From positions 186,001 through 250,000 of the forward strand of contig WTFG01000001.1 in assembly GCA_009835005.1 (NCBI GenBank): a stretch of DNA of 64,000 bases. Reading direction: 5' to 3'. Both the position numbers and the translations under genes were made by a program. Positions 1-64,000 of this stretch are shown here, piece after piece. The notes beneath the pieces were generated by a model. It saw nothing but the letters and a program-made list of their open reading frames with translations. It searched no databases and was not told the DNA's origin. This DNA comes from Flavobacteriaceae bacterium Ap0902 (GTDB lineage Bacteria > Bacteroidota > Bacteroidia > Flavobacteriales > Weeksellaceae). The stretch's first letter is position 1. Each line of letters begins with the position of its first letter.

Positions 1-95
1 ATCTTATTGAAGAGAATTAATTTACTGTGCTTAAATAGATTAAGTTTAGGTTAAGAAATGATGCTGATAGTATAAAGTTGTTTGCAATAGGGTAG

Positions 96-392
96 TTTTG
101 GTTAAAATTAAAAATTTCTAGAAATTCAAAAGACTTTATCAGTATTAATTGGGGAGATTTTCATCATGTTTTCTTTGTATGGGATAATCGCTTTGACTAT
201 GGTTATGCTAATCTTTACTTTGAGGGGGATTTAATTAATATGCTAGAAGAAAATAGAAATAATTTAATCATTAATACTTTTAAGTGCTACATTTTTAGAT
301 GTTCATCACAATGTTATGGCACTAAAATATCGAGAGCATATAGCAAGAGTATTGCAAGACATTTATCCGACTATGACAAACGACCAAGCTGA
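96..392 (+). pseudogene. degenerate reading frame, unrecognised protein remnant
   Basis: An open frame without a plausible start runs from a stop just before 96 to a stop at 390-392. It reads like folded protein only up to about position 265 (aromatic-rich text such as FFVWDNRFDYGYANLYFEG). After that it becomes low-quality, and a different frame takes over and continues into the small gene at 316. This suggests a truncated or frameshifted gene end rather than an intact gene. No family is recognised. The rest of 1-315 shows nothing else that I can name. Confidence 0.25.
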
Positions 393-525
393 TGCCCTGG
401 CTTGGCTTGGATTAGAAGGAACAATTCCTTATGAAGAACAAGTAGAAGCAAACCCAAATTTTGAAAATGAAATCAACCAAAACGTTCAGAGTGCTTTGCA
501 GAGCTTTCCTCAGAATTGTCCTTAG
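316..525 (+). CDS. small protein or C-terminal fragment, unknown function
   Basis: This 69-residue acidic, helix-prone product is not recognised. The same frame stays open upstream to a stop at 265-267 and reads sensibly there (LDVHHNV just before the Met). The ATG may therefore be internal to the C-terminal remnant of a larger protein, and the protein has neither a signal peptide nor a membrane segment. Its last about 65 bases overlap the start of the following lipoprotein gene. The segment IARVLQDIYPTM followed by ADALAWLGL looks like a conserved C-terminal helix pair, but I cannot assign it. It could be the tail of an effector-like protein followed by small exported genes; that is inference only. 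Confidence 0.4.
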   Translation: MALKYREHIARVLQDIYPTMTNDQADALAWLGLEGTIPYEEQVEANPNFENEINQNVQSALQSFPQNCP

Positions 526-901
526 TTGTGTCATTCTCTCTGTACTAAGTTGCCACAAAATAGACAAAGATACAAGTAAAACAAGAAAGTCTTTTTTGTT
601 ATATTTTAATGATCGAGATACAATTACGTATAGAAATGATGGAGGATTGTTGCGTTTACGTGACACATTTCAAATAATTCCTTATTATTGGAAGGCTGGA
701 AATAGATATCGTATTGGGCCAAATCATTTATTTGAACATAAGCCTGAGCACTATATAAAATATTTACCCAAAGATTCTTTTGATAATTATGAGAAAGTAA
801 AAGTTCCTTGGAAGGGATTTAATATAGCTATATTAGACTTATCAAACTCAGATTCTGCATATATAGTCACGGTAGATTATATGTATAACCTAGTTCAATA
901 A
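461..901 (+). CDS. putative lipoprotein, unknown function
   Basis: The 146-residue protein has a lipoprotein signal: a basic N-terminus (KMKSTKTFR), a hydrophobic core (LRIVLSCVILSVLSC) and a lipobox LSC at about residues 29-31. The mature part is small and rich in aromatic and charged residues, with no recognisable domain. It should be lipidated and held in the inner or outer membrane. The start overlaps the preceding small gene by about 65 bases, which favours transcription as one unit. A second Met two codons downstream (position 467) is an equally good start. A similar-sized exported gene follows 13 bases later. Confidence 0.65.
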   Translation: MKMKSTKTFRVLCRAFLRIVLSCVILSVLSCHKIDKDTSKTRKSFLLYFNDRDTITYRNDGGLLRLRDTFQIIPYYWKAGNRYRIGPNHLFEHKPEHYIKYLPKDSFDNYEKVKVPWKGFNIAILDLSNSDSAYIVTVDYMYNLVQ

Positions 902-914
902 TGAGCAAAGAAGT

Positions 915-1412
915 ATGAAAACAGATGTAATGAATAAAAAAAGAATAATTCTCGTCCTATTGTTTATGTTGGGCATAAGTCAGTTTTCTTCCCAAGAAAC
1001 ACAAGCCTTAAGAGAAAAAAACGATACGGTTTATATTTACTTTAACCCCAAGGATACGACAGTATGTAAATTAAAAATAGGAAAAGGCATGTTAGGAAGC
1101 CTCGTTGGTAAAAAAGATACGATTGTCGATAGACCTTTTTATAGAAAGCACCAGTTAAAAAAAAACACATCATTGTATCAAAAAGGGGATATCAAGTTTA
1201 GTTTATGTGGTATTAAGGCAGGATACGTTTACAGAAAAGAAAAACATAAAAGTTATTTAATAGAAGATTACACCCAGTTAAAACTAAGGAGAATAGAGAC
1301 TTCTTTTGATTTTTCTGATGTTCATCAAAAAACTAAATTTATAGTAGAACTGTTATGTGATAAGGTGGCAAGCTTGTATGAAGTTGAGAGTGGAATTCAA
1401 GTAAGGGAATAA
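915..1412 (+). CDS. secreted or periplasmic protein, unknown function
   Basis: The 165-residue protein begins with a signal peptide (KKRIILVLLFMLGISQFSS then QETQ). The mature part contains a YIYFNPKD segment resembling the YFNDRD stretch of the lipoprotein just upstream. The two neighbours may therefore be distant relatives arising by duplication; both also contain DT and K-rich strands. No known domain is recognised. The start could be 915 or the Met at 930, which gives a more typical signal peptide. It is probably co-transcribed with the upstream lipoprotein. Confidence 0.65.
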   Translation: MKTDVMNKKRIILVLLFMLGISQFSSQETQALREKNDTVYIYFNPKDTTVCKLKIGKGMLGSLVGKKDTIVDRPFYRKHQLKKNTSLYQKGDIKFSLCGIKAGYVYRKEKHKSYLIEDYTQLKLRRIETSFDFSDVHQKTKFIVELLCDKVASLYEVESGIQVRE

Positions 1413-1438
1413 AAAGCATTAATCTTAATTATTAAACG

Positions 1439-1918
1439 ATGGAAAGTTATACTATAGCCAGAGTTGTTCACATTGTAGCCATTGTCCTATGGATTGGGGG
1501 AGTCGCTATGGTAACAACTGTCATTATACCTGCTGTCAAAAAGATGAAAAGTAAAGAGGATAAGAATACGACTTTTGAAAAAATAGAAGGACGGTTTGCG
1601 TTGCAAGCTAAAATCACAACCTTGATTACCGCACTTTCTGGTTTTTACATGTTATATGTGTTAGATGCATGGGATAGATATTTGGATTCCAAATATTGGT
1701 GGATTCATGCCATGACATTGGTTTGGCTTATATTTACATTGATATTATATGTATTAGAACCGCTAGTTTTGCATAAATTATTTAAAAGGTATGCAGAGAA
1801 AAATCCAAACAAAACGTTTAACATCATACACAGATTACATTGGGTATTATTAATTCTGAGTATGTTAACAATTATGGGTGCGGTGGCAGGGAGCCATGGA
1901 CTTTTCTTTTTTGATTAA
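1439..1918 (+). CDS. CopD-like four-helix membrane protein
   Basis: This 159-residue integral membrane protein has four predicted helices: about residues 7-27, 56-75, 88-107 and 132-155. The layout resembles the CopD/DUF2269-type membrane domain. Conserved-looking polar residues inside or beside the helices include His11 and Trp18 in the first helix, His in the WWIHAMT segment and two His in HRLHW near the fourth. Such histidines could bind heme or copper, as proposed for relatives. Function is inferred only from fold type. It converges on the iron-uptake genes on the opposite strand. Confidence 0.7.
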   Translation: MESYTIARVVHIVAIVLWIGGVAMVTTVIIPAVKKMKSKEDKNTTFEKIEGRFALQAKITTLITALSGFYMLYVLDAWDRYLDSKYWWIHAMTLVWLIFTLILYVLEPLVLHKLFKRYAEKNPNKTFNIIHRLHWVLLILSMLTIMGAVAGSHGLFFFD

Positions 1919-1970
1919 TTATTCAAAAAAGGTCATTATAAATGTCAAGAAATTTGTTCTAATGGTTGCT

Positions 1971-2144
1971 TTAGTGATTTTCTCCCATCTTTTTTTGCAT
2001 CTCTTTAATGCTAGATGCTCCACATCCACATCCTTTGCTGCACCCAACCTCGTCACTTTTAGAAAAAGGGTTATAGAATTTAGACACTATGTATAGAAGG
2101 GCTAGAATAAATAAAATTCCGATGATAATATATTCCCAATTCAT
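1971..2144 (-). CDS. FeoB-associated Cys-rich membrane peptide
   Basis: This 57-residue gene is easily missed. The sequence starts MNWEYIIIGILFILALLYIV, a single transmembrane helix, and continues into a short cytosolic tail with a cysteine cluster GCSKGCGCG (Cys35, Cys39, Cys41). This is the pattern of the small FeoB-associated Cys-rich proteins found beside feoB in many bacteria. The start lies 6 bases after the feoB stop, so it is the third gene of the feo operon. The family is thought to support ferrous iron import, perhaps by metal or Fe-S binding; the exact role is not settled. Confidence 0.88.
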   Translation of the reverse strand: MNWEYIIIGILFILALLYIVSKFYNPFSKSDEVGCSKGCGCGASSIKEMQKKMGENH

Positions 2145-2150
2145 AAATCT

Positions 2151-4238
2151 TTATTTTAATAATTGATATACGATAAATGCTGCAATATATGCTGTAGCAC
2201 TCATAAAAACAAGCTGTACCAAAGGCCATTTCCAAGTACCTGTCTCTTTCTTCACGATAGCCAAAGTACTAACGCATTGCATGGCAAAGGCATAAAATAA
2301 TAAAAGTGATGCACCTGTAGCTAAGTTAAAAACCTTGGTGCCATCACTTAACTCCTCATTGCGCATGCGTTGTACAATCTGAGTCTCTTCTTCCGTATCA
2401 GAGCCTATGCTATATATAGTTGCCATAGTCCCCACGAAAACCTCTCTCGCAGCAAAAGAAGATAATACCCCAATGCTTATTTTCCAGTCATAACCCAAGG
2501 GTCTAAATACAGGCTCTATGGCTTTTCCAATATGACCTAAAGCAGAATATTCTAATTTTTGAGATTCTAAATGGTGAGCAGCTTCTTGCGCTGTCCAATT
2601 ATTTTCCATGGTTTGTACTGCGACAATTTCTTCTGCATTTCGAAAGTTATCTGTAGGACCCCAAGAGCTCAATACCCATAAAATCACAGACACCGCAAGG
2701 ATGATTCTACCCGCTCCAAAGATAAAGGCTGATACTTTTTCCCATAATCCTAAAAAGAGATTACGCCAATGTGGCATATGGTAATCTGGCATCTCCATGA
2801 TTAGGTAGCTTTTGTAATGTGATTTCAAGAACTTCTTAAACACAAAAGCAAATACCAAGGCTGCTACTAAACCTAATATATACAGACCCATAAGCACAAG
2901 CCCTTGCAAATCTATTCCATATATTTTCTTAGAAGGTATTACCAGAGCAATCAAAATCGCATATACAGGTAACCTAGCGGAACATGTCATTAGCGGCGTC
3001 ACCAATACGGTAATCAAACGTTCTTTGACGTTTTCTATGTTTCTAGCTGCCATAATCCCTGGAATAGCACAGGCGGCACCAGACATAAGTGGTACTACGG
3101 ATTTACCATTAAGCCCAAAAGGGCGCATCCATTTATCCATTAAAAAGACCACACGGCTCATGTAACCAGTTTCTTCAAATAACAGCAAGAAGAAAATTAA
3201 TATGGTAATTTGCGGTACAAATATTACAACACCACCAATCCCAGGTATGATACCATCTGTAATTAAACTAGGTAGAGGTCCATCTCCTAATAAATCACGT
3301 GCTTGGTTTTGTAAATAAGCAAAAGTACTATCTATGAAGTCCATCGGAACTTCTGCCCAGGTATAAATCGCTTGAAAAGCGAGAAACAACAGACCGAAAA
3401 AGATAAGGTATCCCCAGAAAGGATGCGTAAGCACACGATCTAATTTATCTGTAATAGAGTCATCTTCTTGGGTATGAGCAGACATGACATTAGACACGAT
3501 TTTTTCTATCTCCTGATATCGTTGAATTGTCTCTGCAACTTGCAAGCGTGCTGGCACCAAGCTATATTGATCTTCTATAATTTTTAGGTTAGCTTCTTGG
3601 TCTTTGCTTAAGTGTCCTACTTTGGGCTGGGCTGCATATTGATAAGCCAAATAATCATGATCTATACCAAAGGTGACTTTTATATCATGAATAGCATTCG
3701 CATAAATCACAGGGACGTGGAATGCACTTTCCTTAATAGGAAAATCGTTTAAAATGGATTCTTTTAATTCATTTACGCCTTCACCTGTCCTAGCATTAGA
3801 ATAAATGATTCCAGAGGCTGTATAAGATTCTAAAACGGTTTTATTTAAAACTTTTCCAGATTTTTCTGCTTGATCCATCATATTCATAACGAATTTTACA
3901 GGGATGCCTAAATCCTGAACCTGGCGGAATAATAATAAACTTCTTTTAAGCCTAAGGGGGTGACCTATTACAAAAACTTTGTCTGGGAAATCTGGATGGT
4001 TAGGGTTGCTTAAAATATCAAAAACCACCTCTTCATCTGCAGATTTAGGATAGAGCGAGTAAGTCCCAGGAAAATCATATAACAGGACATCTTGACCATG
4101 GATGGTGAGTTTTCCAATCCTTTTGTCTACCGTGGTGCCTGGATAATTACCAATCCTTTGTTTTAAACCCGTTAGGCGATTAAACAAGGTAGATTTACCC
4201 ACATTTGGGTTTCCAATAAGAGCAACTTTTATAGGCAT
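2151..4238 (-). CDS. feoB: ferrous iron transporter B
   Basis: FeoB imports Fe(II) across the inner membrane. The N-terminal G domain shows the P-loop GNPNVGKS at residues 9-16, a GTT switch region, DFPG at about 55-58 (G3) and NMMD at about 120 (G4). It is followed by a helical spacer and a polytopic membrane domain from about residue 280 with Gate-type repeats (GAACAIPGIMAAR and SSFAAREVFVGT). The length of 695 residues is normal for Bacteroidota FeoB. The gene starts 1 base after the feoA stop and is followed by the Cys-rich partner, giving a compact three-gene operon. Confidence 0.96.
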   Translation of the reverse strand: MPIKVALIGNPNVGKSTLFNRLTGLKQRIGNYPGTTVDKRIGKLTIHGQDVLLYDFPGTYSLYPKSADEEVVFDILSNPNHPDFPDKVFVIGHPLRLKRSLLLFRQVQDLGIPVKFVMNMMDQAEKSGKVLNKTVLESYTASGIIYSNARTGEGVNELKESILNDFPIKESAFHVPVIYANAIHDIKVTFGIDHDYLAYQYAAQPKVGHLSKDQEANLKIIEDQYSLVPARLQVAETIQRYQEIEKIVSNVMSAHTQEDDSITDKLDRVLTHPFWGYLIFFGLLFLAFQAIYTWAEVPMDFIDSTFAYLQNQARDLLGDGPLPSLITDGIIPGIGGVVIFVPQITILIFFLLLFEETGYMSRVVFLMDKWMRPFGLNGKSVVPLMSGAACAIPGIMAARNIENVKERLITVLVTPLMTCSARLPVYAILIALVIPSKKIYGIDLQGLVLMGLYILGLVAALVFAFVFKKFLKSHYKSYLIMEMPDYHMPHWRNLFLGLWEKVSAFIFGAGRIILAVSVILWVLSSWGPTDNFRNAEEIVAVQTMENNWTAQEAAHHLESQKLEYSALGHIGKAIEPVFRPLGYDWKISIGVLSSFAAREVFVGTMATIYSIGSDTEEETQIVQRMRNEELSDGTKVFNLATGASLLLFYAFAMQCVSTLAIVKKETGTWKWPLVQLVFMSATAYIAAFIVYQLLK

Positions 4239-4239
4239 T

Positions 4240-4473
4240 TTATCCTTCTTTCTTCACTAGTACTTCACACGCCTCTGACTTACGTAGGGCTAACACACAC
4301 TTGGACTTGCATAATGATATACATATAGGACCATTAAATGGTGCGCTAGATTTATATTCAATATTCTCTCCTGGGATAAGCCCCAATTCCAAGAATTTTG
4401 CTGGAATATCCTCTGTACTAAAACCAAGAATTTTGGCTTTTTCACCTTTTCGTAAATCTGCTAAACTTGCCAA
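4240..4473 (-). CDS. feoA: ferrous iron transport protein A (FeoA, SH3-like)
   Basis: This small SH3-like cytosolic protein is required for FeoB activity. The core LADLRKGEKAKILGF followed by LELGLIPGE is the FeoA signature. No ATG exists. The frame is open from a TTG at 4497, but that codon lies inside a perfect TATCTTTG promoter box (4502-4495), so it cannot be the real start if the box is used. The next candidate, TTG at 4473, gives about 77 residues beginning just before ASLADL, the usual FeoA length. Start choice is inference; the family call is firm. Confidence 0.88.
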   Translation of the reverse strand: MASLADLRKGEKAKILGFSTEDIPAKFLELGLIPGENIEYKSSAPFNGPICISLCKSKCVLALRKSEACEVLVKKEG

Positions 4474-4494
4474 TTGTTTATGTTTTTGTAGAAA

Positions 4495-4502
4495 CAAAGA
4501 TA
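4495..4502 (-). promoter_or_regulatory. -7 promoter box of the feo operon
   Basis: Read on the minus strand the bases are TATCTTTG, an exact match to the Bacteroidota -7 consensus TAnnTTTG. The AT-rich imperfect palindrome 4499-4519 overlaps it and could be a Fur-type operator. Confidence 0.5.
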
Positions 4503-4588
4503 ATAATTTTTAATTAATCTAAATAATTATATCGAATGAAAAATTTGTACACTAGATTTTGTATCTTTTGGGATTATATACCTATGAT

Positions 4589-5134
4589 ATGAGAAAATTT
4601 ATTTTTATAACCTTTATAGTTAGTCTATTCCTCACCAGTTGCAATGGTTCTGGAGACGACACTTCATCTGATAGCAAGAATTTAAAAGAGAAGATGGAGC
4701 ATAATGATTGGAGCAAAAGAAGGTATGCATTTAAACCAGAAGATGATTTGCGCGTAGCTCATACCTACTTAGCTGTATATTCTGAAATCTATGCGCGCAA
4801 AGAGTCCAGAACCTATCCTTTGACAATTACTGTTAGCATTAGAAACACCAGTCTCAAGGACTCTGTGTTTGTCAAAAAATCGGAATATTATGATACCCAT
4901 GGGGTGTTAATTAACACTTATTTTGATGAACCTATTTTTGTGGCTCCTATGGAAACTGTAGAGATCATCGTAGAGGAAGACCATGAACAGGGAGGCACGG
5001 GAGGTAACTTCATATTCCATTGGGCGACCAAGAACCTAGATACCAAACCATTGTTTGAGGCAGTTATGATATCTGCGAGTGGACAGCAAGGTATATCTTT
5101 TACCACCCAAGGTGTGGATTTAGAAAATTATTAA
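4589..5134 (+). CDS. DUF3124 lipoprotein
   Basis: Starting at 4589 the product begins MRKFIFITFIVSLFLTSCNG, a textbook lipoprotein signal with lipobox TSC. An upstream in-frame ATG at 4559 would only add ten residues before the signal and is unlikely. The remainder (from LRVAHTYLAVYS, through TITVSIRNTS, to EGGTGGNF-like loops and the ISFTTQG end) matches the DUF3124 domain of small exported proteins of unknown role. Here it is anchored to a membrane. The next gene, another small lipoprotein, starts 30 bases downstream on the same strand. Confidence 0.8.
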   Translation: MRKFIFITFIVSLFLTSCNGSGDDTSSDSKNLKEKMEHNDWSKRRYAFKPEDDLRVAHTYLAVYSEIYARKESRTYPLTITVSIRNTSLKDSVFVKKSEYYDTHGVLINTYFDEPIFVAPMETVEIIVEEDHEQGGTGGNFIFHWATKNLDTKPLFEAVMISASGQQGISFTTQGVDLENY

Positions 5135-5164
5135 CTTAGATTTGTTCTTACTAAATTATTCTAT

Positions 5165-5638
5165 ATGAAATATATTATTTTACTCTTCAGTTTATGGTTT
5201 ATACTTTCCTGTGAAAATAAAGGCAAACCAGTAGGGGATTATACTTCTTATGGCAAGGAGCTCACAGCCGATAATGCCATGACGCAAGAAGAAATGATGC
5301 GGATGTACCAATCGATGCATGTAGGTGACACAATTCCTGTGAAATTTAAATCAGAAATTAAAGAAGTGTGCCAAATGAAAGGCTGTTGGGTTAAATTGGC
5401 ACTAGATCCAAAGACAAAAACCATGGTTAAATTCGGAGAGAATGATGATTTTCTAATCCCAAGAGATGTTGCTGGTAGAGAAGCCATTGTAGAAGGAAGG
5501 GCTTTTATTAAGGAAGTTTCTGTAGAGGAGCAAAAGCATTATGCAGAGGATGCAGAAAAAACAAGCGAAGAAATTGCAGCCATCACAGAACCTAATACAG
5601 CGTATCATTTTATAGCCAATGGAATTTTGCTTAAATAA
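5165..5638 (+). CDS. DUF4920 lipoprotein
   Basis: The 157-residue protein has lipoprotein signal MKYIILLFSLWFILSCEN (lipobox LSC). The mature domain has the features of DUF4920: SYGKELTADNA, then an OB-like strand pattern with VCQMKGCWVKL (Cys-x4-Cys-Trp), then DFLIPRDVAGREAIVEG. In Bacteroidota these proteins often carry the conserved QxKGCW cysteine motif, suggesting redox or metal binding, but no function is established. It lies between the DUF3124 lipoprotein and the aminotransferase and is probably co-transcribed with the former. Confidence 0.82.
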   Translation: MKYIILLFSLWFILSCENKGKPVGDYTSYGKELTADNAMTQEEMMRMYQSMHVGDTIPVKFKSEIKEVCQMKGCWVKLALDPKTKTMVKFGENDDFLIPRDVAGREAIVEGRAFIKEVSVEEQKHYAEDAEKTSEEIAAITEPNTAYHFIANGILLK

Positions 5639-5706
5639 AGCATTATATTCATTTATGATCTCTTTTAAAGAGATTGAGTTCTATTAAATTTAAAACAAAT
5701 TACTTC

Positions 5707-6894
5707 ATGAAACTTTGTAACAGATTACAGAACCTAAAACCATCTGCAACCATTGTAATGTCTTCTAAAGCCAGAGAATTAAAAGCGCAAGGCAAGGATA
5801 TTATAAGTTTGAGTCTAGGAGAACCAGATTTTGAAACACCAGATTTCATCAAAGAGGCTGCTATACAGGCTATCAAAGATAATTATAACCATTATACACC
5901 CGTGCCTGGTTTTGTAGCATTAAGAGAAGCCATCGCAGAGAAATTTAAAAGAGATAATGGTCTGGATTATAGTATAGACCAAATTGTGGTGTCTACGGGT
6001 GCTAAACAGTCTATTTATAATGTGATGCAATCCCTAGTAGATGAGGGAGATGAGGTGATTTTGCCTACACCATATTGGGTGAGTTATGCAGATATCGTGA
6101 CGCTTGCCAACGGGAAAGTAGTAGAGATTAAAACGGGGATTGAACAGGATTTTAAAATGACACCTGCACAATTAGAAAATGCTATTACAGATAAAACCAA
6201 GGTACTTCTCTATAGTTCTCCATGTAATCCAAGTGGCAGTGTTTATTCTAAGTCGGAACTGGCTGCGCTAGTAGAGGTCATTAAAAGATATCCAGATTTA
6301 GTAGTGATATCGGATGAGATTTATGAACATATTACTTATGAAGATAAAATCACAAGTTTGGCCTCATTTCCAGAGATTTATAACCAAGTTGTTACAGTCA
6401 ATGGTCTATCTAAGGCTTTTGCTATGACAGGTTGGAGGATTGGTTATCTTGGTGCAAATCATTTGATTGCAAAAGGATGTGCAACCTTGCAGGGACAGGT
6501 GACTTCTGGGGCGAATGCTATTGCACAGAGAGCCGCTATTACTGCCTTAAAAGCAGACCCAAGTGAAATTCAATATATGGTTGATGCTTTTAAAGAACGT
6601 AGAGATATGGTGATGGATATTATCCAAGACATTCGTGGGTTCACAGTGCATAAACCAAAAGGAGCCTTTTATATATTCCCAGATGTATCTGATTTATTTG
6701 GTAAAACTTTGAATGGTGTTTTAATCAACAATGCAGATGATCTCGCCTTTTATTTATTAGAACACGCCCATGTAGCCACAGTTTCTGGTGTTTCTTTTGG
6801 CTCTCCTAATTGCTTGCGTATATCCTATGCTGCATCGGTAGAGAATCTAAAAGAGGCATTTAAAAGAATAAAAGAAGCCATAAACAATGGATGA
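5707..6894 (+). CDS. aspC: pyridoxal-phosphate aminotransferase class I/II, aspartate-type
   Basis: This cytosolic PLP enzyme, most likely aspartate aminotransferase, moves the amino group between aspartate and 2-oxoglutarate. It shows the fold-type I markers: SLGEPDFETPDF near the N-terminus, SSPCNPSGSVYS, VISDEIYEH with the PLP-contacting Asp and Tyr, and VTVNGLSKAFAMTGWRIGY, which holds the Schiff-base lysine. It ends with LRISYAAS carrying the carboxylate-binding Arg. The start is set at the ATG 5707 because family members begin at this point; a TTG at 5674 is the only upstream alternative. It converges with the NamZ gene, 3 bases from its end. Confidence 0.92.
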   Translation: MKLCNRLQNLKPSATIVMSSKARELKAQGKDIISLSLGEPDFETPDFIKEAAIQAIKDNYNHYTPVPGFVALREAIAEKFKRDNGLDYSIDQIVVSTGAKQSIYNVMQSLVDEGDEVILPTPYWVSYADIVTLANGKVVEIKTGIEQDFKMTPAQLENAITDKTKVLLYSSPCNPSGSVYSKSELAALVEVIKRYPDLVVISDEIYEHITYEDKITSLASFPEIYNQVVTVNGLSKAFAMTGWRIGYLGANHLIAKGCATLQGQVTSGANAIAQRAAITALKADPSEIQYMVDAFKERRDMVMDIIQDIRGFTVHKPKGAFYIFPDVSDLFGKTLNGVLINNADDLAFYLLEHAHVATVSGVSFGSPNCLRISYAASVENLKEAFKRIKEAINNG

Positions 6895-6897
6895 TAT

Positions 6898-8160
6898 TTA
6901 TGGATAAAGTAAATATTTTGCCCTTACATTTTTAAAATTTTCTAAGCCATCTTCCCAGGTGGCTTTTATTTTTGCTTCTGTCCATCCCTGTTCTATTTGA
7001 TGGCGAAGTTCTGGTGTCCCTGCTAATTTATCTAACCAAAAAGCACCACTATTCTTGGTAAAGAACGGCTGTCTGGTGTTATTTTTATAAGCTTTTATCA
7101 GCCATTCCAATTTGATTTCAGATAACCTTGGGTGGTTTCTTAAATCTTCTCCATAACACACTTTCCCATTATGTTGGGGATTTTTAGCTCCTTCATTAGG
7201 TTTCGGGGTGAATTTAAAATCCATATTTTTTAAATAGGGTGAACCATAAATTTGAAACTGCATTGCCGTCCCACGGCCTTCGCTCACGTTGGTTCCCTCA
7301 AAAAAACAAATACTAGGGTACAAATTAATGCTTTGTGCATTGGGCAAGTTGGGAGATGGTTTTACGGGTAAATCATAAGGCGTATCATGTGTGTAATTCT
7401 CTAACGGAATTACTTTTAAATCAGATGTTATTTGGTTTTTGAGCCATTTTTCTCCATTGATCATTTGGGCATATTCACCAATGGTCATACCATATACAAT
7501 AGGCACAGGGTGCATACCCACAAAAGTTTTCTCAGATGGTTCTAGCATCGGGCCATCTATATAATGTGCGTTAGGGTTAGGTCTATCCAAAACTATGACT
7601 TGTAATCCATTTTCTGCTGCGGATTCCATCACATAATGTAAGGTAGAAATATAAGTATAAAACCGAACACCTACATCTTGAATATCAAATACAATCACAT
7701 CCAAATCAGATACTTGGCTATCATATGGTTTTTTATTTTTGCCATATAATGAAATGATGGGCAAACCTGTTTTGGTATCCACGCCATCTTTCACTGTTTC
7801 TCCAGCGTCTGCTTTTCCTCTAAAACCATGTTCTGGAGCAAAGATTCTCATTACATTCACTTGATTGCTTAATAAATAATCTACGAGATGTATATAATTC
7901 TCTCTAGGGATGATTCCTGTTTGATTGGTCACGATGCCTACCTTTTTTCCTTTTAAATCAGGTATAAACAGTTCTCCCCGTTCTGCCCCCAGAATAATAG
8001 GTTCCGTTTCCGCCTTGGCATTGCTTTCTTCTTGATAGGTGGTTCCGTCTATTTCCACAGCAGAGTTATCCTTATTTTCCTGAAGCTGTTGAGCGTTGCA
8101 AGAAGATAAAAAAGCAAATAATATGACGAAAAATGTATATTTGAATGAATTTTGATTCAT
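6898..8160 (-). CDS. exo-beta-N-acetylmuramidase NamZ-like lipoprotein (DUF1343)
   Basis: The 420-residue protein has lipoprotein signal SSCNAQQ after a hydrophobic stretch. The DUF1343 domain is complete: VGIVTNQTGI, RIFAPEHGFRG, DVIVFDIQDVGVRFYTYIST and EGTNVSEGRGT are the conserved blocks. NamZ enzymes release N-acetylmuramic acid from the non-reducing ends of peptidoglycan fragments, and the family includes members from Bacteroidota. The role here would be cell wall turnover or recovery outside the inner membrane. It is transcribed divergently from the permease gene; a TAAATTTG box lies at 8185-8178. Confidence 0.9.
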   Translation of the reverse strand: MNQNSFKYTFFVILFAFLSSCNAQQLQENKDNSAVEIDGTTYQEESNAKAETEPIILGAERGELFIPDLKGKKVGIVTNQTGIIPRENYIHLVDYLLSNQVNVMRIFAPEHGFRGKADAGETVKDGVDTKTGLPIISLYGKNKKPYDSQVSDLDVIVFDIQDVGVRFYTYISTLHYVMESAAENGLQVIVLDRPNPNAHYIDGPMLEPSEKTFVGMHPVPIVYGMTIGEYAQMINGEKWLKNQITSDLKVIPLENYTHDTPYDLPVKPSPNLPNAQSINLYPSICFFEGTNVSEGRGTAMQFQIYGSPYLKNMDFKFTPKPNEGAKNPQHNGKVCYGEDLRNHPRLSEIKLEWLIKAYKNNTRQPFFTKNSGAFWLDKLAGTPELRHQIEQGWTEAKIKATWEDGLENFKNVRAKYLLYP

Positions 8161-8177
8161 GGTGATTACTTTGAGGT

Positions 8178-8185
8178 CAAATTTA
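8178..8185 (-). promoter_or_regulatory. -7 promoter box of the namZ-like gene
   Basis: The minus-strand sequence TAAATTTG matches TAnnTTTG and lies 18 bases upstream of the ATG at 8160. No clear -33 TTTG is seen at the usual distance. Confidence 0.45.
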
Positions 8186-8210
8186 CAAGAAATGTATTAA
8201 AATTAATCTA

Positions 8211-9446
8211 TTGAATTTCAGTTGGTATTTCGCTAAAAAAATAGGCTTTGGCAAAACTTCAAAAAATCATTTGTCTAGAACCATTATACGCATTGGGCAG
8301 TTTGCTGTGGCTATTGGAATTATTGTGGCATTGGTCACATTGTCCACAGGGATTGGCGCTAGAAAAGAAATTAAGCAGAAGTTAGCAGATTTTAATGGGC
8401 ATATCACGGTGCGTCCCTATAACTCTAATCTCTCTTTTAATTCTGATTCTATCAGTCTGCCAAAAAATTATTATCCTGATTTTCCATTAGAGGAAGTAGA
8501 GCATATTCAGGCTGTGGCAAGTAAGAATGGAATTATAAGAACAGCAGATGCTTTTGATGGCGTAGTGCTGAAAGGTGTAGATGAAAACTTTGATCAAAAT
8601 AGATTTAATAAATTCTTACAAAAAGGAGATTATCCTGTTTTTGGTGAGGCGATTAGTGATGAAGTTTTGGTATCACAGAACATTGCTAATAACTTCTACT
8701 TAGATGTGGATAGTACTTTTCTTATGGTTTTTGTGAATGAGAGACAAACCAATGCCAAACCTATTTATAGAAAATTTAAAGTCGCTGGAATTTATGCCAC
8801 AGATATTGCAGAATTTGATGATTTATACGTGATTGGAGACATCAGACAGGTCCAGAGAATCAACCAATGGGATCATGGAGAAGTAGGGGGTTTTGAATTG
8901 TTTGTGCATGATATAGAATCTGATTTAGATTTTACCAAAGAAGAAGTAAATAGCATTATTGGCTATAATTTACTGGCAGAATCGGCTACAGATTTATTTA
9001 GAGACATAGAGGACTGGATTCATATTTTTGATACCAATATCTTCATTATTTTATTCATCATGCTCATTGTGGTAATCATTAATATGGTCATGATTTTACT
9101 GATTTTGATATTAGAAAGAACTAATTCTATTGGAATTTTAAAAACCTTGGGAGCCAGTAATTTACAAGTTCGGAAAATCTTTGTGAATTATGCTTTATTC
9201 ATCATGATACCTGGGATGTTAGCTGGGAATATAATTGCGATTGGCCTATTAATGATTCAGAAATATACAGGAATTATTCAGTTGCCTCCAGAGAATTATT
9301 TTATTAAAGAAGCCCCAGTTTATCTAACTCTAGAAATGATTATTTATGTTAATTTAGGCAGTATATTGATTAGTGCTTTGGCTTTGTGGTTGCCGAGTCT
9401 ATTAATCCAAAGAATTTCCCCTTCTAAAGCACTCAAGATTGGTTAA
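8211..9446 (+). CDS. ABC transporter permease, LolC/LolE-FtsX type
   Basis: The 411-residue inner membrane protein has one N-terminal helix (about residues 25-48, IRIGQFAVAIGIIVALVTLSTG), a large periplasmic domain of about 220 residues, and three C-terminal helices from about residue 270. This is the MacB-PCD/FtsX arrangement of lipoprotein-releasing permeases. Its likely job is extraction of lipoproteins toward the outer membrane. No LolD-type ATPase is adjacent; the GldA-like ATPase 2.8 kb away on the other strand is not an obvious partner. Translation probably starts with TTG at 8211, since NFSWYFAK is the usual family N-terminus. Confidence 0.85.
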   Translation: MNFSWYFAKKIGFGKTSKNHLSRTIIRIGQFAVAIGIIVALVTLSTGIGARKEIKQKLADFNGHITVRPYNSNLSFNSDSISLPKNYYPDFPLEEVEHIQAVASKNGIIRTADAFDGVVLKGVDENFDQNRFNKFLQKGDYPVFGEAISDEVLVSQNIANNFYLDVDSTFLMVFVNERQTNAKPIYRKFKVAGIYATDIAEFDDLYVIGDIRQVQRINQWDHGEVGGFELFVHDIESDLDFTKEEVNSIIGYNLLAESATDLFRDIEDWIHIFDTNIFIILFIMLIVVIINMVMILLILILERTNSIGILKTLGASNLQVRKIFVNYALFIMIPGMLAGNIIAIGLLMIQKYTGIIQLPPENYFIKEAPVYLTLEMIIYVNLGSILISALALWLPSLLIQRISPSKALKIG

Positions 9447-9455
9447 ATAATACGT

Positions 9456-10217
9456 ATGAATTTAACTGAAGTCAAATCATTTCTGGACGAAAAGGCACTT
9501 CTTTATAATCAACACTTCTTTATAGAGCATGATCCTATCCAAATACCCCATCAATTTGCCATAAAACAAGATATAGAAATTGCAGGCCTCTTAGCAGCCA
9601 CCATTGCTTGGGGAAACAGGAAATCTATCATCAAAAATGCAAATGATATGATGCGTAGAATGGACAATGCTCCTTATGAATTTGTATCACAGTCACAAGA
9701 AAGTGATTTGGATCAGTTAAATGGATTTGTGCATAGAACTTTTAACGATTTTGATTTTAAATTCTTCGTTAGCCGATTGCAAGCTCTTTATAGAGAACAT
9801 GATTCACTAGAACATTATTTTTTAATCCAAGAAAATGAACACAATCCAAAAGAGGCCATAGAAAGGTTCAGAACCGCTTTTCTAGGTGGTCAAGAAATTA
9901 GAACTTCCAAACATATTTCCTCTCCAGCCAGAAACTCTGCTGCTAAAAGACTAAATATGTATTTGAGGTGGATGGTGAGGCAAGACAAACAAGGTGTAGA
10001 TTTTGGCTTATGGAATCAAATCCCTATGACTAAATTGAGCCTGCCATTGGACGTACATACAGGAAATATTTCCCGTAAATTGAACCTCCTCCATCGCAAA
10101 CAAAATGATTGGAAAGCCGTAGAGGAAATAGATGCCCAATTAAGGGAATTTAATCCACAAGATCCTATCCAATATGATTTCGCTTTATTTGGGCTGGGCG
10201 CTTTTGAGGGCTTTTAA
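9456..10217 (+). CDS. TIGR02757 family protein (DUF2400)
   Basis: The 253-residue cytosolic protein matches the TIGR02757 family in length and blocks: ATIAWGNRKSII near residue 50, KRLNMYLRWMVR around 165-175, and PLDVHTGNISRKL near 195. It ends with PIQYDFALFGLGAFEGF. The last two-thirds resembles a helix-hairpin-helix DNA glycosylase-like fold, and the family is common in Bacteroidota, but no activity is known. It starts 10 bases after the permease gene, so both are probably one transcript. Its end overlaps the end of glgX on the other strand by 4 bases. Confidence 0.9.
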   Translation: MNLTEVKSFLDEKALLYNQHFFIEHDPIQIPHQFAIKQDIEIAGLLAATIAWGNRKSIIKNANDMMRRMDNAPYEFVSQSQESDLDQLNGFVHRTFNDFDFKFFVSRLQALYREHDSLEHYFLIQENEHNPKEAIERFRTAFLGGQEIRTSKHISSPARNSAAKRLNMYLRWMVRQDKQGVDFGLWNQIPMTKLSLPLDVHTGNISRKLNLLHRKQNDWKAVEEIDAQLREFNPQDPIQYDFALFGLGAFEGF

Positions 10218-12226
10218 TTCAACCTTTCTAATACCATGACGGTTCTACTGGGGCATTTAATATTGCCTTGGACAATATCACCTTTACTTGCATCGGTATC
10301 AAATGCTATATGCCATTCCCCGTTTGGTAATTGGAAAGTTAGACTTTCATGAAACATATTAAATATCAAAAATAAATGTTCATTTTTGGTAGGGTGAACC
10401 ATTTCTATGGCCAAACTGTGGGAGTTTGGTCTCCAGTCTGGTTGGTTTAGACTAACGCCGTGAAATAATACATAAGGTTTGGTACGGCGTTTAGCTTTTT
10501 TGTAGTAATTAGGATAAGAAAATAGCCTATGTTTTTTTCTAAAAGAAATTAAATCTTTTACCAGTTTTAAAGTTTCCTTACTCTCTGGATTTTCTTCCCA
10601 ATTCATCCAAGCTAGTGGATTATCTTGACAATAGACATTATTATTACCTGATTGGCTACGGCGCAGTTCATCTCCCATATTCAGCATGGGTGTTCCATGA
10701 GAAAGCAGCAGAATAGCAAAGAAGTTTTTAATCTGCTTTTGGCGCAAAGTATTGATTTGCGTATTATCTGTCTCCCCCTCTACGCCACAATTCCAACTAT
10801 GATTTACGCTGTTTCCATCTCTATTATTCTCACCATTAGCCATGTTATGTTTTTTGTTATAAGAAACTAAATCATTCATGGTGAATCCATCATGGCAAGT
10901 CACGAAATGAATATTTTGGTGGGGTTTAAAGTCCACATGTCTTGCATTCAATTCATATTCGCTCCCTAGAAAAGATTTAGCAAACCGTTTGATTTGATTT
11001 TCATCACCTTTCACAAATTTACGGATGGTATCCCGGTAGTCATCATTCCAAATACTCCAACGATCACCCGCAAAGCTAGTAACTTGATGCAGCCCAACAG
11101 CATCCCAAGGTTCTGCAATAATTTTAGCATTGGCCAAAGCAGGGTGAGAGTCTATACTCCATAAAATAGGTGGGTTTTGTAATGGTATTCCATCCTCATC
11201 TCTAGACAGCACAGACGCCAAATCAAATCGGAAACCATCTATATGCATTTCTTGTCTCCAGTATTTGAGCGAATCCATGATCATTCTACGAACCACAGAA
11301 TGGTTTCCATTCAAAGTATTCCCAGTACCAGAGAAATTCTTGAACGCTCCATTTTTTTCTAATAAATAATAAGAACTATTGGCAAATCCGCGTAGGCAGA
11401 GCGTAGGCCCATCTCTAAACCCATCATTTTCTGTGGTATGATTATAAACCACGTCTAGTAAAACCTCTATACCATTCTCTTGTAGGGTTTTAACCAGAGA
11501 TTTAAATTCATTGACAATCTCTTGCGGAGTCTGGGCAGCAGCATATTCCGCATGAATAGCAAAAAAATTAATAGGAGAGTATCCCCAATAATTTTCTTTT
11601 CCGTTGGGAGCATCTTGCTTATCAAACGCATATACGGGTAGAAGTTCTACAGCAGTGATACCTAAATCTTTTAAATAAGGAATTTTCTCTATGAGCCCTT
11701 TGTAGGTACCTCGCACCTTCTCTGGTAAACCAGAATTGATGTTTTTAGTAAAACCAGCCAAGTGCATTTCGTATATCAAAGATTTGGATATAGGATGATT
11801 GATATAATTATCCTTGCCCCAGTCAAAATCATCTGATATCACAGCGCCTTTTAGGCAACTATGTAAATTATCTTCCCCATAATGTTGTGCCAATTTTCTA
11901 TCATATTCTCCAACAATAGCTTTGGCATAAGGATCTACAAGCACCTTGGTGCCATCAAACCAATTTCCACCCTCTGGATTATATTCGCCATAGACCCTAT
12001 ACCCATATAGTTGATTAACCCCGATACCCTCTATAAAAACATGCCAATAATTATAAGACTTATTCAATTGATGATCAAAGGGGATTACAGCTGGATTTAT
12101 GTCATCTTTATTTTCAAAAAGCAATAATTCTACTTTTTCTGCCTCTGGTGAAAAAACAGAAAAATTAACTCCATTGTTTTGAATAGTTGCTCCTAGGGGG
12201 AAAGAACGTCCTGGTAATATTTTCAT
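10214..12226 (-). CDS. glgX: glycogen debranching enzyme GlgX
   Basis: This GH13 enzyme cleaves alpha-1,6 branches of limit dextrin during glycogen breakdown. It has an N-terminal CBM48-like domain (residues about 10-110) and a catalytic barrel. The barrel carries LLDVVYNHT, GFRFDLA (nucleophile Asp about 335), IIAEPWD (acid/base Glu about 372) and FVTCHDG (Asp about 446). The length of 670 residues is typical. The gene begins 4 bases after the GldA-like ATPase stop, so it is the second gene of a pair. No other glycogen genes lie in the window, but a secreted alpha-amylase at 25077-26738 acts on the same type of substrate. Confidence 0.93.
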   Translation of the reverse strand: MKILPGRSFPLGATIQNNGVNFSVFSPEAEKVELLLFENKDDINPAVIPFDHQLNKSYNYWHVFIEGIGVNQLYGYRVYGEYNPEGGNWFDGTKVLVDPYAKAIVGEYDRKLAQHYGEDNLHSCLKGAVISDDFDWGKDNYINHPISKSLIYEMHLAGFTKNINSGLPEKVRGTYKGLIEKIPYLKDLGITAVELLPVYAFDKQDAPNGKENYWGYSPINFFAIHAEYAAAQTPQEIVNEFKSLVKTLQENGIEVLLDVVYNHTTENDGFRDGPTLCLRGFANSSYYLLEKNGAFKNFSGTGNTLNGNHSVVRRMIMDSLKYWRQEMHIDGFRFDLASVLSRDEDGIPLQNPPILWSIDSHPALANAKIIAEPWDAVGLHQVTSFAGDRWSIWNDDYRDTIRKFVKGDENQIKRFAKSFLGSEYELNARHVDFKPHQNIHFVTCHDGFTMNDLVSYNKKHNMANGENNRDGNSVNHSWNCGVEGETDNTQINTLRQKQIKNFFAILLLSHGTPMLNMGDELRRSQSGNNNVYCQDNPLAWMNWEENPESKETLKLVKDLISFRKKHRLFSYPNYYKKAKRRTKPYVLFHGVSLNQPDWRPNSHSLAIEMVHPTKNEHLFLIFNMFHESLTFQLPNGEWHIAFDTDASKGDIVQGNIKCPSRTVMVLERLN

Positions 12227-12230
12227 AAAG

Positions 12231-12929
12231 TTATTTTGTAGTTAAATCATAAAAGGCGTCTTCTAGAGAATTATAGTCACCTTTAAACTCATCAATAGAT
12301 TTATTAGCTAACATTTCTCCTTGATTAAGTAAAACCACACGGGTGCATAATGCTGCTACTTCTTGCATAATATGGGTACTGAGTATGACTGTTTTGTTTT
12401 GGCCAACCGCTCTAATCAAATTTCTAATTTCTATAATCTGATTAGGGTCTAGACCGTTGGTGGGCTCATCTAAAATCAATATTTCTGGCTGGTGGATAAT
12501 CGCTTGAGCCAGCCCAACGCGCTGTTTGTAACCTTTAGAAAGTGCTTTAATTTTTTTAGAGCTTTCTGGTGTTAATCCAACTTGCTCTATCACATGATGA
12601 ACCTCTTCCATAGACAAGCCTCTAATATCTGCCACAAAGGCTAGATATTCTTTCACATACATCTCTGTATACAAAGGATTATTTTCTGGCAAATAACCCA
12701 TTAATTTTTTAGCTTCCAATTCATTTTTTTGGATGACTTCATCATCCATAGTGATAACTCCACAGGTAGGATTTAGACTGCCAATGAGGCATTTCATCAA
12801 AGTAGATTTACCAGCACCATTTGGGCCTAATAATCCAATTACCTCTCCTTGATTAATATCAAAAGACACATTATTTAAGGCAAATTGATTGCCGTACTGC
12901 TTGGTGAGATTCTGGATGGAAATCTTCAT
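12231..12929 (-). CDS. ABC transporter ATP-binding protein, GldA-like
   Basis: The 232-residue ATPase has Walker A GPNGAGKS at 35-42, the ABC signature LSKGYKQR at about 140, and Walker B ILILDEP followed by TNGLDPNQ and STHIMQEV. The stretches GYLPENNPLYTEMYVKEYL and LIHQPE-like text strongly resemble GldA, the ATPase of the GldAFG gliding transporter. GldA is usually about 300 residues; this one lacks some 70 C-terminal residues, and no gldF or gldG is adjacent. It may be a GldA paralogue serving another exporter. A tRNA gene and a terminator lie upstream on the same strand. Confidence 0.8.
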   Translation of the reverse strand: MKISIQNLTKQYGNQFALNNVSFDINQGEVIGLLGPNGAGKSTLMKCLIGSLNPTCGVITMDDEVIQKNELEAKKLMGYLPENNPLYTEMYVKEYLAFVADIRGLSMEEVHHVIEQVGLTPESSKKIKALSKGYKQRVGLAQAIIHQPEILILDEPTNGLDPNQIIEIRNLIRAVGQNKTVILSTHIMQEVAALCTRVVLLNQGEMLANKSIDEFKGDYNSLEDAFYDLTTK

Positions 12930-12961
12930 GCACTTGGGTTTTATAAAAAGTAAAGGTAAAT

Positions 12962-12998
12962 AAAAAGGCTTAAACCATATAAATGATTAAAGCCTTTA
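12962..12998 (-). terminator. terminator downstream of tRNA-Leu
   Basis: An 8-bp stem, AAAGGCTT (12964-12971) with AAGCCTTT (12990-12997), is followed on the minus strand by a run of five T. It would end the tRNA transcript before the GldA-like gene. Confidence 0.7.
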
Positions 12999-13004
12999 AA
13001 CTTG

Positions 13005-13086
13005 TGCGGGTGAAGGGACTCGAACCCCCACGCCGTAAAGCACTAGATCCTAAGTCTAGCATGTCTACCAATTCCACCACACCCGC
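13005..13086 (-). tRNA. tRNA-Leu (anticodon TAG)
   Basis: Minus-strand sequence from 13086 to 13005 folds as a complete tRNA: acceptor GCGGGTG with CACCCGC, D arm with TGGTAGACA, anticodon loop CTTAGGA giving anticodon TAG, a long variable arm as expected for leucine, and T arm with GTTCGAGTC. It ends with discriminator A and has no encoded CCA (82 bases). It decodes CUA and related codons. Confidence 0.96.
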
Positions 13087-13163
13087 AAAGAAATTTATTG
13101 AGGGTGTAAATATAAGATTTAATTTATATACCCACAAAGATTTTTTTTAGTTTCATTATGATG

Positions 13164-13171
13164 TATATTTG
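13164..13171 (+). promoter_or_regulatory. -7 promoter box of the DUF3127 gene
   Basis: TATATTTG is an exact TAnnTTTG box, 16 bases before the ATG at 13188. A TTT-rich stretch lies about 20 bases further upstream. The leader would be only about 10 bases long. Confidence 0.6.
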
Positions 13172-13187
13172 CATCAAATTTTAAAGG

Positions 13188-13583
13188 ATGGAAATTACAG
13201 GAAAGGTTACAAAAATATTTGATACTCAAACTTTCCAGAGTGGGTTCAAAAAAAGAGAAATCATTGTCACAACAGAGGAGCAATATCCGCAACCAATCTC
13301 TATAGAGTTTTTACAAGAAAAAACGGAAATTCCAGATAGTTTGAATATCGGGGATATGGTAAATGTGTCTATTAACATTAGAGGTAGAGAGTGGACAAGC
13401 CCAGATGGCGTTGTGAAATATTTTAATTCTATTGTAGGGTGGAGAGTAGAGAAAGTTAAAACAGAAAGCATCCAGCCAGGTAATCCCTCTACTACGGGTA
13501 ATGCGCCATCTCCAGAGAATTTCTCTAGTGATAAAGTGAGTGATTTATCTGGTGAAGATGATGTGGATGATTTACCATTTTAA
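13188..13583 (+). CDS. DUF3127 domain protein (OB-fold-like)
   Basis: The 131-residue cytosolic protein begins MEITGKVTKIFDTQTFQSGF and carries the conserved REIIVTTEEQYPQ, IGDMVNVSINIRGREW and YFNSIVGWRVE blocks of DUF3127. The strand pattern resembles single-stranded DNA-binding OB folds. The C-terminus is disordered and acidic and ends DDVDDLPF, like the acidic DDxPF tip of SSB proteins that recruits partners. This supports a nucleic-acid-related role, although the function is unproven. It has its own promoter box and sits between a tRNA gene and outer membrane protein genes. Confidence 0.85.
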   Translation: MEITGKVTKIFDTQTFQSGFKKREIIVTTEEQYPQPISIEFLQEKTEIPDSLNIGDMVNVSINIRGREWTSPDGVVKYFNSIVGWRVEKVKTESIQPGNPSTTGNAPSPENFSSDKVSDLSGEDDVDDLPF

Positions 13584-13667
13584 TGCAAATTAACACAAAA
13601 CTAGAATTCGTGGCATTTATTTTGCATTATTTTAACAAATAAAGAAATATAACTTTAAACATTTAGT

Positions 13668-15863
13668 ATGAAGAAAACAGTTATTTTGTCGGCATTGGCT
13701 TTTGCTGGAATTCAAGCAAGTGCGCAAGTGAGTGACATTAGTGTGACATTACAACCTACAGCCAGTTATAACTGGTTTGATGATGATTCCGCCATTGATG
13801 ACGGTTTAATGATCGGGGGTAGAGTTGGATTTGGATTCGGCGAAGCTATAGAACTTAGAGGTGTTTATGAAAAATCAGTAGATTTGGAAAACACGGCTTC
13901 TGATATTGATTGGGTCAATAATGACAGTTTTGAAGGTAGAGATGTTGATGTAGAAAGAATTGGTGGTGAAATTAAAGCTAACATTCCTACAGGTGGGGAT
14001 TTTGCTCCTTATTTGACCTTAGGTTCTGGGGTACAGAAATTAAAAGTTGACAACTTTGCTGGAGACGGAATAGAACAAAAATCAGAGCAAGTTTATGCTT
14101 CTGGTGGTTTAGGTGTTAAAGTTAATTTAGGTGATAGATTAACGTTAAATTTAGAGGGTAAAAATACCATCTTTAATTTAAATCCAACCAACGTATTATA
14201 TACACCAGATGCAGATAATAATGATGGTCTGCAAGAGGCTCTAGGGGATGATCAGAGTAATAGAATGTACAACTGGTCTATTCTAGGTGGTTTGCAATTT
14301 TACCTAGGCGGTAGAGAGCCTGGTACCATGACGGATTTAGATAGAGCATATTATAGAAAGTTCTCTGGTGGTTTAAGTGGATTGAAGATTAGTGTAGAAC
14401 CAGCCATGGCCTATATTAACTTTGATGATGATACCAACTTAAATGATACTTACTTATTAGGAGGTCAAATTGGATTTGATTTAAATCAATATATTGGTTT
14501 AAGAGGTTATTATTACCAAGCGAGTCAGGATGAGGAATTCTCTACAGATTGGGATGATTTAGCCATTTATGGTGGTGATTTAATTGCCAAGCTGAATATT
14601 TCTAGAGGTTTAGTTCCTTATTTGACTGTCGGTGGTGGTTATATGAACGTTTATGATAGCTATAGAGGAGAAAATGAACTTCTTTTGAATACTTCTGATG
14701 AGTCTGGTTACTTTGCAAAAGGTGGTCTAGGATTAATAGTTCCTGTAACGAAGAATTTAGAGTTATATGGTGCAGCTAATTTGATGTACACCTCTAGCCG
14801 CGGCGAAGATGATTACCAAAATATCACTAGCCCAGATGAGTTAAAAGAACATACCATGTATAATGCAGGTATTAGAATTCAATTCGGTAAGAATGCGAAT
14901 GAAGACGAAATCTTGCAAGATGAGTTAGGTAAGAGATCTGCTGGTTATGAAAGTAGAATTTCTGAACTAGAAAGAGAATTACAAGAAGCGTATAGAAATA
15001 ATGATACAGATAAAGCTGTAGAAATTATTGAGGAGAAAAAAGCATTAGAAAATGGGGAAGATTCTTCTAGAATTAGAATGACTCCAGAAGAATTAGAGAG
15101 CTTGATAGAAAAAACTATCAAAGAAGTTGATTCTGAATATGCACAAGACTCTCAAGAGCAGCGCATAGATAGATTAGAGACTTTATTATTAGAGACTAAT
15201 AACAATAGCAATATTGCCCCTGCAAGACAAGATGCTAATTCACAAGCAATTCTTAATGAATTAAGAAGATTGAATGATAAAGTTGACAGAAATTCGAATA
15301 ATATTAATAGATTAGGTAGAGTTAATGATGATACAGATACTGTGATTGTTACAAATAGTGATGGTACCACTACACCAGTTAGAACTTCTACCAATGTGAA
15401 TACCAGACCAGAAATTGTAACTACAGTAGACGAGAATAATAGAGAGCGTAATGCAATGTCAAAAGGATTATTCTTATATGAGGGAATGTCTATATTCGCA
15501 GGTGCCGCTTTTGGAGATGATGATACTGCTCCTGTAATTGGTATAAGAGGTCATTATTCAATTACCAATACGGGTCTAGAATTTATGCCAGACATTTATC
15601 TTTCACCATCTTCTACATCTGGATTCGGTATTAATGCTAATGCATTATATAGTTTTGACCAGTTGAGTACAGGAGCGATTGTAAAACCTTATCTAGGAAT
15701 TGGTGTAGGATACAATAATATTGGAGATACAGATAAATTTGGTACAAACTTAATTATCGGTACTTCGTTTGATGTGTTAGGAGGTAATTTATATGCTGAT
15801 TATACTGCAAGAGGATTTGTGGATATTCACCAAGTTGCAGTAGGCTATAAATTCGGATTTTAA
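13668..15863 (+). CDS. multi-barrel outer membrane protein with coiled-coil linker
   Basis: A signal peptide (residues 1-20, ending ASAQ) is followed by two OmpA-like beta-barrel units of about 190 residues that look like a tandem duplication. Each has an acidic first strand pair (NWFDDDSAIDDG and NFDDDTNLNDTY), a GLRGYY or ELRGVY strand, a PYLTLGSG or PYLTVGGG strand and a final FYLGG or IQFGK strand. Next come a charged coiled coil (about 410-500; ISELERELQEAYR, RIDRLETLLLE), a polar linker, and a third barrel-like unit (about 590-731) ending in KFGF, an outer membrane C-terminal signature. The partner gene starts 20 bases later. Confidence 0.82.
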   Translation: MKKTVILSALAFAGIQASAQVSDISVTLQPTASYNWFDDDSAIDDGLMIGGRVGFGFGEAIELRGVYEKSVDLENTASDIDWVNNDSFEGRDVDVERIGGEIKANIPTGGDFAPYLTLGSGVQKLKVDNFAGDGIEQKSEQVYASGGLGVKVNLGDRLTLNLEGKNTIFNLNPTNVLYTPDADNNDGLQEALGDDQSNRMYNWSILGGLQFYLGGREPGTMTDLDRAYYRKFSGGLSGLKISVEPAMAYINFDDDTNLNDTYLLGGQIGFDLNQYIGLRGYYYQASQDEEFSTDWDDLAIYGGDLIAKLNISRGLVPYLTVGGGYMNVYDSYRGENELLLNTSDESGYFAKGGLGLIVPVTKNLELYGAANLMYTSSRGEDDYQNITSPDELKEHTMYNAGIRIQFGKNANEDEILQDELGKRSAGYESRISELERELQEAYRNNDTDKAVEIIEEKKALENGEDSSRIRMTPEELESLIEKTIKEVDSEYAQDSQEQRIDRLETLLLETNNNSNIAPARQDANSQAILNELRRLNDKVDRNSNNINRLGRVNDDTDTVIVTNSDGTTTPVRTSTNVNTRPEIVTTVDENNRERNAMSKGLFLYEGMSIFAGAAFGDDDTAPVIGIRGHYSITNTGLEFMPDIYLSPSSTSGFGINANALYSFDQLSTGAIVKPYLGIGVGYNNIGDTDKFGTNLIIGTSFDVLGGNLYADYTARGFVDIHQVAVGYKFGF

Positions 15864-15883
15864 TCAATTATTTAAAAGACAAT

Positions 15884-16738
15884 ATGAAAATTATTAAACA
15901 ATTAGGTTTAACATTTATCATACTAATCACTTCATCTTCTTTTGCGTTTGCGCAAGAAAGTGAGGTTGTTATGACCCAAGACGAGTTAGACTCTTTTCTT
16001 GAAACTGTTAGAGATGCAAGAAGGGAACAACTGGAATCAGGTAAAACCACTAAGATTAAACGTTCTACCACACGTGTTAAAGGTGGAGAATATGTAAGAG
16101 ATGGTGGAGACCGTGTAATGTATCAACTAGATAGAATCAATGATAGAATTGATAATTTATTTATGTTACATGCAGGTGGTGTGCCAGCGGTTAGACCCAG
16201 ATCTACTTATGTAGTGCCTGGTAGCAATGCTGCAGCGACTCCAGATGGCTATACTGAATATACTATCCAAGAGTTGCAGCGACAGTTAGATGCTCTAAAA
16301 GCAGAACAAGGAGATGCAGATGCTTTACAATCAGAATTGGCAAAGGTTGAGGATAGAATTCAGAATGCTCAAACGCCAGAGGAAAGAAGAGATGCATTGA
16401 AGGATTTATTAGCAAAATTTAAAAACTTCAAAAAGCAAGTATTTTTTGCAAACGATTCTGATCAATTAAATGCAGAAGACTTTCAATATATTAATGATGT
16501 GACAGAGGTATTGAACAAATATCCAGAACTTTCCATTGTATTAGAAGGTTGGGCAAGCACAAGAGGAAATGCCGATTATAACAAGCGATTATCTATGAGA
16601 AGATCTGAATCTGTAGAAAAAGCTTTAATGAACAAAGGTATTTCTAAAGACAGAATTGTTTCATCTTTTAGAGGAGAGGATAAGACTACTACAGAACCTC
16701 AAGCTAGAAGAGTAGATATGACAGTAATTCTTAAATAA
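15884..16738 (+). CDS. OmpA-family C-terminal domain protein
   Basis: The 284-residue exported protein has a signal peptide ending AFAQ, an N-terminal charged helical region, and a coiled-coil segment (IQELQRQLDALKAEQ). Its OmpA/MotB peptidoglycan-binding domain covers about residues 185-284: VFFANDSDQLNAED, VLEGWASTRGNADYN, RLSMRRSESVEKAL and EPQARRVDMTV. It has no beta-barrel of its own. It most likely anchors its operon partner, the barrel protein just upstream, to the cell wall by non-covalent binding to diaminopimelate. A strong terminator follows. Confidence 0.88.
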   Translation: MKIIKQLGLTFIILITSSSFAFAQESEVVMTQDELDSFLETVRDARREQLESGKTTKIKRSTTRVKGGEYVRDGGDRVMYQLDRINDRIDNLFMLHAGGVPAVRPRSTYVVPGSNAAATPDGYTEYTIQELQRQLDALKAEQGDADALQSELAKVEDRIQNAQTPEERRDALKDLLAKFKNFKKQVFFANDSDQLNAEDFQYINDVTEVLNKYPELSIVLEGWASTRGNADYNKRLSMRRSESVEKALMNKGISKDRIVSSFRGEDKTTTEPQARRVDMTVILK

Positions 16739-16763
16739 TAGAATTAATTAAATTGTAGTAACT

Positions 16764-16800
16764 AAAAACTGCTTTATCTTTGGATGAAGCAGTTTTTTTA
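16764..16800 (+). terminator. intrinsic terminator of the barrel/OmpA operon
   Basis: The hairpin AAACTGCTT ... AAGCAGTTT is followed by a run of seven T. It ends only 2 bases before the start codon of aat, so aat depends on read-through or on a promoter inside this operon. Confidence 0.85.
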
Positions 16801-16802
16801 TT

Positions 16803-17435
16803 ATGATGTTTTTACAAGATACAGAACCTTTTCCACCCGTTACCTTAGCAGATAAAGAAGGTTGCTTAGCGTTTAGCCTTAACTTATCTATGCCTAGGCT
16901 TATAGAAGCATATCACAAAGGTATTTTCCCATGGTATAATGAAAATGAACCCGTAATATGGTGGTCACCAGACCCACGGATGGTTCTTTTTCCAGAAGAA
17001 TTGAGGGTTAGCAAATCAATGAAAAAGGTTCTAAGGGATCAGACTTTTAAAGTTACATTCAATCTAGATTTTGCGCGTGTTATAAGAGAATGTAGAGCCA
17101 TACCACGTACAGGGCAAAACGGAACATGGATTACAGATGAAATTGTTAGTCATTACCAAAATTTACATGAATTAGGTCTTGCTCATAGTGTTGAGGTATG
17201 GAATAAAGAGGGTGAGCTTGTAGGAGGGTTATATGGAGTTTGGATTAAACGCGTATTTTGTGGTGAAAGCATGTTCGCTAAAGAATCGAATGCTAGCAAA
17301 GCAGGTTTTATAACGTTTGTAGAAAATTTTAAAAATGATTTGGATATCATAGATTGCCAAATTTATACGAAACATTTAGCATCTTTAGGTGCAAAATTAA
17401 TCCCAAGAGATAAGTATCTATCGTATCTAGTCTAA
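16803..17435 (+). CDS. aat: leucyl/phenylalanyl-tRNA--protein transferase
   Basis: Aat attaches Leu or Phe to N-terminal Arg or Lys of proteins, marking them for ClpS/ClpAP in the N-degron pathway. Family blocks are clear: GIFPWYNENEPVIWWSPDPRMVLFP, TWITDEIVSHYQNLHELG, HSVEVWNKEGELVGGLYG, and FCGESMFAKESNASKAG, which forms the catalytic pocket. The length of 210 residues is normal. A second ATG directly follows the first. It follows a terminator at 2 bases, and its own terminator at 17454-17490 is shared with the converging cysteine genes. Confidence 0.95.
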   Translation: MMFLQDTEPFPPVTLADKEGCLAFSLNLSMPRLIEAYHKGIFPWYNENEPVIWWSPDPRMVLFPEELRVSKSMKKVLRDQTFKVTFNLDFARVIRECRAIPRTGQNGTWITDEIVSHYQNLHELGLAHSVEVWNKEGELVGGLYGVWIKRVFCGESMFAKESNASKAGFITFVENFKNDLDIIDCQIYTKHLASLGAKLIPRDKYLSYLV

Positions 17436-17453
17436 TGTGACTAATTAATAAGT

Positions 17454-17490
17454 AAAAAGCCCTTAAATCTTAGATTTAAAGGCTTTTTTA
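17454..17490. terminator. bidirectional terminator between aat and cysteine synthase genes
   Basis: AAAAAGCC-C-TTAAATCT (17454-17470) pairs with AGATTTAA-A-GGCTTTTT (17472-17488), with T runs on both strands. It serves the converging transcripts. Confidence 0.85.
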
Positions 17491-17507
17491 AGTTAAAATA
17501 TAACTAC

Positions 17508-18419
17508 TTAGAATAATCCTTCTATGCTTAAATATCTTTCACCAGTATCATAATTAAATCCTAACACCGTTTTTCCTTCTCCAATTTCTGGTAATTTTTT
17601 AGCAATGGCTGCTAAGGTTGCTCCTGTAGATATTCCACCAAGAAGACCCTCTTTTTTAGCAACATCTCGAGCAAAAGTAAAAGCTTCTTCTTTGCTTATT
17701 TGGATTGAACCATCCAGTAAATCTGTTTGGAGGTTCTCAGGGATAAACCCAGCACCAATACCTTGTATAGCATGCCCACCAGGCTCACCACCACTAATCA
17801 CTGGGGAGTCTGTAGGTTCAACTGCAAACACCTTCAATTGTGGATATTTTTCTTTTAAAATCCTCGCGACCCCAGTAATGTGACCACCAGTTCCAACACC
17901 TGTGATTAAATAATCTATACCTTCTGGGAAATCTTTTAAAATTTCTTGTGCTGTGTTTTCCTCATGTGCTTTCACATTAGAAGGGTTATCAAATTGTGAA
18001 GGCATCCAAGCATTAGGCTTCTCCTTAGTTAATTGTTCTGCTTTTTCTATAGCAGCCTTCATTCCTCCTTCCTTAGGTGTTAAAACAAATTCTGCCCCAT
18101 AAGAAGCCATTAATTTGCGACGCTCTATAGACATAGACTCTGGCATAACTAAAATTAATTTATAATCTTTTACAGCTGCCACCATAGCCAATCCAACTCC
18201 CGTATTCCCACTTGTAGGTTCTATGATGACACTATTCTCATCTAATTTCCCTTCTTTTTCTGCATCCTCTATCATCTTGAGTGCGATACGATCCTTGATG
18301 CTTCCTCCTGGGTTTGCTTTTTCTAACTTAATATAAACATTAGAATTCGTATCAAATAATTTATGGACTTGAATGATGGGTGTGTTACCTATCGTTTCTA
18401 AAACATTGTTAAATATCAT
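17508..18419 (-). CDS. cysK: cysteine synthase (O-acetylserine sulfhydrylase)
   Basis: This PLP enzyme makes cysteine from O-acetylserine and sulfide. Markers are [14 protein letters not shown], the Schiff-base lysine in GGSIKDR (Lys42), [15 protein letters not shown], the phosphate-binding loop [10 protein letters not shown], and [10 protein letters not shown] near the end. At 303 residues it could be either CysK or CysM; CysK-type blocks dominate, but the subtype is not certain. Its start overlaps the end of the serine acetyltransferase gene by 4 bases (ATGA overlap), so the two cysteine steps are translationally coupled. Confidence 0.93.
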
Positions 18420-19240
18420 ATTATAAAATTTATGTTCTTAGTTTCTGTATTAATATTTTTAATTTTAGTTTCTAGTTTATGATGAACCAAGGAATAGGGC
18501 TCCACCGATTTAGTGAGGAAAACATTTCCCCCAATGACAGAATGATTGCCAATTGTGGTATTGCCACCAAGAATGGTAGCATTAGCATAAATTACCACAT
18601 GATCCTCTATGGTTGGATGTCTTTTGGTGTTTTGCATTTCCTTATCTACTTGCAAAGCACCCAGCGTAACACCTTGGTATAAACTCACATGCTTTCCAAT
18701 TTTACAAGTTTCACCTATGACCACACCAGTTCCATGGTCAATCAAAAAAGGTGCTTTGATTTCTGCACCAGGGTGGATGTCTATCCCTGTTTTTCCATGG
18801 GCATATTCAGTCAACATTCTAGGTATGTATTCAATTTTTAAGGTTTTATGAATCAAATGTGCTATTCTGTAAATAGAGATGGCATAAAATCCAGGATAAG
18901 TATGTAGAACCTCTCCCATGCATTTAGCTGCTGGATCGTTGTTTAAAAACTCATCTGCATCTTTTAATAAATCTTGGTGAATTGCATATAAATTATCATA
19001 AAAGAGTCGGGTTAATTCTTTGGCTTGACTTCTATTTTTCTTGGTTTCTATCATTAGAAAATAGAAATCAGATCTATTTTGTTCTAATTGTATGCGTAAC
19101 GCAGACTCTTCTGGCTGATGTAGAGGAAAAAGAATATTTAATAGATCATTAGCCCATTTGAATAGATTTTTTTTCTTTGGGACTTCGTTATATTCATTTT
19201 TATAATTTTCTATTATATTCCCGATTATGCGGTTTGCCAT
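18416..19240 (-). CDS. cysE: serine O-acetyltransferase
   Basis: CysE/EpsC makes O-acetylserine from serine and acetyl-CoA, the substrate of the downstream cysteine synthase. It has an N-terminal helical domain (about 1-130), then YRIAHLIH and the left-handed beta-helix with hexapeptide repeats: [28 protein letters not shown] and [12 protein letters not shown], where His158- and Asp143-type catalytic residues sit. It closes with [20 protein letters not shown]. At 274 residues it is of the longer Bacteroidota type. It is the first gene of a two-gene cysteine operon. Confidence 0.94.
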
Positions 19241-19275
19241 TCCAAAATTTCTAATATTTATAGCAAAATAAGTAC

Positions 19276-19304
19276 CAAAAAAACTGCCCCTAAAAGGAGC
19301 AGTT
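19276..19304 (-). terminator. terminator of the ompA (TSP3) gene
   Basis: On the minus strand AACTGCTCCT pairs with AGGGGCAGTT (one mismatch; 19304-19295 with 19291-19282) and is followed by six or more T. Confidence 0.8.
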
Positions 19305-19338
19305 CATTGTTCAAATTAAGAAATTAATTAATCTTTAA

Positions 19339-20790
19339 TTATTTCTTAGTTCCAGTAGATTTAATAGTAACTTCTACACGTCTGTTACATTGTCTACCTT
19401 CTTCTGTATCATTTGTACATTTTGGCACAGACTCTCCTAAACCTCTTGGAGTTAAAGCACCATCTGCAATACCTCTAGCTTCAAGTGCATCTACGATAGA
19501 AGAAGCCCTTCTTTGAGATAATTTCTTGTTATAAGACTCTGCACCTTTGCTATCTGTATGACCATCTATATAAAGCGTCATATCTGGATATACTTCTAGC
19601 GCTCTCTGGATTTGAGCTGCTTTTTCCTCTATCTTAGGCATAGAAGATTGTCTAATAGTTGAATCATCAAAATCAAATTCTACTACAAATCCTACATTGA
19701 TGTTTTCTACCATTGTAGCTGCTTCTGGACAACCATCAGGAGCAACACCTGCTTCATTAGGGCATTTATCTACATTGTCTGTAAATCCGTCACCATCTGT
19801 ATCTGGCCAAGGACATCCACCATTTTCTCTAGGACCTGCTTCTGTAGGGCAGTTATCTATATTATCTGTAAGACCATCTCCATCTGTATCTGGCCAAGGA
19901 CATCCATTGTTGTCAACTGGACCTGCTTCTGTAGGACATTGATCTACATTATCACTAATACCATCACCATCTGTGTCTGGACATCCATCAAATTCTGGTA
20001 GACCAGCAACTTCTGGACATGCATCATCTTTGTCTGGGATACCATCACCATCTGTATCTGGACATCCATCAAACTCTTCTAATCCCCAAGTATCTGGGCA
20101 TAAATCCTCATCATCTGGGATACCATCTTTATCTCTATCCTGTTTTCCAAACTTGAAGGTAAGACCTGCAGTATGTTGGAAGAAGTTAATATAATCAGAG
20201 TCTTCACTTGGTGCTGCGTTAAAATCAGATGCTAAATTTATACCAATATTATCTGTTAACCATAGATTAAGACCTAATCCACCTTGAACCATGAAATAAT
20301 CCTCTTTACCATTGAAGTCAGTATACACCATGTTTCCACCATTATAGCCTGTACCTTCTAATACCTGTCGAGGGTTATTAGCATCAATGTCAATTCCTTC
20401 ATAGTCAAATTTATGATATGAGGCACCCACTCTTAAATAAGGATCGAACCAACTATCTTGTACTATTTGAAAGCGAAGTCCTAAACCTGCATTTATGAAT
20501 AATTCATCATTCACCAATAATCTGGAATTATCAACTTCACCAACAGAAGCAGTTAAATCTGCTGATAATCTACCACCTAAATGACGGATAACAGATATTT
20601 TAGATAATGGTGGGACTACGGAGTAGTCATCATAATCAAAGAAACCATCAAACATTCCACGTACAGAGGTGTGGTCTACTGCATGTGCTCCAACAGATAT
20701 ACCCCATGGATTTTGAGCATCCTGTGCTGTCGCTTGGGTACCCAATAAAAGGGCAAATGCCAACGAAAGCACTAAATTCATTTTTTTCAT
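19339..20790 (-). CDS. OmpA-family outer membrane protein with TSP type-3 repeats
   Basis: The signal peptide ends ATAQ (start taken at ATG 20790, MKKMNLVL). An N-terminal eight-strand OmpA-like barrel (about 25-215) is followed by about five thrombospondin type-3 calcium-binding repeats (DTDGDGIPDKDDACP type, about 218-355) with paired cysteines. The C-terminal OmpA peptidoglycan-binding domain includes VEFDFDDSTIR, LYIDGHTDSKGAESYN, LSQRRASSIVDAL and CNRRVEVTI. The layout is that of the major Bacteroidota OmpA/OprF porin-like protein linking outer membrane and cell wall. The repeats form a stiff calcium-loaded spacer. Confidence 0.93.
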   Translation of the reverse strand: MKKMNLVLSLAFALLLGTQATAQDAQNPWGISVGAHAVDHTSVRGMFDGFFDYDDYSVVPPLSKISVIRHLGGRLSADLTASVGEVDNSRLLVNDELFINAGLGLRFQIVQDSWFDPYLRVGASYHKFDYEGIDIDANNPRQVLEGTGYNGGNMVYTDFNGKEDYFMVQGGLGLNLWLTDNIGINLASDFNAAPSEDSDYINFFQHTAGLTFKFGKQDRDKDGIPDDEDLCPDTWGLEEFDGCPDTDGDGIPDKDDACPEVAGLPEFDGCPDTDGDGISDNVDQCPTEAGPVDNNGCPWPDTDGDGLTDNIDNCPTEAGPRENGGCPWPDTDGDGFTDNVDKCPNEAGVAPDGCPEAATMVENINVGFVVEFDFDDSTIRQSSMPKIEEKAAQIQRALEVYPDMTLYIDGHTDSKGAESYNKKLSQRRASSIVDALEARGIADGALTPRGLGESVPKCTNDTEEGRQCNRRVEVTIKSTGTKK

Positions 20791-20846
20791 ATACATTAAT
20801 TTTAACTAGTTATCCACTTTAATTATATTACGTATTAAGTACAAAT

Positions 20847-21305
20847 TTAGAAATTCTTTTGAATTCTTTGCACATCTCGCTTTAAATCTTTTTCTTTTAT
20901 TGAATTTCTCTTATCAAAAAGCTTTTTCCCTTTGGCTATAGAAATATTTAATTTAGCTAATCCTCTGTTATTTATGAATAATAAAGTTGGAATGATGGTG
21001 ACACCTACATCTTGTGTCTTTTTCTCTAATTTTTTTAACTCTTCCTTCTTTAACAATAACTTTCTCTCTCTTTTGATTTTATGATTACCATGCGTTCCCC
21101 AGTTATATTCATCTATATGCATGTTTACCACATAAGCTTCTCCATTCTTAATTTCGCAGAACGCCTCTGCTATACTTGCTTTTCCCATACGGATAGATTT
21201 AATCTCTGTTCCTTGTAATTGGAGACCAGCAGTAAAGCTTTCTAGGAGTTCATAGTTGAACCTCGCTTTTCTGTTTTTAATTTTAATTTCCTTTTTTAAC
21301 TCCAT
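20847..21305 (-). CDS. smpB: SsrA-binding protein SmpB
   Basis: SmpB is the partner of tmRNA in rescue of stalled ribosomes. The oligonucleotide-binding barrel shows NRKARFNYELLESFTAG, QLQGTEIKSIRMGKASI, YVVNMHIDEYNWGTHGNH and KRERKLLLKKEEL. The basic tail that reaches the decoding centre (AKGKKLFDKRNSIKEKDLKR) is intact. It is 152 residues, normal length. tmRNA itself is not in the window. Confidence 0.96.
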   Translation of the reverse strand: MELKKEIKIKNRKARFNYELLESFTAGLQLQGTEIKSIRMGKASIAEAFCEIKNGEAYVVNMHIDEYNWGTHGNHKIKRERKLLLKKEELKKLEKKTQDVGVTIIPTLLFINNRGLAKLNISIAKGKKLFDKRNSIKEKDLKRDVQRIQKNF

Positions 21306-21406
21306 AAATATTTCTGTGGAAAGTGAAAATATTCAAAAACCAGTCCATTTTGTTAAAGTTATCAAAAAATTATGATTTTAGGGTAGTAAATGTTAAAAAT
21401 TATGAT

Positions 21407-24214
21407 TTAATGTGCTACTAACCAGTTTTCTCCTACTCCACATTCAACAATTAAAGGCACATCAAATTTAATCGCATTTTCCATGGTGTCTTTAATAAGA
21501 GGTTGTATGGTTTCCACCTCTGATTTAGGAACCTCAAAGACCAATTCATCATGCACTTGTAGCAGCATTTTCGTTTTATAATCTTTTAATATATCGTATA
21601 ATTTAACCATGGCTAATTTAATCACATCAGCAGCACTTCCTTGAATAGGAGCGTTCACAGCATTTCTTTCTGCATGGCTTCTCACAACATGATTTCTGGA
21701 ATTTATGTCTTGCAGATATCTTCTTCTTCCTAGTATGGTTTCTACATACCCTTGCTGCCTTGCCACCGCAATTTGATTATCCATATAAGCCTTTAATTGG
21801 GGATAAGTTTCAAAATAAACATCAATTAAATCTTTAGACTCTGCTCTAGAAAGACTTGTTTGATTGCTCAATCCAAAGGCAGAAACTCCATATATAATAC
21901 CGAAATTCACAGTTTTAGCATGACTTCGCTGTTCTCTGGTGACCTCATCCAGATTAATCCCGAATACTTTTGCGGCTGTTGCAGCATGAATATCCTCATT
22001 TTTCATAAAGGATTCTTTCATCACCTCATCTCCAGAAAGCGATGCGATAAGACGCAGTTCAATTTGAGAATAATCAGCCGCAAGTAAAACATGGTTTTGA
22101 TCTTTCGGGATAAATGCCTTGCGCACCTCCTGTCCCCTGATGGTTCTAATGGGAATATTCTGTAGGTTCGGATTATTAGAGGCCAACCTACCAGTAGCAG
22201 CAACAGTCTGTGCAAATACGGTATGTACCCTTCCTGTTGTTGGATTTACCTCATTGGGTAATGAATCTACATAAGTTGATTTCAATTTTTGAAGTTGGCG
22301 GTGTTCTAGGACATGATTAATGATGGGATGTTTATCTTTTAATTCTACCAAAATATCTTCTGACGTTTTATATTGCCCAGTTTTGGTCTTCTTGGCCTTG
22401 CTCACAATTTTTAATTCATCAAAAAGAATTTCTCCTAACTGCTTTGGAGAGTTTACATTAAATTCTCTGCCCGCATCAGAGAATATAGATTTCTCTAATC
22501 GATTTAAATCATTTTCTAGTTCTGCAGAAAGTGTTGCCAAAGCGTCAATATCTAACGCAATACCTTCTTTCTCCATCTCTGCTAATACATGAACAAGTGG
22601 GAATTCCAGATTTTCTGCCAAAGTTGTGGCTTTAACATCCTTTAGCTTAGGCTCCAATAGGTTTTTAAGTTGTAAGGTTAAATCTGTATCCTCTACAGCA
22701 TATTCTTTCTGTATATCTAGCTCAACCTCTCTAAAACTTTTTTGATTTTTCCCTTTTTTACCTATTAAATCCACTATGCTAACAGGTTTATAATTTAAAT
22801 AAGTCTCCGATAATACATCCAGATTGTGTCGCATATCTGGGTTCACTAAATAATGAGCCACCATGGTGTCAAAAATTGGAGCAGATAGATTAATTCCATA
22901 TTTGTACAATACCTTCATGTCATATTTAAGGTTTTGTCCAATTTTTAAAATTTGCTCACTTTCTAAAATCGGTTTAAAATCTGTTAATAATTCCTTGGCT
23001 TTCTCTTTATCCTCTGGAATGGGAACATAATAGCCTTGCCCTTGCTGGAAAGAAAATGAAATCCCAACCAGTTCCGCTTCCAATGCTTTCAAGCTGGTTG
23101 TTTCTGTATCCAAACAAATTTCTTTTTGATTAGACAAATTCCGAATCAACAGCCTCCTGCCCATGGGGGAATCCACCAATTGATAAAGGTGTTCATTGGT
23201 TTCTATGGTGTTATATCCAGAAGGAGACTCATTTGACCCTCTTTCTGCGGCTTGATCAAACATAGAAATCTGATCACCATCTGTAATGCTAGGCTGGTTT
23301 TCTTCTAGTTTATCCTCTACATTATAAGTTTTATATAAATTTTCTAATAAACGCCTAAACTCTAATTCATTAAATATTTCTTTTACTTTATCAAAATCTG
23401 GCGTGTCTACGGTGAAGTTTTCTTCTGTAAACTCTACAGGCGCATCTATAAGAATTGTAGCTAATTTTTTAGATAAAAAAGCCTGTTCTTTAAATTCAAT
23501 GACTTTTTCTTTCTGTTTACCTTTAAGATCATCTGTGTTCTCATATAAGCCTTCTAAACTTCCATATTTTTTAATAAACTTAGAAGCAGTTTTGGGCCCC
23601 ACGCCTGGAATGCCCGGAATATTATCTGCACTATCGCCCATCATTCCCAATAGGTCTATTACTTGTTTGGGATCATCTACGCCAAATTTTTCTTTAATTT
23701 CCTCAACTCCCCAAATTTCTATTCCTCCTCCTCTAGAGGAAGGTTTATACATCTTTACATTATCACATACCAATTGAGCAAAATCCTTATCTGGCGTCAT
23801 CATAAAGGTGGTGTAACCTTTTTCACTTGCTTTTCTAGATAGCGTCCCAATGACATCGTCTGCCTCATATCCCTCTGCAAATAAAACTGGAATATGCATC
23901 GCCTTTAAGATTTCTTGTATATAAGGTACCGCAGTTTTAATCCCATCGGGTGTTTCATCTCTATTGGCTTTATACTCTGGGAAGTACTCATGACGCAACG
24001 TCTGTGTAGAAGAAACATCAAAGACTACAGCCAAATGCGTAGGCTGTTCACGCTTCAGCACATCCAACAAGGAATTCATAAATCCCATGATGGCAGAAGT
24101 GTTTAATCCTTTAGAATTGATTCTAGGATTTTTAATAAAAGCGTAATATCCTCTGAAAATAAGAGCATAAGCATCTAAAAGGAATAATCTATTATCTTGA
24201 TTGGGGTTGTCCAT
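21407..24214 (-). CDS. polA: DNA polymerase I
   Basis: Three domains are present. The 5'-3' exonuclease (about 1-300) shows RLFLLDAYALIFRGYYAF, YEADDVIGTL, MTPDKDFAQLV and GDSADNIPGIPGVGPKTA. The 3'-5' exonuclease domain has CLDTETTSL with the Asp-x-Glu pair intact, so proofreading is likely active. The polymerase palm and fingers carry TGRLASNNPNLQNIP, LLAADYSQIELRLIA, RSHAKTVNFGIIYG and LLQVHDELVFEVP. At 935 residues it is full length. It removes RNA primers and fills repair gaps. Confidence 0.97.
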   Translation of the reverse strand: MDNPNQDNRLFLLDAYALIFRGYYAFIKNPRINSKGLNTSAIMGFMNSLLDVLKREQPTHLAVVFDVSSTQTLRHEYFPEYKANRDETPDGIKTAVPYIQEILKAMHIPVLFAEGYEADDVIGTLSRKASEKGYTTFMMTPDKDFAQLVCDNVKMYKPSSRGGGIEIWGVEEIKEKFGVDDPKQVIDLLGMMGDSADNIPGIPGVGPKTASKFIKKYGSLEGLYENTDDLKGKQKEKVIEFKEQAFLSKKLATILIDAPVEFTEENFTVDTPDFDKVKEIFNELEFRRLLENLYKTYNVEDKLEENQPSITDGDQISMFDQAAERGSNESPSGYNTIETNEHLYQLVDSPMGRRLLIRNLSNQKEICLDTETTSLKALEAELVGISFSFQQGQGYYVPIPEDKEKAKELLTDFKPILESEQILKIGQNLKYDMKVLYKYGINLSAPIFDTMVAHYLVNPDMRHNLDVLSETYLNYKPVSIVDLIGKKGKNQKSFREVELDIQKEYAVEDTDLTLQLKNLLEPKLKDVKATTLAENLEFPLVHVLAEMEKEGIALDIDALATLSAELENDLNRLEKSIFSDAGREFNVNSPKQLGEILFDELKIVSKAKKTKTGQYKTSEDILVELKDKHPIINHVLEHRQLQKLKSTYVDSLPNEVNPTTGRVHTVFAQTVAATGRLASNNPNLQNIPIRTIRGQEVRKAFIPKDQNHVLLAADYSQIELRLIASLSGDEVMKESFMKNEDIHAATAAKVFGINLDEVTREQRSHAKTVNFGIIYGVSAFGLSNQTSLSRAESKDLIDVYFETYPQLKAYMDNQIAVARQQGYVETILGRRRYLQDINSRNHVVRSHAERNAVNAPIQGSAADVIKLAMVKLYDILKDYKTKMLLQVHDELVFEVPKSEVETIQPLIKDTMENAIKFDVPLIVECGVGENWLVAH

Positions 24215-24432
24215 ATTTTTTTCTTAAAACCTTAAAGATATAAAATTGCTTGGAAAGAGGTAAGTCAAAGATAGAACGATGACACATTTTTGCTTTTTTA
24301 TAAATTAGAGTTTTATTAAATAAACTTGTTATATGCAAAAAATTAAATATAAAGGTAGCGGTCTCAAAACTCTAAAAACCAAACAGTCTGAACATGATTC
24401 AATATCCCACTGATTTAACAACGAGTTTATTA

Positions 24433-24461
24433 TGAGACCCTGAATTCATCTAAGGATGACA
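24433..24461. repeat. degenerate REP-like palindrome
   Basis: TGAGACCCTGAATTCATC and the following AAGGATGACA resemble the short palindromic intergenic repeats of Bacteroidota (TGAGA-CCTGAA...TTCAGG-TGACA type), with an imperfect stem. The resemblance is from memory and needs a genome-wide count. Confidence 0.3.
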
Positions 24462-24523
24462 AAATGGTTTTTTGAGAGAGCTTCTTATATTGTTATCTAT
24501 TTATTTTGAGTTTTCCTTAATTG

Positions 24524-24995
24524 TTAGCGATATCCTATAGTTGCAATATTATAAGGTTTGTATTCCACACTTCTACCCATGGACTTTCCACCTGGGTTTT
24601 CTGGGTGATAATCCGAGTATCCTTTTGACCAAAATAAGTCTAAGTCTGTTTAATCTCTAAGAAAATTCACTGTCTCATCACCATGATTTAAAAAGGCTTG
24701 CCATCTCTATTCTAGAGGCTTGAGCCAAAGAGCTTAAATAATCCTTTCCTTCTTCTAACGTGTCTCGTTGTCCTTCTTCTAAAAGTATTGGGTTTGCAGG
24801 AATCCAAAAAGCACCCTCAGAACATGCTAGCGAACCACCAACGACAGGGGTTTTTTCTATAATTTAAGGTATCTAGACCACTATCTTTTGCTTTAAGAGC
24901 TGCTATCATTCCTATACCAGAACCCACGACTAAAACATCTACTGTTATATCATGTGTTTTGGGACCCTTATCAATACTTTTTTTTTTGACATCAT
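24524..24995 (-). pseudogene. decayed FAD-dependent 3-ketosteroid dehydrogenase-like gene
   Basis: Minus-strand translation in pieces gives THDITVDVLVVGSGIGMIAA (FAD-binding GxGxxG), LKAKDSGLDTL, then after a +1 frameshift IIEKTPVVGGSLACSEGAFW and IPANPILLEEGQRDTLEEGK. A second frameshift follows near RIEMA, then FLNHGDETVNFLRD, an in-frame stop, and FWSKGYSDYHPENPGGKSMG. This order matches the first about 150 residues of the 3-oxosteroid 1-dehydrogenase (KstD) flavoprotein family, normally over 500 residues. Two frameshifts, a stop and loss of the C-terminal two-thirds make it non-functional. The remainder of 24215-25076 holds only a possible REP-like repeat. Confidence 0.85.
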
Positions 24996-25076
24996 TTAAG
25001 TTTTAGAATTAAGTATTCTATTTAAAAATTTGTGCCAAAGTACTTTACACAGAAATTTAGATTGTATTTTAGGGGT

Positions 25077-26738
25077 TTAATATACCCTCTCTAATAAAAC
25101 AATAGAGTAATCTGTAGATAAAGAAACTTTTCCATTTTTAACCCTTGTAACAACACCAGAATAAGCATCACGCAATTTTTCTCCTTCTTTAAAAAGTCCT
25201 TTCATAGCAACTTGTTTATTCCCAGTTTCTAAATCTAATCCCACGATTACCAAATCATTTTTGTATTGTCTAGAAAACCAATAAGGAGATTTAGATATCA
25301 TCTGGTGTGTTCCAGCCCCAATAGCAGGATGGTTCGCACGGAATTTCCCTAGTTTTTGGTAATGCATAAGGAGACTTTTGTTTTCTAAATTATTTTCTAA
25401 ACGATCCCAATTCATATTAGATCTTAGCGTAGCATCTCCCACCGTTTCTTCTATGATTAGAGATCTTGCAGATTCATCCCCATAATAGATTTGGGATATT
25501 CCTGGTGTTAAAAGTAGTTTAGTCCCTGCCTCATACGTGTTTTCTCTTTCCTTATCAAAAGGATGAGCATCATCATGAGAAGAGATATAATTCATTATCG
25601 TTACATTTTTTAAATCATCATTTAGGGTAGAAGAATAATATGAGAATAAATCTTCAAAGTCTTTGCTAGCATCTGATCTGAAATCAAAATTAATCAGAGC
25701 AGGAAAGCCATTTTCAAAATAATTCACTTGGCAATCTGGGAAATGATAATTTTGTTTTTGAGAAATCCCATAACCATAAACTTCGCCTACTAGAAAGAAG
25801 TCCTCTGTACCCATAAACTTATCTGGGTTATTCTTGTTATATGAGTCAAAAGTTGCTTGACATATCTCTGCAAATTCTAACCAAACCTCTGGTTCTGTAT
25901 GCTTTACAGTGTCTACACGGTAGCCGTCTATCCCAAATTCTGTGATATAATCTGCCAGCCATTTCATAATATAATATTTGGGTGCTCTAGGATAACCTGT
26001 TTCTTCAAAAAAAGCATTAAGACTCGTTATTTCCTGTTCATACCTCCCTTCTTTTTTCCATTTTTCTATTAAAAAAGGGGGTAGTTCTACATCTTTTATG
26101 CTTTCTGTTTTAATATCTGGTAAGTTTTTAACCAAAGTACAATTTACAGTGCTATTATAGTCTTGGTAATCACAAGGGGGTTCTGTCCTTACCCAATCGC
26201 TAGGCCAAACTGTATCAACATCTGTGACTGGTCCTGTATGATTAATCACTGCATCTAGCATAATCCTAATACCTTGGGCATGTGCTAAATCAACCAATTC
26301 TTTTAGATCTTCTTGGGTTCCGAAGTTGGGGTCTAAAGCCGTCCAATCTCTAGTCCAATATCCGTGGTAGCCATAGGTGTTTCCAGAGCCTTCATTTGTA
26401 GCCTCATGTATTTGTTCTACGATTGGCGTTAACCAAATAGCGTTGACACCAAGCTCAGAGAAATAATTGGATTCCAATTTGTGAATGACACCGCGCAAAT
26501 CACCACCTTCAAAGCCTCTGAGTTTTCCTGTTGGTTTAGTTCTATTTAAGGTAATATCATTAGAGGTATCGCCATTATGAAAGCGGTCTGTTAAAAGGAA
26601 ATATACGTTGGCTGCTTTCCATTCAAAATTATTTACCTGTGGTTCTTTAGCCTCTTGTGTAGCCACTTTAGAAGTATTACAAGCAGAGGCAAGCGTTAAT
26701 AAAATAACTGCAATGGAATAGAAAAAAATATTTCTCAT
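25077..26738 (-). CDS. secreted alpha-amylase, GH13 lipoprotein
   Basis: The start at 26738 gives MRNIFFYSIAVILLTLASAC, a lipoprotein signal with lipobox ASAC; the ATG 18 bases upstream only adds six residues. The GH13 barrel carries NAIWLTPIVEQ, MLDAVINHTGPV (region I), GIDGYRVDTVKH (nucleophile Asp, region II), FFLVGEVYGYG (acid/base Glu, region III) and YISSHDDAHPF (region IV Asp). Calcium-site residues around the first Asn appear present. It would hydrolyse starch-like alpha-glucans at the cell surface or in the periplasm. No Sus-type transporter genes are adjacent. Confidence 0.92.
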   Translation of the reverse strand: MRNIFFYSIAVILLTLASACNTSKVATQEAKEPQVNNFEWKAANVYFLLTDRFHNGDTSNDITLNRTKPTGKLRGFEGGDLRGVIHKLESNYFSELGVNAIWLTPIVEQIHEATNEGSGNTYGYHGYWTRDWTALDPNFGTQEDLKELVDLAHAQGIRIMLDAVINHTGPVTDVDTVWPSDWVRTEPPCDYQDYNSTVNCTLVKNLPDIKTESIKDVELPPFLIEKWKKEGRYEQEITSLNAFFEETGYPRAPKYYIMKWLADYITEFGIDGYRVDTVKHTEPEVWLEFAEICQATFDSYNKNNPDKFMGTEDFFLVGEVYGYGISQKQNYHFPDCQVNYFENGFPALINFDFRSDASKDFEDLFSYYSSTLNDDLKNVTIMNYISSHDDAHPFDKERENTYEAGTKLLLTPGISQIYYGDESARSLIIEETVGDATLRSNMNWDRLENNLENKSLLMHYQKLGKFRANHPAIGAGTHQMISKSPYWFSRQYKNDLVIVGLDLETGNKQVAMKGLFKEGEKLRDAYSGVVTRVKNGKVSLSTDYSIVLLERVY

Positions 26739-26959
26739 AGGAACTGAATTATTCAATATTTAAAATTAAGGATTTTAAATGAGACAGCGGAATTTAGGCA
26801 ACTTTTAAAAGATAAAATGAATCATCTATATCCCATCAAAGTATCATCTGACCTTATTTTTATTAAAATATAATTGAATTTTCAAGAAGTTTTATTCAAT
26901 CAGATTTAAATAAAATTATTAACTTAGTAGCAGAACCCAAATTTAATTCCGATATCAAT

Positions 26960-27448
26960 ATGGCACAAGAGAACTACAATATTAAAGTAAATGATTCTAT
27001 GGAATTTGATTTTACCATAGAAGATGCAGATAAACTTGATTTGATTTCATTAGGAAAAGGAAAATATCATCTTTTGAATAACAATAAATCAGAAGAGGTA
27101 GAGGTGCTCAAGATTGATTTTATTCATAAGAAATATGAGGTCATGGTGAATGGGAATAAATATGAGGTTGTCCTAAACAATAGTTTAGATATTTTGATCA
27201 AAGACCTTGGATTTGAGGTTGGTGCTGGGAAAATCATCACGGATTTAAACTCTCCTATGCCAGGGTTAATTTTAGAGGTTAATGTACAAGAAGGAGATGA
27301 GGTGAAAGAAGGTGATACTTTGCTGATACTAGAAGCCATGAAAATGGAAAACGTGATTAGTTCTCCTAGAGATGGCGTGATTAAATCTGTGCATGTGACT
27401 CCTGGAGAAGCCATAGAGAAAAGCCAATTATTGATTTCTTTTGAATAA
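26960..27448 (+). CDS. biotin carboxyl carrier protein
   Basis: The 162-residue protein has a C-terminal biotinyl domain (about 85-162) with the biotin-accepting lysine in EAMKMEN (Lys128) and flanks SPMPGLILEVNV and SPRDGVIKSVHVTPGEAIEK. The N-terminal half (about 1-80) is the conserved extension seen in stand-alone carriers of acyl-CoA carboxylases or biotin-dependent decarboxylases in Bacteroidota. No carboxylase or carboxyltransferase subunit lies nearby, so its partner enzyme must be encoded elsewhere. It is too unlike AccB in the N-terminal part to be named accB with confidence. Confidence 0.9.
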   Translation: MAQENYNIKVNDSMEFDFTIEDADKLDLISLGKGKYHLLNNNKSEEVEVLKIDFIHKKYEVMVNGNKYEVVLNNSLDILIKDLGFEVGAGKIITDLNSPMPGLILEVNVQEGDEVKEGDTLLILEAMKMENVISSPRDGVIKSVHVTPGEAIEKSQLLISFE

Positions 27449-27605
27449 GTAACTTCAACTTATAGTATTCAATTTTTTAACTAAAGTTTGGTTTAGGATA
27501 TAGGCTGGGTCTGTATTTGAGCCTATAGTTTAACTTGATTCTAAATATTTAAGTTTTAATTTAATAGAATTTGTTTAAATTAGTAAACTTTCATAATTCT
27601 ATTCC

Positions 27606-29279
27606 ATGACGCAAGATAAAGCCCTAGCAATTTTAAAATCTGGCCATAATGTTTTTCTAACAGGATCTGCCGGTACTGGGAAAACCTATGTACTTAACCA
27701 GTATATTGAATATTTGCAAGATAGAAAGATTCCTGTGGCCATTACAGCCAGTACAGGGATTGCCGCTACCCATATCGGTGGGATGACAATCCATGCTTGG
27801 AGTGGAATAGGCATCAAGGATCATATTACTTTAAGGAAATTACAGAGTCTGCGCGAAAAGAAATACATGCGCAAGAAAATGGATGAGGTGAAAGTCTTGA
27901 TTATCGATGAAATTTCTATGCTTCATCAAAAGCAATTCACGATGGTAGATGAGGTATTGCAATATTTTAAAGAAAATAATTTGCCCTTTGGTGGCATACA
28001 AGTCGTGATTTCGGGTGACTTCTTTCAATTACCCCCCATTGGCAATGAAATGGAAACTTCTCGTGATAAATTCGCTTTTATGTCTCCCTCTTGGGTTCGG
28101 ACCGATTTAAAAGTTTGTTATTTAACAGAACAATACAGGCAGACCCATAATGATTTGAATAGATTATTAAATGAGATTCGTGCTGGGAATGTTGGGGAAG
28201 ATAGTTATGCATTAGTCAACAATAAGATACAGGAAACCATGTACAGTGATGTGAATCGCTTTCCACAATTGTACACGCACAATGCAGATGTAGATAAAAT
28301 CAACACCCTCAAGATTAATGAACTAGAGGGCGACATGGAGCTTTTTAAAGCGACAACCAAGGGTAACAAGATTCTGTCTGAGACTTTAAGCAAATCAGTA
28401 TTAGCACCACCCGAGTTGATTCTAAAAGAAGGAGCAGAGGTGATGTTTGTTCGTAATAATTATGAAAAAGGTTTCTTTAACGGAACCTTAGGAACGGTAA
28501 GGGAGTTTACAGAAGATGGTTTTCCTTTGGTAGAAACCAAAAAAGGGGATTGGATAGAAGCAAAGCCAGAGACTTGGCAAGTAGAGGACGAGACAGGTAA
28601 AGTCATCGCATCTTATACACAAATACCTTTGCGTTTAGCTTGGGCTATTACTATTCATAAGAGCCAGGGTATGACATTGGATCAGGCTTGTGTGGATTTA
28701 AGAAAGACTTTTGAAAAAGGACAGGGTTATGTGGCTTTATCTAGGCTTAGGGATTTTGATGGGCTTACACTTTTAGGAGTAAATGATATGGCGATGGCGC
28801 AAGATGAACTAGCCTATAAAGCGGATCAGCGGTTTTTAGTGTTGTCTGATGAAGTAGATGCAGCGTTGGATATAGATGATTTGAAAGCCCAATATGATAA
28901 TTTTATCATTAAATCTGGGGGTAAATTAATCAAAGAAGGTAGCAAGAAAAGCAGTACTGTTCATAAAAAACCTGGTAAGAAATTAACGCATATCATCACC
29001 AAGGAAATGCTAGAACAAGGCAAAACACCAGAGGAAATTGCAAAGGAAAGAGATTATGCAGTTTCTACAATTTATGGGCATTTAAATAAAGTCAAAGATC
29101 TTTTTCCAGATACAGATTTTTCTGCTATAAAAGTGGATGCAGGCATTATAGAAAATGTCCAAAATGCGGTAGAAAAAATTGACTTCGAGGGCGATATGAT
29201 TAAATTAAAGCCTATCTATGATTTCTTGAATGAGACAGTTTCTTATGAGGATATTCGCAAGGCATTATTGAAGATTTAA
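27606..29279 (+). CDS. Pif1/RecD2-like helicase with C-terminal HTH domain
   Basis: This superfamily 1B ATP-dependent DNA helicase has Walker A GSAGTGKT (20-27), Walker B VLIIDEISML, VVISGDFFQLPPI (motif III), RLAWAITIHKSQGMTLD and GQGYVALSRLR (motif VI). The C-terminal about 110 residues hold a helix-turn-helix of the HTH_40 kind (EMLEQGKTPEEIAKERDYA then STIYGHLNKV), as in many Bacteroidota homologues. Pif1 enzymes unwind G-quadruplexes and R-loops. The role here is probably genome maintenance. It is monocistronic and converges with trkA. Confidence 0.92.
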   Translation: MTQDKALAILKSGHNVFLTGSAGTGKTYVLNQYIEYLQDRKIPVAITASTGIAATHIGGMTIHAWSGIGIKDHITLRKLQSLREKKYMRKKMDEVKVLIIDEISMLHQKQFTMVDEVLQYFKENNLPFGGIQVVISGDFFQLPPIGNEMETSRDKFAFMSPSWVRTDLKVCYLTEQYRQTHNDLNRLLNEIRAGNVGEDSYALVNNKIQETMYSDVNRFPQLYTHNADVDKINTLKINELEGDMELFKATTKGNKILSETLSKSVLAPPELILKEGAEVMFVRNNYEKGFFNGTLGTVREFTEDGFPLVETKKGDWIEAKPETWQVEDETGKVIASYTQIPLRLAWAITIHKSQGMTLDQACVDLRKTFEKGQGYVALSRLRDFDGLTLLGVNDMAMAQDELAYKADQRFLVLSDEVDAALDIDDLKAQYDNFIIKSGGKLIKEGSKKSSTVHKKPGKKLTHIITKEMLEQGKTPEEIAKERDYAVSTIYGHLNKVKDLFPDTDFSAIKVDAGIIENVQNAVEKIDFEGDMIKLKPIYDFLNETVSYEDIRKALLKI

Positions 29280-29286
29280 AGCCGTA

Positions 29287-29970
29287 TTATTTATCCAAAA
29301 ATCTTTGAATATCATCATTTTTGCCATAAACCACAATGATGTCATCTTGGGTGAGAATGGTATTATGTTGGACTACACCTTGAACGGTCTTATGGATGGT
29401 AGCACCACCTAAAGGCGAGCTTACCATACTTTCTTGTATTGTAGTGAGTGCAACTAGATTATAGTTATTCCTGAAATCAATTTCCCCTACGGTTTTGCCA
29501 ATATATTTCTCTGGGAGCCTTAATTCCACAATGCTATATTCTCTGTTGAGTTCAAAACTCTCTTCTAAATATTTAGTTGTTAATTTTTTATACCATTTTC
29601 TGGCAGATTCTTTTTCTGGTCTAATGATGGTTTCAATTCCTAGAGCAACTAAAATCGTCTCATGTACAGAGGATATGGCTCTCCCAATGATTTTCTTGGC
29701 GCCTAAGGTTTTGAAATTGGCAGTACCCAAAACACTGGCACCTTGGTTCTCTCCAATAGCCATAATCACTAAATCTGTACTTTTGATGGGTAGCCCGCTC
29801 ACCGTGAATTGATCTGTAACATCTAAATTAATAGTATGGGTGATTTTATCTTTATAAAATTCCACCCGATTCATGTCCAAATCTATTCCAATTATTTCAT
29901 GTCCTGCATTGGTGAGATAAACAGCTAGCGATCCACCAAAACTTCCTAAGCCTACAATTATTATTTTCAT
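29287..29970 (-). CDS. TrkA/KtrA-type potassium uptake regulator
   Basis: The 227-residue cytosolic RCK protein gates the adjacent TrkH channel. The N-terminal Rossmann fold (about 1-125) has the nucleotide loop GLGSFGGSLA and the acidic end of strand 2 (IGIDLD). The C-terminal RCK_C domain (about 140-225) includes YIGKTVGEIDFRNNYNLVAL. A single RCK unit makes it KtrA-like rather than the double-unit TrkA of enterobacteria. It starts 5 bases after trkH ends; channel and gate are co-expressed. Confidence 0.93.
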   Translation of the reverse strand: MKIIIVGLGSFGGSLAVYLTNAGHEIIGIDLDMNRVEFYKDKITHTINLDVTDQFTVSGLPIKSTDLVIMAIGENQGASVLGTANFKTLGAKKIIGRAISSVHETILVALGIETIIRPEKESARKWYKKLTTKYLEESFELNREYSIVELRLPEKYIGKTVGEIDFRNNYNLVALTTIQESMVSSPLGGATIHKTVQGVVQHNTILTQDDIIVVYGKNDDIQRFLDK

Positions 29971-29975
29971 AGTTA

Positions 29976-31715
29976 TTAATTGATTAAAATATCATCACTA
30001 GGATATCTATAGTTTTTATATTTTTCTTTGGGTATGAGTGCAATCAAAATTGTTAAAATACTCACTCTACCTATGATCATTACACAGATTAAAACAACCT
30101 TGGAAACATTTGTCAAATCCCCTGTAATGCCAAGGCTTAGCCCCACCGTGCTATAAGCAGAAAAGCATTCAAAGGCGATGCTCAAAAGTCCTTTGTCATA
30201 CTCATAAGTTTCCATGATGGTAATAGCTAAACCAATGACCAAAAGAGATAACATCATCACAGAAAAAGCACGGCGAATTGATATAAAAGAGAGTTCTCTT
30301 CTAAAAACTTCTACCCGATCTTTTCCTTTGGCCAGGCTCATAAAGTTCATTGCAGCTACTGCAAAAGTGTTCGTTTTGATACCTCCACCTGTGGAGGCTG
30401 GAGATGCACCAATCCACATTAGTAGAAAATATATCATGATGGTAGGGAAGTTCATGGCCGTCATATCAATGGTGTTAAACCCTGCTGTTCTAGGGGTAAC
30501 CGAACCAAATATTGATCCTACAAATTTACCCCAAAGACTTTGTCCTTCTAAACTGTGATTGAATTCAAAAATAAAGAAAGAGATAAACCCTATCATGAAG
30601 AGAGCAAATGTGGTAATAAGAGAGATACGTGAATTCAAATTTAATACCCAGGGTACATATTTATTGGAATGTTTACCTCTTATTTTATTCCAAAAATATT
30701 GGATTTTATAGGTGCCATATTTATGAAAGTTAAATACAATGGGAAACCCTAGACCACCTAATACAATAAGCGCAGCTATAATTAAATGTAAATTATAATT
30801 GGTGCTAATTCCCGCATGGAATAAACCATCACTCATCGTAGAAAAGCCCGCATTACAAAAAGCAGATATAGAGTGAAATAAAGAGAAGAAGATGGGATCC
30901 TGAATTTCATTGCCATTCATATCTATAGAGAAATAAATAAAGATAGCCCCCAGTAATTCTATACTCAAAGTTGTGATGACAATTTTTTTGATAATAGAAT
31001 AGACTTCTCCCAATTTATCATTACTCACAAATTCACTCAGTGTTAATTGATTTTGATAACTCGTTGCTCCTCTAAAGAAAAAAGTGAAATAACTGGCAAA
31101 GGTCATAATACCCAACCCTCCAATTTGAATGAGTAGGAGAACAATGGTTTGCCCAAATGGGGTAAAGTCCGCGCTAAAATCAATGGTAGAGAGACCAGTA
31201 ACACATACCGCGCTGGTAGAGATAAATAAGGCATCTATATAATCAATTCCATGTGTGGTAGACCTAGGGAGCATCAATAAAAAAGAACCTAATGTGATAA
31301 CAACAATAAAGCTATAAACAAATAATAAACCTGGATTGATAACATTTTTCCCATAATTGATTTGTAGGGTAGAAAATTCCCTAATAAATATAAAGAAAAT
31401 AGTAAATGCCCATATAGAACCATGATTAATAAGGGCTGTAAATAGGATTATCAATAGGAATACAACACTTAATAAATCAAAAATTTTGACGGGTTTTGTG
31501 ATTTCTCTATCCGTATAGATATGCTTGACACCAATAGATATAATTCCTAGTATGATGGAAACCTCATAAAAGATATTGACCCAATTATGCTCGCTAGCCG
31601 TATGACTCCAACCATAATCATAAATAAACGCTATAATGGCCAAGATACTCAGATAGAAACTTACCTTTTGAATCCTGTATTTATATTTTTGGAAGAAATT
31701 ATGAATCAAATCCAT
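29976..31715 (-). CDS. trkH: TrkH/KtrB family potassium transporter
   Basis: This 579-residue membrane protein has two to three extra N-terminal helices before the four M1-P-M2 repeats. Selectivity-filter loops are visible as SAVCVTGLSTID, ISAFCNAGFSTM, TPRTAGFNTI and SAYSTVGLSLGI, each with the key Gly. The IGASPASTGGGIKTNT segment after the third loop is characteristic. It imports K+ (possibly with Na+ or H+ coupling) under control of the RCK protein encoded next. It is the first gene of the operon. Confidence 0.94.
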   Translation of the reverse strand: MDLIHNFFQKYKYRIQKVSFYLSILAIIAFIYDYGWSHTASEHNWVNIFYEVSIILGIISIGVKHIYTDREITKPVKIFDLLSVVFLLIILFTALINHGSIWAFTIFFIFIREFSTLQINYGKNVINPGLLFVYSFIVVITLGSFLLMLPRSTTHGIDYIDALFISTSAVCVTGLSTIDFSADFTPFGQTIVLLLIQIGGLGIMTFASYFTFFFRGATSYQNQLTLSEFVSNDKLGEVYSIIKKIVITTLSIELLGAIFIYFSIDMNGNEIQDPIFFSLFHSISAFCNAGFSTMSDGLFHAGISTNYNLHLIIAALIVLGGLGFPIVFNFHKYGTYKIQYFWNKIRGKHSNKYVPWVLNLNSRISLITTFALFMIGFISFFIFEFNHSLEGQSLWGKFVGSIFGSVTPRTAGFNTIDMTAMNFPTIMIYFLLMWIGASPASTGGGIKTNTFAVAAMNFMSLAKGKDRVEVFRRELSFISIRRAFSVMMLSLLVIGLAITIMETYEYDKGLLSIAFECFSAYSTVGLSLGITGDLTNVSKVVLICVMIIGRVSILTILIALIPKEKYKNYRYPSDDILIN

Positions 31716-31775
31716 CTAAATTAAAAACAAATATCGTTATAAATTAGGTGGATTTAATCATATATATGGATTTAT

Positions 31776-33125
31776 CTACTTCAAACTATCTTGATACGCC
31801 TCCCAGCCTTGTTTGCGGTATTCTTCTGCAGCGACAACAGGATCATTCGCTTTATAAATCCCTCTACCCACAATAATAAAATCTGTGAAGTAATCATTAA
31901 ATACCTTCTTAGGTGTTTTATATTGTTGCCCTTTATTATCACCTTTCATTTCTAAATTAACGCCAGGAGTGAATAATAATAAATCATCTGATACTTGGCG
32001 TTGTGCTACTGCCGCAAATACATTAGGTGATTTTTGAGCTACATTCAGGGATTGCGTCACGTAGTAATTATCTGTCAAGGTGCCTTCTGAAGACATTTCT
32101 ACAATGGCAACCACACCAGTTGGTTCAAAAACACGCAGGCTCTTCTCTCCTGCAATGGTATGAGCTGTAATCATATCTACCCAATCTGCAAATCTGTAAA
32201 TTCCTTGTTTGAACTGTAATTCCTGAGTGTTTCCAATGTCAGCAAACTTTCTATCTTCAAACAATAGAAAATCCTTCTCTCTAGCGATGGAACGCAATTC
32301 TGTCACCATATCCCATGTGAAATCCACAATAATATCTGAATGAAGTTTTAAGGCAACTATTTTGTCTCCTATTTCATTGGCTAATTTTAATAATTCCATA
32401 GAACTCACTACATCTGCAGAGGCAATTAAATTTGATTTTTTGCGGAGCGCAATATCAATCATGTTTCTACCTACAGGGTGTTGTATTTCCTTGTCCTCTA
32501 ATCTTGTACGCTTTCTAGTAGGAGCAGTTGGTGATTCATTCAAGAAGCTTTTAACCTCTTTTACTTCCTCAGCATCCAATCTGTGGTATTTATGTAAAAT
32601 ATCAATTACCTCATTAATAGTAAATAACGTAGAAACACGATATCCTTTTTTTTCTAATCTTTCTATTCCACCTTGTTCCCGATCTAGTACTACTACAATG
32701 TCTGTTACTTTTAATCCTTCTTTTTCTACCTCATCTATGGTTTCCACCAAACTCTTACCACTGGTAATTACGTCTTCTACCAATAAACAGTTTTGTCCCT
32801 TTTGGTAAACACCTTCCAACATTCTTTTGGTACCATATCCCTTATTCTCTTTTCTTTTGATAATTAAAGGAACCCCACTTTCCAGCGACATTGTCGTTGC
32901 CATAGGAAGCGCCGCATAAGGCACGCCACAAATCAATTCTAGACTTTTCTCATCTACCAATTGTAATAAATTGTGAGATAGTGTTTTGAGATGATGAGGG
33001 CTAGACGCCAAAGGTCTTAAATCCACATAAAAAGGAGATTCTATGCCACTTTTTAAGGTAAAACTTCCAAATTTTATGATTCCTAACTCATAGGCTTTTA
33101 ACAGAAAATCTTCTTTTGCTTGCAT
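31776..33125 (-). CDS. bifunctional orotate phosphoribosyltransferase/OMP decarboxylase (UMP synthase-like)
   Basis: One chain carries both last steps of UMP synthesis. The N-terminal OPRT domain (about 1-195) has FTLKSGIESPFYVDLRPL, KRKENKGYGTKRMLEG and the PRPP loop CLLVEDVITSGKSLVE. The C-terminal OMP decarboxylase (about 210-449) has LKLHSDIIVDF, the catalytic Asp-Lys-Asp array in FEDRKFADIGNT, TAHTIAGEKSL, FTPGVNLEMKGDNKGQQYKTP and FIIVGRGIYKA. The domain order and decarboxylase sequence resemble eukaryotic UMPS rather than the usual separate bacterial enzymes. The start is set at ATG 33125, because the upstream TTG at 33146 overlaps the promoter box. Confidence 0.93.
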   Translation of the reverse strand: MQAKEDFLLKAYELGIIKFGSFTLKSGIESPFYVDLRPLASSPHHLKTLSHNLLQLVDEKSLELICGVPYAALPMATTMSLESGVPLIIKRKENKGYGTKRMLEGVYQKGQNCLLVEDVITSGKSLVETIDEVEKEGLKVTDIVVVLDREQGGIERLEKKGYRVSTLFTINEVIDILHKYHRLDAEEVKEVKSFLNESPTAPTRKRTRLEDKEIQHPVGRNMIDIALRKKSNLIASADVVSSMELLKLANEIGDKIVALKLHSDIIVDFTWDMVTELRSIAREKDFLLFEDRKFADIGNTQELQFKQGIYRFADWVDMITAHTIAGEKSLRVFEPTGVVAIVEMSSEGTLTDNYYVTQSLNVAQKSPNVFAAVAQRQVSDDLLLFTPGVNLEMKGDNKGQQYKTPKKVFNDYFTDFIIVGRGIYKANDPVVAAEEYRKQGWEAYQDSLK

Positions 33126-33143
33126 ACTAGACTGGGTTTGATG

Positions 33144-33151
33144 CAAATTTA
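33144..33151 (-). promoter_or_regulatory. -7 promoter box of the pyrE-pyrF fusion
   Basis: Minus-strand TAAATTTG, an exact TAnnTTTG match, lies 18 bases before the ATG at 33125. It excludes the upstream in-frame TTG as start. Confidence 0.55.
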
Positions 33152-33338
33152 ATAGAAATGATGATTATTGCTAATTAATTTAGAGGTTTATTTTTGAGTG
33201 GTCGTTGTAATTAGGGATATAGAATAGGAAATTATAGGACTAATGGAATCCGAGCTTATATCATATCGATCTTATTAATATTTGATTAGTTAAAAATTTT
33301 GAAATGAATAGTACAGCTATATTTAAAAGGATATTCGC

Positions 33339-33368
33339 TTTGACAAAATTAATTTTATTGTAACTTTA
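33339..33368 (+). promoter_or_regulatory. purH promoter
   Basis: TTTG (33339-33342) and TAACTTTA (33361-33368) are separated by 18 bases, a good match to the Bacteroidota -33/-7 promoter (TAnnTTTG with one mismatch). The ATG is at 33407, giving a leader of roughly 30 bases. Confidence 0.6.
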
Positions 33369-33406
33369 CGTGCTTTAGATACTTAATTGAAAGCAAAATA
33401 CATTTT

Positions 33407-34918
33407 ATGCAAAAAACAGCCCTATTAAGCGTTTCCGATAAAAGTGGAATCGCAGATTTCGCAAAATTCTTGCAATCTAAGGATTATCGCCTTCTTTCTA
33501 CCGGCGGAACCTTCCAACATTTACAAGAGAATAATATAGAAGTAGAAGAGGTTGCTTCTATCACCAATTTCCCAGAGATACTAGATGGTAGAGTAAAAAC
33601 ACTTCACCCTCACATTCACGGGGGTATTTTAGCTAGGCGTTCCAATGAAGAGGATATGAAGACGCTAGAAGAGAAGGGGATTAACACCATAGATATGGTG
33701 GTGGTGAATTTATACCCTTTCTTTGAAAATGCAGAAAAGGATTTAGAATTGAGTGAACTGGCAGAATTCATCGATATCGGTGGGCCCACGATGTTGCGTG
33801 CAGCGGCTAAGTCTTTCTTTGATGTAACGGTGATTACAGATAAGAATGATTATGCAAAGGTTCAAGAGGAAATAGAAAAAGAAGGGGATACTATTTTTGA
33901 TACGAGAAAAAACCTAGCAGGTAAAGTATTTAACTTGACTTCTGCTTATGATGCGGCTATTTCCCAGAAATTATTAGACGATAAATTTCCACCATATTAT
34001 ACGATTTCTTATAAGAAACAAATGGATTTGCGTTATGGAGAAAACCCACATCAAGATGCGGCCTATTATACGAATACCATTCAAAAAGGTGTTTTAAAAG
34101 ATTTTGATCAATTACAAGGAAAAGAGCTTTCTTTTAATAATATTCGTGATTTAGATTTAGCATGGAAAGTAGTTTGTGAATTTGAACAAACCGCTTGTTG
34201 TGCCGTTAAGCATTCTACCCCTTGTGGCGTTGCATTGGATGAGGATATAGCCGTGGCTTATCAGAAAGCACATGATTGTGATCCTATTTCAATCTTTGGT
34301 GGAATCGTTGCTTTCAATCAAAAAGTAACCAAACAAGTGGCAGAAAAATGTAATGAAATTTTCTTAGAGATAGTAGTGGCTCCTGCATTTGATGAGGATG
34401 CGTTGAAAGTTTTTTCTAAGAAAAAGAATTTGCGTGTAATCCAAATCAACAATGTTTTAGGAGACCAGATGCACATGGTACAAGTGGACGGTGGGTTGCT
34501 AGTTCAAGATTCTGATTTGCAATTATCTAACGATATCAAAATAGCTACGAAAAAAGCACCAACACAAGAGCAGTTAGACGATCTTGATTTTGCGGTAAAA
34601 GTGATTAAGCATGTGAAGAGTAATGCCATTGTAGTAGCTAAGAATAAAATGGCCATTGGGGTTGGTACGGGAGAAACAAACCGTATTTGGGCGACACAAC
34701 AGGCGATAGAGCGTGCGCATGAGCAAGAGACAGAAGGCTTGGTCCTGGCTTCTGATGCCTTCTTCCCATTTAGAGATGTAGTAGATTTTGCTTCTGAAAA
34801 TGGTGTAGACGCGATCATTCAGCCAGGTGGCAGCATTAGAGACAAAGACAGCATAGAGGCAGCCAATGAGCATGGTATTGCCATGGTAACTACAGGAATG
34901 AGACATTTCTTACATTGA
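33407..34918 (+). CDS. purH: bifunctional AICAR formyltransferase/IMP cyclohydrolase PurH
   Basis: PurH performs the last two steps of de novo IMP synthesis. The N-terminal MGS-like cyclohydrolase domain (about 1-190) has [39 protein letters not shown] and VVNLYPF. The C-terminal formyltransferase domain has [26 protein letters not shown], the Lys-His catalytic pair in [10 protein letters not shown], and [19 protein letters not shown] at the end. It is 503 residues and complete. It is monocistronic, with its own promoter and terminator. Confidence 0.97.
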
Positions 34919-34943
34919 TTTAAATTCAGAAGCATCCTTCACA

Positions 34944-34979
34944 AAAAATCCTTGAAGATTCAATTCTTCAGGGATTTTT
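34944..34979 (+). terminator. purH terminator
   Basis: AAAAATCCTTGAAGA pairs with TCTTCAGGGATTTTT around a six-base loop (one mismatch), with T and A runs on both sides, directly downstream of purH. Confidence 0.85.
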
Positions 34980-34993
34980 GCATTTATAACTTG

Positions 34994-35023
34994 ACTGAAA
35001 TTATTTCTTTGGAGGATATTTTT
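34994..35023 (+). repeat. 30-bp direct repeat, copy A
   Basis: The 30 bases starting ACTGAAATTATTTC are identical to 37323-37352. Copy B spans the stop codon and last codons of the DUF4136 lipoprotein gene; copy A lies in non-coding sequence downstream of purH. Confidence 0.85.
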
Positions 35024-35143
35024 AGTTTTAATCTTTTTAAGATCAAGTGTAAGCTCCCCCTTGATTAACTTCACAAAAACTTCTGACACGCCAAAGGCAA
35101 AAAGTATTCCTATTGCATATGGTAATGAGGCAATTATTTTAGA

Positions 35144-35409
35144 TTAGTTTATCTATAAGGATCATCGATAGCATCGTATTAATTATAATGAATAAAAGAT
35201 GTAATTATATTCTCCAAAACTTTTAGCAGTAAGGATACTATGTTCTTTTTATACAACTAACAATTTTACTATAAGCCATTTTTTTTAAGAGCTTTAAGTG
35301 AAATTAATCTTTATAAAATTATCCAAGAATCGTATTGCGTTTTGTGATATCTATCATGAGTTGTTGAAAATAAACCCAAAAAACTTTATTTTAATTAAGT
35401 CTAAATAAA
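35144..35409. other. gene-free AT-rich stretch
   Basis: I see no reading frame, RNA or repeat in this part of the 34919-35458 gap. It precedes the promoter box of the T9SS cargo gene. Confidence 0.5.
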
Positions 35410-35417
35410 TACATTTG
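35410..35417 (+). promoter_or_regulatory. -7 promoter box of the T9SS cargo gene
   Basis: TACATTTG matches TAnnTTTG, 42 bases before the ATG at 35459. It implies an AT-rich leader of about 35 bases. Confidence 0.5.
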
Positions 35418-35458
35418 TTCTTTCCTATTTAATTAATATTAAAAAATAAATAATTTTT

Positions 35459-36985
35459 ATGAGAAACATTTACAAAAATTTTGCAATAGTTGGTATGCTT
35501 ACCCTATCGCTTTCTGCTATAGGGCAAGTATCTAGTTATTCATTTGTTAGCGCTGAAGATACATATACACCTTTGGATTCCCCCACAGTATTGGCAACTA
35601 CTAGCGCAAATGATGCTTTGGATACAGGAGTATTTACTCAAGATTTACCATTTACATTCAATTTTAATGGTGTAGATTATAATCAAGTCAACATCTATAC
35701 CGATGGTTACGTAACTTTTGGTTCTTGGGTGAGCAATAATGCATTCTTCAAACCATTTACGTCATCTGATGATCATCATGAGGCCATTGTTGCTGTTTTT
35801 AATGATGATTTAGTGGGGCTACAAGTAGATGACTTGTTAGGAGAAATATCTTATCAGTTACAAGGAGAAGGCAATGAAAGAAGCTTTATTATTCAATGGA
35901 AAAATTTTACCCGATATAGTTATTTAGGATATGATGACAAAAGGTACGAAATAGACTTCCAATTGCGATTGAATGAAGATCATACCATCTCCTTTGTATA
36001 TGATGTAGAAAGTTATGGAGATGTAGACGAAAGGTTTATCACAGTCGGATTAAGAGGGGCTAATATGGAAGATTTTCAAACCAGATCATCAGAGGGTACA
36101 GATAGTAGCAATTGGTCTAGTACAGAATATGGAACCGTTATACAAAGCACCGTGCGACTGTCTTCAACATCTCAACCAGATACTGGACTAACATACAGAT
36201 GGGGCAGGTTTATAGATGAGCCAGATTCTTGCAATGCTGTAGAAACATTTGATTTCACTTTTGAAGATATAACCACAGAAGAGTTATTTGATACGTACTG
36301 TTGGCATGGGAATTATGAAACTTATCCTACCATATTAATTACAGATGAGGGTGGGAGTTCGGGTGATATTCCTCTCCCAGATAATGCTTTGCAAATTTAT
36401 AAAGGACCTACAGTTAATACAGATATTATATTGGTTACTCCAGAAGTTTCGACTACAGAGGGTAATTATCAATTTTCATTTGAAATAGAATATGCTTTAA
36501 CAGGAGTGCCATCATCCATTACGGGTTCAGAAAAAATACAAATAGGAACTATTTCAGACAAAGAAGACTTGAGTACTTTTGTACCTTTTGGTACACCATT
36601 TAATGTAGATGAAACAGGTGTATTTAAAACACCAGGGATAATATTCCCAGAAGGGCATAAATATGTTGCTATGCGATTTGAATTTGGAAATGAGCCACAT
36701 AAAGCTATGATTTTAGATAACATCAAATGGCAACCAATTAACTTAAGCACTATATCTGTAGATACGAATGATTTGAAGATTTATCCTAATCCTACAACAT
36801 CCAAATTATATATAGACACCAAAGAAGATATAGCGTCTATTTTTGTTTATGATATAACAGGTAAAATAATACCAGTTCTAGGTAAAGAAGTTATTTCTGT
36901 TGAACATTTGCAAAATGGAGTTTATATTTTAAATGTACAGTTTGTTAATGGAGAGAAAAAGAATTATAAATTTATTAAAAAATAG
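35459..36985 (+). CDS. type IX secretion system cargo protein with type A sorting domain
   Basis: The 508-residue protein has a signal peptide (NFAIVGMLTLSLSAIGQ). An N-terminal beta-rich domain (about 25-235) contains FTFNFNGVDYNQVNIYTDGY, and a second domain (about 240-425) looks like a jelly-roll, choice-of-anchor J-like module (LQIYKGPTVNTDIILVTP, MRFEFGNEPHKAMILDNIKW). The C-terminal sorting domain (about 438-508) starts LKIYPNPTTSKLYID and ends YKFIKK, with the YDITGK block typical of type A signals. It is exported and anchored or released by the T9SS, whose machinery is not in this window. The substrate is unknown. Confidence 0.9.
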   Translation: MRNIYKNFAIVGMLTLSLSAIGQVSSYSFVSAEDTYTPLDSPTVLATTSANDALDTGVFTQDLPFTFNFNGVDYNQVNIYTDGYVTFGSWVSNNAFFKPFTSSDDHHEAIVAVFNDDLVGLQVDDLLGEISYQLQGEGNERSFIIQWKNFTRYSYLGYDDKRYEIDFQLRLNEDHTISFVYDVESYGDVDERFITVGLRGANMEDFQTRSSEGTDSSNWSSTEYGTVIQSTVRLSSTSQPDTGLTYRWGRFIDEPDSCNAVETFDFTFEDITTEELFDTYCWHGNYETYPTILITDEGGSSGDIPLPDNALQIYKGPTVNTDIILVTPEVSTTEGNYQFSFEIEYALTGVPSSITGSEKIQIGTISDKEDLSTFVPFGTPFNVDETGVFKTPGIIFPEGHKYVAMRFEFGNEPHKAMILDNIKWQPINLSTISVDTNDLKIYPNPTTSKLYIDTKEDIASIFVYDITGKIIPVLGKEVISVEHLQNGVYILNVQFVNGEKKNYKFIKK

Positions 36986-37329
36986 AAATTATAGCTTTTA
37001 AGTTAATAAATTAAGATAAACCGTCTCAAATTCACTTTTGAGGCGGTATTTTGATTTTAGTTTTTGTATGATTTAAATTTTTTATATTATGAAAAATAAA
37101 GTCGTGCAGCCAATACATTCAACTTTCTAAAACACCTTCACAAAACACATCCACGTTGGAATCTCAGATCAGTAATTTGTATGTATTCATAATAGAGAAA
37201 CGTTGGCAAATGGCAATATTGCCAAAAAAGGGTCATAACAGTATTATTACATTAATACCAAATATTTCCAAATTATAATCACCAGTTCATTTCCTCAAGG
37301 TTATTTTTGATTTAATAGTTTAACTGAAA
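36986..37329. other. intergenic region with terminator, palindrome and repeat end
   Basis: Apart from the terminator at 37020-37052, the only structure is a perfect 14-base palindrome (TGGCAATATTGCCA, 37211-37224) and the beginning of 30-bp repeat copy B at 37323. No gene is seen. Confidence 0.5.
37020..37052 (+). terminator. terminator of the T9SS cargo gene
   Basis: ACCGTCTCAAA (37020-37030) pairs with TTTGAGGCGGT (37037-37047) with one mismatch and is followed by ATTTTG. Confidence 0.75.
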
Positions 37330-37352
37330 TTATTTCTTTGGAGGATATTTTT
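37323..37352 (+). repeat. 30-bp direct repeat, copy B
   Basis: Identical to 34994-35023. It covers the last codons (ending YPPKK) and stop of the DUF4136 lipoprotein gene on the minus strand. Confidence 0.85.
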
Positions 37353-37860
37353 CTAAGATTTCTTTGACGGCTACTGGAATTCTCTCTGCTTTAGATTCAA
37401 TAGCAGAAATATTTAACCCTTCCCCTACACCTTGCCAAACTAATGTGTTATTTCTTCTATCTACAAAATCCAAGATGATGGTTCCTTCTTTGTATTGTCT
37501 CACCCTATTAGGTGACCCCCAATATGGTCCATATCCCCACCACGGATTATACCAAGGATTTACCTCCACATCTACTTTGGTGTTCTTTTTAGCAGAAATA
37601 TTAATTAGTAAATCTGCAGCAGTTTCATAAGAAGAAACTGTCATACCTTTTGCTTTCAACTCATTGGTGATAGCTGTTACGATTCTTCTTTTGTCTAAAT
37701 CGTTCATCTTCAAATCATTCAGCCCTTTCTCATGGAATGCAAAAGATTGATAAGCATCAAAATTAGCATTTCTGTCATAATCGGAAGTTACGTGCACGGT
37801 GCTGCATGATGTTATAAAAAATAAGAGCATCACCCCCAGAATAGAAAATAAATTTTTCAT
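37330..37860 (-). CDS. DUF4136 lipoprotein
   Basis: The 176-residue protein has lipoprotein signal (MLLFFITSCSTVHV, lipobox TSC). The DUF4136 domain includes VTSDYDRNANFDAYQSFAF, IVTAITNELKAKGM, ADLLINISAKKNTKVDV, GTIILDFVDRRNNTLVWQGV and a C-terminal helix ending EILEKYP. A PWYNPWWGYGPYWG insert is rich in aromatic residues and Gly/Pro, typical of the family. The role is unknown, but these proteins sit in the outer membrane or periplasm of many Gram-negatives. Its 3' end is duplicated as a 30-bp repeat 2.3 kb away. Confidence 0.88.
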   Translation of the reverse strand: MKNLFSILGVMLLFFITSCSTVHVTSDYDRNANFDAYQSFAFHEKGLNDLKMNDLDKRRIVTAITNELKAKGMTVSSYETAADLLINISAKKNTKVDVEVNPWYNPWWGYGPYWGSPNRVRQYKEGTIILDFVDRRNNTLVWQGVGEGLNISAIESKAERIPVAVKEILEKYPPKK

Positions 37861-37923
37861 AATTAAGTAATATATATTTATAGAGAATCAAAAAACATTC
37901 CAATTGTTTGATTATCACTTATT

Positions 37924-38133
<210 letters not shown>

Positions 38134-38152
38134 TCATGTTATATTAGATAGA

Positions 38153-38476
38153 ATGATTTTAATTACAAAAAGGTTTTTGAAGAAAAACGTCACAGGCATG
38201 GCTCTGTTTCCTTTTATTCTACTCAGAGACAAGGAACTCAAGTTGAATAAAAGGCTCATCAACCATGAGAAAATCCATCTTAGACAGCAATTAGAACTCC
38301 TGGTTGTTCCGTTTTGTTTGTGGTATATTATAGAATATGCTTTCAGGTATTATCAATATAAAGACAGGCATAAAGCATATCTGAATATTAGTTTTGAAAG
38401 AGAAGCCTATGCCCATGAAAAGGATTTGGAATATTTAAGACGCAGGAAATGCTATGCTTTTTTTAAGTATTTATAA
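38153..38476 (+). CDS. small HEKIH-motif protein, possible membrane-associated metallopeptidase-like protein
   Basis: The 107-residue basic protein is of unknown function. It contains HEKIH at residues 38-42, fitting the zinc-binding HExxH motif, followed by a hydrophobic helix (about 48-65, LLVVPFCLWYIIEYAF) and FEREAYAHE at 81-89. The latter supplies Glu and His that could be further ligands, as in zincin peptidases with a Glu some 40 residues on. It is much shorter than real peptidases. Conserved homologues occur in Flavobacteriia as far as I recall, but I cannot name the family. It converges with purA across a shared hairpin. Confidence 0.7.
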   Translation: MILITKRFLKKNVTGMALFPFILLRDKELKLNKRLINHEKIHLRQQLELLVVPFCLWYIIEYAFRYYQYKDRHKAYLNISFEREAYAHEKDLEYLRRRKCYAFFKYL

Positions 38477-38480
38477 ATAA

Positions 38481-38513
38481 AAAAATGCCGACTCTTTATA
38501 AAAGATCGGCATT
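38481..38513 (-). terminator. purA terminator
   Basis: AATGCCGA (38484-38491) pairs with TCGGCATT (38506-38513), extended by TCTTT/AAAGA, with a T run on the minus strand. It can also stop the converging small gene. Confidence 0.8.
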
Positions 38514-38537
38514 GGATTGATATAAGCTAGATTAAAA

Positions 38538-39824
38538 TTAAAATAACTCTTTTCTAATAATATTTTGACTTCTTTCTGGCCCTACAGAAACCAAGTAAAC
38601 TTCTATCCCTAAATAGTCCTCTATGTATTTGATATATCGTTGAGCCGTTTTTGGTAATTCATCAAATGAATTAATCCCTGTAATGTCTTCTTTCCAGCCA
38701 TCTAATTCGTCATAAATTGGCTCATATAAAGAAAGTTTGGTTGTAGAAGAAGTGAAATAATCTATTTCCTTACCATCTTCTGTCTTATAAGCAGTACAAA
38801 TCTTGATTTTATCAAACCCACTTAATACATCCAATTTTGTGATTACCAAATGCGTAATCCCGTTGATCATCGTTGCATGTTTAAGCGCTACTAAATCCAA
38901 CCAACCACATCTTCTTGGTCTACCTGTTACGGCTCCAAACTCATGTCCAACCTCTGCCATGGTTCTACCAGCTTCGCCAAAATCCTCTGTTACAAAAGGT
39001 CCGTTTCCTACCCTGGTGCAATATGCTTTGGCTACTCCAATCAGGTTTTCTAATTTATTGGGTGGAACACCAGCTCCAACGCAAACGCCTCCTGTTGTAG
39101 GTGAAGAGGAGGTCACATAAGGATAAGTCCCAAAATCAATGTCTAACATTAACGCCTGTGCGCCTTCAAAAAGTACATTATCCCCTCTGTCTATAGATTG
39201 ATTAATTTCTAATTCTGTATCTACGATTTTATCTTTTAAGATTTCACCATATTTTAGATAATCATTGTAGATTTCATCTAGATCTAAACCTGGTTTGTCA
39301 TATAATTTCTCAAAGATGGCGTTTTTAATCCTAATATTCTTTTCTAATTTTTCTCTTAGGATTTCTGGATTTAATAAATCTATCGCACGGATACCAATTC
39401 TAGCCACTTTATCCTCATAGCATGGACCAATTCCTTTTTTGGTAGTGCCAATAGATTTCTCTCCAAGCGCCTCTTCTCTATAAGTATCATATAAAATATG
39501 ATAAGGCATAATGATATGCGCACGTCTACTAATATAAACGTGGTCTGTTCTTAGACCTCTTTCTTTAATCTTGTTAATCTCATTTAAAAACGCATTAGGA
39601 TCTACGACAACACCGTTCCCTAAGATACATTTTCCTCTACATTGTAATACACCAGATGGGAGTAGTTGAAGCACGAATTTATCCTCCCCTGCATATACGG
39701 TGTGTCCCGCATTATTACCTCCCTGAAAGCGAACCACATAATCTGATTTTGCCGAAAGTACATCCGTTATTTTTCCTTTTCCTTCGTCGCCCCATTGAAG
39801 ACCGACAACTACAAATGTTGACAT
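38538..39824 (-). CDS. purA: adenylosuccinate synthetase
   Basis: PurA joins IMP and aspartate with GTP hydrolysis, the first committed step to AMP. It shows GLQWGDEGKGK (P-loop, residues 8-18), QGGNNAGHTVYAG, STTKKGIGPCYEDKVAR, FEGAQALMLDIDFGTYPYVTSSS, VTGRPRRCGWLDLVALKHA, TKLDVLSG and VSVGPERSQ at the end. It is 428 residues, full length. With purH upstream in the window it covers synthesis of IMP and AMP. A TATCTTTG box lies at 39862-39855. Confidence 0.97.
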   Translation of the reverse strand: MSTFVVVGLQWGDEGKGKITDVLSAKSDYVVRFQGGNNAGHTVYAGEDKFVLQLLPSGVLQCRGKCILGNGVVVDPNAFLNEINKIKERGLRTDHVYISRRAHIIMPYHILYDTYREEALGEKSIGTTKKGIGPCYEDKVARIGIRAIDLLNPEILREKLEKNIRIKNAIFEKLYDKPGLDLDEIYNDYLKYGEILKDKIVDTELEINQSIDRGDNVLFEGAQALMLDIDFGTYPYVTSSSPTTGGVCVGAGVPPNKLENLIGVAKAYCTRVGNGPFVTEDFGEAGRTMAEVGHEFGAVTGRPRRCGWLDLVALKHATMINGITHLVITKLDVLSGFDKIKICTAYKTEDGKEIDYFTSSTTKLSLYEPIYDELDGWKEDITGINSFDELPKTAQRYIKYIEDYLGIEVYLVSVGPERSQNIIRKELF

Positions 39825-39854
39825 AAAATTGTATTAATCCTTTAATTGTGTCCT

Positions 39855-39862
39855 CAAAGATA
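39855..39862 (-). promoter_or_regulatory. -7 promoter box of purA
   Basis: Minus-strand TATCTTTG, an exact TAnnTTTG box, lies 30 bases before the ATG at 39824. Confidence 0.5.
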
Positions 39863-39955
39863 ATTAAAAATCATGCAATTTATGTTCACTTATGCTTCAT
39901 TTTTGAAAATGCAAGTATTTCTTCTGCTTTTGTTTAATTTTACCAAAATTTATTA

Positions 39956-40459
39956 GTGAGTATATTAGATATCATTTTAAGTCTCCCATTAATTTATGGA
40001 TTGTACACGGGCTATTCCAAAGGTTTAATTAGGCAGTTAACTGGTTTAATTGGTGGTGTTGTGTCGATTCTTTTCGGGATTAAATTATCTAGTTATCTCA
40101 GGATTTATCTGGTAGAAAATGATTTGGTTAATCCAGAATGGAGTGCCATTGTAGGCTTTGTAGTGACTATTCTAGGGATACTTCTGGCACTTCGGATTGC
40201 TGGTGCTATCGTTAGAAAAACCACGCAATTTATCGGATTAGGTTTTATAGAGGAATTAGCAGGCGCAATATTGGGCGTCATTAAATTTGCACTGATTACC
40301 ATGGTAATATTGCTGTTTTTTGTAAAAATTAATAATACATTAGAAATAACACCCAAGCAAACTTTTGCCCAGAGCATGTTATATCCCTATTATATAGAGG
40401 GATTTAATTATTTATATGATATGTGGTCTATGAAAGATAACATAGACTTAACATTATAG
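39956..40459 (+). CDS. CvpA family membrane protein
   Basis: The 167-residue inner membrane protein has four helices and the CvpA/DedE pattern: SILDIILSLPLIYGLYTGYS with the YGLYTGYSKGLI start, RIAGAIVRKTTQFIGLGFIE, and LAGAILGVIKFALITMVILL. In E. coli CvpA was linked to colicin V production and purine-operon context and more recently to envelope stress; its molecular activity is unknown. The start is GTG at 39956. The Na/Pi transporter starts 19 bases downstream, so the two are probably one transcript. Confidence 0.85.
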   Translation: MSILDIILSLPLIYGLYTGYSKGLIRQLTGLIGGVVSILFGIKLSSYLRIYLVENDLVNPEWSAIVGFVVTILGILLALRIAGAIVRKTTQFIGLGFIEELAGAILGVIKFALITMVILLFFVKINNTLEITPKQTFAQSMLYPYYIEGFNYLYDMWSMKDNIDLTL

Positions 40460-40478
40460 ATATTAACTTCGCAGCATT

Positions 40479-42104
40479 GTGGACATTTGGATAATTTTAA
40501 ATAGTATAGGGGCAGTTGCGCTATTTCTCTTTGGGATGAAGCTCATGAGCGATAGTGTACAACAAGCATCTGGAATGCAATTACGGAAGTTTTTGAATTC
40601 CATGACGCATTCCAAGATCCGTGCCCTAATTGCTGGTTTAGGTCTCACTTCTGTCATTCAATCCTCTTCTGCGGTGAGTGTTTTGGTCATCTCTTTTGTA
40701 AATGCGGGGCTATTAAATTTAATAAGAGCTTTTTCTATTATCATAGGATCTAATATTGGTACCACCCTCACATTGTGGGTAGTTGCTTTAGGGTTTGAGG
40801 TGCATTTAACCCAAATTAGTTTGGCTATACTGGGCTTTGTAATCCCGTTTTATTTTTTTGCGAAACATACCATTAAGAAATGGGCAGCCTTTTTAATTGG
40901 TTTTGCCTTAATATTCATCAGCTTAAACCTTTTACAAGAATACCTAGCACCACTAGCGCAAGGTAAATTCATATTTAATTTATTTGAAGGGGTAAACCCA
41001 ACTTCAGGACTAAACCCCATTTTATTTATTCTTGCTGGTTTAGTTTTAACCTTATTTGTTCAATCCTCTAGTGCGAGTACCTCTATTATGGTAGTGCTTT
41101 ACACTTTGGGCATGCCTCTAGAAGCCTGTGCTATGATTATCATCGGCGCTAATATAGGCACCACATTGACAGGGCAAATTGCAGCAAGTATTGGCAATAA
41201 ATATGCTAGGTATGTAGCGCATTTTCATACCTTATTTAATGTCTTTGGAGCTATAATATTCTATTTTCTAGCTTTTCCTTTGATGAGGTATATCATAGAA
41301 TTTGTAGACGATGGCTTTGTGATACTGGCTATTTTTCATACCATTTTTAATGTGGTTACAGCCATGATTGTCTTTCCATTTCTAAATGATATAGTGAGTC
41401 TTTTATACAAACACAATTTACAAAAAGTAGAAAATGATAGCTTGCATTTAATGCGTTCCCCTTTTAATGTAACCCCAGAGATTTATATCTATGAGGCCAC
41501 CAATATGCTATCCACCTTTGCTGGGAATATTAAGCTGACGGTCAACTTCTTGGGGAGAATGATCACAGAAAGCGATGAAGATAAATTTATAGAATTTCAT
41601 GAAAGAGTAATCTTATTAGAAAAGCAGGGAGACGATCTAGAGCTTCAAATCTTTAATTATTTGCATAAATTATTTTTAATGGATCTCACAGGATCTAACT
41701 CACAGAAGATTAATAATCTAATTAATGTGTCTAAAGAATTAGAAAAAATCGGTGATTTAGCCATTAAAATCTCTCATACACATAAAGATAGGAGAGAATC
41801 AAGCAGTTTTATTACTCCCAAGCTCAGAACATTTTTATTAGAAATACAAGACGCCCTATCTTCTGCTACCACACAATTTATTCAAAACCTGAATGAGGTG
41901 CAAATAGACCCAGATCTACCCCAATCTAGAAGATTAGAAAAGAAAATCAATAATTTGCATGACAAAGCTTTTGACGCCTTGCTTATAGCCGTAGAAAAAA
42001 ACAAAATTAAACCACTAAGTGCCATGCATTATAGGGAATTGATTCAGAATTATGAATTAATCGGAGATCATATTTACAATGCGAATCAGTCACTCATTCG
42101 CTGA
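40479..42104 (+). CDS. Na/Pi cotransporter family protein with PhoU-like C-terminus
   Basis: This 541-residue protein has two inverted PNaS repeats with the QSSSA motifs (TSVIQSSSAVSVLVISFV about residues 57-74; LFVQSSSASTSIMVVLYTLG about 189-208) and GSNIGTTLT/GANIGTTLTGQ. These are the hallmark of SLC34/NptA phosphate importers. Residues about 340-541 form a helical PhoU-like domain (TNMLSTFAGNIKLTVNFLG, LEKIGDLAIKISH), thought to gate transport. It begins with GTG at 40479. It is expected to import inorganic phosphate with sodium. Confidence 0.92.
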   Translation: MDIWIILNSIGAVALFLFGMKLMSDSVQQASGMQLRKFLNSMTHSKIRALIAGLGLTSVIQSSSAVSVLVISFVNAGLLNLIRAFSIIIGSNIGTTLTLWVVALGFEVHLTQISLAILGFVIPFYFFAKHTIKKWAAFLIGFALIFISLNLLQEYLAPLAQGKFIFNLFEGVNPTSGLNPILFILAGLVLTLFVQSSSASTSIMVVLYTLGMPLEACAMIIIGANIGTTLTGQIAASIGNKYARYVAHFHTLFNVFGAIIFYFLAFPLMRYIIEFVDDGFVILAIFHTIFNVVTAMIVFPFLNDIVSLLYKHNLQKVENDSLHLMRSPFNVTPEIYIYEATNMLSTFAGNIKLTVNFLGRMITESDEDKFIEFHERVILLEKQGDDLELQIFNYLHKLFLMDLTGSNSQKINNLINVSKELEKIGDLAIKISHTHKDRRESSSFITPKLRTFLLEIQDALSSATTQFIQNLNEVQIDPDLPQSRRLEKKINNLHDKAFDALLIAVEKNKIKPLSAMHYRELIQNYELIGDHIYNANQSLIR

Positions 42105-42110
42105 TTTATG

Positions 42111-42118
42111 TAACTTTG
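42111..42118 (+). promoter_or_regulatory. possible -7 box directly before the LuxE-like gene
   Basis: TAACTTTG matches TAnnTTTG but ends 4 bases before the ATG at 42123. If used, the mRNA would be nearly leaderless. It also overlaps the end region of the previous gene, so chance is possible. Confidence 0.3.
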
Positions 42119-42122
42119 CAGG

Positions 42123-43103
42123 ATGAATATTCCAGCCATTCAATTTAAAAATTATACTAACACCCAGTTTGAATCGAAAGCATTGGAGATTTTTCGGTAT
42201 CAAACATCACATAACACGGTATACAAGACCTTTATGAGCCATTTAGGGATAGACATAACATCGGTAAAATCCCTTCTGGATATACCTTTTTTGCCCATTG
42301 GCTTTTTCAAAGACTTTGAAGTGGTATCCTCTCAAAACCCAATAGAGAAAACCTTCACAAGTTCTGGAACCACAGGCACAACGCCTAGCAAACATCTCAT
42401 CACAGATTTAAATTTATATCACCAGCAATTAAAAGCAAGCTTCAAGCATTTTTATGGAGATTTCCAAAACCATATAATTTTCCCATTGCTTCCTGCCTAC
42501 GCAGAACGTTCAGGCTCATCGCTTATTGATATGGTAGACTTTTGGATGACAGAGACTGGTCAAGAAAACAAAACTTATTACCTATACAATCACGCACAAT
42601 TGGCCCAAGACTTATCCAAAGCCAAACAAGGAAATAAGCAAGTTATTTTGATTGGCGTTTCCTTTGCCTTATTAGACTTTGCAGCAAACTTTCCTATGGA
42701 ATTAGAGGGCATCACCATTATAGAAACAGGCGGAATGAAAGGCCGTAAAAAAGAAATCACAAGACTAGAATTGCATAGCATTTTAAGCGAAGCCTTCAAT
42801 ACCCAGCCAATTCAATCAGAATACGGCATGACAGAACTCCTTTCCCAAGCCTATGCCCAAGAAAAAGGACTGTTCCAAACGCCACCTTGGATGCAAATTT
42901 TGATACGCGATCCAGAAGACCCCTTTAATTATGTCCCCCATGGTAAATCAGGTGGAATCAATGTCATAGACCTCGCCAACGTAAACTCCTGTGCCTTTAT
43001 CGCCACAGATGATTTAGGGAGATTTCATGCAGAGAATCAACTAGAAATCTTAGGCAGATTCGATAACTCAGACGTAAGAGGATGCAATCTCATGGTTGTT
43101 TAG
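42123..43103 (+). CDS. LuxE-like acyl-protein synthetase/acyltransferase
   Basis: The 326-residue cytosolic protein is related to LuxE and adenylate-forming enzymes. It shows FLPIGFFKDFEV, FTSSGTTGTTPSKH (the Ser/Thr/Gly-rich nucleotide-binding motif), SSLIDMVDFWM, the ETGGMKGRKKEI segment, QSEYGMTELLSQAYA (equivalent of the YGxTE motif) and FIATDDLGRF (ribose-binding Asp). It probably activates an acyl group as an adenylate and passes it to a protein or CoA. Many Flavobacteriia carry this gene; its substrate is unknown. A short weak hairpin follows at 43238-43253. Confidence 0.85.
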   Translation: MNIPAIQFKNYTNTQFESKALEIFRYQTSHNTVYKTFMSHLGIDITSVKSLLDIPFLPIGFFKDFEVVSSQNPIEKTFTSSGTTGTTPSKHLITDLNLYHQQLKASFKHFYGDFQNHIIFPLLPAYAERSGSSLIDMVDFWMTETGQENKTYYLYNHAQLAQDLSKAKQGNKQVILIGVSFALLDFAANFPMELEGITIIETGGMKGRKKEITRLELHSILSEAFNTQPIQSEYGMTELLSQAYAQEKGLFQTPPWMQILIRDPEDPFNYVPHGKSGGINVIDLANVNSCAFIATDDLGRFHAENQLEILGRFDNSDVRGCNLMVV

Positions 43104-43422
43104 AGAAATCCTAAACGCACACAAGACATTAATCAATCTCTCTATTCATATAGATATAATGATTAGAAGCCGAGAACCTGCTCTGGCATTTACGATTAAA
43201 GCTAACGCAAGTCTAAAAAATGCTAATGCTTAATTCGAAGCCAATGAAGGCTTTTTATGTTTAGTCAAATTTTCGTTAAGAAAACTAAGTTTATCATGCA
43301 CTTATTCGCATTGTCATGCTGATTTCTATGACAAAACCAAACGATTTTGATAAAAAGTTTTGTTATTGATTAGAGCCAATGCGACATGGATTATTAGATT
43401 TAGTAAATTATTGTTTTTCTAT
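43104..43422. other. gene-free region with weak hairpins
   Basis: It holds a weak terminator-like hairpin (AAGCC/GGCTT at 43238-43253, then TTTT) for the LuxE-like gene and a TGTCAT...ATGACA inverted pair at 43312-43333. A 23-residue frame starting MIRSREPAL at 43158 is open but has no support as a gene. Confidence 0.4.
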
Positions 43423-44010
43423 TTAATTGACTCCCTCCCAGAAACTCCATTCTGCACCGTTAAAAACAGCCAGCCTACTATTCTTTTTAACATAGACAAT
43501 CATTCCTGCTGTTGGGTTTATGATATCGGAAAACTCATTAACCCTAGGCAAGACCATCGCCTTAGGATTGTTATCTGCATCAGGTGTTTCTAAAATCAAA
43601 ATACCTTCTACGTCAGAAGTTTCTGCACCTATAATTACGCATGCATTTGGTGAATCGGCAAAGTTAGTTGGATTGGAAAATGCTACATTGGGAGTATCTG
43701 CATTATTAGATAAATCTATCCACATAGATTGTATCGAGTTCGTATCAGAAGGTGTATTAGGCGTGCTGCTGCTAGAAAGTTTAACCTTTTGCGTACTGGC
43801 ATCAAATACTAATGTACCGACAGGCGCATTTGTTGCACTACTTTCATTGGTAATCCACGGTAGAATTAATCCTAAATTTTCTGCAGGAGCATTGGTACCT
43901 AATTCTAAACTAACGTAATCATTGGATGGTATTGCTCCGATTCCTACTCCTACTTGTGCAAAAAGGGAATAACTGCTTCCTAATAATAATATGTATAATA
44001 ACTTTTTCAT
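43423..44010 (-). CDS. exported surface protein with two LPR/VYD-type motifs
   Basis: Starting at ATG 44010 (MKKLLYILLLGSSYSLFAQ) the protein has a clean signal peptide; the frame extends upstream into the preceding gene but that is not needed. Two copies of a motif common in Bacteroidota tail-fibre-like or adhesin-like proteins are visible: LGLILPWIT...VGTLVFD and AMVLPRVNEF...AGMIVYV...FNGAEW (generally LPRMT, 15-20 residues, GMVVYDT, then a YNG-W strand). Function is unknown; a cell-surface structural or binding role is inferred. It starts 10 bases after the preceding gene on the same strand. Confidence 0.75.
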   Translation of the reverse strand: MKKLLYILLLGSSYSLFAQVGVGIGAIPSNDYVSLELGTNAPAENLGLILPWITNESSATNAPVGTLVFDASTQKVKLSSSSTPNTPSDTNSIQSMWIDLSNNADTPNVAFSNPTNFADSPNACVIIGAETSDVEGILILETPDADNNPKAMVLPRVNEFSDIINPTAGMIVYVKKNSRLAVFNGAEWSFWEGVN

Positions 44011-44020
44011 AGTTGTAAAT

Positions 44021-45142
44021 TTATTCATCACAAGATGGTTGTGTATAACATTTAAAAGATTGATTGTCATATATCTTTAAACAGTTAACAGAAGTATCAT
44101 AAACCGCCATACCTTCTACTGCTTTGCCATCTGTGACAATTTTATCAATTTGAATTGTTGTCATTCTATTGATTACAAACCCTTTATCATCTGATTCTAA
44201 AGCTAAATAGGCTCCCTCTCTTTCCTTAGGCCAAATATGATCTACATTTCTTTGTTTAGAGGTAATCCCTACAGGGGTAGCAAAACCGTTACCCGAGGTT
44301 CCAGGTTTATAACACTCTACTGGACAAACCTCAAAATGAAACTCAAGACCATCTACTTTACCAAAACTACTTGTAAAAGATCCTATTCCTGTAAAAGTAA
44401 ATGTAATACTTTCTATAGGACTCGGTGAACTTATAAGAATACTCCCTGCACCAGAGCCATTCTCGGGATTATTAGGGTCTATTTCATAATAATTACCCGT
44501 GGGTTCATTAGCAGTTCTATAAAAAGTATTGTTTTTAACATTGAAAACACTATTTCCACTTAGTTTGGTAAGTGTAGTATTAGGCGTTTTTAAACTGAAT
44601 ATGGCACTATTCCCATATAACTCATTATTATCTACGCTGTATGCCCCCCCTAGTCTATCTACATTTAAAATAACACTTTTAACAGGTTTACTAAAAGTAA
44701 AGGTCAGATCCCTTTCGTATAGATTATTGTCATAATTAACATTTCTACCAAATATTGCATTGAACTTAAAAGTTGGTTCAAAAGTTAAATTAGGCGTATA
44801 GAATGGATATCCTGGTCCAGATAAATCTCCTGTATTATTAGTAGAAGAAGTTGCGTTGAGAAAACCATTTCCATAATCGGCCCCATTATCAGTTGCATAA
44901 TTAACTTCTGTATAAGTTGCACTCGGCGAATTCATTTCAACATTAATTGAAGTGGATGTCCCAGAACCAATTACTGTCTTTGCAGATGCGTCAGAATACC
45001 AACCACCAGAATTAACAATAGTCCATTGCTTAGATGGATTGAGACTAGAACATGTGGGAGACTGTGAGTATCCATAACTGGTAATTATAATTAATGAGAG
45101 TAATGAAACTACATTTTTAGTAAAAATAAAAAATTTATTCAT
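44021..45142 (-). CDS. exported surface protein, C-terminal VYDT motif
   Basis: The 373-residue protein has signal peptide ending GYSQ. The N-terminal about 270 residues are Ser/Thr/Asn-rich and beta-strand-like (DLTFTFSKPVKSVILNVDRL, PIESITFTFTGIG), resembling an extracellular jelly-roll. The C-terminal part has the motif GFVINRMTT...EGMAVYDTSVNCLKIYDNQSFKCY, the same type as in the gene downstream. Six cysteines cluster there. No sorting domain is seen. The promoter region is spanned by a perfect 17-bp inverted repeat, pointing to tight regulation. A surface or appendage role is inferred. Confidence 0.75.
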   Translation of the reverse strand: MNKFFIFTKNVVSLLSLIIITSYGYSQSPTCSSLNPSKQWTIVNSGGWYSDASAKTVIGSGTSTSINVEMNSPSATYTEVNYATDNGADYGNGFLNATSSTNNTGDLSGPGYPFYTPNLTFEPTFKFNAIFGRNVNYDNNLYERDLTFTFSKPVKSVILNVDRLGGAYSVDNNELYGNSAIFSLKTPNTTLTKLSGNSVFNVKNNTFYRTANEPTGNYYEIDPNNPENGSGAGSILISSPSPIESITFTFTGIGSFTSSFGKVDGLEFHFEVCPVECYKPGTSGNGFATPVGITSKQRNVDHIWPKEREGAYLALESDDKGFVINRMTTIQIDKIVTDGKAVEGMAVYDTSVNCLKIYDNQSFKCYTQPSCDE

Positions 45143-45145
45143 ATA

Positions 45146-45192
45146 ATTTATGTTTTATCAAATATATATTTATTTTTTGATAAAACATAAAT
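45146..45192. promoter_or_regulatory. 17-bp perfect inverted repeat over the promoter of the surface-protein pair
   Basis: ATTTATGTTTTATCAAA (45146-45162) and its exact reverse complement (45176-45192) are separated by 13 bases. A minus-strand TATATTTG box (45166-45159) lies at the junction of arm and spacer, just upstream of the ATG at 45142. It could be a repressor operator or a 5' hairpin. Confidence 0.75.
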
Positions 45193-45261
45193 AAATTAGT
45201 GCTTAATAGGTAAAATACTCAATTATATAAGAATAATTTTAATTCGCTTAATAATAAAAAC

Positions 45262-45411
45262 CGCTATTAGCCCTGATTGGCATGGAAATCCTTTTGCCAA
45301 TATCCGCAAACAAATAACGAGGAAAAAGAACGACCAGAGGAAGTTCCTTTTTCTAGATTATTTGTAAGGATAGTTGTAAAAGATTGGAATAGAAAGCAGG
45401 TTCTTGGCTCT
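45262..45411. ncRNA. long nested-hairpin non-coding element
   Basis: Outer arms TAGCCCTGATTGGCATGGAA and GATTGGAATAGAAAGCAGG...TTGGCT can pair as AGCC/GGCT, CTG/CAG and CTTTT/AAAAG. Inside lies a second long hairpin: CAAATAA (from 45311) with TTATTTG (ending 45364), and AGGAAAAAGAAC with GTTCCTTTTTCT. I recall similar flank pairs with variable centres between genes of Flavobacteriia, but cannot verify this. The strand of any transcript is unknown. No protein reading is convincing. Confidence 0.45.
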
Positions 45412-45471
45412 TTATAATCCTTATGAAATTGGATAAGTTTTTGCTCCTTTAACAATGAAAAATCAAATGAT

Positions 45472-46116
45472 ATGAGAGCAATTGTGATTGGTGGAACGGG
45501 TGCTACGGGCATGCCTTTGGTGAGTCAATTATTGGCTGATAAGGATATTACAGCGGTGGTTTCTCTGGTGAGAAATCCGAGCAGAGAGCCACACGAAAAG
45601 TTGAATGAAGTCAAAGTGGATTTTGAAAATTTACAGGACTATGCAGACATCATTTATGGGGATTTGGCGTTTTCTTGTTTGGGAACAACGCTGAAGGATG
45701 CAGGTGGTAAGAAGGAACAATGGCATATCGATTATGATTATGTGCATGCGTTTGCCCAGATTGCTAAAGGAAATGAGGTGCCAACTTTTGTACTCTTATC
45801 GGCTCAGGGAGCGGATGCGAATGCTTTCTTTTTCTATAGTAAATTAAAAGGTAAACTAGAAGATGCAATTAAAAAATTGGATTTTGAGCATTTGGTTATT
45901 GCAAGACCGAGTATGCTAATCCGTCCGAATTCTAAGAGAATGGGTGAGAGAATTGGGGTGGTTATGCTAAACTTCTTTAATAAACTGGACTTGTTTAAAA
46001 AACAACAGCCATTACATGTGGAAAAAGTGGCTTATGCACTACGTATTGCTGGTAAAAGCGTTTTGGAAGTTGTAGAAATAATAGGTGTAAAAGATATTCT
46101 CGCGTTAAATAAATGA
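45472..46116 (+). CDS. NAD(P)-binding Rossmann protein, HTATIP2/TIP30-like
   Basis: This 214-residue atypical short-chain dehydrogenase has the nucleotide-binding motif VIGGTGATGMPLV near the N-terminus (residues 3-16) and DLAFSCLGTTLKDAGGKKEQ. The catalytic-type region is VLLSAQGADANAFFFYSKLKGKLE, with a Tyr-x3-Lys pair (YSKLK). It ends with HLVIARPSMLIRP. This pattern matches the small NAD(P)H-binding proteins related to TIP30 and oxidoreductases of unknown substrate. It stands alone on this strand and is closed by a 15-bp terminator stem. Confidence 0.88.
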   Translation: MRAIVIGGTGATGMPLVSQLLADKDITAVVSLVRNPSREPHEKLNEVKVDFENLQDYADIIYGDLAFSCLGTTLKDAGGKKEQWHIDYDYVHAFAQIAKGNEVPTFVLLSAQGADANAFFFYSKLKGKLEDAIKKLDFEHLVIARPSMLIRPNSKRMGERIGVVMLNFFNKLDLFKKQQPLHVEKVAYALRIAGKSVLEVVEIIGVKDILALNK

Positions 46117-46141
46117 GACTGTGAATTGGATAGATTTAAAT

Positions 46142-46177
46142 AAGAAAAGATAAGCCTCTTCTGGCTTATCTTTTCTT
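46142..46177. terminator. bidirectional terminator
   Basis: A perfect 15-bp stem, AAGAAAAGATAAGCC (46142-46156) with its complement (46163-46177) and a six-base loop, lies between converging genes. Confidence 0.9.
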
Positions 46178-46201
46178 AATGAATGTTATTATAAGTATTT
46201 T

Positions 46202-48472
46202 TTATTTTAGGTTTTCTGCAAAGAATCCCATCATGGCTTTATAGAGTTCCATGCGGTTTTCTTCTTTGGCAAATCCATGGCCTTCATCATATTTCACCAT
46301 ATACGGTACATCAATTCCTTTTTCTCTGAGTCCACGAACGATTTGATCGGCTTCGTCTATGTTAACTCTTGGATCATTAGCGCCTTGTACTACAAATAAA
46401 GGTTTTTTGATTTTATCTATATGAAATACAGGGGATACTTCTTCCATTATTTTTTTCTCTTCTGGTATGGCTGGGTTATACCATACGGCTTTTAATATAG
46501 GTAAATAGGGCGCCCAATAGGCTGGAATGGTTTCCATAAAGGTAAACAGGTTAGATACTCCTACGTAATCTACGCCACATGCGTATAGGTCTGGGGTTTT
46601 GGTAAGGCCTCTTAGTACAGCATATCCTCCATGGCTACCTCCATAAATGGCGGCTTTTTTGCCGTCTACCCATCCATGGTCTATGGCATATTGTAGGCCG
46701 TCTTCTACGTCGTCCATGGCTTTTCTACCTATTTGTTTGAATCCGCTTCTAAAAAATTCTTTTCCATAGCCTCCACTAATTCTAAAGTTTACATGCAGGG
46801 TGGCGTAGCCCCTGCTGGCAAATAATTGTGCTTCTGGGTTAAAGCCCCAAGAGTCTCTAATGCCTTGTGGTCCGCCGTGAGGGTTTACAATGACGGGTAC
46901 TTTGTCTCCTTTTTTATAGCCATTGGGTAGGGTAATGTAGCCATGTAGTTTTATACCATCTCTGCTGGTGAAACTAATGGGGCGCATCTCTGCCATGTCT
47001 GTTTCTTTTAATTGAGGCATGAGGTCGAAAAGCAATTTAAACTCGTCTGCTTTTACATCATAACTATAATATTTACCATAAAGTTTGTCGCTGGTAATCA
47101 GAATTAAATATTGGCTTTCATCATCGGTCTTAGCCGTGATATGATATTCATAATCACCGAACTCTCCTGTGATACGTTTGTGCAACTTTTTATAATAATC
47201 ACTTACTGGGATGATATGATATTTTTCTCCTTCATAAGAGAAATAATCTAATTCCCAATTTCTGTTTCTAGACAATGAAGCACCACTCACATCATAATTT
47301 GGGTGAGAAAATAATTCTTCTAATACTTTTCCTTCTTTTAAATCATATTTAAGGATGACCGTCTTATCGGTATCTAAATTAGAAACCACATAAGCCTCAT
47401 CTGGATTATCGGATGCATAATCAAAACTAATGATGCCAAATGTATCATCCCATTTGGTGGATTTTATGAGTTGATATTCTCCTCCTATTTTATAGTATAA
47501 TTCTGAGTTGATACCGTCTTTTAATCTTGAGAAACCACGTAAATTTCCGTCTTTATCGAACTCATATCCCATGATAGGGTTTTCTAAATTGGTATTCTCA
47601 TATAATTGAACAATTTTTCCTGTATTGATATTGATTTTATAAGGATCGAAAACCTGTGGATTATTCTTGTTCATAGAAATAATCATGTGGTCTTTGTCTT
47701 CTTTTAGCAAAGCTAAAATTTCTACTTTTACACCCGTGTAAGGCGTTAACTCTTTTTGGTTTTCTCCTGTTACATCTACAGCAAAAAGATGATAGTCTTC
47801 GTTACCACCTTTGTCCATTACATAAATGAGTCGGTTATCATTGGCCCAACCATAACCTCGCACTAATTCTTCTCCTTCTTTTATTACTTGGGTTACCTTG
47901 CCTGTGGCAATATTTTTTACGTATACGTGATTTTTTAATTTCTCATCTTTTTCTCGGTAACTCATAAAAGTACCTTTGGGAGAGAGTTGAAAAGAAGAAG
48001 ATTTAGGTTTAGCAAAATAATCTTCTACAGAATATTTATAGTCTCCTTTTTCTTTGGCTGATAATGCAACTAATTCTGTATCTGAACTTGGGAGTGAGGT
48101 ATCTCCCGGTTTTTTTAGTTTTCCTTTGGTTAAGGTGAGGGATAATTCCATGGGTCCTTGCTTAAAGACACCTTCTATAACTTCTCCTTTTAACTCGCCT
48201 GTATAGGAAAGACCTACTTGTGCCATGTTAAAAGTTAAAATGCCATTAGTGAAATCTACTTTGTCTAAAGGTAGTCCTGTAACTTCTTGTGCTGGGCTGT
48301 CCATTGTTCCTGTTAAGGCGTCATTGTTGCCCTTAAAATGAAAAACCAACGGTAATTCTTGGCCTTGTATATTAAGGATTCCGTTCCAATCTCCTGCTAT
48401 GTTTTGTGCTATCATACTTATTAAAGAAAATAGCAAGATAGGCAATGCTAATAAATATTTGAAGTTTTTCAT
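46202..48472 (-). CDS. S9 family prolyl oligopeptidase-type peptidase, exported
   Basis: The 756-residue protein has a signal peptide ending SMIAQ. A small beta-rich N-terminal domain follows (about 24-115; IAGDWNGILNIQGQELPLVF), as found in hydrolases with a lipocalin-like module. Then comes a TolB/WD-like propeller (about 150-500) and an alpha/beta-hydrolase domain with GGSHGGY (nucleophile Ser about 613), GANDPRV (Asp about 700) and DEGHGF (His about 732). It should cleave oligopeptides in the periplasm, possibly after proline or with acylaminoacyl specificity. It is monocistronic. Confidence 0.92.
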   Translation of the reverse strand: MKNFKYLLALPILLFSLISMIAQNIAGDWNGILNIQGQELPLVFHFKGNNDALTGTMDSPAQEVTGLPLDKVDFTNGILTFNMAQVGLSYTGELKGEVIEGVFKQGPMELSLTLTKGKLKKPGDTSLPSSDTELVALSAKEKGDYKYSVEDYFAKPKSSSFQLSPKGTFMSYREKDEKLKNHVYVKNIATGKVTQVIKEGEELVRGYGWANDNRLIYVMDKGGNEDYHLFAVDVTGENQKELTPYTGVKVEILALLKEDKDHMIISMNKNNPQVFDPYKININTGKIVQLYENTNLENPIMGYEFDKDGNLRGFSRLKDGINSELYYKIGGEYQLIKSTKWDDTFGIISFDYASDNPDEAYVVSNLDTDKTVILKYDLKEGKVLEELFSHPNYDVSGASLSRNRNWELDYFSYEGEKYHIIPVSDYYKKLHKRITGEFGDYEYHITAKTDDESQYLILITSDKLYGKYYSYDVKADEFKLLFDLMPQLKETDMAEMRPISFTSRDGIKLHGYITLPNGYKKGDKVPVIVNPHGGPQGIRDSWGFNPEAQLFASRGYATLHVNFRISGGYGKEFFRSGFKQIGRKAMDDVEDGLQYAIDHGWVDGKKAAIYGGSHGGYAVLRGLTKTPDLYACGVDYVGVSNLFTFMETIPAYWAPYLPILKAVWYNPAIPEEKKIMEEVSPVFHIDKIKKPLFVVQGANDPRVNIDEADQIVRGLREKGIDVPYMVKYDEGHGFAKEENRMELYKAMMGFFAENLK

Positions 48473-48528
48473 GCCTTATGTTTTGTGATGTAAATAAGAA
48501 ATTGTGATTGTTTAAATTCTAAGTTGTT

Positions 48529-48729
48529 TTAAAGGTTCTCAGTCGCTTCTTTAGATGCTATAAAGAATTTATACAACATATAAACGCCCAAAATGGACCA
48601 AAATGCTCTGTAAACCCAAGTATTGACATCAAAGAAGAAAATTGTAGCAGTTTCTGCCACATTATATAAACTATAAGCAACATTCAGAATAGCAATGATT
48701 CCTAAAATTAATGGAATGAATTTTTTCAT
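48529..48729 (-). CDS. small two-helix membrane protein
   Basis: This 66-residue protein has two hydrophobic helices: about 3-22 (KFIPLILGIIAILNVAYSLY) and 38-58 (VYRAFWSILGVYMLYKFFIA). It is not recognised beyond that. The start codon is followed by KK as in many exported or membrane proteins of this genome. It lies 56 bases upstream of the S9 peptidase on the same strand and may share its transcript. Confidence 0.65.
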   Translation of the reverse strand: MKKFIPLILGIIAILNVAYSLYNVAETATIFFFDVNTWVYRAFWSILGVYMLYKFFIASKEATENL

Positions 48730-48933
48730 GAATATATTATTATGTTGAATTAGGCTACTTGATTTTTTCTTTCCCTATTCAAACTATGGTATATGAGTGT
48801 ATATTTTTTAAGTTTAGTTACAAAAATTTTAACTTATTTTAAATAATTCATCTTTTTTATAAAATAATGAATCACTTGATAGCAGTATCACAAATTTCTT
48901 TCAACTAAAAGAAGATTGGTGAAGTTTATGCAT
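48730..48933. other. gene-free AT-rich stretch
   Basis: No gene or repeat is seen. It lies between the small membrane gene and the lepA terminator and should hold the promoter of the former, though no exact TAnnTTTG box is evident. Confidence 0.45.
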
Positions 48934-48965
48934 AAAAAAAGCCTAAACATGGCGTTTCAGGCTTT
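48934..48965 (-). terminator. lepA terminator
   Basis: Minus-strand AAAGCCT-G-AAAC pairs with GTTT-AGGCTTT and is followed by seven T. Confidence 0.8.
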
Positions 48966-49048
48966 ATACAAATTTTGAAAGTCTCGAATCTTTCTTCTAA
49001 AAACAACTTTTTTCTTTCCTTTTTTTCTTTCTACTTTTCTCTAAAATA

Positions 49049-50845
49049 TTAATCATTCAATTTAAGAACCGCCATAAATGCACTTTGCGGAACTTCTACA
49101 CGCCCCACTTGACGCATTTTCTTCTTCCCTTTCTTTTGTTTTTCTAGTAATTTACGTTTTCTAGAAATATCACCACCATAACATTTAGCGGTAACATCTT
49201 TACGCAAGGCTTTGATGGTTTCACGCGCGATGATTTTGGCTCCAATGGCTGCTTGTATAGGAATATCAAACATTTGTCTTGGAATCAATTCCCTTAACTT
49301 AGAACACATTTTTTTACCAATATTATAGGCATTGTCCTTGTGTACCAAGGCAGATAGCGCATCCACGGGTTCTGCGTTGATCAAAATGTCTAAACGAACC
49401 AGATCAGACTTGCGCATCCCAATGGGTGAGTAGTCAAAAGAGGCGTAACCTCTAGAAATAGATTTTAAACGATCATAGAAATCAAATACAACCTCACCCA
49501 ATGGCATGTGGAAAGTAAGTTCTACCCTATCAGTCGTTAAATACGTTTGATTGATGATTTCTCCACGCTTCTCTATACACAAACTCATCACGTTGCCCAC
49601 GTATTCTGCAGCGGTGATGATGGTTGCTTTAATATAAGGTTCTTCTACACGATCCATGCCAGAAGGGTCTGGTAAATCAGAAGGGTTATTGACTAGAATG
49701 GGAGTCTCTGGATCTTTAGTTGTATAAGCAAGGTATGATACGTTGGGTACTGTTGTAATCACCGTCATATCAAACTCACGCTCCAAGCGTTCTTGAATGA
49801 TCTCTAGGTGCAACATCCCTAAGAACCCACAGCGAAAACCAAAACCTAATGCCGCAGAACTTTCTTTTTCAAAAGTTAAAGAAGCATCATTCAATTGTAA
49901 TTTCTCTAGAGAATAAGTCAATTCCTCATAATCCTCTGTATCTACAGGATAAATCCCAGCGAAAACCATAGGTTTCACATTCTCAAAACCAGCAATCGCT
50001 TCTGCAGCAGGGTTTTCTACAGAGGTAATGGTATCCCCAACTTTTACATCCACCGCCGTTTTAATTCCAGAAATAATATATCCTACATCTCCCGTGCTAA
50101 TGGTCTTTTTAGGAACTTGCTGTAATTTAAGATTTCCAATTTCGTCCGCATGGTATTTTTTACCTGTTGCCATGAACTTAACCTCTTCGCCTTTGCGAAT
50201 TTTACCGTTTACCACTTTAAAATAAGCCTCTACCCCTCTAAATGGATTGTAAACAGAGTCAAAAATTAAGGCTTGTAAAGGTGCTTCAGGATCACCAACT
50301 GGTGCAGGAACCCGTTCTATGATGGCTTTTAAAATGTCTTCTACCCCTTGGCCAGTTTTACCACTGGCTTGGATAATATCTTCTTTATCACAACCAATTA
50401 AATCAATGATATCATCTGCTACCACATCTGGATTGGCACTTGGTAAGTCAATTTTATTTAACACAGGAATAATTTCTAAATCGTTTTCTAAGGCGAGATA
50501 TAAATTAGAAATCGTTTGTGCTTGAATGCTTTGTGCTGCGTCTACAATCAGTAACGCGCCCTCACAGGCCGCAATGGAACGAGAAACCTCATAAGAGAAA
50601 TCCACGTGACCAGGCGTGTCAATTAAGTTTAATGTATATAATTCTCCATTATATTCATAGTCCATTTGTATGGCATGAGATTTAATGGTAATCCCACGTT
50701 CTCTCTCTAGGTCCATATCATCTAGTAACTGCGCTTTCATTTCGCGTTCTGTTACAGATTGTGTGTGCCCTAACAGCCTGTCGGCCAAAGTAGATTTACC
50801 ATGGTCTATATGTGCTATAATGCAAAAATTTCTGATATTCTTCAT
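49049..50845 (-). CDS. lepA: elongation factor 4 (LepA)
   Basis: This ribosome-associated GTPase aids initiation and back-translocation. Motifs are AHIDHGKS (11-18), [21 protein letters not shown] and NKIDLP. The EF4-specific C-terminal domain is present ([32 protein letters not shown]). The start is set at ATG 50845 (MKNIRNFC), giving the standard 598 residues. An ATG at 50908 would add 21 residues but lies upstream of a TATTTTTG promoter box. All five GTPase motifs are intact. Confidence 0.96.
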
Positions 50846-50861
50846 AAAATATAATGATTTG

Positions 50862-50869
50862 CAAAAATA
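50862..50869 (-). promoter_or_regulatory. -7 promoter box of lepA
   Basis: Minus-strand TATTTTTG matches TAnnTTTG, 16 bases before the ATG at 50845, and argues against the longer lepA start at 50908. Confidence 0.5.
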
Positions 50870-50955
50870 TGAAAAATACTTGTCTTTCTTATTGAATTTT
50901 TTTCTCACATGGCATGGGAAAGTGTTAAGAAATATTTATGATAGAATTATTTTTT

Positions 50956-50963
50956 TATATTTG
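50956..50963 (+). promoter_or_regulatory. -7 promoter box of the DPP IV/POT operon
   Basis: TATATTTG is an exact TAnnTTTG match, 20 bases before the ATG at 50984. It is the likely main promoter for the peptidase and the transporter genes behind it. Confidence 0.55.
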
Positions 50964-50983
50964 ATAGTTAGACAGATTCAAGC

Positions 50984-53113
50984 ATGGTAAAAAAAGTTCT
51001 ATTTAGTGGGTTATTCATCATGGCTCAAATGATGTTTTCTCAAGATTTTGGATTAGAACAACTATTTCAATATCAATATTTTTCACAAGGAATCAATGGA
51101 GGCATTTCCATGAATGATGGGGAACATTATACCTTAATTTCTGAAAATGGAATCGATAAGTACTCCTATAAAACTTTTCAAAAGATAGAAACCATTAAAG
51201 AAGGACGCTATTCTGATTACTTTTTTAATGCAGATGAAACTTTTTTAATGTTAGAAGAAGAGCCAGAGTCAATCTTTAGACGATCTAAAAGAGCCACTTA
51301 TACCTTATATAATCTCCAAAATAACTCAGAAACCAAAATATTTAACGGCAAAAAAGTGCAAGAGCCAACGCTTTCTCCTGATGGGAAAAAGGTGGCTTTT
51401 GTTTTTGAAAATAATATTTACTTTCAAAATTTAGCGGACGGGAAAGTAACGCAAATCACTACCGATGGTAAAAAGAATTATATCATCAATGGTGTTACGG
51501 ATTGGGTATATGAAGAAGAATTTGCTTTTGTAAGAGCCTTTGATTGGAATGCCGATAGCAATAAAATCGCCTATATAAGATTTGATGAAAGTGAGGTGCC
51601 AGCGATGGATATTGATATTTATGGAGAAGAACTTTATCCAGATAAATTAACTTTTAAATATCCAAAAGCGGGAGAGAAGAATGCAGAGGTATCGGTGCAT
51701 TTATATGATTTAAACCATCAAAAAACCAGTGAAGTAGATTTGAGTGGATACAATGATTTTTATGTACCACGCATTCAATTTACTAAAAATGCGGATGCTT
51801 TGGCCATGATCGTTTCTAATCGTCACCAAAATCAATTAGACTTTTATATGGTAAATGCTGAAACTTTAAAAAAGGATAGAATCTTCACAGAAACGGACAA
51901 GGCATGGATTGATACCGATAATCTTACTTTAGAATTCTTAGAAGATAATACCTTTATATGGAATTCAGAGAGAGATGGTTATAGACATTTATACCACTAT
52001 GCAGATAATGGGACAGTATTAAATCAAATTACTAAAGGGAAGTGGGAAGTAACAGAGTTTTATGGTTATAATCCTACCCTAAAAAGGGTTTATTATCAAT
52101 CCACAGAGCCAGGAAGCATCAATCGTGGGGTGTATTCTATTCAAATTAATGGGAAGAAGAAAATTGCTTTATCTAATGAGCCAGGAATTAATAATGCGGA
52201 CTTTAGTAAAACATTCGCATACTATATTCTATCTCATGACGAGGCGAATACAGTCCCTGTTTATACTTTGAATAATGGTAAAAATGGGGAGGAATTAACG
52301 GTTTTACAAGACAATGCGAGAGCCAAAAACTTTATAAAAAATCAAAAACCTCAACCCAAAGAGTTTCAGAAAATTGAAGTAAATGGTGTGGAGTTAAACG
52401 CTTATGTAATTAAGCCCAAAAACTTTAACCCAAATAAAAAATACCCATTATTTATGTACTTGTACGGAGGGCCAGGGTCTCAACAAGTATTGAATAATAG
52501 TGGAAGTTTTAATTTTTGGTGGTTTCAAGTATTGGCGAATCAGGGTTATATGGTTGCTTGTGTAGATAATCGTGGTACTGGAGGTAAGGGGGCTGATTTC
52601 AAAAAGGTGACTTATAAAAATTTAGGAAAATACGAGATAGAAGATCAAATGGCGGCTGCACAGTATTTTGGAAGTTTACCTTATGTAGATGAAACCAGAA
52701 TCGGAATGTTTGGGTGGAGTTTTGGCGGTTATATGACTTCACTAGCGCTGACTAAAGGTGCAGATATTTTTAAAATGGGAATCGCAGTGGCTCCTGTAAC
52801 ACATTGGGGATTTTATGATACCATATATACTGAGCGCTTTTTGCAAACGCCACAAGAAAATCCAGCAGGATATGAAGATAATTCCCCTATTAATTACGCT
52901 AATTTGATAAAAGGGAATTTCTTATTAATCCACGGAACAGCAGATGACAATGTACATGTGCAAAACTCAATGCGTTTTGCAGAGGCTTTAATTCAAGCAG
53001 ATAAAGAATTTGAATACATGGTTTATCCAGACAAAAACCATGGAATTTATGGAGGGAACACCCGCAAACATTTATATAAAAAGATGACCAATTTTATATT
53101 GGATAATTTATAA
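50984..53113 (+). CDS. dipeptidyl peptidase IV, S9B family
   Basis: The 709-residue exported serine peptidase removes Xaa-Pro or Xaa-Ala dipeptides from N-termini. A signal peptide (about 1-20, ending MFSQ) is followed by the DPPIV_N beta-propeller, with the substrate N-terminus-binding double-Glu motif in WVYEEEF (about 177-179). The hydrolase domain has GWSFGGY (Ser about 579), HGTADDNVH (Asp about 655) and KNHGIYG (His about 686), as well as YGGPGSQ for the oxyanion region. A POT transporter starts 18 bases downstream, coupling dipeptide release to uptake. Confidence 0.95.
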   Translation: MVKKVLFSGLFIMAQMMFSQDFGLEQLFQYQYFSQGINGGISMNDGEHYTLISENGIDKYSYKTFQKIETIKEGRYSDYFFNADETFLMLEEEPESIFRRSKRATYTLYNLQNNSETKIFNGKKVQEPTLSPDGKKVAFVFENNIYFQNLADGKVTQITTDGKKNYIINGVTDWVYEEEFAFVRAFDWNADSNKIAYIRFDESEVPAMDIDIYGEELYPDKLTFKYPKAGEKNAEVSVHLYDLNHQKTSEVDLSGYNDFYVPRIQFTKNADALAMIVSNRHQNQLDFYMVNAETLKKDRIFTETDKAWIDTDNLTLEFLEDNTFIWNSERDGYRHLYHYADNGTVLNQITKGKWEVTEFYGYNPTLKRVYYQSTEPGSINRGVYSIQINGKKKIALSNEPGINNADFSKTFAYYILSHDEANTVPVYTLNNGKNGEELTVLQDNARAKNFIKNQKPQPKEFQKIEVNGVELNAYVIKPKNFNPNKKYPLFMYLYGGPGSQQVLNNSGSFNFWWFQVLANQGYMVACVDNRGTGGKGADFKKVTYKNLGKYEIEDQMAAAQYFGSLPYVDETRIGMFGWSFGGYMTSLALTKGADIFKMGIAVAPVTHWGFYDTIYTERFLQTPQENPAGYEDNSPINYANLIKGNFLLIHGTADDNVHVQNSMRFAEALIQADKEFEYMVYPDKNHGIYGGNTRKHLYKKMTNFILDNL

Positions 53114-53131
53114 CCTAACAAATTTTAATAT

Positions 53132-54631
53132 ATGAAGGATCAAGTAGTAGCAGAAAAAGGGCACCCAGCAGGGTTGTACACCTTGTTTTTTACAGAAATG
53201 TGGGAAAGATTTTCTTACTATGGTATGCGCGCTTTGCTTACCATTTTTTTAACCGCAGAATTAGCTACCGGTGGTTTTGGAATGAATAGGACAGAATCTC
53301 TAACTATTTATGGTATTTTTACAGGTTTAGTTTATCTAACGCCACTTATTGGAGGATGGTTTGCAGATAATATAATGGGGCAAAGAAAAACCATATTTAT
53401 CGGTGGTTTAACGATGGCCATAGGCCAATTATTATTGGCTCTAGGAGCATCCAACGAAATCTTTGGAGACCTGGTTACCAAACAACAAATATTTTATTTA
53501 GGTTTAGGGGTTTTAATCTTAGGTAATGGATTCTTTAAACCAAATATTTCTACCATTGTCGGAGATTTATATGATAATGATGATCCACGCAAAGATGGTG
53601 GCTTCACGATTTTCTATATGGGAATTAACATTGGAGCATTCTTGTCACCTTTTATCGCAGGTACTTTGGGGGAAAAGGTTGGGTGGCCTTATGGCTTCTT
53701 AGCGGCTGCTATTGGGATGTTGGTTGGTGTAATTTGGTTCTACTTTAAGCAGCCTACCTTAGGGACTCTTGGAATGTCACCCAAAGCAGAAAAAGCCAAT
53801 CGAATATCACTTATTGCCAAAGATTGGATAGATATTCTTTTGTACACAGCCGTTAACTTTATCTTTGTTTTCGCGGTAATGTGGTTTTGGGGCGTTACTT
53901 CAGATATGGTGCATACCATTGTCATGTGGGTATTGGGTATTGCAGGTGCTGGGTTTTTAGGTTTATCCGTTTTTAAAGGAACCAACGGACCTACAGAGTG
54001 GACTCGTGTATTTGTAATCTTAATTTTAGCCTTCTTTAATATTGTGTTTTGGGCAGGTTTTGAGCAAGCAGGGGGTACTTTCAATTTATTCGCAGATGAA
54101 AACACCAATCGTGTGGTTGGAGGTTTTGAAATCCCGACGACTTGGTTCCAAAATATTAATCCTATTGCTATTGTAACATTAGCGCCCTTGTTCTCTATTC
54201 TTTGGATTAAATTAGATAAGAGAAAATTAAACCCTAGAACACCTATTAAATTTGCTTTGTCCATGTTTATTGGGGCTATAGCATTTTACATTATGTCTAT
54301 TGCCTCTAACAATGCAGAAGGCGGAAATTTAGTAAGCCCCATGTGGCTAGTAGTAGTTTATGTATTGTTAACTATTGGTGAGTTAATGTTATCTCCAATT
54401 GGCCTTTCTATGGTGACCAAATTATCTCCTCATAAAATTGTATCTGTAATGATGGGTGTGTGGATGGCCAGTTTTGCGCTCGGAAACTTTTTAGCAGCAA
54501 CGTTAGAAGCCATCTTAGTGAAATACGACTTTTCATTATATCCATTTATCGCAGGTTTAATGTTAGCATCTGGTATTTTATTAGTACTACTTTCGCCAAT
54601 CTTAAATAAGTTTATGAAAGGAATTCACTAA
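53132..54631 (+). CDS. POT family peptide/proton symporter 1
   Basis: This MFS transporter of the proton-coupled oligopeptide (PTR2) family has about 12-14 helices. It has the proton-coupling ExxERF motif in FTEMWERFSYYGMRALL (about 20-36), GNGFFKPNISTIVGDLYDN, the PTR2 signature FYMGINIGAFLSPFIAGTLG, and FWAGFEQAGGTFNLFAD. All coupling residues seen in bacterial PepT proteins are present, so import of di- and tripeptides is likely. It follows the DPP IV gene by 18 bases. A strong hairpin lies before the next transporter gene. Confidence 0.93.
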   Translation: MKDQVVAEKGHPAGLYTLFFTEMWERFSYYGMRALLTIFLTAELATGGFGMNRTESLTIYGIFTGLVYLTPLIGGWFADNIMGQRKTIFIGGLTMAIGQLLLALGASNEIFGDLVTKQQIFYLGLGVLILGNGFFKPNISTIVGDLYDNDDPRKDGGFTIFYMGINIGAFLSPFIAGTLGEKVGWPYGFLAAAIGMLVGVIWFYFKQPTLGTLGMSPKAEKANRISLIAKDWIDILLYTAVNFIFVFAVMWFWGVTSDMVHTIVMWVLGIAGAGFLGLSVFKGTNGPTEWTRVFVILILAFFNIVFWAGFEQAGGTFNLFADENTNRVVGGFEIPTTWFQNINPIAIVTLAPLFSILWIKLDKRKLNPRTPIKFALSMFIGAIAFYIMSIASNNAEGGNLVSPMWLVVVYVLLTIGELMLSPIGLSMVTKLSPHKIVSVMMGVWMASFALGNFLAATLEAILVKYDFSLYPFIAGLMLASGILLVLLSPILNKFMKGIH

Positions 54632-54651
54632 ATCATTTAATCTTAAAAAAC

Positions 54652-54691
54652 AATGCACTAGAGAACTTGTACGGGAAACTAGTGCATTTTT
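54652..54691 (+). terminator. terminator or attenuator hairpin inside the POT cluster
   Basis: AATGCACTAG (54652-54661) and CTAGTGCATT (54679-54688) form a perfect 10-bp stem followed by TTTTTAA. It would uncouple the first two cluster genes from the rest. Confidence 0.85.
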
Positions 54692-54703
54692 AATATTTAC
54701 GCT

Positions 54704-56179
54704 ATGGAAAATAACAATAGAAGTTTTGCAGAATCAGTTAAGTCCTTTAAGCCGGCCTTTTGGGTGGCAAGTACGATGGAACTATTAGAACGCTGGGCAT
54801 GGTATGGCGTTTTTACCTTGTTTGCGCTATACCTAGTAGCGAGTAAAGATGAGGGTGGTCTTGGTTTTAGCCATATAGAAAAAGGTTCTATCATGGCTCA
54901 AATTACGGGGATACTTTATCTTTTGCCGTTATTTTTTGGAGTTATAGCAGATAGAATTGGTTATAAACTTTCGCTCACCATATCCTTTATGGTTATGATA
55001 ATAGGTTACTATCTTATGGGTACAGTAGACAGTTATTGGGGCATGTACTTTGTCTTTTTATTGGTGGCATTAGGTGCTGCATTCTTTAAACCCGTAGCCT
55101 CTGGAATTGTAACCAAATCTACCGATAAATCTAATGGAACTTTAGGGTTTGGTATATTTTATATGATGGTAAATATTGGTGGTTTTATAGGACCAGCATC
55201 TTCTTCATATTTAAGAACAACTTTTGGCTGGAAACTCATTTTTATACAAGCCGCAGTAGTAATAGGCATTAATCTAATTTTATTATGGGTTTTCTTTAAA
55301 GAACCAGAAAGAGAAGAATATAAAAAAGAATCTATAGGTACAGAAATTAAAAATTCTTTGCTTAAGATATGGGAAGCCTTAAAAGATACAAGGCTCACCG
55401 TACTACTTATATTAATGGTTGGTTTTTGGACTATGTTTAATCAATTGTTCTATACTTTACCCAATTTTATAACCGATTGGGTAGACTCTTCTAGCGCAAG
55501 CCAATGGATTAATACAAACTTACCTTTTTTGGCAGACACTTTAACAGAGAACGGACAAGTAAAAGCAGAGTGGTTTACCAATATAGATGCGCTAATGATA
55601 GTTTTCTTCCAGATAACGGTGTCTTATTTTGTTACCAAAATGCGTCACGTAACAGCTATGATTAGAGGTTTTATGATTGCAGCCATAGGGATTGGTATCA
55701 CCTTCTATACAGACAATGTTTTGTTTACCATATTGGGTATCTTTATTTTTGCCTTGGGAGAGATGACAACCAACCCTACTTTCTCTTCTTTTATTGCTTT
55801 AATTTCTCCAAAAGGGAAAGAAGCCCTATACCAAGGAACCTACTTTTTACCCGTAGCATTAGGTAATTTTTTAACTCAGTTTATATCTGGTAATTTATAC
55901 GAGGCATGGTCAGATAAATTTGGTTTAATAAAGAAAGAAATGGCGAGTAGAAATATCGAAATGCCAGAAATTAATGATTCTTTCACAAAAAATGACTATT
56001 TTACGCTGGCCGAACAAAAATTAGGCATGAATCATTGGGAGTTGACACAAATGTTATGGGATAATTACCATCCTAATAAAATTTGGTATGTCATTGTAGG
56101 TATTGGTATTTTTACCATTATAGCCCTCTCTATATATGATAAATTAGTTATTAAACCAAGAGAAGCAACCTTAGAATAA
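54704..56179 (+). CDS. POT-like MFS transporter 2, divergent
   Basis: The 491-residue protein has about 12 helices. It belongs to the same superfamily but has a changed N-terminal motif: STMELLERWAWYGVFTLFAL (ExxERW instead of ExxERF). It also has a different signature segment (GIFYMMVNIGGFIGPASSSY) and lacks the FEQAGG motif of its neighbours. The C-terminal half has an unusual polar stretch between late helices (SDKFGLIKKEMASRNIEMPE). It may transport something other than small peptides. It starts 13 bases after the hairpin terminator. Confidence 0.85.
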   Translation: MENNNRSFAESVKSFKPAFWVASTMELLERWAWYGVFTLFALYLVASKDEGGLGFSHIEKGSIMAQITGILYLLPLFFGVIADRIGYKLSLTISFMVMIIGYYLMGTVDSYWGMYFVFLLVALGAAFFKPVASGIVTKSTDKSNGTLGFGIFYMMVNIGGFIGPASSSYLRTTFGWKLIFIQAAVVIGINLILLWVFFKEPEREEYKKESIGTEIKNSLLKIWEALKDTRLTVLLILMVGFWTMFNQLFYTLPNFITDWVDSSSASQWINTNLPFLADTLTENGQVKAEWFTNIDALMIVFFQITVSYFVTKMRHVTAMIRGFMIAAIGIGITFYTDNVLFTILGIFIFALGEMTTNPTFSSFIALISPKGKEALYQGTYFLPVALGNFLTQFISGNLYEAWSDKFGLIKKEMASRNIEMPEINDSFTKNDYFTLAEQKLGMNHWELTQMLWDNYHPNKIWYVIVGIGIFTIIALSIYDKLVIKPREATLE

Positions 56180-56241
56180 ATCTATTCAACAGGCTGTTTT
56201 TTAATGGTAAAAGCCACAAGATTAAACAAATAAAGGAGCAC

Positions 56242-57813
56242 ATGGACAAAAGTAAAATGGTACACCAAAGACAACTCTTAGGACACCCTGTAGGGCTGTT
56301 TATTCTCTTCTTTACAGAAATGTGGGAACGCTTTTCTTATTACGGCATGCGTGCCCTCTTGGTGTTATACATGACTACAGAAACCATGGGTTCAGATTTG
56401 CGCGGGCCTGGTCTTGGCTGGTCAGAGCAAGAAGCATTGGCTTTATATGGCTGGTATACCATGTTGGTATATGTTATGTCCATTCCAGGTGGTATGATAG
56501 CAGACAAACTGTTAGGGCAAAAGAAAGCCGTTCTTTATGGTGCCATTATTTTAGTAGCTGGTCATATTACTTTGGCATTTACACCTATTTGGGCGTTTTA
56601 TGTTGGTTTAGGTCTAATTATTTTGGGTGTAGGCTTGCTAAAACCCAATATCTCTACTATGGTGGGGGGACTTTATAAAAAAGGTGATATCAGAAGAGAT
56701 AAGGGCTTTAGTATATTTTATATAGGGATTAATTTAGGTTCTCTGTTAGCAACCATGACGGTAGGGTCTGTTGTTTTGGCGTATGGTTGGCATGCAGGGT
56801 TTGCACTAGCGGGAGTGGCCATGGTTATAGGTTTATTAGTTTATCTATGGGGATATAAATACCTAAAACATGTAGGCAATTTAGATTCAGAACCGCAAGA
56901 AGATACCGTGAGGGTAGAAGCAGTGAGTTATGGAGATTTATATTCTAGTTTATTTAAATCACCTCTGCAACTTGTTATCGCTGGGGTTCTGCTTGTACTG
57001 TCGCTAGCTGGGTGGTATTTGATGGGATGGGGTTATGGACTTTTATTCCTATTCTTAACAGCCATTATAGCATTAATGATGATGATTTATAAGGATTTAG
57101 ATACACAAGTCTATAAAGATAGATTCTTGGTTTTATTATTATCCTTTATCATGGTCGTAATCTTCTGGGGAGCTTTTGAACAAGCTGGTGGATTGATGAA
57201 TTTATACACAGACGACAAAGTAGATAGAGTGTTAAATCTTTTTGGCAATAAAGTGTTGATTCCCACAGAAATGTTCCAGAGTCTCAATGCTTTATTCATT
57301 ATTTTATTTGCTACGGCAGTAGGTGGTTTTTGGGCCAAAAGAAAATTAAAAGGAAAATTGTCAGGATCTATTTTCAAAATGGCACTGGGTATCATTATCA
57401 TGGGATTTGGATTCTTATTTATGGTATTCGCAGCTAGAGAATTTAATGAAAATGGGACTTCCAGTATGATTTGGTTGGTATTTGCTTACCTCTTCCACAC
57501 GATTGGGGAATTATGTCTCTCACCTGTTGCCTTATCCTTTATCACCAAATTAGCACCTGTTAGGTATGCTTCTTTGATGATGGGAGTGTATTTTGCAACT
57601 TCTGGTTTAGGGAATAAAGTAGCAGGAATTGTGGGGGAATCGGCCAGTAATTACGGCGATTTAACGGTTTTTATGGGAATATTTATATTTACCGTTGTCG
57701 TAGGAACATTATTTCTCTTAATTCGCAAGCCATTGAATAGGCTTACGCATGGGATTGAGGATAATGAAAACATTATCAAGGAACAAGAAGGATTTGATTT
57801 AATTAAAGAATAA
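56242..57813 (+). CDS. POT family peptide/proton symporter 3
   Basis: The 523-residue transporter has the canonical features: FTEMWERFSYYGMRALLVLY (ExxERF), LGVGLLKPNISTMVGGLY, FYIGINLGSLLATMTVGS, FWGAFEQAGGLMNLYTD and GELCLSPVALSFITKLAP. Two extra helices occupy the middle loop (LVIAGVLLVLSLAGWYLMGW, YGLLFLFLTAIIALMMM), giving about 14 in total, usual for bacterial POT proteins. The next POT gene starts 26 bases downstream. Confidence 0.93.
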   Translation: MDKSKMVHQRQLLGHPVGLFILFFTEMWERFSYYGMRALLVLYMTTETMGSDLRGPGLGWSEQEALALYGWYTMLVYVMSIPGGMIADKLLGQKKAVLYGAIILVAGHITLAFTPIWAFYVGLGLIILGVGLLKPNISTMVGGLYKKGDIRRDKGFSIFYIGINLGSLLATMTVGSVVLAYGWHAGFALAGVAMVIGLLVYLWGYKYLKHVGNLDSEPQEDTVRVEAVSYGDLYSSLFKSPLQLVIAGVLLVLSLAGWYLMGWGYGLLFLFLTAIIALMMMIYKDLDTQVYKDRFLVLLLSFIMVVIFWGAFEQAGGLMNLYTDDKVDRVLNLFGNKVLIPTEMFQSLNALFIILFATAVGGFWAKRKLKGKLSGSIFKMALGIIIMGFGFLFMVFAAREFNENGTSSMIWLVFAYLFHTIGELCLSPVALSFITKLAPVRYASLMMGVYFATSGLGNKVAGIVGESASNYGDLTVFMGIFIFTVVVGTLFLLIRKPLNRLTHGIEDNENIIKEQEGFDLIKE

Positions 57814-57839
57814 ATTTAGTAAAACACATATATTGACAT

Positions 57840-59948
57840 ATGGCAAAGACAGCAAACCCAGACTTTTTTGAATCGAAAGTTTTAGGACACCCAGCAGGAT
57901 TATTTGTATTATTTTTTACAGAAATGTGGGAACGTTTTTCATTCTATGGAATGCGTGTTCTATTGATTAATTTTTTAACCATGGCTGCCATTGGTTATAA
58001 TCCGGGATGGGAGTGGACTGCAGAGAACGCAGGGGCCTTATTCGGGACTTATGCCATGTTGCTTTATATTACACCCATCATTGGTGGAATCATTGCAGAT
58101 AAACTCACGGGTTATCGTTGGGCGGTAGTGATAGGTTCAGTAATTATGACCGCAGGACATGCTTCGATGGCTTTTGAGACAGAATTCTCGCTTTATCTAG
58201 GTTTAGGTCTATTAGTAATTGGTACAGGTTTCTTTAAGCCCAATATTACCTCTATCATATCAGAGATGTATAAGGATGTACCAGAGAAAAAAGATGGCGC
58301 ATATACTATTTTCTATATGGGTGTAAATGCAGGAGCATTCTTTGGCATGATGCTTTGTGGATACTTAGCAGAACGTGTAGGCTGGTCTTGGGGATTTGGA
58401 TTAGCAGGGATATTTATGTTCTTTGGTACGCTACAATTCTGGATGGCAAAACCACTTTTTGGTAGCATTGGAGAAAAGCCTGGAGAAGTAGAAGAGATGG
58501 AGGAAGTCTTAGAAGACGGTGTCATTACAGAAGAAGAAAAAGAAGTGATTAAACATAATCCATTCACCCTTATAGATAAAATTTTAATTGCGATATGTAC
58601 AATTGTTGGGCTGGGCTATGCCATTAATGATCCACTTTCTAAAATAGCGGGCATTGATTTGTTTAGTTTTGCACAAATTGGAGATTTTGATGGACAATAT
58701 GTGGCAATTATTGTGGCTCTTGTCCTCTTCTTGTATATGGTAATTACTAGAATAGCGCGTTATGCTCCTATTGTACGCGATAGAATGATTGCTTTTATCA
58801 TCTTTGCATTCTTTACTGTGTTTTTCTGGATGAGTTTTGAGCAAGGAGCAACTTCGTTAATTCTATTTGCTAGAGACAGTGTAGATAGGACGCTAAGTGG
58901 TAATTCTGCCATTGCCTATAATGTGGTGAATACATTGCTTACCGTAGTGCCGTTAGGGATTATTACTTATGTATTGATTAGGTTGGCTAAGTTAACTTTT
59001 AAGAAAATTCCAGGATCTAATATTGTTTTAGCGATATGTTTTATAGGGGTTTGGGGTGTAGCGCTTTGGATGCTGAACCGTGATTGGAATGCTACCGCGT
59101 ATGAGGTTTCATTCCAAGCCATAGAAACGCCTGCCCTAGAAGATGATGGGACTGCGAGATTAGATGAGGATGGAAACCCGATCTATGTATATACGCCAGT
59201 TACAGATATGACTACACTAGATGGTAGTGAAAATGTAGTGGAAAGAAAAGTGAGAATCAGCGAGCAACAGGCATTTACCGTGGGACAAGAAATCAATATC
59301 ATAACCAAGGATAATACGAATACTACTTTTGGTTTCTTAGATGACAAACGATTGGATTCTGCAAGACAAAGAGGAGAGGAATTAAACCGAGACAATGGCA
59401 TTATAGCAGCACAAGTATCAGAAATTCAATCCAATGAGATAGAGGTGACCACCTCTTGGTTTAGTATTTTAAATTCTTTCTTCATTATTGCCTTTGCCAG
59501 TATGTTTTCTAAATGGTGGGATAGCAAATATAATCCATCTGCCACCGTGAAATACGGCTTGGGCTTAATCATCATGGCAATGGGCTTTGGTTTATTGGCA
59601 TTTGGCTCACACGGAATCACAGAAGGGGTAAAAGTAAGTATGATATGGTTGATTTTAGCGTATCTCTTTCATACGTTGGGTGAGTTGTGTTTGTCACCTG
59701 TGGGATTGTCCTATGTGAGTAAATTGGTACCGCCTAGAATGATTGCATTTATGTTTGGTATGTGGTATTTAGCCATTGCCATTGGGAATAAATTAGCAGC
59801 GGTATTAGGTGGACAAATAGAGAATATCACTTCTAATTATTCTCTTTCTACTTTCTTTTTAATTTTTACCGTGGTGCCAGCAGCAGCAGGTGTAGTAGTA
59901 ATGCTTTTAGGGCCTTTATTAAAACGATTGATGCACGGGGTTAGATAA
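57840..59948 (+). CDS. POT family transporter 4 with large insertion
   Basis: The 702-residue protein carries the core POT motifs: FTEMWERFSFYGMRVLLINF, GTGFFKPNITSIISEMYKD, FYMGVNAGAFFGMMLCGYL, FWMSFEQGATSLILFA and GELCLSPVGLSYVSKLVP. Between the FEQGA helix and the next conserved helix it has two additional hydrophobic segments (YNVVNTLLTVVPLGIITYVL; IVLAICFIGVWGVALWML). A soluble stretch of about 130 residues then follows (EVSFQAIETPALEDDG through EVTTSWFS). By POT topology this loop should face the periplasm. It is about 200 residues longer than its neighbours. It is the last gene of the cluster. Confidence 0.92.
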   Translation: MAKTANPDFFESKVLGHPAGLFVLFFTEMWERFSFYGMRVLLINFLTMAAIGYNPGWEWTAENAGALFGTYAMLLYITPIIGGIIADKLTGYRWAVVIGSVIMTAGHASMAFETEFSLYLGLGLLVIGTGFFKPNITSIISEMYKDVPEKKDGAYTIFYMGVNAGAFFGMMLCGYLAERVGWSWGFGLAGIFMFFGTLQFWMAKPLFGSIGEKPGEVEEMEEVLEDGVITEEEKEVIKHNPFTLIDKILIAICTIVGLGYAINDPLSKIAGIDLFSFAQIGDFDGQYVAIIVALVLFLYMVITRIARYAPIVRDRMIAFIIFAFFTVFFWMSFEQGATSLILFARDSVDRTLSGNSAIAYNVVNTLLTVVPLGIITYVLIRLAKLTFKKIPGSNIVLAICFIGVWGVALWMLNRDWNATAYEVSFQAIETPALEDDGTARLDEDGNPIYVYTPVTDMTTLDGSENVVERKVRISEQQAFTVGQEINIITKDNTNTTFGFLDDKRLDSARQRGEELNRDNGIIAAQVSEIQSNEIEVTTSWFSILNSFFIIAFASMFSKWWDSKYNPSATVKYGLGLIIMAMGFGLLAFGSHGITEGVKVSMIWLILAYLFHTLGELCLSPVGLSYVSKLVPPRMIAFMFGMWYLAIAIGNKLAAVLGGQIENITSNYSLSTFFLIFTVVPAAAGVVVMLLGPLLKRLMHGVR

Positions 59949-60076
59949 TTTTTAAAATTTAAAACTTTAACCTATTTATAGTTAAGCCTTAATAAAAAGA
60001 AATTAATTTTTGGAACAATTTTAGTTTTTAGAGATTAGATAACATTTGTTTAACAGAAATTAAAATGTCTATCTAT

Positions 60077-60084
60077 TACTTTTG
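60077..60084 (+). promoter_or_regulatory. -7 promoter box of the thioredoxin-like gene
   Basis: TACTTTTG matches TAnnTTTG and lies 25 bases before the ATG at 60110. It shows that the in-frame ATG at 60065 is not the start. Confidence 0.5.
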
Positions 60085-60109
60085 CAGAAATTCACATAAC
60101 TTAAATATA

Positions 60110-60556
60110 ATGAATAAATTATTAATTCTCATATTCACTTTGGTTTCTAGCCTTTCTTTTGCACAACAAAAGATTAATTGGGTCTCTATAGAAGAAGCAG
60201 AAAAGATTCAATTAGAGAATCCAGATAAGCCTATGTTTATAGACGTGTACACCGATTGGTGTGGTTGGTGTAAAAAAATGGACAAATCTACTTTTGTGGA
60301 CGATAGCGTGGTTGATTATATTACAGATAATTATATTCCTGTTAAGTTCGATGCGGAATTTAAAGACGATGTGAACTTCAAAAATAGAACTTTCAAATAT
60401 ATCAAATCAGGTAGCAGAGGAATCCACCAATTGGCAGCAGTCATGTTACAAGGTCAATTAAGTTTTCCATCCTACTTGGTTCTGAATAGTGAGGGCGTAG
60501 TGACGCACCATATCAGAGGTTTCCAAGCGCCTACGGATCTTTTGAGTCAGTTATAA
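60110..60556 (+). CDS. exported thioredoxin-fold protein
   Basis: From ATG 60110 the product (148 residues) has a signal peptide MNKLLILIFTLVSSLSFAQQ. The thioredoxin fold follows, with active site DWCGWCKKM (Cys-Gly-Trp-Cys) and the cis-Pro segment QLSFPSYLVLNSEG. It resembles periplasmic thioredoxins of the DsbD-gamma/DUF255-related type that reduce or form disulfides outside the inner membrane. The 3' end overlaps the 3' end of comEC on the other strand by 26 bases. The precise partner is unknown. Confidence 0.9.
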   Translation: MNKLLILIFTLVSSLSFAQQKINWVSIEEAEKIQLENPDKPMFIDVYTDWCGWCKKMDKSTFVDDSVVDYITDNYIPVKFDAEFKDDVNFKNRTFKYIKSGSRGIHQLAAVMLQGQLSFPSYLVLNSEGVVTHHIRGFQAPTDLLSQL

Positions 60557-62552
60557 GAATAAAAGCACCGTCTTGTGCGGTAGCATAAATTTGGTCTGAA
60601 TTTTCTTTCAGTCCTTTAATAACACTAGGATAATTGCTGCCATCAGCGATTATCCTTTTTGTTGTTTTTGGGATATAGGTTTTAGCATTTACTTTTCCTC
60701 TGGTGGCAATAATGAAATCCACAGCAGGGAGAGAATCCATTCTTTGATCTACAATATAGAATCGCTGGTTTGCCCATTTAATGAGATTATTTTCTTTGAT
60801 AAAGGTAGCAGCCTTTGCACTTTCATTTAAATCATAATATTGGATAGAATCAATTTTTTGATGCAATGCATAAGGCGCTATTACATATTTAAATGCCTTG
60901 GCGGAGTCTTCTACAGATTGAAACACATGCATGGTGTTTCCATTTCTAATGCCAATGATATTCCCTTTGTATTGATTAAAAATGATGAATTCTTGTTTTT
61001 GATTCAACCTATAATTATCATAAACTCTGCTAGCCTGAAACAAGAAGATTAAACTTAATAAGGGTAAAGTCTTGACCCATTTAAATTGAGTTAAAAGGGG
61101 CTTTAAACAAAAGATAATTCCCAATAAAATAAATAATTGGAGCATGGATATCGATAGATTATCCAAAATCAGCGATTCAAAAGATGCAATTTGTTTAATT
61201 AGCCAAAGAATAAAGTCAGAGGCTGAATTTATAGCCAAAACGTAAAAGTTAAAGTCCCAGTTAAAACGGATTAAAACCACAGAAAACATAGACAACCCTA
61301 CCAGAATTGCAGCCATAGGGATGAGTAATAGATTTCCCACGATAAATAGGCCAGAGAATTGTCCAAAATAAAAAATAGAGATAGGCATTACGCCAATTTG
61401 CGCTGCGATGGTCACACTCAGAATATCAAAAATATAGTTCTTTCTGCGTGTTATATAGATTGGCAAAAGCAAACGAATCGGTCTATAAAGCCATGCAATG
61501 AAGAAGACTGCAGCATAACTTAATTGAAATCCCACATCAAATAAGTTGTTAGGATTAATTAAAAGTAAAATAAATGCTGTGAAAAAGAGCGTATGAAATA
61601 TATTGGTGGGTTTTTGTGATAGAAAAGTGAGGTAATAAAACGAAATCATAAACGCTGCACGCGTGACAGAGGGCGTGAAATTCACAAAGGCAGCGAATAT
61701 CCAGATTAAAATTAGCGCTGTGATGATTCTGAGGGTCCTACCTTTTCCCAAATATAATATTGGATATAAAAGTTGCAGAATTAGCCAGAAGATAATCCCC
61801 ACGTGTAAGCCAGAAATGGCAAATAAGTGCAAGACACCAGCCGCAGATAAAGTGTCTTGTATCTCTTGGGTAAAATCTGTTCTATCGCCTAAGGCCAATG
61901 CGGCAATGAAGATTTGAGAAGCCTCAGAATATCCTTTTTTCTTTAATTGGGATTTAATTTTTTCTTTAAATACAGAAACTTCATGCGAGAAAGAGAAACC
62001 AGAGGGATGCTTTAACTGCGATAAGGTATCCGCAAAAACTTGCATATGAATTTGTTTAAAGTTCATAAACCTAGCATAATCAAATTGATGCGGATTTTTA
62101 GGTGAGGTAATTACATCGATTTTACCATGGGTCAAGAAAACATCCTGTTGATGAACGGTATTGTGATTTTTCTTTAAATAAAACAGAACATTCTCGCCAA
62201 TTAGCGTAGAATCTTGGGCTCTTAAAATTTTAGTTTTATACTTATCATATTTCTCAGAAGACTTGTAAATATCTGTAACTTTTAGTTCTAAAAGTTGAGC
62301 TTCTGTAGGGAGATTTATAGGTGGCGCTTCATTGATTTGATTATACCGAATAATGCCTAAAATGCTAATTAATACTAAACCTAAAACTGTGAAAACTTGT
62401 TTAAATTTTCTTGTAATTATTAGTAGAATCATTAAGGCTAAGACAAAGCCTCCAACATAAAGTAGGCTAGAAGTTTCAATGTCCCCATAGTATCCTAGCA
62501 AAATCCCTATCGCTAAAGCAAACGTTAAAAAAGCGAAGGGCTGAAATTTCAT
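60531..62552 (-). CDS. ComEC/Rec2 family DNA-uptake channel
   Basis: The 673-residue polytopic membrane protein has an N-terminal DUF4131-type region (about 1-170) and the Competence domain (about 200-480), with LAALALGDRTDFTQEIQDTL, GVLHLFAISGLHVGIIFWLI and NFTPSVTRAAFMISFYYL. The C-terminal about 170 residues take the position of the metallo-beta-lactamase-like domain but lack an HxHxDH motif, as in many Bacteroidota homologues. It probably forms the inner-membrane channel for single-stranded DNA during transformation. Its ATG overlaps the lpxB stop by 4 bases. Confidence 0.92.
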   Translation of the reverse strand: MKFQPFAFLTFALAIGILLGYYGDIETSSLLYVGGFVLALMILLIITRKFKQVFTVLGLVLISILGIIRYNQINEAPPINLPTEAQLLELKVTDIYKSSEKYDKYKTKILRAQDSTLIGENVLFYLKKNHNTVHQQDVFLTHGKIDVITSPKNPHQFDYARFMNFKQIHMQVFADTLSQLKHPSGFSFSHEVSVFKEKIKSQLKKKGYSEASQIFIAALALGDRTDFTQEIQDTLSAAGVLHLFAISGLHVGIIFWLILQLLYPILYLGKGRTLRIITALILIWIFAAFVNFTPSVTRAAFMISFYYLTFLSQKPTNIFHTLFFTAFILLLINPNNLFDVGFQLSYAAVFFIAWLYRPIRLLLPIYITRRKNYIFDILSVTIAAQIGVMPISIFYFGQFSGLFIVGNLLLIPMAAILVGLSMFSVVLIRFNWDFNFYVLAINSASDFILWLIKQIASFESLILDNLSISMLQLFILLGIIFCLKPLLTQFKWVKTLPLLSLIFLFQASRVYDNYRLNQKQEFIIFNQYKGNIIGIRNGNTMHVFQSVEDSAKAFKYVIAPYALHQKIDSIQYYDLNESAKAATFIKENNLIKWANQRFYIVDQRMDSLPAVDFIIATRGKVNAKTYIPKTTKRIIADGSNYPSVIKGLKENSDQIYATAQDGAFILITDSKDP

Positions 62553-63670
62553 CTAGATGATGTGATAAGTTCTATAATCTTGGTTGCTGCTACTTTAGAA
62601 GCACCTGTTCCCCCTAATTTTTGGCGAAGTTCTGCAAATGATTCTAGCATTTTTTCTCTTGCCGGACCTTCCAGTATGGCATTCAATTCCCTTTGAATAT
62701 TGGTATGCGTTAACTCCCTTTGAATGAGTTCTGTCACCACTTCTTTATCCATAATCAAATTCACCAGCGAAATATATTGAATATGTTTCACCAGTCTTTT
62801 CCCAATTTCATAAGAGATAAAACTACCTTTATAGCAAACTACTTCTGGCACATTTAATAGAGCCGTTTCTAAAGTTGCAGTTCCAGAGGTAACCAACGCA
62901 GCATGAGACAATTGCAATAAATTATAAGTCTGGTTTTCTACCACACGGGTCTGGTCATTTAAAAAAGATTGATAAAAAGATCTTTCTTGTCCAGGAGCAC
63001 CCGCAATCACAAATTGATATGCAGGGAAATTTTTGGTAACAGAAAGCATAATAGGTAACTTGGTATTAATTTCTTGTTTGCGACTACCTGGTAATAACGC
63101 AATAATGGGTCTATTATCCAAACCCCATTTGGTTTTAAATTTTTCTAAATCAGGTGTCTCTCTTTGTTCAATCGCATCAATTAAGGGATGCCCTACAAAA
63201 TCCACCTCATAATCCCATTGGTTAAGGTAATAGTCTTTTTCAAAAGGGAGGATAACAAGCATTTTATCAATCACCTGTTTGATTTTCTTTACCCGACCGC
63301 CCTTCCAAGCCCAAACTTGCGGAGATATATAATATACCGTTTTGATTCCAAGGGATTTCACAAAAGGCGCAATCCGTAGATTAAAACCAGGATAATCAAT
63401 GAATATTACCACATCTGGCGACCAAGATTGAATGTCTTTCTTACAAGTAGCAATATTTTTAAAAATGGTTCTTAGATTCATAATCACCTCAGAAAACCCC
63501 ATAAAAGCCAAGTCCCGATAATGCTTTACCAAAGTGCCACCCACTTTTTGCATTAAATCACCCCCCCAAAAACGAAATGTTGCATCTGCATCCTGCTGCA
63601 GGATTTCCTTCATCAAATTGCTTCCGTGCAGATCGCCAGAAGCCTCACCCGCTATGATATAGTATTTCAT
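62549..63670 (-). CDS. lpxB: lipid-A-disaccharide synthase
   Basis: This GT19 enzyme condenses UDP-2,3-diacylglucosamine with lipid X to form the lipid A disaccharide at the inner membrane. Motifs are YYIIAGEASGDLHGSNLM at the start, MGFSEVIMNL, VVIFIDYPGFNLRIAPF, SPQVWAWKGGRVKKI, LLPGSRKQEI and VTSGTATLETAL. The start is placed at ATG 63670 (MKYYIIAG); the upstream ATG at 63688 adds six residues. It is the first gene of a pair with comEC, an arrangement seen in other Flavobacteriia. Confidence 0.95.
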   Translation of the reverse strand: MKYYIIAGEASGDLHGSNLMKEILQQDADATFRFWGGDLMQKVGGTLVKHYRDLAFMGFSEVIMNLRTIFKNIATCKKDIQSWSPDVVIFIDYPGFNLRIAPFVKSLGIKTVYYISPQVWAWKGGRVKKIKQVIDKMLVILPFEKDYYLNQWDYEVDFVGHPLIDAIEQRETPDLEKFKTKWGLDNRPIIALLPGSRKQEINTKLPIMLSVTKNFPAYQFVIAGAPGQERSFYQSFLNDQTRVVENQTYNLLQLSHAALVTSGTATLETALLNVPEVVCYKGSFISYEIGKRLVKHIQYISLVNLIMDKEVVTELIQRELTHTNIQRELNAILEGPAREKMLESFAELRQKLGGTGASKVAATKIIELITSSR

Positions 63671-63787
63671 TGGATTATGCTTACTCACAAAAATAGTAAA
63701 ATGGTTGTATTAAACTTAATTTAATAATTTTAAAACATGATAAAAGTCATTTTAAAGGTTTACAAATAAATTGTTAAATTCGTTAAT

Positions 63788-63873
63788 GCCAAGTTAAAGT
63801 AATGCATATTTAGCTTAAAACCAATGTGTAAAGGGGAGCAAGTTCGAATCTTGTCTTTAGCTTGGCTTTTTTT
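63788..63873 (+). other. tRNA-like hairpin with T arm, degenerate
   Basis: GCCAAG-T-TAAAG (63788-63799) pairs with CTTTA-G-CTTGGC (63855-63866), followed by seven T. Within it lies a perfect T arm: GCAAG, loop TTCGAAT, CTTGT (63838-63854), directly abutting CTTTAGC as in a tRNA acceptor stem (partner GTTAAAG, 63793-63799). D-arm-like text (TAGCTTAA...AGGGGAGC) is present but no anticodon stem can be drawn. It looks like a decayed or truncated tRNA joined to a terminator. Confidence 0.45.
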
Positions 63874-63885
63874 AAATGATATATC

Positions 63886-64000
63886 ATGATAAATCGTAGA
63901 AAGTTTATTTATAGTACATCTTTAGGTTTATTATCTCTTAGTTTATTTCCTTCCCCTACAATACTTGCTGAATTAGATGAGCGGGCAAACGTGACTTCCA
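63886..64000 (+). CDS. N-terminal part of a Tat-exported protein, truncated by the window
   Basis: Only 38 residues are visible: MINRRKFIYSTSLGLLSLSL followed by FPSPTILAELDERANVTS. The twin-arginine pattern NRRKFI followed by a mildly hydrophobic segment is a Tat signal peptide, so the protein is probably exported folded, perhaps with a cofactor. A 12-base palindrome (ATGATATATCAT, 63876-63887) overlaps the start codon. The mature domain is outside the window, so the function cannot be given. Confidence 0.7.
   Translation, partial: MINRRKFIYSTSLGLLSLSLFPSPTILAELDERANVTS

Follow-up and report, generated by a model that had tools for sequence, protein, structure and literature searches.

Long-form Flavo-1, a dispersed hairpin family of Flavobacteriales whose copy pattern suggests a small mobile repeat

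The intergenic element described here lies in a 64,000-nucleotide stretch of the genome of Flavobacteriaceae bacterium Ap0902 (this whole stretch is called the window below) and is one of more than 40 copies, whose pattern suggests a small mobile hairpin repeat that is selectively kept at some sites rather than an ordinary sRNA gene. A scan of the whole window assigned the element to Flavo-1 of Rfam (RF01705) at 46.8 bits (E 6.3e-7), above the curated gathering cut-off of 42; apart from it, one tRNA was the only RNA match in the 64 kb. The Flavo-1 RNA motif was published in 2010 with no known function (Weinberg et al., PMC2864571). The best explanation of the data presented below, and in our judgement a probable one, is that long-form Flavo-1 is a non-autonomous dispersed repeat that is recognized as a folded single strand and moved in trans. 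The relevant features of the window are listed here; R1 is our own covariance model, built from 15 copies of the host genome (alignment A3).

45268..45410, plus strand: Flavo-1 element, long form (R1, 152.8 bits, E 9.9e-40)
45265-45407, plus strand: Flavo-1 element, Rfam limits (RF01705, 46.8 bits)
45268..45295, plus strand: 5' arm TAGCCCTGATTGGCATGGAAATCCTTTT, outer stem and conserved internal-loop section, kept in all copies
45311..45364, plus strand: inner hairpin with a variable A/T-rich stem, the variable center; stem changes among copies are compensated
45324..45351, plus strand: conserved apical motif around GAACGACCAGAGGAAGTTC, consensus AAAAGAGCGACCRGMGGAAGCTCCTTTT (alignment A3 and exact consensus in at least 117 contig stretches)
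45378..45410, plus strand: 3' arm AAAAGATTGGAATAGAAAGCAGGTTCTTGGCTC, partner of the 5' arm, pairing with covariation
44021-45142, minus strand: gene on one flank of the element, no Pfam match
45472-46116, plus strand: NAD(P)H-binding protein gene on the other flank

An 81-aa open reading frame that overlaps the element on the minus strand (45267-45512) has no Pfam match. Two genes adjoining the window copy (43423-45142) have homologues adjoining another Flavo-1 copy of the same genome, L068. Just upstream of the minus-strand gene at 44021-45142, positions 45146-45192 hold an inverted repeat of two perfectly matching 17-bp arms that are 13 bases apart (ATTTATGTTTTATCAAA / TTTGATAAAACATAAAT).

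Most Flavo-1 copies, including the one in the window, are of the long form (ca. 143 nt), which consists of an outer stem, an internal-loop section in which GATTG..TGGAAATCC faces GATTGGAA..AAAGC, a variable A/T-rich stem and the apical motif AAAAGAGCGACCRGMGGAAGCTCCTTTT. The parts conserved across copies are CCTG/CAGG, the internal-loop section GATTG..GGAAATCC / GATTGGAA..AAAGC, CTTTT/AAAAG and the apical hairpin, which in the window copy has a compensated GAAC/GTTC form, whereas the outermost AGCC/GGCT pairing differs between copies. The exact apical consensus was found in at least 117 genome-contig stretches from Flavobacterium and other Bacteroidota, to which nearly all named loci carrying it belong, and nearly all of the stretches inspected are flanked by Flavo-1-like arms. 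A gapped pattern scan of genome contigs returned no match. Between the same arms, the center can be of the apical GAGCGACC type, a variant of GAGCGACC, of an unrelated ACGACGGCTGGGGTATGG type or missing altogether, the centerless copies being 75-87 nt long. The first-pass annotation had proposed that similar flank pairs with different centers occur in other Flavobacteriia; these are Flavo-1, and they recur in the host genome and its two sister species as well as in 107 of the 121 Flavobacterium genomes sampled (14 are without it). In the Rfam model, which is 76 positions long, the interior counts as an insertion, and the conserved apical motif of the long form is absent from the model.

The outer arms read in the first-pass annotation (AGCC/GGCT, CTG/CAG and CTTTT/AAAAG) and its inner 54-base hairpin (45311-45364) are indeed found where it had placed them. 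The minimum free energy of the window element as RNA is -40.0 kcal/mol, compared to -29.9 +/- 3.5 for 200 dinucleotide shuffles (z -2.85); the fold beats 198 of the shuffles, the other 2 folding as well. Covariation, one of the checks proposed in that annotation, turned out to be overwhelming: in 98 aligned matches, two-sided changes occur at 44/44 pairs, 91.2% of pairing cells can pair (63.1% after shuffling), and the covariation score is 0.660, as opposed to 0.168 +/- 0.006 for shuffled and 0.106-0.150 for slid controls, in an alignment that had been fitted to the tested structure. G-U cells outnumber A-C cells by 65 to 14 in the 35 well-aligned pairs. The corresponding numbers are 27 and 3 in 28 vertically inherited copies at the miaA site, aligned without the model, the pairs being predicted on the same strand as counted, which helps G-U. 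This excess shows that selection acts on folding of the Rfam strand. The internal loops are conserved, purine-rich and unpaired, and conserved loops rich in purines are a typical feature of RNA as well.

The strong covariation, the excess of G-U over A-C on one strand and the conserved unpaired purines would all be expected if each copy were an sRNA gene, as Rfam has it, perhaps spread in a SINE-like manner through an RNA intermediate and binding a protein via its loops and tip. Flavo-1 was also graded as a probable RNA by Weinberg et al. in 2010 (PMC2864571). We nevertheless find this alternative doubtful. G-U is scarce, making up 2.1% of pair cells versus 7.3% in 31 tRNAs from the same sequence collection, a low share for an RNA, though the yardstick is tRNA alone; further objections, from transcription, orientation and gene content, are given below.

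Other copies of the flanks, another check named in the first-pass annotation, proved to be numerous. BLAST with a 176-base query retrieved 12 clear homologues from the same 2.6-Mb genome, and R1 matches number at least 43 in this genome and at least 22 and 47 in two sister species (80 candidates were scored per genome, and the counts are lower bounds). The 5'-arm core pattern GATWGNNNTGGAWATCC occurs 43 times in the host genome at no more than one mismatch, compared to 0 for a reversed control; 30 of the occurrences are exact, and nearly all of these are Flavo-1 copies. With the Rfam model, 5 matches were obtained when 150 of 516 candidates in the host genome were scored, against 43 with the dedicated model, and Rfam's own cut-off recovers copies in just 5 of 18 loci tested. 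Other genomes of the host's family carry from 0 to ca. 50 copies, several having none. No match was found in a search for phage or plasmid carriage of Flavo-1, and eight viral-contig matches to the tip motif were rejected as Flavo-1 copies, their arms being absent.

In the host genome, subfamilies with 95-98.6% identity occupy unrelated sites (98.6% between L056 and L058, 95-97% among L073, L075, L079 and L080), and none of the 29 host copies analyzed sits at a site occupied by any of the 13 copies compared from the sister species. Among three Flavobacterium species with DNA that is roughly 80-90% identical, one and the same intergenic site contains Flavo-1, a different repeat or nothing, and a second orthologous intergenic site has Flavo-1 in one species and lacks it in another. 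Near-identical copies at unrelated sites, the lack of sites shared with the sister species and presence or absence at the same intergenic site together mean that Flavo-1 disperses and that its sites turn over between species. Of the "dispersed RNA or mobile cassette family" suggested in the first-pass annotation, the dispersed family is supported overall, and "mobile family" is better backed than "RNA". The closest relative of the window copy in its own genome is 89% identical by BLAST, so the window copy is not part of the newest burst. Its empty site was sought in both sister species; gene order at the corresponding place is conserved in neither.

Several observations were made at individual copies. 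The different repeat, TTAGCCACAGATT...AATCTGTGGCAAAA, fills at L140:about 16990-17080 (G146:C13, ~57000) the site that holds Flavo-1 in a related species. In one recent subfamily (L073, L074, L075, L076, L077, L079, L080 and L082), degenerate 7-base tandem arrays always precede the copy, extending up to ca. 150 bp upstream. They consist of CCWTAAA and then CTTGATA-like units and differ in sequence and length from copy to copy, while the elements themselves are mostly more than 90% identical. One split copy (L385:about 2330-5000, G000:C23) was considered as an autonomous element carrying its own gene between the arms; this was rejected, the insert looking like a restriction-modification cassette. 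By eye, the genes of the insert resemble those for a helix-turn-helix regulator and a C5 DNA methyltransferase, the latter seemingly broken over more than one frame. The insert is bounded by a directly repeated sequence of ca. 70 bp, which points to insertion with a long target duplication.

The size of the element (143 bp), its lack of coding capacity, its recent dispersed subfamilies and its complementary ends would also suit a MITE that belongs to a conventional DDE insertion sequence and is moved via terminal inverted repeats. We regard this as highly improbable, since the outer stem is free to vary in sequence yet stays complementary (AGCC/GGCT, GCGGC/GCCGC, GCGAT/ATCGC), a fixed terminal repeat is absent, and no target-site duplication was recognized around Flavo-1 copies. 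With an outer stem that varies while remaining complementary, recognition would depend on shape, loops and tip, and not on a terminal repeat.

For a non-autonomous repeat moved in trans, the functional state would be the Rfam strand on its own, forming an imperfect nested hairpin whose internal loops and tip are conserved. Recognition of this hairpin may take place on single-stranded DNA, as it does for hairpins of the REP/BIME or IS200/IS605 type, and a putative trans-acting enzyme would copy the element to new intergenic sites, where some settled copies would since have been kept for a local role.

The Y1 (RAYT) transposase was considered for the role of this enzyme. Across relatives, Y1 co-occurs with Flavo-1 (15/19 versus 3/21 genomes, p 8e-5; p 0.0017 within the family and 0.054 when the comparison is limited to genomes no smaller than 2.5 Mb). 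Despite this co-occurrence, Y1 was rejected as the mover here, since it is absent from the host genome and from the sister species with 47 copies (G002), and Flavo-1 lies beside none of the Y1 genes in 12 Y1 loci of relatives. Apart from sites passed on by vertical descent, miaA and adk among them, Flavo-1 has no recurrent neighbor genes, and no transposase is among its recurrent neighbors. A reverse transcriptase (RVT_1) is likewise absent from the host genome, which speaks against the sRNA alternative and leaves a SINE-like retroelement route with no RVT_1 of the host genome to act in trans; this route was rejected. With both Y1 and RVT_1 missing from the host genome, the search yielded no candidate for the mobilizing enzyme.

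A separate observation concerns the Y1/RAYT-type genes of relatives, beside which we found sub-threshold matches to RF01687, the Acido-Lenti-1 "sRNA" (L284:1944-1988, L289:1281-1390 and L290:1396-2058), several per locus in two of the three loci. Acido-Lenti-1 may be a REP repeat instead of an RNA.

Some sites are common to several Flavobacterium species, one between purB-like and KefB-like genes and another 6 bp from the miaA start codon (gene names were taken from translations). The miaA-site copy is kept in 28 Flavobacterium loci, and the identity of the element averages 92%, compared to 70% for third-codon positions of miaA and 69-82% for the downstream flank, in a set that is biased toward conserved copies because its loci were found through either the tip motif, itself conserved, or a high score with the model. 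Since the element changes less than third-codon positions, selection must act on some copies; an insertion that was merely decaying would show a different pattern.

Nearly all copies examined in the host genome and the sister species are intergenic, the exceptions being overlaps with a small number of frames that are short or spurious, and many end ca. 20 bp or less from a stop codon. Together with the 6-bp distance from miaA, this is what one can expect of a cis-acting mRNA element, that is, a terminator, 3'-end stabilizer or leader on the transcripts of flanking genes. This possibility appears improbable to us: all four arrangements of neighboring genes are seen around the copies, the hairpin has no T-run after it, and the folded strand is usually the non-coding one. 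With respect to co-directional neighbors, it is antisense in 18 cases and sense in 7 (42 copies, host genome and sister) and in 16 and 7 cases, respectively, at independent sites elsewhere (p 0.09 alone), so readthrough from a neighbor would usually transcribe the wrong strand. The same antisense tendency speaks against the sRNA alternative.

No upstream sequence common to the copies, such as a possible promoter, was found; the copies begin at the hairpin. In the F. psychrophilum transcriptome, Flavo-1 matches are sense or antisense to transcribed regions indifferently, and many lie outside them (PMC9723704), which argues against a uniform Flavo-1 transcript. Of the 150 copies in three complete genomes, which represent two families, 101 have their folded strand opposite the G-rich (leading) one (p 2.6e-5; p <0.03 in each genome), replication arms having been placed by eye from 20 skew samples per genome with the hits already known. 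These strand biases are modest and mutually confounded, genes being mostly on the leading strand. Taken together, the antisense and lagging-strand tendencies and the rarity of G-U favor a hairpin acting at the DNA level over an sRNA, although they are not proof.

With Rfam Flavo-1, the window element shares the arms, the internal loops, a score above the curated cut-off and the bacterial group; it differs by the conserved apical hairpin of the long form, and where the Rfam label is sRNA, the present data point to a mobile repeat. Like the RAYT-mobilized REP/BIME/REPIN elements, Flavo-1 is intergenic, multi-copy, non-autonomous and long-persisting, with a strand-specific imperfect hairpin. In contrast to them, it is several times longer, its arms vary by compensation and its host genome has no Y1. 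REP is described as a short (20-40 bp) tagged palindrome (PMC3733652), a size that the 143-nt nested hairpin exceeds, and the repeat-flanked transposase gene of REP/RAYT systems was not seen at any of the 12 Y1 loci.

Like integron attC sites, Flavo-1 is an imperfect nested hairpin in which some unpaired bases are conserved, the terminal structure varies and one of the two strands is selected. In contrast to attC, its outer ends form no fixed core site, and the copies whose surroundings were examined stand alone next to housekeeping genes and do not border cassettes in an array. MITEs and RUP- or BOX-type repeats share its size, intergenic dispersal and near-identical subfamilies, whereas Flavo-1 lacks a fixed terminal inverted repeat and a recognized target duplication and conserves structure rather than sequence.

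No function or mobility of Flavo-1 is described in the literature surveyed, though earlier remarks on its repetitiveness may exist. Within this scope, the apical motif, the dispersal within genomes with turnover of sites, the selection acting on a copy at a fixed place and the evidence on strands are, as far as shown here, new. Only tentatively do we extend the proposal to the whole family, in which case Flavo-1 might be a widespread class of trans-mobilized single-strand hairpins of Flavobacteriales, not an sRNA and distinct from REP/RAYT, attC and MITEs, with a putative enzyme reading tip and loops and with copies repeatedly domesticated, as at miaA.

Flavo-1 has been classed as an sRNA, with no function, ever since its publication in 2010, and its dispersal, the turnover of its sites, the mostly non-transcribed folded strand and the apical motif change which experiments are fitting. 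The findings open a testable search for the factor that recognizes or moves Flavo-1. They also carry a warning, to which the weak Acido-Lenti-1 matches beside Y1 transposases may be compared: Rfam "sRNA" families can be mobile DNA repeats.
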